DNA of 29,264 nucleotides from a virus, in IMG/VR virus record IMGVR_UViG_3300048838_000051, positions 1 to 29,264 of that record, one strand, 5' to 3'. The translations under genes and the position numbers were made by a program. Of this stretch, positions 1 through 29,264 are shown piece after piece. The notes beneath the pieces are model-generated. The model saw only the letters and a program-made list of their open reading frames with translations. It was not told where the DNA came from and did no database searches. Every line of letters begins with the position of its first letter. Position 1 is the stretch's first letter.

Positions 1-273
1 ACCCATTGGGGCTTCAAGGGAGCGTCTGGAAGCACCAAAGCGACCATCAATACGTCTGATGGAATGTCGCTCGGCGGCACGCCGGCGGCACAGGCGACTA
101 GCTCTCTTGGCGGGTCTGACTGGACCGGGGAGAGTGGAACGTCGTGGTTCGGCAAGCTGGAGCCGTCCTCATCAATCACGCCGGCAGAAATTGGAGATGT
201 GTTTGTTCGCGTGTTCTTTGGCGCCCCGAGTTCGACGGTCTACATTGATCCGCAGATTCGCGGCTTGAGTTAA
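1..273 (+). CDS. 3' end of unknown phage structural protein (partial)
   Basis: The reading frame is open from base 1 to a TAA at 271-273, so only the last 90 residues are visible and the true start lies upstream of the window. The visible part is rich in Gly, Ser and Thr and ends in a beta-rich stretch (VFVRVFFGAP, then a Tyr-Ile-Asp segment), a pattern common in phage virion proteins that carry jelly-roll or carbohydrate-binding folds. It sits immediately before a run of fibre and tail genes, five bases from the next start, so a virion role is likely. I do not recognise the family. An internal ATG at 64 is probably only an internal methionine. Confidence 0.6.
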   Translation, partial: THWGFKGASGSTKATINTSDGMSLGGTPAAQATSSLGGSDWTGESGTSWFGKLEPSSSITPAEIGDVFVRVFFGAPSSTVYIDPQIRGLS

Positions 274-278
274 ACGCC

Positions 279-1106
279 GTGGCCGTTTCTCGCGTAACGG
301 TTGTCGGCTGGCGGCAGGAAACCGGGACACTTAGCCGCGTCACCGTCGCCGGCTGGCGGCAGGAGTCAGCCGCAGGCGGCGGGGCGATCACCTATACCAA
401 CACTGCATCGCTGAATGCTCTTGTCCAGCAAGCAAAGGTCGCTACTGCAACTATCAATGCCACATTGCAGCTGAATAGACAAAACACTGCCACAATCAAT
501 GCAGCAATTACGCAAGTTCATGTTGCTACCAGTACTCTTCAGAGTCTACTACAACAACCAAAAACTGCTACTAGTAGTCTGCAGGCAGCAATACAACAGA
601 GTCATTCTGCTGTAGTTAGTCTAAATTCGGCAATACAGCAAGCCCATACAGCCACTGCCACGCTAAATGCCGAGATCGTAAGTGCTACAGGTTTAACAAT
701 AACTGCTACCCTGAATGCACTCATTTTGCAGGCACACACAGCAACAGCTACATTGAATGCTGTGTTAGAGACTGCCAGAACGTCTACGGCAACACTTAAC
801 GCAACAATTCAACAAGCTAACACTAGCTCGGCTACTCTGAATGCGATTATCCAAGCCGGCACCACTGTTACAGCTTCTTTGGATGCCGCGATTCAGGCAT
901 CTCAAACTGCTACTGCAGTTTTCAACGCACTGTTGCAAAAATCTCTATCACAAAGTGCAACATTCAATGCCACTATTTCCAAAACAAATACAGCAGTGAC
1001 AAGCTTTGATTCAGCGATTCTTCAACAACAGTCGGCTACTGCCACATTGAATGGATATATTTCTGCAGCATCTTCGTATACAACTTCTACTGTAACTTGG
1101 GGATAG
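279..1106 (+). CDS. Repeat-built fibre-like protein (14-residue repeats)
   Basis: This 275-residue protein starts at GTG 279, five bases after the previous stop. Residues 4-14 (SRVTVVGWRQE) are repeated almost exactly at 19-29. From about residue 42 to 267 the protein is about 16 tandem copies of a 14-residue unit with consensus TATLNAxIQQAxTA; one copy (TATLNAEIVSATGLTI) is two residues longer. Leu/Ile at positions 4 and 8 and Ala/Thr at 11 and 1 give a 3-4-3-4 hydrophobic spacing, meaning two heptads per unit, as expected for a long trimeric coiled-coil shaft. The repeat DNA looks more A+T-rich than its neighbours. Inference: a tail fibre shaft or spacer. I do not recognise a named family. 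Confidence 0.8.
   Translation: MAVSRVTVVGWRQETGTLSRVTVAGWRQESAAGGGAITYTNTASLNALVQQAKVATATINATLQLNRQNTATINAAITQVHVATSTLQSLLQQPKTATSSLQAAIQQSHSAVVSLNSAIQQAHTATATLNAEIVSATGLTITATLNALILQAHTATATLNAVLETARTSTATLNATIQQANTSSATLNAIIQAGTTVTASLDAAIQASQTATAVFNALLQKSLSQSATFNATISKTNTAVTSFDSAILQQQSATATLNGYISAASSYTTSTVTWG
288..365 (+). repeat. Two-copy tandem repeat, 45-bp period
   Basis: Two copies of an 11-residue block (SRVTVVGWRQE and SRVTVAGWRQE) lie 15 residues apart at the start of the fibre-like gene, at 288-320 and 333-365. The copies differ mainly at third codon positions, so the duplication is old enough to have drifted while the protein was conserved. Confidence 0.75.
402..1079 (+). repeat. About 16 tandem 42-bp coding repeats (14 residues each)
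   Basis: Each unit encodes a version of TATLNAxIQQAxTA. The period is 42 bp except for one 48-bp unit. DNA identity between units is modest while the residue pattern is strong, so the constraint is on the protein. The repeats fill most of the 275-residue fibre-like protein. Confidence 0.85.
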
Positions 1107-1109
1107 CCA

Positions 1110-1376
1110 ATGCCTTGGGAACAACTCGCAATATATCTCTCATACGTCTTGTTCGCCGTAGGCGGATGGTTTATGAAGTCTCTCTGGAACGCTGTCAGGG
1201 AGCTTCAGGTCGATCTGTCTAGACTTCGTGAGGAGCTTGGCAAGAACTACGTTCCTAGGGTCGAGATCAAGGAACTGTTTGACAGCATCTTGTACGAGAT
1301 TCGTGAATTGAGACATGAGCTGAAATCGCAAGAAAAACTAACTCGTGATCTGCTTGCCACCAAACTAGACCGATGA
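1110..1376 (+). CDS. Small membrane-anchored coiled-coil protein
   Basis: This 88-residue protein has one hydrophobic segment at about residues 6-24 (AIYLSYVLFAVGGWF) followed by a charged, helical, heptad-like region to the end (ELQVDLSRLREEL, then EIRELRHELKSQEK). Proteins of this shape occur in many phages near tail-fibre and lysis genes and are mostly unnamed. The gene starts four bases after the previous stop and its TGA overlaps the next ATG (ATGA). An i-spanin role is possible by shape, but a clear Rz/Rz1 pair exists elsewhere in the window, so this is left unassigned. Confidence 0.75.
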   Translation: MPWEQLAIYLSYVLFAVGGWFMKSLWNAVRELQVDLSRLREELGKNYVPRVEIKELFDSILYEIRELRHELKSQEKLTRDLLATKLDR

Positions 1377-2188
1377 GCAATGCAGCCCCAACACTGTATC
1401 GTGGTACCGTTGCACCTGCCACAGGCAGGACAGGGGACATCTGGGTTGACACTAACTCCAACCCTCCTGTCATCAATCTTTGTCTTGACGACTCTCCTAC
1501 TTGGTCTGCTCTTTCCTCTGGTATGACTCCCACAATCACAACCTATACAACTGGGTCTGGAACATTCACTCCCAGTGCTGATGGCGCTCTCTGCAAGATC
1601 ACTCTTGTAGGAGGTGGTGGCGGTAGTGGTGGGGTGTCTAGCGCAACTAGTACTTCTGGTGGAGGAGGTGGCGGAGCCACGCTATTCTCGTGGTTGAGTG
1701 TTCCTATCGCTGGTTTAGCCTATTCAGTAGGTGCTGGCGGCACTGCCGGATCTGTTGGTAGTGCAGGTGGTCGTGGAGGTTATACCTCTCTAGGGCCTCT
1801 GGCTGCTGTTGGTGGTTCTGGCTCTCCCGGCGTGGGCTCTGTGGGATCTGGTGCAGGAGGTACTGGCGGAGAAGGCGCTGGAGCTGTCACTCCCGGAGGA
1901 GGAGGCGGAGGAAGTATTTCTTCTGCTAACGGGCGTCCTGCAGGAAATTCCAGTGAGAACTCGGGAACTACAAATCTCGGAGCCGGTGTCGGTAATTATG
2001 GAGGCGGCGGAGGTAGTTCCTTGTTCGGGAAAGGGGCAGATGCTGCAGGGCTTGGTCAAGCCGGCGTTGCGCCTACTGCTGGACAGTATGGTGCTGGAGC
2101 AGCAGGAGCTTCACGAAATGCCACTGGCGTGGCTGGAGCTGCCGGATCTGGTGGCTACATCATGATTGAAGACTACGGAGCATTCTAA
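1373..2188 (+). CDS. Glycine-rich receptor-binding/adhesin-like protein
   Basis: This 271-residue protein has an N-terminal segment (to about residue 75) typical of phage fibre proteins, with a G-D-I-W-V-D motif and a TFTP turn. From about residue 78 it is dominated by runs of Gly (GGGGGSGG, GGGGGGA, PGGGGGGS, GGGGGSS) separated by short hydrophobic or Ser/Thr stretches, ending in GGYIMIEDYGAF. Glycine-rich domains with such an ending are found at tail-fibre tips, and the T-even gp38-type adhesins use polyglycine sandwiches to bind host receptors. Inference: a host-recognition tip protein. It overlaps the previous gene by 4 nt and is followed one base later by the next ATG. Confidence 0.75.
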   Translation: MSNAAPTLYRGTVAPATGRTGDIWVDTNSNPPVINLCLDDSPTWSALSSGMTPTITTYTTGSGTFTPSADGALCKITLVGGGGGSGGVSSATSTSGGGGGGATLFSWLSVPIAGLAYSVGAGGTAGSVGSAGGRGGYTSLGPLAAVGGSGSPGVGSVGSGAGGTGGEGAGAVTPGGGGGGSISSANGRPAGNSSENSGTTNLGAGVGNYGGGGGSSLFGKGADAAGLGQAGVAPTAGQYGAGAAGASRNATGVAGAAGSGGYIMIEDYGAF

Positions 2189-2189
2189 C

Positions 2190-2453
2190 ATGGCATACTA
2201 TCCCGGCAAATGGCTGGCTGTCTGCGATGTCTGCGGCATGGAGTATCTCAGTGATGAGCTACAGAAGCGCTGGGATAACCTGATGGTGTGCCGCAAAGAC
2301 TACGAAACCAGACATCCGCAAGAATTTCTACGGCCTGTGCAGGAGCATTCGCCTCCGTGGACTAGGCCAGAACCTGAAGACGACATTCAGGATGTGCCTT
2401 ATGTGTACACTCCAGATCCTCCGCCAGACGGCACTTTTAATCAGGAACTCTAA
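2190..2453 (+). CDS. Small zinc-knuckle phage protein
   Basis: The start is placed at ATG 2190, one base after the previous stop and with GGAG at 2177-2180 upstream; an upstream ATG at 2166 would overlap the glycine-rich gene. The 87-residue product carries C12-x2-C15 and C34 followed by Asp and His residues (VCRKDYETRH), probably binding one zinc ion. The tail is rich in Pro, Asp and Glu. Short proteins with the CDVCG...SDEL...VC...RHPQ pattern are common in phage structural regions but have no established function. Confidence 0.8.
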   Translation: MAYYPGKWLAVCDVCGMEYLSDELQKRWDNLMVCRKDYETRHPQEFLRPVQEHSPPWTRPEPEDDIQDVPYVYTPDPPPDGTFNQEL

Positions 2454-2455
2454 AC

Positions 2456-3556
2456 ATGGCAACGATTGTACTACGCAATGTTAAAGGAAGTGCCCTCACG
2501 TTTACGGAGATGGACAACAACTTTAACAACCTCAACGAAGACAAGTTCGACAAGGTAGAGAATAACTACACTGTCACAGAAACGGCAGGACCAATCACGT
2601 TTGCGGACAACGACGCTTACGCTGCTGCCTATGCACTGACGACTGCCAGTACAGGAGGTTGGGAAACTGGCCCACATACGCTGGAAGTTCAGTTTGACTT
2701 CAAAGGCACTAACTACTTCTCTAAAGTAGCTACGGCTGCCAGTGGATTCTTTTCGCTACTGTGTCACATGGACCCTGCGCTAGCAGGAACAGAAATTCAT
2801 GGCAACGGTGCCATGTTTGGTATCGTTGATAATGGAACTGAGAAGGCTGCTGACACTACAATTCCTGTCGCAGGGCTGATCTCGTACTTCAGCGGCACAG
2901 CCGCAACCAACGACAACCAGATTTTCCTAGGCTCTGACAGTCCTCCGGGAGATCCTCTGACAGATGGTGTTCAATACCGTGCGCTAGTATCGTCCAGCGT
3001 AGACTACGAAGACCAGATCTGGATCAGGTATCGCCTGTTCCGCAAGAACGCTGCTTATCATCCCGATACGGTTGAAGGTACGGCAGGCTTGTGGGAACTG
3101 GTGTGGGACTCTGGCACTTGGTTGGATGGCAATGCGTGGGTGGATTTTACGAAAACCGGTGTGTATCTGTTCTTCATCACGGAACCTTCAGCTACGTGGT
3201 CTGTGGCCTTCACCAACATCAAGGTGTCGTGGGGACCCTACTTCCCGGCACACATCGGTGCTCATGGACAATTGCGCATTGGCACTAACAAAGACAAGTC
3301 AGCTTTCATTCCGACTACGGCTACCGCCGCTGATTATCAAATGAAGATGACTGGATTTACCAACAGCACTCTCAAAACCTACGCAGGTACCACGTTTGAT
3401 TGGGGAGAGTGGTGTGACACAAACGACATCAAGAACAAAGCAGCAGCTAGTTCCGTATTCAGTACTTCAGAGAGTACTCGACTGGAGGAACTAATCAAGC
3501 CCTTGTACGCCATTCTCGGCAATCTATGCTATCACGCTAAAATGAGGGGCTGGTAA
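2456..3556 (+). CDS. Tail fibre-like structural protein
   Basis: This 366-residue protein begins with LRNVKGSALTFTEMDNNFNN, the N-terminal signature of many phage tail-fibre and tail-associated proteins. The middle (about 45-290) is beta-rich, with many aromatic residues and alternating hydrophobic stretches (LEVQFDFKG, IWIRYRLF, VYLFFITEP), suggesting a jelly-roll or lectin-like fold. The C-terminus is helical (about 335-366) and ends in AKMRGW. No chaperone or enzyme motif is visible. It starts two bases after the previous stop and its TAA shares a base with the next ATG (TAATG). Confidence 0.7.
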   Translation: MATIVLRNVKGSALTFTEMDNNFNNLNEDKFDKVENNYTVTETAGPITFADNDAYAAAYALTTASTGGWETGPHTLEVQFDFKGTNYFSKVATAASGFFSLLCHMDPALAGTEIHGNGAMFGIVDNGTEKAADTTIPVAGLISYFSGTAATNDNQIFLGSDSPPGDPLTDGVQYRALVSSSVDYEDQIWIRYRLFRKNAAYHPDTVEGTAGLWELVWDSGTWLDGNAWVDFTKTGVYLFFITEPSATWSVAFTNIKVSWGPYFPAHIGAHGQLRIGTNKDKSAFIPTTATAADYQMKMTGFTNSTLKTYAGTTFDWGEWCDTNDIKNKAAASSVFSTSESTRLEELIKPLYAILGNLCYHAKMRGW

Positions 3557-4284
3557 TGGCTACTTCAGGCTCGTACGACTACATTGCGACCGCCAGTGCG
3601 ATCATTGCACAGGCGTTCCGCAAGATCGGAGCCTTGGGTGACAACGAGTTGCTAGACTCTGTTCGGGAAGCCATCGGTATGGTGGAGCTGAACATGATGG
3701 TCAAGACTCTCTCCACTCATGGTCTACAGTTGTGGATGCGGGATGAGGAGTTGGTACCCCTGTCTCTGTTTGCTACGGATCAAGCCATCACCATTGGTCC
3801 CAGTGGCGAGCATGTGATGGACTACAAGCCGTTGCGGCTTTTGGAATGCCAGAGATACGATCTGACTGATCCTACAGATCCTGTCTCAATTCCAGTCATG
3901 ACAATGACTGAGCGGGAGTACCAACAACAGGTGAGGAAGAATACTCTCGGGGCTCCTAATCAAGTCTTCTACCGGCCTGATGCCTACGAAGGCTATCTAC
4001 ACATCTGGCCGAATGCTGACACATACTGGCAGACAAACGGCGTCTTGTCCTGCGTGTTTCACAGGCAGGTCATGGACTTTGATGCTACTACGGATGATCC
4101 AGACTTTCCTCCGGAATGGGCAGAGACGCTGGTGTACCAGTTGGCTGTCCGTCTGGCTCCAAACTACGGCCTTGCGCCGGTTGATCGAGAGATGCTCAAG
4201 AAAGAAGCAGACTCCATGCTTGGCTTGGTGCTGTCTCATGAACAAGAAGAAGGCTCACTGTATATTCGACCGGCACGGCGTTAA
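3556..4284 (+). CDS. P22 gp4-like head-to-tail adaptor
   Basis: This 242-residue protein has the layout of the P22 tail accessory factor gp4 family: an N-terminal helix (IIAQAFRKIGALGDNE), then helical segments with a Leu-Trp motif (HGLQLWMRDEELVP), a beta-rich middle with PNQVFYRP and LHIWPNAD, and a C-terminal helical segment (WAETLVYQLAVRLAP). In P22, gp4 binds under the portal, closes the head after DNA packaging and docks the tail. The next gene is gp10-like, the same order as in P22. Assignment is by pattern recall; length and order agree. Genes join as TAATG on both sides. Confidence 0.75.
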   Translation: MATSGSYDYIATASAIIAQAFRKIGALGDNELLDSVREAIGMVELNMMVKTLSTHGLQLWMRDEELVPLSLFATDQAITIGPSGEHVMDYKPLRLLECQRYDLTDPTDPVSIPVMTMTEREYQQQVRKNTLGAPNQVFYRPDAYEGYLHIWPNADTYWQTNGVLSCVFHRQVMDFDATTDDPDFPPEWAETLVYQLAVRLAPNYGLAPVDREMLKKEADSMLGLVLSHEQEEGSLYIRPARR

Positions 4285-5990
4285 TGGCTTACACGAAAAC
4301 ACCTACTAACGATACGCACAATAAGTATCGAATCAGGCCGATAGGAAACCAGTCCCTGACGACTAATACGTTGGGCTGGGATTCCTATGCCGGCTCGAAG
4401 TACGTGAATTGCTTCCCAGTGATCCGGGAAAGCAAGGTGGCTGATCCTGCGATCATGCTGATGAAGGCTCCCTCCATCCAGCAAAAAACGTGGACCTTTC
4501 CTGATACGGATGTTGGTGTCACCCAGATGGATTACGACACCGGAGTGTTTGTTTACAAAGACAAGATCTATCGGGCAGAGGACTCTGGCTACACTGGTCC
4601 CACAATCACATTACTAGAGACTGACCCGGGTGGTGGGACTTTCCTCACTATCCAGAAGGTCATTGACTACACCCTTACCGGAGACTTGATCCTTACTGGC
4701 CTGTACGCTGACACTGGCTTTGATGTGTATGCATACACGTACAATGTTTCTACCAGCACGCTAACTATTGGCTCTGACTTGCTGGCAGCGGGCTCTACAG
4801 ACTACAGCACTCCGTCTGGTTACTCTGATGAAGTGTATGTAACCGGCATCGTGGAGATCGCTTCGCCACGAGATCTAGTGCTTGATGGGTATCACGTTGT
4901 TGCTCTGAAATCGCAGTACGAAGGTACAAATCGGGTTCTGGTGTCAAACATTGCTACTGGAGCGGCGGACGATTTCATTGCGTTTGACACCACCGTGAAC
5001 TACTTTACTCCGGAGATTGATCCGGACAATCTGGTGGACATACAGAAGCATCACAACTACATCTGCGTCATTGGCACGAAGACCATCGAGTTCTTCTACA
5101 ATGCTGCTATCGAGTTCGGCTCTCCGTTCACTCGTCAAGAGAACTACACTATCCTGTTGGGAGCTTCCCAGAACCTGTCATCCAACGGCGGAGCCGTGTC
5201 TGTGGCTAATGGCGACGACATCTACTTCTTCGCCAATGCCATGCACGGGAACAACTCGATCTACCTGATCCGTGACTTCAAAGCGGTCAAGATCAGTGAT
5301 GACTACATCGATCACCTGCTGAACAATGCTCAGGGCGTGGTATCCGAAGTCAACCCAGCTTATGCCAAACTCGGGCTGGTGGACATTATGGGTACGATCC
5401 ACGTTGCTGTGGAAATGATCAACGCTGCTACCAGCGAAGTCACTACCTACGTGTTCAACGAAGCAGACAAGGTGTGGTGGGAATGGGTGGATTCAGACGC
5501 TACTGGACTGATCTTCACGACTCGTGGTATCGCCAGCAACTTCCTTGGTCGGCCGTTCTTGATTCGAGGGAACGTGCTGGGTCTGCGTAATAACGCCCAG
5601 TACACGATCAGCGGAGCCACGATCAACGAATCGGGCAGCACTATCGTTCTGGACTACATCTCCAAAGATCCAGACCAGAGTGCATACACTGCTCTCTATC
5701 TGACTCCGCTACAGGATCTGGAGAGGAACAACTGGAAACACCTGAAGTTCATCGACGCCATTGGAGACTATGGTACCAACACTATCTCTCTGTCTTGGAC
5801 CAAGCATGCAGACTGGTCTAACTGGAGTACGTACATGGACAAGACCCCAAGTGGTGTCGGATACGATCATGCAGCCAGATGGTACAATCTTGGACACGCT
5901 CGCCGATTTGCTCTGCGAGTCAAGTTCTCAGGCAACGATCAAATCGCTCACGAGGCGTTTGAAGTTGGCTACAACATTATGACACAATAG
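4284..5990 (+). CDS. P22 gp10-like tail hub / packaged-DNA stabilisation protein
   Basis: This 568-residue protein matches the P22 gp10 family in pattern: an N-terminal YVNCFPVIRES motif, a beta-propeller-like series of aromatic repeats, and the family segment DGYHVVALKSQ followed by IGTKTIEFFYNAAIEFGSPF at about residues 260-285. In P22, gp10 extends the tail tube below gp4 and keeps the packaged DNA inside the capsid. It is somewhat longer than P22 gp10 (472 residues). It follows the gp4-like gene directly, sharing one base (TAATG), which supports a conserved tail module. Confidence 0.8.
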   Translation: MAYTKTPTNDTHNKYRIRPIGNQSLTTNTLGWDSYAGSKYVNCFPVIRESKVADPAIMLMKAPSIQQKTWTFPDTDVGVTQMDYDTGVFVYKDKIYRAEDSGYTGPTITLLETDPGGGTFLTIQKVIDYTLTGDLILTGLYADTGFDVYAYTYNVSTSTLTIGSDLLAAGSTDYSTPSGYSDEVYVTGIVEIASPRDLVLDGYHVVALKSQYEGTNRVLVSNIATGAADDFIAFDTTVNYFTPEIDPDNLVDIQKHHNYICVIGTKTIEFFYNAAIEFGSPFTRQENYTILLGASQNLSSNGGAVSVANGDDIYFFANAMHGNNSIYLIRDFKAVKISDDYIDHLLNNAQGVVSEVNPAYAKLGLVDIMGTIHVAVEMINAATSEVTTYVFNEADKVWWEWVDSDATGLIFTTRGIASNFLGRPFLIRGNVLGLRNNAQYTISGATINESGSTIVLDYISKDPDQSAYTALYLTPLQDLERNNWKHLKFIDAIGDYGTNTISLSWTKHADWSNWSTYMDKTPSGVGYDHAARWYNLGHARRFALRVKFSGNDQIAHEAFEVGYNIMTQ

Positions 5991-5991
5991 C

Positions 5992-6495
5992 ATGATCAAG
6001 GTCTTTGCAATACCCCGTCCAAACCGAGAAGCAACCCATGAAGAGCATAAGGCTTGGGCGTATATGCAGCAGCAGCTGGAGTTCAAGCGGTTCACTCCTG
6101 CCTTGACTGACTTTGCTGGAGATACAGATAACATCCTTGCTCGCGGGTACTTTCAATTACTAGGTCCGGTTGTCTACATCAAGATCCTGCTGAAAAACAC
6201 GGAAGGTAGTTCTTTCGGATGGGCAGCAGGAGCTACAATTTCTCTGCCTTTTGCTCCGTTTGTTGCCACTGATGGAACCTTGTTTCCTCAGTTCGTAGAA
6301 CCAATCATCGAGGTTGACACAGCACTGGCTGTCAACAATGAGTGTCCTCGGGTGAAAACAAACGGAGTTGGTAAAGGGATTCTAGAACTCAATACTGCCC
6401 TGTCAGACACAGGGGGACCTATCGAAGTGGCGATCTCCGGATTCTACATTCGCACTGGTCACGACCGCCCTTACATTGACGAACCTCCAGTCTAA
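5992..6495 (+). CDS. Hypothetical virion-associated protein
   Basis: This 167-residue protein of unknown function starts one base after the gp10-like stop. The N-terminal third is helical (PNREATHEEHKAWAYMQQQL); the rest is beta-rich with aromatic clusters (FGWAAGATISLPFAPFV) and contains no enzymatic motif. Its place between the tail hub and the candidate ejection proteins suggests a structural part, possibly a tail needle or trimeric plug, but nothing in the sequence proves it. Confidence 0.65.
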   Translation: MIKVFAIPRPNREATHEEHKAWAYMQQQLEFKRFTPALTDFAGDTDNILARGYFQLLGPVVYIKILLKNTEGSSFGWAAGATISLPFAPFVATDGTLFPQFVEPIIEVDTALAVNNECPRVKTNGVGKGILELNTALSDTGGPIEVAISGFYIRTGHDRPYIDEPPV

Positions 6496-6505
6496 AGGAA
6501 CACGC

Positions 6506-7159
6506 ATGGCATATGACCCTATCATTGGTCCAGCCCTATCTGAGCAACGAGAGGGTTATGACCCGTACGGCAACTTCATGGGCAGTAACGATGATCTAGT
6601 GAACTCTGGCTCGTACTACTACGACACAGATGGAGCTCTGGTATCGAACAACTCGTCGTACTGGGCCTCTCTTGGATCTCCTTCTGGACTCTCTGGAATC
6701 TACGGTCAGTGGATGAATCCTCAACGACGCAAACAGCGTGGATGGGGTAGTTATGGCGGTGCCGGCGGTGGGGGTTGGGGGCAGCCCGGGCGCCAGCCGT
6801 GGGGACAGACTACTTCTGCTCCACAACCCGGTGCCAACCCGTTGACTCCTACGTACCCCACGCAACAGAATGTCGCTCCTGTGGCCCAACCACAAGCTCA
6901 GGCTCCGGTTACCGGTCCTAGCCCGGCCATTGACAACAACCCTGCATACTCCGTAGGTACTGGCAACGCTTCCCTTGGTCAAATGGGTATGCCGGGCGCC
7001 GGTACTATCGGGGATTACTGGGACAGTGGTAGCTATTACGCCCAAGGGGGCAACACCAACAATCCGTATTCCCCCACACCACAAGGTACAAACATGGAAG
7101 ACCTATTCAAGAAGTGGTTCATGGGCACCTACGGATCTACTTACGGGATGGGCCGGTAA
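6506..7159 (+). CDS. Low-complexity Gly/Pro/Gln-rich virion protein
   Basis: The start is set at ATG 6506, preceded by AAAGGA a few bases upstream; a TTG at 6476 would overlap the preceding gene. The 217-residue product is Tyr/Ser/Gly-rich at first, has a Gly/Trp/Arg-rich stretch at about 75-98 (including GGAGGGGWGQPGRQPWGQ) and then a Pro/Gln/Ala-rich linker (about 100-145). The C-terminal helix contains MEDLFKKWFMG. This composition suggests a flexible, largely unstructured protein. Its position just before the large internal proteins suggests a virion component, possibly ejected with the DNA. No family recognised. Confidence 0.6.
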   Translation: MAYDPIIGPALSEQREGYDPYGNFMGSNDDLVNSGSYYYDTDGALVSNNSSYWASLGSPSGLSGIYGQWMNPQRRKQRGWGSYGGAGGGGWGQPGRQPWGQTTSAPQPGANPLTPTYPTQQNVAPVAQPQAQAPVTGPSPAIDNNPAYSVGTGNASLGQMGMPGAGTIGDYWDSGSYYAQGGNTNNPYSPTPQGTNMEDLFKKWFMGTYGSTYGMGR

Positions 7160-8676
7160 TGAGCTACAACGTACAACTAGACCCTAGTACTGGTCTTCCG
7201 ATCATTCCGAAAGACTGGTTGACGGTCAACAATTCTCCCGGATCTTGGAATGAGGGTTTGGGTCGAGATGTCTACCTGCAGAATGCAGGATTCTCGCCAG
7301 AAGCATTTGCTGCACTAGAGCAAGCAGGGTTCGGCAACGGTTCGAACTACCAATGGGGCTTTGGCAGTGATCAAGGTCTTTGGCAGCAAGACTCGTCTAT
7401 GGGTACCCTGACTAACCCGACATTGACCGGCGTGATGCAAAAAACCGCCGACAAAGAAGGAACTAAGTATACCTACCAACTGGATGCTAATGGCAACTAC
7501 GTCCCTGTAGCTACTGGACAAACCCAGCACTGGGATACCAACAATGGAGACATGAACACGAAGGCGCTGATTGCGATGGCGTCTGTGCTTGCTGGTGGGA
7601 TGGCGGCCAACTACGGCATGACCGGCAACATGCTAACCGCTGCCGCGCCGACAGGTATGGGTAACCTTGGTGTGGAGTCTATCCTTGGCAGTGCACTGAC
7701 TGATGGTGTTGGGGCCTTTGGTGCTGCGACTCCAGAAATTACAGCAGAGATGCTGGCCGGTGCTAATGCAACTAGCGATCCTATTGCGTACCTGAATGCT
7801 CAGGCAGGTTGGACGGCTCCTGATCCTGCGTATCTTGCAACGCTTACTACTGTCCCCCCGGGTACTGTTACTCCGGGATATACAGAACCGCCTCCATGGC
7901 CGACGGACACAACTCCTCCGCCCCCGGCTACCACTACCCCGCCCGGCGGTCCTCCTGCCCCTCCGAAACCCCCTGCGGATCTCTCTAAGATCGTGAAACC
8001 TGTAACAGACGCGATCACTGGTGGAAACAACAGTGGGTCAAGTACCAATAGCAACAAGGGATGGACAGATCTTCTTTCCCTGTTCCTTACTGCCATGGGT
8101 GGCGACCGCCAAGAAGACTTTGCTGACTCTTTGTTGGCGATGTACAACGATCAGAACGAGTTGGCCAAACCGTGGCGGCAACGACTGGATGACAGCTATA
8201 CTCCGGAAGGACAGCAGAGTATTCTCTCGTCTCCAGAGTTCACCAGCCAGCAAGGACTGTACAAACAGATGCTGGATAGGCGTGCAGGTAAAGCCGGCGC
8301 TCTGACCAATACCATGACTGGTCTTGAAGGAGTTGCTCCTCGTGGTCGAGAGGCTGCGATGCAGAAGTTCGGATTTGATTACCTGAACGACTACCGCAAA
8401 CCGATCACTAGTATGGTTGACCTGTATACCAAGAATGCGGCAGACTACAAACTGCTTGCAGCTATGGGATTGGGTACTGAAGCAGCTGCTCCTGCCAACT
8501 GGCAGAACTACATCTCACGGAATGGCGGTATTGATGGCATCCTGAACACTGTAAACACTGTCATCGATGCTGGGGGCAGTATTTGGGATTGGTGGAATGG
8601 GCTGGATTTCAGCTCTGACTCTTCTGGTGCACCTGATCTGACAGATCTTGGCGACCTCTCTGGTTTTGACGGTTAA
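7159..8676 (+). CDS. Candidate internal/ejection protein, 505 residues
   Basis: The start at ATG 7159 shares one base with the previous stop (TAATG); an upstream ATG at 7114 would lie inside the previous gene. The N-terminal half includes an alanine- and methionine-rich hydrophobic stretch (ALIAMASVLAGGMAANYG, about residues 137-154). A long Pro-rich linker follows at about 235-280 (PPPPATTTPPGGPPAPPKPP), then a helical C-terminal half. The architecture and location match proteins that podoviruses eject ahead of their DNA to build a channel across the envelope, such as P22 gp7/gp20/gp16, but I see no direct sequence similarity. Role is inferred from context. Confidence 0.55.
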   Translation: MSYNVQLDPSTGLPIIPKDWLTVNNSPGSWNEGLGRDVYLQNAGFSPEAFAALEQAGFGNGSNYQWGFGSDQGLWQQDSSMGTLTNPTLTGVMQKTADKEGTKYTYQLDANGNYVPVATGQTQHWDTNNGDMNTKALIAMASVLAGGMAANYGMTGNMLTAAAPTGMGNLGVESILGSALTDGVGAFGAATPEITAEMLAGANATSDPIAYLNAQAGWTAPDPAYLATLTTVPPGTVTPGYTEPPPWPTDTTPPPPATTTPPGGPPAPPKPPADLSKIVKPVTDAITGGNNSGSSTNSNKGWTDLLSLFLTAMGGDRQEDFADSLLAMYNDQNELAKPWRQRLDDSYTPEGQQSILSSPEFTSQQGLYKQMLDRRAGKAGALTNTMTGLEGVAPRGREAAMQKFGFDYLNDYRKPITSMVDLYTKNAADYKLLAAMGLGTEAAAPANWQNYISRNGGIDGILNTVNTVIDAGGSIWDWWNGLDFSSDSSGAPDLTDLGDLSGFDG

Positions 8677-8685
8677 GGAGTAACT

Positions 8686-9711
8686 ATGGACGCTAACAGT
8701 CTTGTACTAGGAGGTCCCGAGGGTCTCGTTGGTATGGCCGATCGTCTCGGCCGTACTGAGTTTGATCGTCGTAAGAAATCTGAAGCTGATTTGATGGAGC
8801 TGATGGAACGAGTTGCCAGAGAACGGGAAGAAGCTCGTCTAAAAGCCGAGATGCATCCGCTGGAAATGGAAGCCAAGAAAGCTCAGACCAAGGAATCTCA
8901 GGTCCGTGCTCAGAAAGGAGAGCATGACCTGTCTCTGGATCAGATCTATGGCGCTCGCCAACGAGAAGCCAATATAGACCAAACCACATCGTCTACCGCA
9001 TCTAACCGACAAAGCCTGATCAAGAAACAGGGTGACGACTTTTTGGATGCAGTGGGTCGAATTGTGAACTCTGGTCAGGTTATGACTCCAGAACAGATCC
9101 GTGCTACTGCTGCTCAATTCCAGCTACCGCCTAACCATCCGCTTGTGCTGGCTTTGGAACAACTAGATCCTGCGATGCAGAAAAAGGCAATCGGGGGAAT
9201 GCAGGTTGGCGGTACTTCCAACATGGAGCAACGTAGTCGTGAAGAAGCCATAGCTAACAGACAGATGGCTGTCGAGAATGAACGCACTAAACGTGCTATG
9301 GCTATTGCTCAAGCTCGTGAGGCTGGTCGTATGGCCGCCGCTGCATCCAAGGGAGCTGCAGATCCTAAATCAATCCCTGCCAAACTCATTCAACTGAAGC
9401 AACGGTATGACGCAGCTACAGACGATGTTGAAAAATCGCGTATCGCTGGTGAATTTGAGATGTGGCAGCAGATCTGGCAAGAGAGCCGTGTCCAGACACA
9501 ACCTGGCATGGGCGTTACTTTGGGCGCTGATGGAAAACCTGTCATTAGTCCCGCTAGGACACCTCAACAAGTCCCGATTAATCGCAATGGACCACAGCAT
9601 TCGCTGACTCCAATGGTTCCTCAACCAGAATACGCAACAAATCCACAAACCGGAGACCGCCTTGTCTCCAGAGATGGCGGCAAAACGTGGTCTCCAGCAC
9701 CGGCCCGATAA
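8686..9711 (+). CDS. Candidate internal virion protein, coiled-coil rich
   Basis: This 341-residue protein starts at ATG 8686 behind a clear AAGGAG ribosome site with a 5-nt spacer. Residues about 22-90 are a highly charged helix with heptad character (ADLMELMERVAREREEARLK), and a second charged, Ala-rich helix covers about 180-225. The C-terminal 70 residues are Pro/Gln-rich and look disordered, ending in a D-G-G-K-T-W-S-P segment. The gene abuts the giant 1820-residue gene. The likely role is an internal or ejected protein acting with its neighbours. No family recognised. Confidence 0.6.
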   Translation: MDANSLVLGGPEGLVGMADRLGRTEFDRRKKSEADLMELMERVAREREEARLKAEMHPLEMEAKKAQTKESQVRAQKGEHDLSLDQIYGARQREANIDQTTSSTASNRQSLIKKQGDDFLDAVGRIVNSGQVMTPEQIRATAAQFQLPPNHPLVLALEQLDPAMQKKAIGGMQVGGTSNMEQRSREEAIANRQMAVENERTKRAMAIAQAREAGRMAAAASKGAADPKSIPAKLIQLKQRYDAATDDVEKSRIAGEFEMWQQIWQESRVQTQPGMGVTLGADGKPVISPARTPQQVPINRNGPQHSLTPMVPQPEYATNPQTGDRLVSRDGGKTWSPAPAR

Positions 9712-12700
9712 ATGACTCTTCCTCCCGGCTTTCAACTAGAACAGCCAGAACAGACCCCGGGCAGCAATCTTCCCCCGGGGTTTGTTCTAGAAGCTGATTT
9801 ATCTCGTAATCTGCCTCCGGGCTTTGTGCTCGAAGAGCAGGCTGCTCCAAAGCAGGGTTTTGCCCAGATAGGTTCTGAACTGATGGAAGGTTGGCGGAAC
9901 ATGAAAACCGCTGGCCATGGTACTGAATTCAATCGCTCCATGCAACAAGCGATGGAGCTTGAGAATCAAGCCAGAGTAGCCAAATACTCAGACGATCCTA
10001 CTGCAAAAGATACTGCTGACACCATGCTGCAATTGGCGCGGCAGGATGCTGCTCGTTCTGCAGCACAGATCAAAGGTATTCAACAAGACAGCATGGCGAA
10101 CTATACGGCTCGCCCTGTCATTACAAAGATCAACAAAGCTGAGTCGTTGGGGGAAGCATGGAATGCTTTCCTGACTGATCCTATGGGCGCTGTTGTTGGT
10201 GCTACAGCTACCTCTGCTGTGCAAATGGCTCCGATGATTGCTGCAGCTGCGCTTGGCGGGCCCGTGCTTGGTATCGTAGGTATGGGTTTGACTTCTATGG
10301 GGCAGGAGTTCGGACAAGAGTTTGCCAGCTTCGCTGCTGAACACAACATCCCTCCGGAGAAATACGTAGAGTTCTACTCCAATCCGGAGAACCTGAAAGC
10401 TGCTACTAATCGTGCTTACAAGCGCGGTATTGCTATTGGGCTGTTTGATGCTGCCTCTGGTGGTATTGCAGGAAAGACTATTGCTCCGTTTGCAAAGACG
10501 GCAGCAGGGAAAGTGATTGCTAACATGGCTACTCAGCTGCCGATTCAAGCAGCTATGGGAGCTGCTGGTGAAGGTGCTGCTCAACTGGCTACAGATGGCA
10601 AGCTTACGGCTGGTCCGATGTTTTTGGAGGCTCTTGGTGAGCTAGGCACTGGACCGGTTGAAGTCTTGTCACTGAATTCCCAGATCAAGGAAGCCAAAGC
10701 AGTGGAACAGACCGCTGGCGGACTTGAGGCTGCAGACGCCATTCTGGCTGAAGCTGATGCTCGCAAAGAAGAGGCCAAGATGCTGCGTGCTTCCAGAGCA
10801 CAAGCCAGAGCTGCCGCAGAAGGTCGTAACATCATTGGCCAGCAGTTTGGTGGCCGTGCTGCGGTGGTGGATGATACTCCTGCAGAGTGGGGAGACAAGA
10901 TAGGCCGTACCAGACTTACTCTGGAAGGTGATCCATTGCCTGAAGAAATCCCGCAACCTACGGAAGAGTTTCTTCGTGTGCGTGCGAAGGAGAAAGGGAA
11001 GCAGGGTCGTCTGATCCAGTATCAGGAAGAGTTCAAGACCGGTGGCGAAGCTTTCCGGCAATCTCCTGACATCCCTAATCAGAACAGCAACGTCATTCCT
11101 CCTGAAGGAATGGAAGACTATCCCTCGTTGTGGGACTACGATCCTACCGCAAATGCGGATGTCGATGTCAAGAAAGATGTGTTCCAGATTGATGTCGGTA
11201 AAGATGAGGATTTGGATGCTGCTTGGGTACCTGCTGGATCTAATCTTACCTACATAGATGCGGATGGTAAGCCTCGTCTAGGAAAAGTGGTTCAAAGAAA
11301 CAAATCCATGGACGACAAGACTAAGCCCTATAAGTATTGGATACAGGGTTACAAACGTCCGGGAGAAACTGAACTCCCGGTGCCGATGTTGCTGGATGAA
11401 AGCGACATAGACAGCCTGATGGTGAACGTTGGATCTAGTGATCCTGCTTTTGACACACGTACTCCTTTGTATGATGTTGGTGCAGTTCTGAAGTACATAG
11501 ATCAACTTCTAAAGCAGCGCATCATTACAGCAGAACAGAGTCTTGGACTGTATGAAGGCTTGTTGCATTTTCCTCGTTGGCAGAGCAACGACAAAGGTGG
11601 GTGGATTTCCATCCCCGGAGAAATGATTGATCCTGCAACAAAACAGGTCAACATTCAAAACACTCTGGCATGGATTGTAGGCGATCCGAAAGTCAGAGAA
11701 AAACGTCCGGATCTGGTACAGCTGGCTTTGCACCTGCTGCCCAAAGTCAATGAATCTCTTGCAGCGCGGGTTGTGCCGGACTCTACACAAGATGGCCCAG
11801 CCACAGCTCACTATCGTTCTGTCGAGCATCAGATGGAATTTAATCTGTCCTCGAATAGTGCATTCACTGTAGGAACATTTTTACACGAGCTTGTGCATGC
11901 TCTCACAGTTCGAGAGCTGAGCAGGTACTTGGCTGTGTATCCGGGGTTTGTGCGATATAATGCCAGCTGGACCAAAGAGACTGTACCCCCAGCGATCAAA
12001 GAGATTGTCGAGATCTATTCGGATTACGTCAGGGGACAGAAAGAAGGTTTTGTTGCGGACAGTAAGTACAAACTGACTCCCGGTGGAGTACCTGTCTATG
12101 GTACAACCGATGTGTTTGAATTCGTGTCCGAGATTCTCACGAACCGTGAGTTTCAGAATATCTTTGCTCGTGAGACTCGTTACAAAGATCGTCCTAAAAA
12201 GGGTTTCACAAAGTTGGTTACTCGACTTTGGGAAGCCGTAGCAAAGGTACTTGGTTTTGAGAGTCCCGAGGCAGGTGAATGGCTACAGCATACCATGAAC
12301 ACTGCTACGGAGGTTATCGAACTCCAGACGAAAGCAGAGAAGGAAAATCCTGTCCAGTTGATGACTGATCTCAAGAGGTTGTGGCCGTTGGTTAATTGGG
12401 CCGATCGCTACAATCAGGTAGGGACAGGGGTCTGGTCCATGGCTATTGATGTCTCCAAGGCGAACAACCAGATTGCTGCCAGCGGGGCTGATCCGTTCAC
12501 CAAAACTCCGATTGGTCAAGTATTGGAGTTGATTCCTCCTGATCCGGACCCCGACAATCCTTCTGACATCCGAGAGATCGCCAAAGACGTTGATGGCGCT
12601 TCGTGGGTCAATGGATACCCGGGTGCTCTACAAGCCGCAGAAATCAGGCAATCCAAACTGATCAAGGCAGTCTATCGTTTGATGGACAATGCCAAGAAGC

Positions 12701-15174
12701 GGGCTGCTCGTTGGGACCGGGAATATGTCAAACCTCTGGAACACGAGTGGGTGAAGATCCTGCGCAATCCTGAACAGACAAAGCTTATGCATGGCGTGTT
12801 CATGAGGGAACTGAAAGCTCGTCGTAAGTTCACTCCAGAGGAGCTGGCTCGTATCCTGCCTCCGAAACTGCTGCAGCCGTACAATGATTTTCGGGCTACT
12901 CTGGACGAAGCCATGACGCTGCAGAATCAGGCTTTGGTAGATATGGGGCTCAAGGAAGTCACTCCCATGGAAGCCTATGCGGCTTCTAGGTGGAATGGTC
13001 CATGGCGCTCGATCATCAGGGACGAGAAAGGCAAGGTGGTCTGGGCTGTAGCCGAGAGCACTAAACCGGCTGCTGAAAAAGCAGTCCGGTGGATTCTTGC
13101 CCAGAATCCGGCACTGGTGGCGGAGAAGGTCAACTACAAATCCTCACGTACCAACGACAGTACTTTGGAAGCTGGTTACAGGGAGATGCTGGCCCTCTTG
13201 GATCAGGAAGATCCCAACACTCAGATCATCCAGAATGCTTGGATTCAAGCCATCACTGGGGAAACTGAGAACGTGCTTGGACAAGAGAAGCACTTTGAAC
13301 GCAAGTACGGAGCGCGTGGCTTTGCTGGTGACCGGCCGTGGGCCAACAGCCATCAGGACCGCCGTGCCATGTTTGAAGAGCAGTTCAAGTATCTGAAAGG
13401 GGCTTCCCAGTGGGCGCATATGCAGGTTCCTGTTACCAAAGCCAAGAAACTGGTAAACCATCCGGATCTGCAGCACCTGCCGAACAACATCCAGTACGCC
13501 AAGGAGTACGTCCGTAACCATCTGGGCTTCGGGACAACTGAGACCATGAACCGGTTGGAGAACTCCCTTGCTGAGTTCTTCGGACAATCCAAGTACTTCC
13601 CCGGCGGGACCGGAGAAACTGCTCTAGGCATGGTCAAGAGTCTGTTCTACCTGACTGCCCTTGGCTGGAGTATTCCCTACACGTTCTATGCCTTGCTGCA
13701 GCCTTTGCTCAGTGCCGGCAGACACGCTAGGCTGACTAGTGAAGGTCATACGCACAACATCGGCAAGACGTTTGCCGGAGCGGTGTATGACGGGGCTCTT
13801 TTCTTCCTGTACCATGCCATCAAGCGTGGAGTGGTGGACAAGATCACTGATCCTGATCTGGCGAAGCTGGACAACATCCGCAATGCTATGACAGAGACCG
13901 GTCAACGGGCTCTGGAGTATCTGGATGTCAATGGCGTGATCGACATCAACCCGCTGTCCGATATCAATGACCTGAAGATTCCTCAGTCCTTGCACACGGC
14001 TAGGCAGTACGCTGGCTATCTGATGCTGGCGGCAGAACAGGTCTCTCGGGCTATGGCCTTCATGAGCTTTGCTCACCACTATAACCAGAGTCCACAGCCT
14101 AATATTGGCTGGGGGGATGTGATGATGTGGGCAGAGGATGCCACCAAGGACACGATGGTTGATTACCGACCTACAGAACGTGCCATGGTGTTCCAGAAGC
14201 TTGGCCTGTCCGGCAATGCTCTTAGCACCCTGAACACCTTCAAGTTGAACTGGATGGCCCAAGTCTGGAAATACGGCAAGATGGGCTTCAAGCAGGGCAA
14301 CTGGAGACCGTTCATCATGCAGATGGGCATGTATTTGACCCTTTCTGGTGCTCTAGGTGTCATCTCTATGGATGATGCTGACGACCTGTGGGAAAACTTC
14401 AAGGAACTCCTGCCGGATGAGCAATGGAATGAGGTCAAGGACTTCTCTCCCAAGATGTGGGCAATGAAAAACATGAATGACTGGATGGCATGGGGTCCTA
14501 TTGGAGTTCTGTCAGGCACTAACGTGCCTACTAGAGGCTCTCTGGGAGATGTTATTCCGGTGTTTCCGTTTGAGTCCACTCTTGGTGAATCTGTCAGCAG
14601 CCTGTTCCCGTTTGCCGGCTATGCTGGAGATATGGCTAAAGGCACCGTGGCTCTTGGTAAGCAGCTTGTTGGGAAAGGATCTCCTGACGAGAACAAAGCA
14701 GACATCTACCGAGGTCTGCCCACTGCCCTGAAAGGGCCGTTTGATGTTGCATTCCTGCAGGACCAGAATCTTGCCGTGAGTACGGCAGATCCGAGCCTCG
14801 GTGTGTACGAACGTACCACCGGGGAGACCATTGCACGCCTGCTTGGTGTCAGAAGCATCAAGGAGGCCGAATTCATGGAGGGCCGCCGTAGAAAAGACGA
14901 CATTGACACCAAACTGGAGAATCGCCAGAAAAAAGCAAGCCAGAGGTTCGTGGAGTTTGCCCTCAAGGGAGACAACCGTGCCGGAGAAGAACTTGAGAAG
15001 TTTGTCCTGCTAGGAGGTGATCCAAAAAATCTCGTGTCCAGCGCCCGGCTGACTCGCGCTGCGATACGGAGGTACACGGATTATGCCACGCAGCAAATGA
15101 TTAAGGCTAAGCCCGGCCACCGTGCTGGTTGGGAAAATCTAATCCGGTACTTCGAGTACTACTCAGCCGAATAG
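9712..15174 (+). CDS. Giant 1820-residue internal virion/polyvalent protein with HExxH motif
   Basis: The ATG directly follows the previous TAA. The N-terminus has three copies of LPPGFxLE (residues 3-10, 20-27, 34-41). Residues about 158-195 are hydrophobic and Ala/Gly-rich. A zincin motif HELVH lies at 725-729, and a VFEFVSE segment at 802-807 offers Glu803 or Glu807 as third zinc ligand. Further hydrophobic segments lie at about 1311-1333 and 1534-1556; the last 100 residues are charged and helical. Giant proteins mixing metallopeptidase and membrane-active parts are known in phages as ejected internal or 'polyvalent' proteins. Inference: it enters the host with the DNA, and the protease part may act on peptidoglycan-linked or host proteins. 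The late position next to the lysis genes fits a virion protein. Confidence 0.7.
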   Translation: MTLPPGFQLEQPEQTPGSNLPPGFVLEADLSRNLPPGFVLEEQAAPKQGFAQIGSELMEGWRNMKTAGHGTEFNRSMQQAMELENQARVAKYSDDPTAKDTADTMLQLARQDAARSAAQIKGIQQDSMANYTARPVITKINKAESLGEAWNAFLTDPMGAVVGATATSAVQMAPMIAAAALGGPVLGIVGMGLTSMGQEFGQEFASFAAEHNIPPEKYVEFYSNPENLKAATNRAYKRGIAIGLFDAASGGIAGKTIAPFAKTAAGKVIANMATQLPIQAAMGAAGEGAAQLATDGKLTAGPMFLEALGELGTGPVEVLSLNSQIKEAKAVEQTAGGLEAADAILAEADARKEEAKMLRASRAQARAAAEGRNIIGQQFGGRAAVVDDTPAEWGDKIGRTRLTLEGDPLPEEIPQPTEEFLRVRAKEKGKQGRLIQYQEEFKTGGEAFRQSPDIPNQNSNVIPPEGMEDYPSLWDYDPTANADVDVKKDVFQIDVGKDEDLDAAWVPAGSNLTYIDADGKPRLGKVVQRNKSMDDKTKPYKYWIQGYKRPGETELPVPMLLDESDIDSLMVNVGSSDPAFDTRTPLYDVGAVLKYIDQLLKQRIITAEQSLGLYEGLLHFPRWQSNDKGGWISIPGEMIDPATKQVNIQNTLAWIVGDPKVREKRPDLVQLALHLLPKVNESLAARVVPDSTQDGPATAHYRSVEHQMEFNLSSNSAFTVGTFLHELVHALTVRELSRYLAVYPGFVRYNASWTKETVPPAIKEIVEIYSDYVRGQKEGFVADSKYKLTPGGVPVYGTTDVFEFVSEILTNREFQNIFARETRYKDRPKKGFTKLVTRLWEAVAKVLGFESPEAGEWLQHTMNTATEVIELQTKAEKENPVQLMTDLKRLWPLVNWADRYNQVGTGVWSMAIDVSKANNQIAASGADPFTKTPIGQVLELIPPDPDPDNPSDIREIAKDVDGASWVNGYPGALQAAEIRQSKLIKAVYRLMDNAKKRAARWDREYVKPLEHEWVKILRNPEQTKLMHGVFMRELKARRKFTPEELARILPPKLLQPYNDFRATLDEAMTLQNQALVDMGLKEVTPMEAYAASRWNGPWRSIIRDEKGKVVWAVAESTKPAAEKAVRWILAQNPALVAEKVNYKSSRTNDSTLEAGYREMLALLDQEDPNTQIIQNAWIQAITGETENVLGQEKHFERKYGARGFAGDRPWANSHQDRRAMFEEQFKYLKGASQWAHMQVPVTKAKKLVNHPDLQHLPNNIQYAKEYVRNHLGFGTTETMNRLENSLAEFFGQSKYFPGGTGETALGMVKSLFYLTALGWSIPYTFYALLQPLLSAGRHARLTSEGHTHNIGKTFAGAVYDGALFFLYHAIKRGVVDKITDPDLAKLDNIRNAMTETGQRALEYLDVNGVIDINPLSDINDLKIPQSLHTARQYAGYLMLAAEQVSRAMAFMSFAHHYNQSPQPNIGWGDVMMWAEDATKDTMVDYRPTERAMVFQKLGLSGNALSTLNTFKLNWMAQVWKYGKMGFKQGNWRPFIMQMGMYLTLSGALGVISMDDADDLWENFKELLPDEQWNEVKDFSPKMWAMKNMNDWMAWGPIGVLSGTNVPTRGSLGDVIPVFPFESTLGESVSSLFPFAGYAGDMAKGTVALGKQLVGKGSPDENKADIYRGLPTALKGPFDVAFLQDQNLAVSTADPSLGVYERTTGETIARLLGVRSIKEAEFMEGRRRKDDIDTKLENRQKKASQRFVEFALKGDNRAGEELEKFVLLGGDPKNLVSSARLTRAAIRRYTDYATQQMIKAKPGHRAGWENLIRYFEYYSAE
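9718..9834 (+). repeat. Three LPPGFxLE coding repeats
   Basis: The start of the giant protein contains LPPGFQLE, LPPGFVLE and LPPGFVLE at 9718-9741, 9769-9792 and 9811-9834, with spacings of 17 and 14 residues. The linkers differ, so the short motif itself is conserved. It may be a binding tag or sorting signal for capsid loading. Confidence 0.75.
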
Positions 15175-15184
15175 AGGTGGGCGC

Positions 15185-15514
15185 ATGAGTCTACGCCAAG
15201 AACAATCAGCGTTTGCACGAGATGTCGTGCGCCTCCTCACCTATGCTTCTGCATTGGGTTACGAGTATACGTTTGGGGAGGCAGAGCGCACGAAGGAGAT
15301 GCAGGAGATCTACATCAAGACTGGAAAATCCCACACCTACAACTCCAATCACCTGCGGCGCTGTGCTGTTGATCTATTCTTTTTCAAGGATGGAGAATTG
15401 ACGTACAACGTACCAGAGCTCGGAAAATTCTGGGAGGAGATAGACCCCAAGAACTCTTGGGGAGGTAACTGGAAGTCATTTAAGGATGCTCCTCACTTTG
15501 AGAGGCGTCCGTGA
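15185..15514 (+). CDS. M15-family peptidoglycan peptidase (endolysin)
   Basis: This 109-residue protein has the layout of VanY/T5-endolysin-type L-alanyl-D-glutamate peptidases. Zinc ligands are H56 and D63 in the segment SNHLRRCAVDLFFF, and H104 in the segment DAPHFE, with D101 as the likely catalytic partner. The WGGNW motif before them is typical. It would cut the stem peptide of peptidoglycan at lysis. It is shorter than the T5 enzyme (137 residues) and has no signal peptide, so it needs a holin. GAGGTGG at 15174-15180 is the ribosome site. A holin candidate lies two genes downstream. Confidence 0.88.
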   Translation: MSLRQEQSAFARDVVRLLTYASALGYEYTFGEAERTKEMQEIYIKTGKSHTYNSNHLRRCAVDLFFFKDGELTYNVPELGKFWEEIDPKNSWGGNWKSFKDAPHFERRP

Positions 15515-15918
15515 ATATTCTCGGATCGGATGACGTAGACAAGTTCTACACCTTTGCGAGAAAGTGGCAGGATCTACTGGGGCTAGGGAGATGGAGGGTG
15601 GCTACCTCCGCAAAGCGTTCTGCGCACATGGCCGAGGTTGTGTTTGACAATGACAGCTCCAACCGCCTAGCTCGCCTACTCGTCGGCAAGCACTTTGGCA
15701 ATGCCCCAGTAGATGACGAGACTCTTGAAATGACAGCTATACACGAGATGCTGCACATCCTGCTCAAGGATTACAAACGAGCTTGTGTTGAGCAGCCCTA
15801 TGACGAGACATCACAGATGGAGAAAGAGCACGAGATAGTGAACGTCTTGGAGAAACTGCTGTACGAACTGTGGCACCAAAAACATGTTGAACTTCCTGAA
15901 GAACTTCCTAGTAATTGA
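15511..15918 (+). CDS. Small HExxH metallopeptidase-like protein
   Basis: This 135-residue protein starts at GTG 15511, overlapping the endolysin TGA (GTGA). HEMLH at residues 78-82 is a zincin motif; the acidic segment EKEHEIVNVLEKL from about residue 104 can supply a third ligand (Glu105 or Glu107). A helical N-terminus has a W-x-D-L-L-G-L motif. Such proteins occur widely in phages, usually annotated as hypothetical or putative metallopeptidase. Its place between endolysin and holin candidate suggests a part in lysis or virion release, but its substrate is unknown. Confidence 0.7.
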   Translation: MNILGSDDVDKFYTFARKWQDLLGLGRWRVATSAKRSAHMAEVVFDNDSSNRLARLLVGKHFGNAPVDDETLEMTAIHEMLHILLKDYKRACVEQPYDETSQMEKEHEIVNVLEKLLYELWHQKHVELPEELPSN

Positions 15919-16111
15919 CCAGAAGACCAAAGAACTGAGTCACACAAAGTTCTGGTCTCATGTTGGCTATGCAGCCATGACCTACACGTTCGTGTACGCC
16001 GTGATGTATGGAACCACCGTGAGCGAGTTCATCTGGGCGTTGTTTGGTTTGGTGGTGGTAGGTAACAGGACCATCCTCAAATTGTTCCAAGCCAGAACTC
16101 CAAAAGAGTAA
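15884..16111 (+). CDS. Holin candidate, two membrane segments
   Basis: This 75-residue protein has two hydrophobic segments, about 28-42 (GYAAMTYTFVYAVMY) and 47-60 (EFIWALFGLVVVGN), a charged N-terminus and a basic C-terminus (LKLFQARTPKE). Size, topology and position right after the endolysin fit a small holin that would release the signal-less endolysin. It overlaps the preceding gene by 35 nt and lacks a strong ribosome site, so coupled translation is likely. No named holin family is recognised, so the call rests on shape and context. Confidence 0.6.
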   Translation: MLNFLKNFLVIDQKTKELSHTKFWSHVGYAAMTYTFVYAVMYGTTVSEFIWALFGLVVVGNRTILKLFQARTPKE

Positions 16112-16124
16112 AAGCTACAGGCGT

Positions 16125-16158
16125 AAAAAAGGCCCCGTTTAAGGGGCCTTTTCTTTTT
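16125..16158. terminator. Bidirectional intrinsic terminator between convergent blocks
   Basis: A perfect 6-bp G+C stem (GGCCCC 16131-16136, GGGGCC 16143-16148) with a six-base loop is flanked by six A on the left and a T-rich run on the right. Read from either strand it is a hairpin followed by a U-run. It lies 14 nt after the holin stop and 10 nt before the end of the minus-strand block, so it can end both transcripts. Confidence 0.92.
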
Positions 16159-16167
16159 GGTACTTGG

Positions 16168-16299
16168 TTAGTACATGTCGTCGTCTGCTGACGAGTTTCG
16201 GAACAAGTTGATTGCCCGAACTAGGACAAACGCGACATAGCCGATAGCGACTAGCGCAAGAAACAGAAAGAATCCTTTTTGCACAAGACTAAACTCCAC
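16168..16299 (-). CDS. Small single-pass membrane protein
   Basis: The start is placed at GTG 16299 because AGGAGG (16310-16305) lies five bases upstream; an ATG at 16353 would run 65 nt inside the reductase gene and has no comparable site. The resulting 43-residue protein has one long hydrophobic helix (GFFLFLALVAIGYVAFVLV) followed by a short acidic tail ending DDDMY. It is the last gene of the minus-strand block, overlapping the reductase by 11 nt. The function is unknown; candidates are an antiholin, a membrane tether, or a superinfection factor. Confidence 0.7.
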   Translation of the reverse strand: MEFSLVQKGFFLFLALVAIGYVAFVLVRAINLFRNSSADDDMY

Positions 16300-17953
16300 A
16301 ACTGCCTCCTTTACCTGAGATGTCGCAGATGTCCAGCTCTTCGAACTCGACACCTTTGTGGTTAATTGCTTCGTGATACGGAACGGCGGTCAAGGGTTGA
16401 CCTCCTCGACTTCCATCTGGGTAACATGTAAATCCTCGTAGCCTTGGAGCATACCGCGCAAGAGTAGCAGCAAACTTCTGCACCTGTCCCTCATTGTTTC
16501 CGTCGGTTCCCCAAGGTGGTAGATTAATTGTACTGGAGATTGACATGTCAACGTAATCTTGTACGTCCGCTTGGAACTTGATTCTTCGCTCATGGTCCTG
16601 TGCCAAAGTTAGTGCGGTCTCGATCTTATCGGGGTCAACTCCGTATTCCCGGATAAGGTGTTCTGCTGTGGCATCAACAACGAACTGATACTTCCACTTC
16701 GTCCCAGCAGTAAGGAAACGTCGTTTGAAAGCAACTGCAAAAAGTGGCTCAATGCCAGTAGTTGTAGAGGCGAGTATTCCGATTGTTCCAGTTGGAGCGA
16801 TAGCTCTGTAAGCTTTCGGACGAGAGAGGTACAATCTGTCACAATGCTCGTTAGCTGCTCTTTCAGATTCGTCTCGGTAGACTCGAAGCCATTTGTGTAG
16901 TTCATCTGTCACCTCATATCGATAACCTCGTTTCAAGAGCCATTCGTGTAGACCCATAAGGCCCAGTCCGACTCTACGATTACGCTCGCGTACATCGTGG
17001 ACTTTTTGGTATGGAAGCTCCGCTCGCAAAGTTCCGCATATGAGGAACATCGCTCCGAGCCGTACACTTTCTTTGAGGTCCTCCAGACTGTCATGAGCGC
17101 CGAAATTGATTGCGCCAAGATTACATACGTCTGAATCATCCTCACTTGTAACTTCCGTGCAAGCGTTGCGTAGGGTTTCATTCTCCTTGTCGCCGAAGTT
17201 GAAGCTAAAGCCCGGTTCCCCGGTCATCATCGCCTGTCTACAGTTCTCCAAGAAAACCGGCGTAAGACGATTTGCTCCATTCAACCAATCGTTGTCGTAG
17301 TTGACGCTGATGTTGGTCATGTCCAACGGAGCGCGATGGTTGAAGTTCTCTTGCTTGGCTTGCCAGTGGGTCAGGCTTGGAGTAATGTGTTGCTCATGCC
17401 AGTTCTTCGCCTTCAGGAAGACCGGAATGTCCGGATGTTTCCAGTTCAGGCTCGCGTAGATCGCGCTCCTCCTGCTCCCTCCCTGCATCACGTTCTGGCC
17501 AATGCCGTTGATGGCTTCCATCAATGGGATCGGACCGCTTGCAACTCCACCAGTGCTCTCTAGAGGAGCCCCCGCTTCGCGGAACACGGAGTAGTCCACA
17601 CCGATTCCGCCACCAGTCATCAGGCATGAACTAGCTCTCCAGAAGAGATTGGCCCATTCTTCTCGGGTGTCAGCCTCACCACGAAGGAGGTAACAGTTGT
17701 TGAAGAACTTCCTTTTACGGCCGGCATAATAGAGATATCGGCCTCCGGGAATAAATCGGTGAGTCTTGATACGATCTGCAAGGGATCTGCGGTCGTCGTC
17801 AGACATAAGCTTAGGTTGTGATCCCCACCGAGATCCGCAAACATCTTCAACAGCACGGTCCGCCAGAGCGTCCCATGTGTCATTGTTTCCGTGCGCATAC
17901 TTATTCCTGAAGATTGATTCGGCAAACGTAGTCTTGAACCGTTGTACTTGCAA
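16289..17953 (-). CDS. nrdJ: Adenosylcobalamin-dependent (class II) ribonucleotide reductase
   Basis: This 554-residue enzyme converts ribonucleotides to deoxyribonucleotides for phage DNA synthesis. N263-A-C265-T-E267 is the active-site triad (radical Cys265). C87 and C277 form the likely redox pair. The segment GGGIGVDYS at 114-122 and PTGTIG at 387-392 are typical of the class II group. C-terminal Cys543 and Cys552 (GGSCGV end) are candidates for shuttling reducing power. The start is TTG 17953 with GGGAG upstream; the next Met is at residue 50. No NrdB-type small subunit is in the window, consistent with a B12-dependent enzyme. It overlaps the DUF2493 gene by 53 nt. Confidence 0.88.
   Translation of the reverse strand: MQVQRFKTTFAESIFRNKYAHGNNDTWDALADRAVEDVCGSRWGSQPKLMSDDDRRSLADRIKTHRFIPGGRYLYYAGRKRKFFNNCYLLRGEADTREEWANLFWRASSCLMTGGGIGVDYSVFREAGAPLESTGGVASGPIPLMEAINGIGQNVMQGGSRRSAIYASLNWKHPDIPVFLKAKNWHEQHITPSLTHWQAKQENFNHRAPLDMTNISVNYDNDWLNGANRLTPVFLENCRQAMMTGEPGFSFNFGDKENETLRNACTEVTSEDDSDVCNLGAINFGAHDSLEDLKESVRLGAMFLICGTLRAELPYQKVHDVRERNRRVGLGLMGLHEWLLKRGYRYEVTDELHKWLRVYRDESERAANEHCDRLYLSRPKAYRAIAPTGTIGILASTTTGIEPLFAVAFKRRFLTAGTKWKYQFVVDATAEHLIREYGVDPDKIETALTLAQDHERRIKFQADVQDYVDMSISSTINLPPWGTDGNNEGQVQKFAATLARYAPRLRGFTCYPDGSRGGQPLTAVPYHEAINHKGVEFEELDICDISGKGGSCGV
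16305..16310 (-). promoter_or_regulatory. Ribosome-binding site inside the reductase gene
   Basis: AGGAGG is embedded in the codons for the C-terminal Lys-Gly-Gly-Ser of the reductase, five bases before GTG 16299. It decides the start of the 43-residue membrane protein. Confidence 0.7.
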
Positions 17954-18290
17954 TTGTTACTCCCCATGTTGGCTTGTTTTGTTTTATCATCTGCTGAATC
18001 ATGTTCGCAGTCCCGGGCGTAGATTCGTAACGCAGATATACAAGAGCATCGGCATAATCCGCCATCTGTTTGTTGCGAAGTACACCAGCAGCCTTGTTGT
18101 ATTTGTACCAATCTGCTGAAAAATACATCACTGGGATTGCGTTGTCTTTGGCCCACTCACTCCCCATCCAATCTACACCTCTTGCTCCTCCACACACTAC
18201 CTCGTCGATCACAAAAGGACAGAGTTGCATGGTCGCGTTCAACAGTAGAACATTAGTCAGGCTTCGGCTCCCCGCTATGATGACTTTCAT
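17901..18290 (-). CDS. DUF2493 / YspA-like SLOG-family protein
   Basis: This 129-residue protein opens with MKVIIAGSR and contains the segments CGGARGVDWMG (33-43), FSADW (57-61) and KAAGVLRN (66-73), the signature of the DUF2493 (YspA, cpYAK69-related) branch of the SLOG superfamily. SLOG proteins bind nucleotides or nucleotide-derived ligands in a Rossmann-like fold; the reaction for this branch is not established. Its place directly before the reductase suggests a link to nucleotide metabolism or nucleotide sensing. It has AAGGAG just before the ATG. Confidence 0.85.
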   Translation of the reverse strand: MKVIIAGSRSLTNVLLLNATMQLCPFVIDEVVCGGARGVDWMGSEWAKDNAIPVMYFSADWYKYNKAAGVLRNKQMADYADALVYLRYESTPGTANMIQQMIKQNKPTWGVTIASTTVQDYVCRINLQE

Positions 18291-18405
18291 ACTCCTTGAT
18301 GTCCTTTTCAGCTTCTTGTTTTTGGAGGTTGGACAGGCGATGCTTCTTGGTCTTAGAATTCCCCCGGAAGTGAATTACCGGGGGATCTTCTTTAATCTTT
18401 TGCAT
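18253..18405 (-). CDS. Small charged protein of unknown function
   Basis: A 50-residue frame between Rz1 and the DUF2493 gene. Start at ATG 18405 (overlap of 14 nt with Rz1) is preferred over ATG 18450, which would overlap Rz1 by 59 nt. The product is strongly charged (HFRGNSKTKKHRLSNLQKQE) and probably helical or disordered. It overlaps the start of the DUF2493 gene by 38 nt. The ribosome site is weak, so it may not be real, but leaving it out would leave a gap of about 100 nt in an otherwise gap-free block. Confidence 0.4.
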   Translation of the reverse strand: MQKIKEDPPVIHFRGNSKTKKHRLSNLQKQEAEKDIKEYESHHSGEPKPD

Positions 18406-18634
18406 TTGCCCAGTCCGCCAAGTTCTTGTGTTGAGTTGCACACTGTCCATAGAGATCTATCAACTCCACGGTAAAGGTTAACAGCTCCCCCATATCCTTG
18501 GCCTTAGTCAGGGGGATTGGGGGGCAAGGCTGAGTCAGCCCCGGTGGCGCTGTTGGCCGCACGAATTGCGTCGTTGAGGAGCATCCTGCCATTATCAGGC
18601 AGCTCACAACGATACACAGGCTTTTCCACTTCAC
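18392..18634 (-). CDS. Rz1: Rz1-like outer-membrane spanin lipoprotein
   Basis: This 80-residue protein starts at GTG 18634 with GAGG six bases upstream. A short basic start and hydrophobic core lead to a lipobox ending MAGC (Cys18), followed by Ser/Thr and a Pro-rich stretch (RPTAPPGLTQPCPPIPL), as in Rz1 proteins. The mature lipoprotein would sit in the outer membrane and pair with Rz to fuse outer and inner membranes in the last step of lysis. It lies in another frame of the Rz gene with 131 nt overlap, the classical embedded Rz/Rz1 layout. Confidence 0.85.
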   Translation of the reverse strand: MKWKSLCIVVSCLIMAGCSSTTQFVRPTAPPGLTQPCPPIPLTKAKDMGELLTFTVELIDLYGQCATQHKNLADWANAKD

Positions 18635-18929
18635 GAATGACCTCTTTAGTTATCGTTTGAACACGCTTCTTCAACTGGGCAAGGGCCTTTTGAAGGGCAC
18701 GGTCCAGCTCCGCAGAGCGGGCAGTCTCCTGCTCGATCTTTCTCAATAGCGCCTGTTGCTGCGCTACCCGTTCCTGTGCGATCTCTGCTTTCAGGCTCTC
18801 GTAGCGGCTGTTTGCGAACTTGTAGCCCGTCCAGATACCCGTACCAAAGATCGAGGACACTATCGCGGCTAGGATCGCCAGTTTTGTACCTAGCGACCAT
18901 AGCTTAAACGCCGGCAGGAGAGGTATCAT
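18504..18929 (-). CDS. Rz: Rz-like inner-membrane spanin
   Basis: This 141-residue protein has an N-terminal membrane segment (LAILAAIVSSIFGTGIWTGY, residues 17-36), a long charged coiled coil (about 40-95) and a C-terminal segment with YRCELPDNGRMLLNDAI, the signature ending of Rz proteins. It would span the periplasm and pair with Rz1. AGGTGG precedes the ATG. It overlaps the dNTP pyrophosphohydrolase gene by 26 nt. Unusually, it lies in the replication block on the strand opposite the endolysin. Confidence 0.88.
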   Translation of the reverse strand: MIPLLPAFKLWSLGTKLAILAAIVSSIFGTGIWTGYKFANSRYESLKAEIAQERVAQQQALLRKIEQETARSAELDRALQKALAQLKKRVQTITKEVIREVEKPVYRCELPDNGRMLLNDAIRAANSATGADSALPPNPPD

Positions 18930-19389
18930 GCTTCCACCTATCGTCCAGATCCTGACGATTCTTCATCATCCAGTGAAGAAACTGGACGCAACAACCAAGA
19001 TGGGCGGTATGAGGCAGACCAGACTCAGGATCAATATCTTCGCCACGGTTGATCGCTGAGAGGTGTCGCATAGCCGCAGCGATAAGGCGAGAATAGTTGA
19101 TACCGTTGCGCCAATTATGAGCAGCATACTTGCTAGCTCCAAAAGTGAGTACACGGCCTACATCCTCCAAGAAATCTGAATCCAACAGGTCCATCCTAGG
19201 CTTGTTTTGATCGAACTTGATTCCCATAGACCAGTCAGGAACAACTGAACTAGTCTCCATAGAACTCTCCCCAGTTGATTGTGGCGAGTTGGGCGTCACT
19301 CGGTAAGTGGGGAAATCCGCAGAATTCATCGGCCTCTGCTTCGGGTACAGAGTTTCCCACGGTATTTGGTACTTGTCGCTCGCACTCAT
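18904..19389 (-). CDS. DUF5664 / MazZ-type dATP/dGTP pyrophosphohydrolase
   Basis: The 161-residue protein has a loose N-terminal leader (1-54) and a core at 55-142: GIKFDQNKPRMDLL, then VLTFGASKYAAHNWRNG, then AAAMRHLSAINRGEDIDPES, then GLPHTAHLGCCVQF. This is the pattern of the DUF5664 dATP/dGTP diphosphohydrolase family, an all-alpha MazG-like group binding metal through the Glu/Asp and His clusters. Members cut purine dNTPs to dNMP and pyrophosphate; MazZ of 2-aminoadenine phages belongs to this type of enzyme. No PurZ or DatZ gene is in the window, so base replacement is not shown. Internal Met44 or Met55 are other possible starts. Confidence 0.8.
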   Translation of the reverse strand: MSASDKYQIPWETLYPKQRPMNSADFPTYRVTPNSPQSTGESSMETSSVVPDWSMGIKFDQNKPRMDLLDSDFLEDVGRVLTFGASKYAAHNWRNGINYSRLIAAAMRHLSAINRGEDIDPESGLPHTAHLGCCVQFLHWMMKNRQDLDDRWKHDTSPAGV

Positions 19390-19397
19390 AAGTTGAA

Positions 19398-19952
19398 TTA
19401 GGCTTCACCAGAAACATGTTGATCGGCATTAGGCAATCCTCGTAGTTTCGGCAAGGTATTATACAGGATGTACCCTTGCCGCTGTGCATCCGTTAGAGCG
19501 TTGTGAGCCTTGCCCGAAAGAGGGACTTCCATGCGTGGGATAAACGAGCACAGAGTTCGAAAGCAACGACTCTGCCGAAAGTGCCATGGGCAGGCAATAC
19601 CTACTTCCTCAAAGGCATCCCGCAGGATCACGTTGTCGAAGTCTGCTCCGTTGCTCCAGACCCCGCCAATCTTGTGCTTGCTGATCCAGTTGGCATAGGC
19701 TTGCAGTACGTTTGTCAACGATACATCACCACTGAAAGTGTCTGCACGTACTTCCTTGTCCTGAGTGAACCACCAGCGTACTGTAGACACATCGATGTGC
19801 CGGTTCGGCTGGCTGTTTACTGCGACCGTTTTGTAGAACTCATCGACGATTCTAGCTAGGTTGATGTCGATGATGACTGCCCCGATCGAGAGAATCACAG
19901 CATTCCTCTTGGAACTCAGTGTCTCTATGTCGTGCATCAGTTCGTAACTCAT
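19398..19952 (-). CDS. DEDDh 3'-5' exonuclease (Rv2179c/ExoVIII-like)
   Basis: This 184-residue nuclease has D8-I-E10 (segment MHDIETLS), the second acidic site in NGADFD (101-106) and H150-NALTD155, the complete DEDDh set of DnaQ-fold exonucleases. TVRWWFTQD and VWSNGADFDN are typical of the Rv2179c-like exoribonuclease and phage exonuclease VIII group. It would degrade DNA or RNA from 3' ends with two metal ions; the substrate is not predictable from sequence. Its ATG overlaps the stop of the preceding exonuclease gene (ATGA), so the two nucleases are translationally coupled. Confidence 0.85.
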   Translation of the reverse strand: MSYELMHDIETLSSKRNAVILSIGAVIIDINLARIVDEFYKTVAVNSQPNRHIDVSTVRWWFTQDKEVRADTFSGDVSLTNVLQAYANWISKHKIGGVWSNGADFDNVILRDAFEEVGIACPWHFRQSRCFRTLCSFIPRMEVPLSGKAHNALTDAQRQGYILYNTLPKLRGLPNADQHVSGEA

Positions 19953-20692
19953 AGGCTTACAAATTTCCCTTCAGGCCCGGGAGCCTGTGATTTTCCACCT
20001 CGGAACCAGTGACCACAACACTTGCATTGGTATCTGGTGTACTTGGCGGTTTTAGTGAAAGCAAACCCTCGGCGTTGGTAGTCTGCGCCTCCGCAGTTAG
20101 GGCAAACAAGCCCCTGCGGATCGTACAGAGAGTAGTTGGCATGGTCATGCACCCACGGCAGCAATCGCTGATACACCTTTTCAAGCAGCAAGACATCCTG
20201 CTTGTTGTACAGCTCCATTTCAGCCCAAGCCTGTGGATCGCGATCCATACATCGAGCCCACAAGGTGTGGCCCCTATGCTCATACTTGCGACCTACGCCT
20301 AGAGCTTGAGCAATGAAATCCAGCTTGTTGCTGGGAAATCGGAACTGCTTCTTGGCTGTCTTGAGAAGGTCAATCTGCTTATACGGAGCCGGAGCTTCGA
20401 TGTTGTACAGCAGAAACTCCTTGTTCAGCGTTGGAATGTCGAACTTGGTTCCATTGTAGTGCACCACAGCATCTGCTTCTGAGAGCAGCTTGTGTACTTT
20501 CTTGAGCATTCGCTTTGCGCCATCAGCATAGACAGACGAAAAGTACACCTCGTCTCCGCCTAGCCATTTGGCGCTCCAGCATAGAACATAGCCGCTGGCT
20601 TGGATCTGATTGATACCTACGTTCTGATTCCATAGCCCCCAAACGTGTACCAAGTTTGGTGCGGTCTCAATGTCCAGTATTAGGATCTTCAA
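19949..20692 (-). CDS. RNase H-fold 3'-5' exonuclease with C-terminal zinc ribbon
   Basis: The start is placed at TTG 20692, which gives MKILILDIETAP and has AGGAG seven bases upstream; ATG 20722 has no such site and increases the overlap with the previous gene. The 247-residue product has D7-I-E9, then VVHYNGTKFDIP (about 77-88), SNKLDFIAQALG and YNKQDVLLL, fitting a DEDDy-type YprB/DnaQ-like nuclease. The C-terminal 45 residues are a zinc ribbon with CPNCG and CKCCG knuckles, likely for nucleic-acid binding. A role in host DNA breakdown or replication repair is inferred. Confidence 0.8.
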   Translation of the reverse strand: MKILILDIETAPNLVHVWGLWNQNVGINQIQASGYVLCWSAKWLGGDEVYFSSVYADGAKRMLKKVHKLLSEADAVVHYNGTKFDIPTLNKEFLLYNIEAPAPYKQIDLLKTAKKQFRFPSNKLDFIAQALGVGRKYEHRGHTLWARCMDRDPQAWAEMELYNKQDVLLLEKVYQRLLPWVHDHANYSLYDPQGLVCPNCGGADYQRRGFAFTKTAKYTRYQCKCCGHWFRGGKSQAPGPEGKFVSL

Positions 20693-20903
20693 GAGGTAGC
20701 TCCTGTTGTTTGCCAACTTCACTCGGAGGCATTGCTCGGAAGAGCTTTTCTGCGGCCTCCCCGATCTGGCTTATCGGCATCGCTCCCCGCGCTAGAAGGG
20801 ATTTTAGACCGGCTTCGACCACTACGGCCAACTCCCGGTCCCGGAACACGCTGTTCACTTGGTACGTGTTCCCGTCCAGCTCGATTACTGACATTACTCG
20901 CAT
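20667..20903 (-). CDS. Small unknown protein overlapping the nuclease gene
   Basis: This 78-residue frame starts at ATG 20903 with GGAG five bases upstream. The N-terminal half alternates polar and hydrophobic residues (VIELDGNTYQVNSVFRDREL), followed by a helix (IGEAAEKLFRAM) and a polar tail. G+C-rich third positions look like real coding. It overlaps the 3' end of the PD-(D/E)XK nuclease frame by 185 nt and the next exonuclease by 26 nt. No family recognised. It is probably the true gene in the overlap, while the nuclease tail there may be non-functional. Confidence 0.6.
   Translation of the reverse strand: MRVMSVIELDGNTYQVNSVFRDRELAVVVEAGLKSLLARGAMPISQIGEAAEKLFRAMPPSEVGKQQELPLEDPNTGH
20700..20704 (-). 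promoter_or_regulatory. Ribosome-binding site deciding the TTG start of the zinc-ribbon exonuclease
   Basis: AGGAG with a seven-base spacer precedes TTG 20692. The resulting N-terminus, MKILILDIETAP, is the usual beginning of this nuclease family, so signal and homology agree. Confidence 0.65.
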
Positions 20904-21234
20904 ACACTAGCTCCATGAAGTGCCGTAGATCTATCACGGCAAGGGGATCAGATCGATCCTGTTGGATTACCAGAAGAGGCCGAGTGCCTGTGGCTACGTT
21001 GTCTGTCGTATCTTCCCACAGATCGTACACAGACATAGCTGCACGACGTTTACACTCGACCGAATACGGAAACTTCTCGACAGCTCTTTCGGACAGCAGA
21101 ACATCTACCCCAGAGGCACCCATACTGGTGCTTCTCACATCCCTTTCGGTCAGCTCTGGGTAGTCCGTGAGGATCTCGTCACGAACTAGCTGCTGTAGTT
21201 TCCGGCCTTTCGCTTTCGCTGACTGTGGTCGCAC
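20719..21234 (-). CDS. PD-(D/E)XK nuclease, Holliday-junction-resolvase-like
   Basis: It starts at GTG 21234 with GGAGG six bases upstream. The catalytic set is E20, D44 (SGVDVLLS) and E60-C-K62 (VECKRR), the layout of small PD-(D/E)XK nucleases that resolve branched DNA; the leading KAKGRKLQQLVRDE is typical of phage members. The nuclease domain ends near residue 114 (DLRHFMELVYASN). The last 57 residues are Arg/Ser/Gly/Pro-rich and lie entirely over another good reading frame, so they look like read-through. Likely role: processing replication or recombination branches before packaging. The start overlaps the flap exonuclease by 56 nt. Confidence 0.75.
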   Translation of the reverse strand: MRPQSAKAKGRKLQQLVRDEILTDYPELTERDVRSTSMGASGVDVLLSERAVEKFPYSVECKRRAAMSVYDLWEDTTDNVATGTRPLLVIQQDRSDPLAVIDLRHFMELVYASNVSNRAGREHVPSEQRVPGPGVGRSGRSRSKIPSSAGSDADKPDRGGRRKALPSNASE

Positions 21235-21919
21235 CTAATTCCTCCAAGATGTTCACATACTCTTCCTCGCTTCGGAGAATAGTAAGAAGCTTGCGATTAA
21301 GAAGGAAACGCTCTCTGTCGTTATACAGCTCGTAGACTCGGGCTTCCATTTCGGAGGGACGTAGAGCCTGTAGGTGGCGCCCGGCTTTAACGGTTCCGAT
21401 TCCTGCAACTCCTCGCACATTATCACTAGTGTCCCCAATGAGCATATGCGACCAAAAAGCCAAGGCAGCTTCGTCAGGAGTAATGACCTCGCTTTGTTCA
21501 CGAACAAAGTTATAGTGCTCTCCTGCGATCTGGCGAAAATCCTTGTCGATGGAGCAGATGACAGCACCCGGAACATGAGCGATTCCGATTCCGTCGTCAG
21601 CTTCGTATCCGGCGCAGACTTCAGCGCCCCATTCTCTAACCAGAAGGTCACGCAGGGTATCCAAGTGCCTTGGTTTGGGGATGTCATCACGGTTACGCTT
21701 GTAGTCCGGATAGAGCAGCTTTCTAAAGTTTTCAGAGCCGCTAAGAAAGATTCGATATTCAGCAGTCTTAACAGTACCGAGGATACGATCAAGGAGCTCA
21801 TCGGTTCTTGCGATAGCGATGCGTTCATTTTCCGATATTGGGTTTGTTTTTGTTGGTTCGCAGCTGGCCGCACAGCGGTAAGCCACGATGTCTCCGTCGA
21901 TTAACGCTATGCGGCCCAC
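21179..21919 (-). CDS. 5'-3' flap exonuclease (T5 D15/T7 gp6-like)
   Basis: This 246-residue enzyme starts at GTG 21919 with GGAG upstream. Metal-binding acids are in order: D8 and D10 (LIDGDI), E106-A-D108-D109 (YEADD), D125 and D127 (SIDKD), D163 and D166 (GDTSDN). A basic arch segment (DYKRNRDD) and a helix-hairpin-helix-like GVAGIGTVKA follow. The full set of conserved residues suggests an active enzyme that removes 5' flaps and RNA primers during phage replication. It lies between SSB and a branched-DNA nuclease, as in many phage replication blocks. Confidence 0.9.
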   Translation of the reverse strand: MGRIALIDGDIVAYRCAASCEPTKTNPISENERIAIARTDELLDRILGTVKTAEYRIFLSGSENFRKLLYPDYKRNRDDIPKPRHLDTLRDLLVREWGAEVCAGYEADDGIGIAHVPGAVICSIDKDFRQIAGEHYNFVREQSEVITPDEAALAFWSHMLIGDTSDNVRGVAGIGTVKAGRHLQALRPSEMEARVYELYNDRERFLLNRKLLTILRSEEEYVNILEELGATTVSESERPETTAASS

Positions 21920-21922
21920 TAT

Positions 21923-22501
21923 TTACTCCGGAATGTCGTCAGACATGTCAGCCATGCCTTGTCGGCCGACAACAAACTCCTCGAACTGCACCGCAGCTTT
22001 GATCACATCCTCTACCTTCGTAGGTTTGCCACCAGCCGTAAGCATAGCCACAGCGGTAGACAAGCTACTCTGGCGAATAATGAGTGCTTGTTTGCTCTTC
22101 TCAAAGTCAAAGCGTTCCCGGTCCAGCTTGTTTTTCTCATCCCAGTTTGTAGCCACTGCTCCTCCACGCGCCTGTCGTACTGCTGCTTGTCCTTGGGGGG
22201 CCTCGTTGACTGCTGCTCGCACTACCGAGGTTGCATCAGTGGTACCTGCGCTAACCCAGTCAAGGAACCCCTTCTCGTTCTTCACTGTCTCGACAACGAA
22301 CAGGTCCCCTTTCTTGGCACCTGCCATGGTTTCCCACACACCCTTGTCTGCAGCGAAGCTGAACAGTTTCTTGGCATCGACTTTACCAAAGGTAATGTTG
22401 TCAAACGTCACGGTCATTTCTTCGTACGACCGAGTACCCTTAGCAATCGTTTTCACAGAGATGTCGATTACCTTGATGTTCATTGTTTTCGTTTCAGCCA
22501 T
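21923..22501 (-). CDS. ssb: Single-stranded DNA-binding protein (OB-fold type)
   Basis: The start is set at ATG 22501, five bases after AGGAG and sharing one base with the polymerase stop (TAATG); an ATG at 22525 lies further into the polymerase gene. The 192-residue product has a beta-rich N-terminal half with OB-fold character (MTVTFDNITFG, DLFVVETVKNEKGF), a charged linker and helix, and an acidic C-terminus (DMSDDIPE) like the protein-binding tail of SSBs. It would coat single-stranded DNA at the fork. Position next to polymerase and flap exonuclease supports the call; no exact family was identified. Confidence 0.7.
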   Translation of the reverse strand: MAETKTMNIKVIDISVKTIAKGTRSYEEMTVTFDNITFGKVDAKKLFSFAADKGVWETMAGAKKGDLFVVETVKNEKGFLDWVSAGTTDATSVVRAAVNEAPQGQAAVRQARGGAVATNWDEKNKLDRERFDFEKSKQALIIRQSSLSTAVAMLTAGGKPTKVEDVIKAAVQFEEFVVGRQGMADMSDDIPE

Positions 22502-23259
22502 TATTGCTCCTGTTGTGCCAGCCAAGTCTGGTAGCTGGTCATAGTCTTTTCGTCTAGTGTCGGCCCCAACTTGACTTCTCCCGGAAAGGAGATCGGAACC
22601 TTGATGTGGAATATTCGCTCGATCTGAGACGAGACATCCCTAAAAGCCGCTATAGCAGTAGTAGCTACCCGCTTAATTTCCTCCACCGTTGGACAATCGT
22701 ACACAATACTGTCGTGTACCGTATTCACCGCCAAAGATGTCGAACCCAGTTGGCGGAGGCGATTTCTCAAGATGACACGAGCAATCATCACAATGTCTGC
22801 TCCTGTTCCTTGAACCGGCCAGTTGCTCAGTGTGGTCCACGGAATATCCCCGTTGGGCCTTAGTGGTACCATCCACTCCATCCCCAGAGGGGATTGTATA
22901 GGTCTCCTGCTCGCTACAAGTCGTGCCCATGTCTGGTGTGTATTATCTAGCCCGCTGTATTTGGCAAAGAAGGCTTCATTGAGACCATCCCAGTACTTCG
23001 GGTCTTTCGAGACATGGAAGAAATCGGGGTCATGGGCGAACGCCCAACCCGAACCACGGAAAATGGTCCTGAACAGGAAACGCTTGGCAATGAGACGCTC
23101 GGGGAGCTGTAACACACGACGGTTCTTTTCATGGATATCCTTCTCAGGGTCATCGGGATTTGCATCCCTGTCATTGAGTTCTGCTATCCCTATCGGATCT
23201 CCCGACAGGAAGACTGCTACGCGCCATTCAAGTTGCGCGCTATCGATCTGAACCAGCAT
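22501..23259 (-). CDS. polA: DNA polymerase family A, C-terminal half (palm/fingers)
   Basis: This 252-residue protein begins almost exactly at motif A (D6-SAQ9-L-E11-W-R13). Motif B reads R55-LIA-K59-RFLF63, then F67-R68-G69, where E. coli Pol I has Tyr766-Gly767. WPVQGTGADI (147-156) and motif C VH182D183 follow. All catalytic acids for nucleotide addition are present, but the thumb, the exonuclease and the TGRLSS motif are encoded by the separate upstream gene. Start at ATG 23259 has AGGA upstream and lies one base after the stop of a 70-residue gene. It presumably assembles with the N-terminal half. Confidence 0.9.
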   Translation of the reverse strand: MLVQIDSAQLEWRVAVFLSGDPIGIAELNDRDANPDDPEKDIHEKNRRVLQLPERLIAKRFLFRTIFRGSGWAFAHDPDFFHVSKDPKYWDGLNEAFFAKYSGLDNTHQTWARLVASRRPIQSPLGMEWMVPLRPNGDIPWTTLSNWPVQGTGADIVMIARVILRNRLRQLGSTSLAVNTVHDSIVYDCPTVEEIKRVATTAIAAFRDVSSQIERIFHIKVPISFPGEVKLGPTLDEKTMTSYQTWLAQQEQ

Positions 23260-23260
23260 C

Positions 23261-23473
23261 TCATTTCCTGTATTCTCGCAGAAGAGCTGGTACGGCTTTC
23301 TGGTTCAACGCCAGAGCCCGGTGTTTGAATTCCTCTGTCAGGGCATCATACACTTCCGGGTAGTTGTGTTGAAGATCAGACAAGAAGCATCCTGCACCCT
23401 CCTCTTTAATGTAGTCGCGGACTTCTTGCAAAGTGTATGCGTGCTCAAGTTCCCAGTTGCGGTTGGTGGACAT
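23261..23473 (-). CDS. 70-residue protein encoded between the polymerase halves
   Basis: It starts at ATG 23473, five bases after GGAG, a site lying inside the last codons of the N-terminal polymerase gene, and overlaps that gene by 29 nt; its stop lies one base before the next polymerase ATG. The product is charged and mostly helical (YTLQEVRDYIKEE, then YDALTEEFKHRALALNQ) and ends in basic residues. I see no HNH, GIY-YIG, LAGLIDADG or intein motif, so it is not an obvious homing element. It could be an unrelated inserted gene or a factor that holds the two halves together; neither is shown. Confidence 0.75.
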   Translation of the reverse strand: MSTNRNWELEHAYTLQEVRDYIKEEGAGCFLSDLQHNYPEVYDALTEEFKHRALALNQKAVPALLREYRK

Positions 23474-24605
23474 ACCTACTCCGAAAGATTGACTTGATGG
23501 AGCCTGCGATATTCTGCATGTTCGGCTTTGAGGAGGACAATCGGCCAGTCTTGGTTACGCACTGGTTGAACTGTCCATGAACAATCTCTGGATTAGGGAA
23601 GTGCATCTCTTCGGCAAACTCTAGCATACCTCGGAGATACGTGCCATTCATCTTCTCCAGTTCCTTGATCCTCAGGATACCATTGATAAGCTCCTTGTTT
23701 CCGCCCTTTAATTGCACCAAGAACTCTTCGCTAACCGACCATTGACCCTCCTTTGCAGACTCTGACCCGTTTATAGGCTTATACATCCGTGGTAGGACAT
23801 ACACCCTTTCTTCCTTGGCGAACTTCGGTTCTCCCTTCCTAGCACCGGTCTTGTAGACGACTCCGGAAGGAACCCTGACCTCCTGCGTGATCTCTCCGCC
23901 GTATAGAAGAGCTGAGAGCTGAGCTGGAGATGTCCAGTTGAAGTCTGGCACATTGTGGTACTTGTTGAGGGAGGTCCTGATCTTCTGTATCTCGTCTTCG
24001 GCCTCCTTTGCTTTCTTCTCGATCAGGGGCCTATCGATATACAGTCCGTTGGACTCCATTTCCATAAGACCCTGCATATCCACCATACGAATCTTCAGGA
24101 TCTTGCGAAGATTCTCAGGCATGTTCGCTTGCTGTGCTTCGTAGACCCTTAGAGTCAAAGAGGCATCATGGGCGGCGTAGGCGGAGAGTTCGTCCCAAGG
24201 AATTGCATCTGTGTTGACTCCCCGTTTCCAATACTCGGCGATGGCGTCGTGTTTAGATTCTCTAAGGTACTTATCGGCACAACCATTGAGAGATGGATAT
24301 GGATTTTGTTGTCGATCAAGTAGAAATTCTGCCACTTGACAACAGTAGATGGTAGTGGCAGGAATTTCATAACCAAGTCGCCTAAGCCAGTGCAGGTCGT
24401 ACTTGAGGTTAAAACCGACAATGCACGTTGCTTCTCCAAGTAGTCGTTCAATGTGTGGTCTGGCTTCCTCAGTCTTGAGAGCGCCTGCAACCAAGACTCC
24501 ATCTGGTTGTCGGTAGGCGTAGGAGATACAGACGTTGGCGTTTCTTGTATCAAAAGGACTCCCTTTGTTCCATGTGGTGTTTTCTGTGTCGAGAGCGAGA
24601 ATCAT
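23445..24605 (-). CDS. polA: DNA polymerase family A, N-terminal half (exonuclease and thumb)
   Basis: This 386-residue protein carries the 3'-5' proofreading domain with D6-T-E8, N66-LKY-D70 and Y143-AAH-D147, followed by the thumb region and the conserved TKTGRLSSSKPNMQNI segment at 351-366. It continues to FRSRY (374-378), where intact enzymes run on into motif A, then ends after eight unrelated residues (VHQPQLGT). The exonuclease site looks complete. Start ATG 24605 overlaps the stop of a 50-residue gene (ATGA) and has no strong ribosome site, so coupled translation is likely. Confidence 0.9.
   Translation of the reverse strand: MILALDTENTTWNKGSPFDTRNANVCISYAYRQPDGVLVAGALKTEEARPHIERLLGEATCIVGFNLKYDLHWLRRLGYEIPATTIYCCQVAEFLLDRQQNPYPSLNGCADKYLRESKHDAIAEYWKRGVNTDAIPWDELSAYAAHDASLTLRVYEAQQANMPENLRKILKIRMVDMQGLMEMESNGLYIDRPLIEKKAKEAEDEIQKIRTSLNKYHNVPDFNWTSPAQLSALLYGGEITQEVRVPSGVVYKTGARKGEPKFAKEERVYVLPRMYKPINGSESAKEGQWSVSEEFLVQLKGGNKELINGILRIKELEKMNGTYLRGMLEFAEEMHFPNPEIVHGQFNQCVTKTGRLSSSKPNMQNIAGSIKSIFRSRYVHQPQLGT
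23479..23482 (-). promoter_or_regulatory. Ribosome-binding site embedded in polymerase codons
   Basis: GGAG lies in the codons for the Phe-Arg-Ser-Arg-Tyr segment of the N-terminal polymerase half, five bases before ATG 23473, and supports separate translation of the 70-residue gene. Confidence 0.6.
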
Positions 24606-24754
24606 TGCAGTGTCTGGTTCAGGACTTTTTTCTCCATGATTGCAACAGCGGTGTTGATTTGTTGTTTGAGGGTAGGAGAAAAAGCATCGTCTGCGATGCC
24701 TACCGCAAATTCAACTGTGTCTTTGATTAGCTCGACTGCTTCTGCGTCAGTCAT
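24602..24754 (-). CDS. 50-residue helical protein between helicase and polymerase genes
   Basis: A short frame from ATG 24754, whose ATGA overlaps the helicase stop, to a TGA whose ATGA overlaps the polymerase start. The product starts MTDAEAVELIKDTVEF and is acidic, helical and without Cys. Perfect 4-nt couplings at both ends, in a block where this is the rule, are the main evidence. It fills the gap of about 145 nt between the two large genes. Function unknown; it may serve chiefly to couple translation or may bind the replication proteins. Confidence 0.65.
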   Translation of the reverse strand: MTDAEAVELIKDTVEFAVGIADDAFSPTLKQQINTAVAIMEKKVLNQTLQ

Positions 24755-25971
24755 AGGTCTTCGTATCTTCCTATTTCGGGTTTGATGAGAACTTCGAACC
24801 TGCCGTGTCGTGAGTTTGGATCAGTATCCATATCCCCGGTAAGTTTGTTCTTCAGGATATGAAGAAACCGGACAAACTCGAACCCTTGGGCGTGGTCTTT
24901 GCCGATACCGATGATGAAGTCAGCTTCCGCCTGTTTGGCGGTCTTGGCATCAGCTACGTGGTTCATCTGCAACCAACGTACCCCCTCTCCAGAGCCATCT
25001 GCTTGGCAGATTCCGATGACAGGGCAGTAGGTCTTTGCAAGCTCCCTACCCCACTGATAGATGGCACCAAGTTCTAGGTCTTTACGATCAGCTGTAAAGC
25101 CCTTCACCTTGTCGATCTGGTCAATCACGATCAACGAAGGTTGTTCCTTCTTGCACAGGGATTCTACTAGGCCCTTTGTGATGAAAGCGTTGTCGTATAG
25201 CAGCAGCTTCCCGTGTGTCAGGTCAATGTACTGCTCTTGTGCGGCTTCTGGATTAGATAGAACCTGCTCCTTTGTCCACCCAAGAGCTGACAGGAAGTTC
25301 CGGAACTTTACATCTTCACCAGACTCCTCGTTGTTGAACCAGATGATAGGACCATCATACTCCCCTAACTGGGAAGTCATGTTGGTTATCTCGGATGACA
25401 GGAAAGTGGTCTTTCCGGTTTCCGGTCTTGCAAAGACAAAACCAAAGTCCCCCTTGCGGAGACTTCCCAACGATTGATTCAGGACTTTCAGACGCCACCG
25501 AAGGCCGGGGGTCTTGATGTGCTGATTGATGATCTCCTGTAGGTTATCAGAAACGTAGAGCAGCTCATTAGGCTGCTCTTCCTCTTTCAGCTTACTGGCA
25601 AGAGACGCGACTTCATCGATGGACTTGCGACCGATGGAAGCCTCATACGCAACTAAGGCAAGGTCTTTGCAGACTTGCTGTTGCTTGAAGAACCGGAGAA
25701 GTTCTTTCGCCGTGTTGTTTATCGGCGTCTGTTCCAGTTGATGGAACAGCTCTTTGATATATCCCCGCTCCTTCTCGGGGATTGGCTGCGCGAACGTGAG
25801 GTTCGCTATATCAACGAGGGTTGGTTCCCCTTCTTCTGTTTGCCACCATTTGTCCAGAGACTTGACAATGAGCCGGCACTCTGGAGAGAACTCCTTGAGT
25901 TCGACTACATGGCGGTAGTTGTTGTATGTGTCTTTGTCGAGTAAGCTCCTTATCAGGCTTAGCTCGTACAT
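24751..25971 (-). CDS. DnaB-like replicative helicase
   Basis: This 406-residue ATPase has an all-helical N-terminal domain (about 1-130), then a RecA-fold core with Walker A ARPETGKT (181-188), catalytic Glu in NNEES (213-217), Walker B LIVIDQID (280-287) and a sensor-like ICQADGSG (321-328). The size and order fit a phage DnaB/gp4-type helicase that unwinds DNA ahead of the polymerase. No zinc-binding primase domain is present and no primase gene was recognised in the window, so priming may rely on a host or out-of-window enzyme. It starts at TAATG with the lipoprotein gene and has GGAG very close to the ATG. Confidence 0.88.
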   Translation of the reverse strand: MYELSLIRSLLDKDTYNNYRHVVELKEFSPECRLIVKSLDKWWQTEEGEPTLVDIANLTFAQPIPEKERGYIKELFHQLEQTPINNTAKELLRFFKQQQVCKDLALVAYEASIGRKSIDEVASLASKLKEEEQPNELLYVSDNLQEIINQHIKTPGLRWRLKVLNQSLGSLRKGDFGFVFARPETGKTTFLSSEITNMTSQLGEYDGPIIWFNNEESGEDVKFRNFLSALGWTKEQVLSNPEAAQEQYIDLTHGKLLLYDNAFITKGLVESLCKKEQPSLIVIDQIDKVKGFTADRKDLELGAIYQWGRELAKTYCPVIGICQADGSGEGVRWLQMNHVADAKTAKQAEADFIIGIGKDHAQGFEFVRFLHILKNKLTGDMDTDPNSRHGRFEVLIKPEIGRYEDL

Positions 25972-26618
25972 TACTCCTCTAGTCTAAGATACAGCACCTT
26001 GTTTCCAACAAGCACAGGGATTCGCCCGTTTTGTACAGACTCGGGCTTGATTCGCAGAATGAACTCAGGAACAGTGTCTACATTGATAGCTACTCTCCAT
26101 TTGGCGTAATCTTGGTTTGAGCTGATTCGGATGGCGTCAGTTCCCAAAACACTCTGAGAGCTTCCAGTCCCGCGATAAACACGGCTGTCGCCGAGTACAA
26201 CGTGGACGCCAACACGACCTTCGTAATCAGGCCCGGCAGCCCAGACATCGAACTCATGAGAGACGAGGGGTTGTGGAATGCTTCCATAGGTTTCATCACA
26301 GACTTCAGAAACTCCGGCCCAAGTGGCTCCTTTGCCACGAGCGTTAGCTTGCGAATAGCGGGCACAGTTCTCTCCTTGGTTGGCATGGTTGGCCAGAATA
26401 GCCACATCGTTCCATTCAAAGTACTTGTCGTTGATACCGACCGCAGTTGAGGTCCAAACAGCGGCTTTAACGAAGCCGGGAGTGCCGTCTGTCACCCCCA
26501 TAGCATCCCGGTGGAATTTGACTTCCAGCGGAGCTTCTGGGGGGCTGGTAACGCTTCCACCGCAGGCTGCGACTACTGGAGTCACTGCCCCTGTCATCAA
26601 AAAGGTTCGACGATCCAT
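25971..26618 (-). CDS. Tat-type lipoprotein with tail-fibre-like body
   Basis: The start is set at ATG 26618, six bases after GGAG. The 215-residue product begins MDRRTFLMTGAVTPVVAAC: a twin-arginine motif (RRTFL), hydrophobic core and lipobox VAAC (Cys19), followed by Gly-Gly-Ser, which in Gram-negative hosts suggests the outer membrane. The body is beta-rich (WNDVAILANHANQGEN, GATWAGVSEVCDE, FDVWAAGPDYEGRVGVHVV), a pattern I know from C-terminal regions of phage tail-fibre proteins. A surface lipoprotein made early could mask a receptor (compare T5 Llp) or otherwise alter the host surface; that is inference. It shares bases with both neighbouring genes. Confidence 0.75.
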   Translation of the reverse strand: MDRRTFLMTGAVTPVVAACGGSVTSPPEAPLEVKFHRDAMGVTDGTPGFVKAAVWTSTAVGINDKYFEWNDVAILANHANQGENCARYSQANARGKGATWAGVSEVCDETYGSIPQPLVSHEFDVWAAGPDYEGRVGVHVVLGDSRVYRGTGSSQSVLGTDAIRISSNQDYAKWRVAINVDTVPEFILRIKPESVQNGRIPVLVGNKVLYLRLEE

Positions 26619-26809
26619 CACCAACTCCACCACTCCATGTACATCAGCTCCGTGCCACAGTTTTCACAAATAGTTTTCTCATCTGGTAAACCGCTGATTG
26701 CATCTTGTGTGTGTTGACAGCGCTCGCACTCTATTTGACAGCCTCCGGGAATATCTCCAGCAAACCAACCATAAGTTTGGTTTTCAGACAGAAATTTAGC
26801 TGTTCTCAT
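26618..26809 (-). CDS. Small zinc-ribbon protein
   Basis: The start is set at ATG 26809, six bases after GGAG; an upstream ATG at 26896 lies deep in the previous gene. The 63-residue product has a C-x3-C-x2-C cluster (GCQIECERC) and CENCG near its end, so one structural zinc is likely. The last residues are aromatic and acidic (MEWWSW). Its stop overlaps the lipoprotein start (TGATG). Function unknown; small zinc ribbons often bind nucleic acids or host proteins early in infection. Confidence 0.65.
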   Translation of the reverse strand: MRTAKFLSENQTYGWFAGDIPGGCQIECERCQHTQDAISGLPDEKTICENCGTELMYMEWWSW

Positions 26810-27023
26810 CACAAGCTCCGGTGTGAAATCCAACACAGTTACAATTTTCGTCTTGTGGGATATCTTGATCCCATATTCTGCTGTACCTAAGTGCAATGTC
26901 GAGCAGCTGCTCAGGATACCCTTGCTCCAAAAGCCAAGCAGCTATTTCAGACTCCGTTATGGTGTCTGGCAAAGCTTTCGGAAAGCCGTACTTCCAGCCG
27001 CTAGGTGGATCGATGATCCTCAT
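26796..27023 (-). CDS. Small phage protein, unknown function
   Basis: This 75-residue protein starts at ATG 27023 behind GGAGGGG and overlaps the stop of the upstream gene by 4 nt (ATGA). It begins with a Pro/Trp segment (DPPSGWKYGFPKALP), continues with a helix (ESEIAAWLLEQGYPEQLLDIALRY split by one Pro), and ends with a Cys-containing tail (NCNCVGFHTGAC). The tail resembles a metal-binding hook but lacks a standard spacing. Confidence 0.7.
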   Translation of the reverse strand: MRIIDPPSGWKYGFPKALPDTITESEIAAWLLEQGYPEQLLDIALRYSRIWDQDIPQDENCNCVGFHTGACDENS

Positions 27024-27220
27024 TTCCCCTCCAGCAGTTCATCTGCGCGGCGCATGATTTCTGGCTTGCTGTCGAAATACACGGATGCGTCCAACTCCTC
27101 CACCGCCTGCGCGATGGCGATGGCGCGGCGGATTTGCGGGTACTCTATAAGCATTCGTCCCATCAGCTTGTCGTAATCGCAGTCGGCCGCGAGTTTTCTC
27201 AGGTCAGTTAGCAGCGTCAT
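27020..27220 (-). CDS. Small helical protein, unknown function
   Basis: I start this gene at ATG 27220, which overlaps the stop of a small membrane protein by 4 nt (ATGA). The 66-residue product (opening MTLLTDLRKLAADCDYD) is helical throughout with a long amphipathic segment (IRRAIAIAQAVEELDASVYF). The frame stays open upstream to ATG 27436 and even 27505, but that extension overlies the membrane-protein frame and looks like shadow sequence, apart from its own ATGA overlap at 27433-27436. The longer 138-residue version therefore cannot be excluded. Confidence 0.6.
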   Translation of the reverse strand: MTLLTDLRKLAADCDYDKLMGRMLIEYPQIRRAIAIAQAVEELDASVYFDSKPEIMRRADELLEGK

Positions 27221-27351
27221 TCCCATGTCGTCAGCCTTCCTGTTGCCCACATCCACAGAAACCACAGCCCTATCGCAAGCGCCACACCGCCCACAACGAT
27301 CAGCGGTAACGCCAGCAAGTACAGAATCCACAACGGTATGCTCAAGTCCAT
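27217..27351 (-). CDS. Small membrane protein (44 residues)
   Basis: This frame, opening MDLSIPLWILYLLALPLIVV, encodes 44 residues, almost all in one long or two short hydrophobic helices (LWILYLLALPLIVVGGVALA, then IGLWFLWMW), with a short polar end (ATGRLTTWE). AAGGA lies about five bases before ATG 27351, and its stop overlaps the next start (ATGA). It lies inside a longer frame in another phase, so an automatic caller would drop it. A membrane role is clear; the partner is unknown. About 80 nt upstream of it hold no convincing separate gene. Confidence 0.6.
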   Translation of the reverse strand: MDLSIPLWILYLLALPLIVVGGVALAIGLWFLWMWATGRLTTWE

Positions 27352-27432
27352 AAGTTTCCTTGTCTGTCTGAGTGCGTGACACGTTGGCGTAGGTTTCCAG
27401 TCGGCTTCGTGCTGTGTGCTTGATCGGTAAAG

Positions 27433-27999
27433 TCATCTCATTGCAACCTTTCTGGCCGCATCTGAAATGCTCGCCAGATAGTCGTCTTGTTCCGAAGGGC
27501 TGCAACCGATTGCCCGATCAGCCATCGTCACGATCTGACCTAGGGCGTTGAGCGCCTCCATCAGATCGTTCTCTAGCTTCTTAACCCGCCGAATCAGCGC
27601 GGTTCTGCCGTAACCAACTCTGGCGGCCTCGGCGACGCAATCCTCGTCGGTCACGTTGTTCTGATTGCCAAACAAGGCAACCGCAATCCTGCCCATGATG
27701 TTGCCGTGGACGAGTTCATCCTGCTTACGGATTGTGGTCAGGTCGCCAAGCTGCTTGCAGCATCGGTCAACCTCGGCCCATGCACGGTCAAGTTCCAGTC
27801 GCAGGCTCTCGGCCTTCTGCTGGTACTCGGCAATAGTCTGCAAGTCGTACATCGGCACGAAGTCGTCGTCGTGCTGATGCTCGCAGGCGCGGACCATGTG
27901 AACCTCGCCGAGCCTATGCACGATGTCGCGGTAGTCGTTGCGCAGCCATACGTCAGCCTTCGGCACTTCGACGGTGATTGGGATGTTGTTGTCGTTCAT
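27433..27999 (-). CDS. Hypothetical helical/coiled-coil protein
   Basis: This 188-residue protein starts at ATG 27999, overlapping the upstream stop by 4 nt. Residues about 55-90 form a charged helix (EYQQKAESLRLELDRAWAEV) and about 130-160 another (LIRRVKKLENDLMEALN), suggesting a coiled-coil oligomer. The N-terminus has a His/Asp-rich cluster (CEHQHDDD). No enzymatic motif. Proteins of this kind are common in early phage regions and may bind host factors; nothing more specific can be said. Confidence 0.65.
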   Translation of the reverse strand: MNDNNIPITVEVPKADVWLRNDYRDIVHRLGEVHMVRACEHQHDDDFVPMYDLQTIAEYQQKAESLRLELDRAWAEVDRCCKQLGDLTTIRKQDELVHGNIMGRIAVALFGNQNNVTDEDCVAEAARVGYGRTALIRRVKKLENDLMEALNALGQIVTMADRAIGCSPSEQDDYLASISDAARKVAMR

Positions 28000-28373
28000 G
28001 CCTTCACCAAGGCATCAATGCCACGCAGTTCGTCGCCAATGTCACGAGTCAACTCTTCGGCAATACGCTCTTGCCTGCTCGGCGTAAATCCGACTCCATG
28101 CGGTTCTTCGCACAAGCCGCATAGCAGGACTCTCTCAAGAAGCAGACGCCGTTTTTCTACGATGTCCACAAGGCGTCTAACAGTGCTTTCCAATTCACCG
28201 CGCTCCAACCTGAGGTTGTCGCAGCCAGGACATCTCGTCGCATCTGACTCCAACTCATCAATGAGCCCTGCGATTACGGCTAGGTATCCATCACGGTCAG
28301 CGTAGATGTCAATTCCACGAGCCTTGGCCGCTGCAATCCACGCATGACCGCATTTTCTGGAGTGACTAATCAT
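27996..28373 (-). CDS. Hypothetical protein with two Cys-x2-Cys pairs
   Basis: The start is ATG 28373, seven bases after AAAGGAGG and sharing one base with the upstream stop; GTG 28376 would add a single residue. The 125-residue product has CPGC near residue 48 and CGLC near residue 86 separated by a charged helix (RLERGELESTVRRLVDIVEK), so a zinc hook-like or dimeric zinc-binding fold is possible. It is followed by the next gene through an ATGA overlap. Family not recognised. Confidence 0.65.
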   Translation of the reverse strand: MISHSRKCGHAWIAAAKARGIDIYADRDGYLAVIAGLIDELESDATRCPGCDNLRLERGELESTVRRLVDIVEKRRLLLERVLLCGLCEEPHGVGFTPSRQERIAEELTRDIGDELRGIDALVKA

Positions 28374-28555
28374 CACTCAACCTCCTTTTGCTCTTTGTGC
28401 CACTCGTAGTGTTTTCGTAGGTAGTTGATGGTGTCACGCGGGTCAATGACAACTGCGGCACCGCACGTCTTGCATGTAGCAACGCCGATCCGCGCTCCTT
28501 CTGCATCAAATGCAGTGGCTGGCTCAAAAGCCTTGTCGAACATTTCATGCTTCAT
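28373..28555 (-). CDS. Small zinc-finger-like protein
   Basis: This 60-residue protein has C28-x2-C31 (CKTCG) and H49-x3-H53 (RKHYEWHKE), a C2H2-like set for one zinc ion. It starts at ATG 28555 inside the last codons of the upstream gene (11-nt overlap). The Lys/Glu-rich C-terminus resembles those of small DNA-binding proteins. Likely function: nucleic-acid or protein binding; unknown in detail. Confidence 0.65.
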   Translation of the reverse strand: MKHEMFDKAFEPATAFDAEGARIGVATCKTCGAAVVIDPRDTINYLRKHYEWHKEQKEVE

Positions 28556-28940
28556 CTTTCAGCGCCTCGGTTGCTCGTTCCAGTGTTTGATCGAACTCGT
28601 GCCAGTAATCCAACGCTGCGCCACGCCCCATGCCGTCATCGAACTGGTACTCCTCGGCTTCGGCTTGCAGGCGGTTGCACGCGGCAACGAGCAGGCGAAA
28701 CGGGCCTTCGATTCCTGACGGAGTTCTGTTGATGTGATACACGGCAGGAATTGCCATGCCGATCCCGTTAATCTCGATCTCCCGGCAAACGTCAGACACG
28801 CGCTTGTAGGCGTCGTAGACGTGCCGAGTGATTATCGTGTCGTCGCCGGGAGCGGCCTGAGCCTGCGCCGCATAAAGGTGAGCCCGCACGAACCGCAGAC
28901 AGTCCAGAACCTCGGTAGGTGTTACGTGCTTATCACTCAT
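28545..28940 (-). CDS. Hypothetical helical protein
   Basis: The start is set at ATG 28940, five bases after GGAGG; the frame is open further upstream to 29018, but that part overlies the preceding gene. The 131-residue product is helical with Ala- and Leu-rich stretches (LRFVRAHLYAAQAQAA, RLLVAACNRLQAEAEEY) and ends ATEALKDEA. No catalytic motif. It overlaps both neighbours by 8-11 nt. Confidence 0.65.
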   Translation of the reverse strand: MSDKHVTPTEVLDCLRFVRAHLYAAQAQAAPGDDTIITRHVYDAYKRVSDVCREIEINGIGMAIPAVYHINRTPSGIEGPFRLLVAACNRLQAEAEEYQFDDGMGRGAALDYWHEFDQTLERATEALKDEA

Positions 28941-29181
28941 CGTCGCCTCCGTCGAGCCGGTAGAGTTCGATAATCTGCTTTCCCTTGAATCCGCATTGGC
29001 GGTGACGCTCGTCGTCATACTTGGCTTTGTCTATGCTTGAGAAAACACATTTGTCGTGCATCCACGCCACCGGCTTCAGGCTCGCCTTGTAAGCCTCCAC
29101 TGCGGCAATCACTGCGTCCCTGTCCCATAGCTTCACGCCGTCAATCGTCCAGCTAGGCGGCGGCATCCACTCAGGCTTCAT
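28933..29181 (-). CDS. Small hypothetical phage protein
   Basis: This 82-residue protein starts at ATG 29181, overlapping the upstream partial gene by 11 nt. It has a Pro/Trp start (MPPPSWTIDGVKLWDR), a helix (AVIAAVEAYKASL), then VAWMHDKCVFSSIDKAKYDD and an IIELYRL end. The 'PVAW...ELYRL' layout is frequent in small early phage proteins with no known function. Confidence 0.7.
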   Translation of the reverse strand: MKPEWMPPPSWTIDGVKLWDRDAVIAAVEAYKASLKPVAWMHDKCVFSSIDKAKYDDERHRQCGFKGKQIIELYRLDGGDDE

Positions 29182-29264
29182 CTTTCTTCTCCCCGCCGAG
29201 CGCGGCTATAACATCTAGCCATGTTGACTTGTCGATTTGGATGACGAAGTAGCGCAGTGCTTCG
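29171..29264 (-). CDS. 3' end of an unknown phage gene (partial)
   Basis: A frame open at the right edge of the window runs to a TGA at 29173-29171; the last 30 residues include ALRYFVIQIDKSTWLDVIAAL and end in a charged tail (GGEKKDEA). GGGGAG-type purine-rich sequence before its end also serves the next gene, which starts 11 nt inside it. The true start lies beyond 29264, so length and function cannot be judged. Confidence 0.5.
   Translation of the reverse strand, partial: EALRYFVIQIDKSTWLDVIAALGGEKKDEA

Follow-up and report, generated by a model that had tools for sequence, protein, structure and literature searches.

We have identified, in a virus record of 29,264 nucleotides (IMG/VR IMGVR_UViG_3300048838_000051, hereafter the window, possibly a fragment), a family A replicative DNA polymerase that is encoded in two pieces and would work as two non-covalently assembling chains, a reading to which a probability of roughly 0.87 is given. 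It is supported by the gene arrangement, by conservation and purifying selection, by a fold match and by the absence of an intron signal. Family A polymerases are customarily single polypeptides, although this is not strictly a defining trait of the family. The custom is departed from by two open reading frames in different frames, both in the window and across 132 distinct related phage loci. The features of the window referred to below are as follows.

24751..25971, minus strand: DnaB-like replicative helicase of the same replication module (PHROG 19, 3.8e-49)
23445..24605, minus strand: N-terminal chain of the family A DNA polymerase with exonuclease, thumb and TGRLSS, 386 residues (Pfam, PHROG)
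23479..23482, minus strand: GGAG, Shine-Dalgarno-like, ahead of ORF70 (read from the sequence)
23261..23473, minus strand: ORF70, small all-helical slot protein, 70 residues (profile match, AF2)
23266..23269, minus strand: AGGA, Shine-Dalgarno-like, ahead of the C-half and within the end of ORF70 (read from the sequence)
22501..23259, minus strand: C-terminal chain with motif A, fingers (motif B) and motif C palm, 252 residues (Pfam, AF2)
21179..21919, minus strand: 5'-3' exonuclease of the same replication module (Pfam 5_3_exonuc_N, 5.1e-12; PHROG 107, 3.5e-52)

The N-half, ORF70 and the C-half follow one another on the minus strand in three different frames. The N-half ends just past IFRSRY, with TGRLSSSKPNMQNIAGSIKSIFRSRY followed by VHQPQLGT and a stop codon, and ORF70 starts within its last nine codons, the GGAG lying five nucleotides 5' of the ORF70 ATG. 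The next junction reads TGA-G-ATG, so that the C-half starts directly after the ORF70 stop, and its N-terminus, MLVQIDSAQLE, is the strand holding the motif A aspartate. The N-half is assigned to family A polymerases with 3'-5' exonuclease (Pfam DNA_pol_A_exo1, 1.4e-12, and DNA_pol_A, 1.4e-20; PHROG 17/9556) and the C-half to DNA_pol_A (3.2e-11), PF00476 thus being found in both. The motif A Asp, the R...K...F of motif B, the H-D of motif C and TGRLSS are all present. The first-pass annotation had described a polymerase split just before motif A with no core segment lost, which is borne out by the reading frames, the Pfam and PHROG assignments and the alignment; its statement that the three frames all differ and that the insert has its own ribosome site is confirmed by the frames and the GGAG. 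The position of the helicase relative to the polymerase halves is also kept in two relatives (L001 and L004).

In a comparison with the unsplit polymerase of HMO-2011, in which the region reads FVSRF-DGGK-VMEADF (reference segment in the cut alignment, FVSRFDGGKVMEADFAQLE), nothing is missing apart from a loop of roughly four residues that links SRF to the motif A strand. The cut is placed exactly ahead of that strand, corresponding to about 469/470 of T7 gp5 and 604/605 of Taq, and on solved structures the C-half profile begins at chain index 378 (Klenow entry) and 606 (full-length Taq). The AF2 model of the C-chain has a pLDDT of 95.5 and matches T7 gp5 470-704 with Z 19.3 and 2.2 Å; over T7 gp5 470-704, Taq 605-831 and Bst 648-876 the values are Z of about 19-22 and rmsd of about 2-3 Å for about 215 residues. 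The palm/fingers fold of a family A polymerase is, as predicted by this model, present in the C-chain. As the cut falls in the loop directly before the motif A strand, the palm would comprise both chains. The HMO-2011-type enzyme is a related family A phage polymerase but a single chain, and its Zn insert (a partial DnaJ domain) is situated well upstream, at the boundary of the exonuclease and polymerase domains, and not at the cut site of the window.

One transcript with translational coupling would yield both chains. The N-chain would contribute the exonuclease, the thumb and the start of the palm, as far as IFxSRY; the C-chain would supply the motif A strand, the fingers and the motif C palm. 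Each chain is predicted to fold alone and to join the other non-covalently across the palm, and the assembled chains would form an active proofreading replicase. A further polymerase may be encoded elsewhere in each genome.

Relatives were collected with alignments of the C-half and of the slot protein, used in scans of IMG/VR and in one genome scan, and were then analysed uniformly for reading frames and profiles; alignments were needed, since a single-sequence scan with the C-half of the window returned no relative. This search for the polymerase halves in phage genomes, proposed as a check in the first-pass annotation, has revealed both halves with the same cut in the 132 loci, most of these split-polymerase members being metagenomic contigs, and an insert of the ORF70 family in the slot in 78 of them. 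The C-half has its ATG at the identical residue, on the motif A strand, in 116 of the 132. Its frame relative to the N-half is 0, 1 and 2 in 49, 30 and 53 loci respectively, and the distance between the halves ranges from an overlap of 17 nt (-17) to 3.6 kb. Sixteen loci have a gap of at most 10 nt or an overlap and no insert; they include the isolate Alcaligenes phage QDWS535, whose halves overlap by 1 nt (TAATG). The same cut is found in MEP402 (L004) with a 77-residue ORF in the gap, in ctOsX528 (L003) with an R67-DHFR-like gene there (L003:3767-3973; Pfam E 2.7e-22), and in ct2os315, where the halves are 3.6 kb and several genes apart.

The exonuclease residues D/E/D/Y/D and the Arg of TGRLSS are invariant in all 108 N-halves, as are the R/K/F of motif B and the H/D of motif C in all 125 C-halves; over these same sets the family A motifs, including the motif A Asp, are practically invariant. 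For the C-half dN is far below dS, as exemplified by 0.022 against 0.41 for the pair L052/L004. The figures for L050/L047 have been disregarded, being distorted because the L047 C-half contains an in-frame stop. A sequencing or assembly error, or a decaying pseudogene, could be considered for a single metagenomic record, and frame errors of that type do occur in L003, L047 and L059; the recurrence in isolates (QDWS535, MEP402) and in 132 loci, the purifying selection and the invariant active sites leave this explanation highly improbable. Recurrence of the cut at one and the same codon across the 132 loci excludes chance and sequencing error as its source, and the earlier judgement that a random frameshift was unlikely is upheld. 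The apparent single-base frame errors or in-frame stop in the metagenomic C-halves (L003:3974-4020, L047:688-690, L059:940-970) lie outside the conserved split pattern.

Phages MEP401 and MEP402 of OM43, described in 2023 (PMC10580990), share with the window the gene family, the cut point and a small ORF between the halves. Their gene order (helicase, polymerase N, small ORF, polymerase C, exonuclease) resembles that of the window, and their small ORFs are related to ORF70 by profile. The feature that marks the MEP401 type, a cut that separates xxSRY from the motif A strand, with an ATG of its own for the C-half, is found in the window, which is a distant new member of the kind outlined there, on a separate branch with about 40% (N) and 32% (C) identity. 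In that study the split polymerase with a small ORF was noted in MEP401/402 and in the majority of their relatives from metagenomes, the ORF was left unidentified and an intron was suggested.

A self-splicing intron, possibly degenerate, would restore one chain after splicing. HNH-bearing introns are frequent in phage polA, and some relatives of this gene do carry group I introns, matched by Rfam with E from 5e-7 to 2e-6, at motif B in L061:2050-2590 and L064:5330-5998 and at TGRLSSSKP|NLQN in L018:2952-3640; a fourth, at motif B in L063:2938-3524, is called by its like layout, and all four contain HNH-like ORFs. The matches in L061, L064 and L018 are below the curated Rfam cut-off, their flanking exons are continuous, and they have served as positive controls. 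These true introns keep the profile positions continuous (56|57) and introduce no new ATG or Shine-Dalgarno sequence, unlike the cut, and in L018 the ordinary cut is present as well, behind the intron. The insert of the window is a coding gene and gave no match up to E=10 in a relaxed Rfam search; the gaps of L026 and L027 are without an intron in the same search, and in 16 loci the halves are separated by at most 10 nt or overlap. An intron is thus very improbable as an account of the split.

Joining of the chains after translation by a split intein, as suggested for the family B polymerase PolB of phage MIJ3 (PMC6892783), is the least probable of the explanations considered, bordering on negligible: the N-chain has 0-5 residues past SRY in most loci and 8 in the window, which is too short, and the C-chain has none before the motif A strand, so that intein halves cannot fit. 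Overlapping halves leave no room for an intron or an intein, and since halves abut or overlap in some loci and are 3.6 kb apart in another, neither of these nor a fixed frameshift can rejoin the halves generally. The two-subunit polymerase suggested in the first-pass annotation, as a predicted assembly, gains strong comparative support from the fixed cut, the use of all frames, the abutting or distant halves and the invariant catalytic residues.

In the tree of joined halves all 41 split rows form one clade (100/100). The window shares a clade with MEP402 (100/100) and groups with QDWS535 and L016-L018 (100/99). With the C-half profile, 37 unsplit relatives score at most 146 bits and the split loci at least 144 bits, excepting intron-bearing or incomplete copies. 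Close relatives with an intact polymerase had been named beforehand as evidence that would speak against the split; no intact polymerase lies inside the split clade, in the tree or among the loci found. The cut would have a single origin in the common ancestor of the split clade, with no reversion in any locus found.

The ORFs found in the slot at other loci belong to one family, whose pattern is EEAxxxxTxxEFxxxIxxxGxxxVLxxL. ORF70 matches a profile built without the window with E=2.4e-5 (15,105 ORFs), and all matches below 0.01 to that profile are in the slot, adjoining a polymerase half. With a profile that includes the slot proteins of the window branch and excludes the window, E is 3.3e-6 (31,579 ORFs), and ORF70 ranks just below the other slot proteins. 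ORF70 is a genuine protein that belongs, as a divergent member, to a family of small helical slot proteins. Its AF2 model is a helical bundle (pLDDT 80.9) with no match in Pfam, PHROG or among PDB folds, which does not by itself make the fold new, and tblastn against phages gave no match. An IMG/VR scan with ORF70 returned six loci with 47% identity over 32 residues, rejected as chance resemblance because the scan favours a shared LQEVRDYI peptide and because in L006, the one locus of the six that was inspected, the matching ORF belongs to a T4-like genome with no polymerase half among its listed ORFs.

The first-pass annotation had raised the possibility that the 70-residue protein is a third part of the enzyme. 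A dedicated subunit of this kind, acting in assembly, processivity or bridging, is in keeping with the slot position in 78 of 132 loci, with a family homology traceable across the clade, with some purifying selection (dN/dS mostly about 0.2-0.45 and 0.64 in one close pair, a weaker selection than that on the polymerase) and with L136, which keeps its slot protein (L136:2418-2636) about 2.2 kb away although its halves abut. The family is, however, missing from the slot in 54 of 132 loci, including that of QDWS535, the isolate nearest to the window, and the tree requires no fewer than 7 gains or losses to explain where it is present. Relatives occur outside the slot in the T7-like loci L207:922-1095, L208:2356-2583 and L209:3944-4117 and in L202:3986-4168, where no split polymerase half was found within the fetched stretch, and unrelated genes also occupy the slot. 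As the family is dispensable there and is found elsewhere, ORF70 is not taken as an obligate third subunit, and a three-part enzyme appears unlikely: what stands of the earlier suggestion is a real slot-family protein, and what does not is its being a required part. From these distributions ORF70 is read as an optional phage accessory protein preferring this operon position. Four of the five out-of-slot relatives (L207, L208, L209, L202, L136) lie 5' of a primase or primase-helicase-like gene. An 80-residue gene 5' of the N-half in QDWS535 (L001:4572-4814) was considered as a relocated slot protein and rejected, the family profile not matching it.

Besides the R67-DHFR-like gene of L003, a winged-HTH protein (L148:1612-1833) and a Calcineurin-like phosphoesterase (L116:1519-2022) occupy the slot, from which it follows that quite different cargo is accepted; L037 and L049 have membrane-like small ORFs. 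Genes of the Pfam family HNH_3 are found in the gaps of L026, L027, L132 and L212, and weakly in ICP2 (ORF51), and HNH-like genes recognised by eye only in L103 and the L059/L138/L145 group. No homing endonuclease is found between the halves in the window. After the cut, the junction would have become a site where small genes and homing endonucleases settled, ORF70 being one such gene with a presumed accessory role for its helical product.

By analogy with T4-like phages (PMC2988022), insertion of a homing endonuclease is plausible as the cause of the fission and may have begun it; the endonucleases in the slot could also be later arrivals. In the T4-like phages 25 and 44RR gp43, and in Aeh1 NrdA, are likewise encoded as two ORFs, linked to a homing endonuclease or other insertion. 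The gp43A/B of phage 25 co-purify and show polymerase activity, and NrdA of Aeh1 is active in its split form (PMC2988022), so that active assembly is proven there by experiment, whereas for the window it is predicted from sequence. The gp43 enzymes belong to family B and are split at another position, and, unlike the T4-like cases, many members of the split clade of the window have no endonuclease.

A family A polymerase in two ORFs cut at a nearby site has also been found in ICP2 (HQ641345) and ICP2_2013_A_Haiti (KM224879), about 14 residues upstream of the cut of the window and preceding IKRCIISRF (L012:2953-5046, L013:2953-5521). The gap of ICP2 holds an HNH-like ORF, around which the record annotates a joined (spliced) CDS; that of the Haiti phage is 9 nt without an insert, and the gene is split nonetheless. 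Since the ICP2 polymerases group with unsplit Autographiviridae polymerases and a common clade with the main split group is rejected (p-AU 0.001, with long branches involved), this split is most likely independent of that in the window clade. A literature search on gene fission in phage polymerases and on ICP2 introns returned nothing relevant.

Beyond the account of 2023, the present analysis argues against an intron, defines the slot-protein family and its being dispensable in the slot, presents the slot as a target of endonucleases and describes the second, apparently independent split of ICP2. A puzzling annotation is thereby turned into a testable claim, that a replicative polymerase has its active site divided between two chains. 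Split-polymerase tools could make use of the loop before motif A, which would lend itself naturally to splitting, and surveys with phage polA as marker gene may overlook or misinterpret split genes. Gene fission could be studied at this junction, which is rich in homing endonucleases, and ICP2 offers a second example. It is conceivable, though rather unlikely, that a widespread phage lineage has an obligate, stably inherited two-chain family A replicase with its palm completed in trans, that the slot protein helps conditionally in assembly or processivity, and that fission at this loop is stable and repeatable (two independent events in family A).

The window also encodes, at 19949-20722, a zinc-ribbon (CPNCGG...CKCCG) preceded by an RNase_H_2/PolB-exonuclease-like domain. 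The exonuclease profile of the polymerase N-half weakly matches this ORF and similar ORFs in several relatives.
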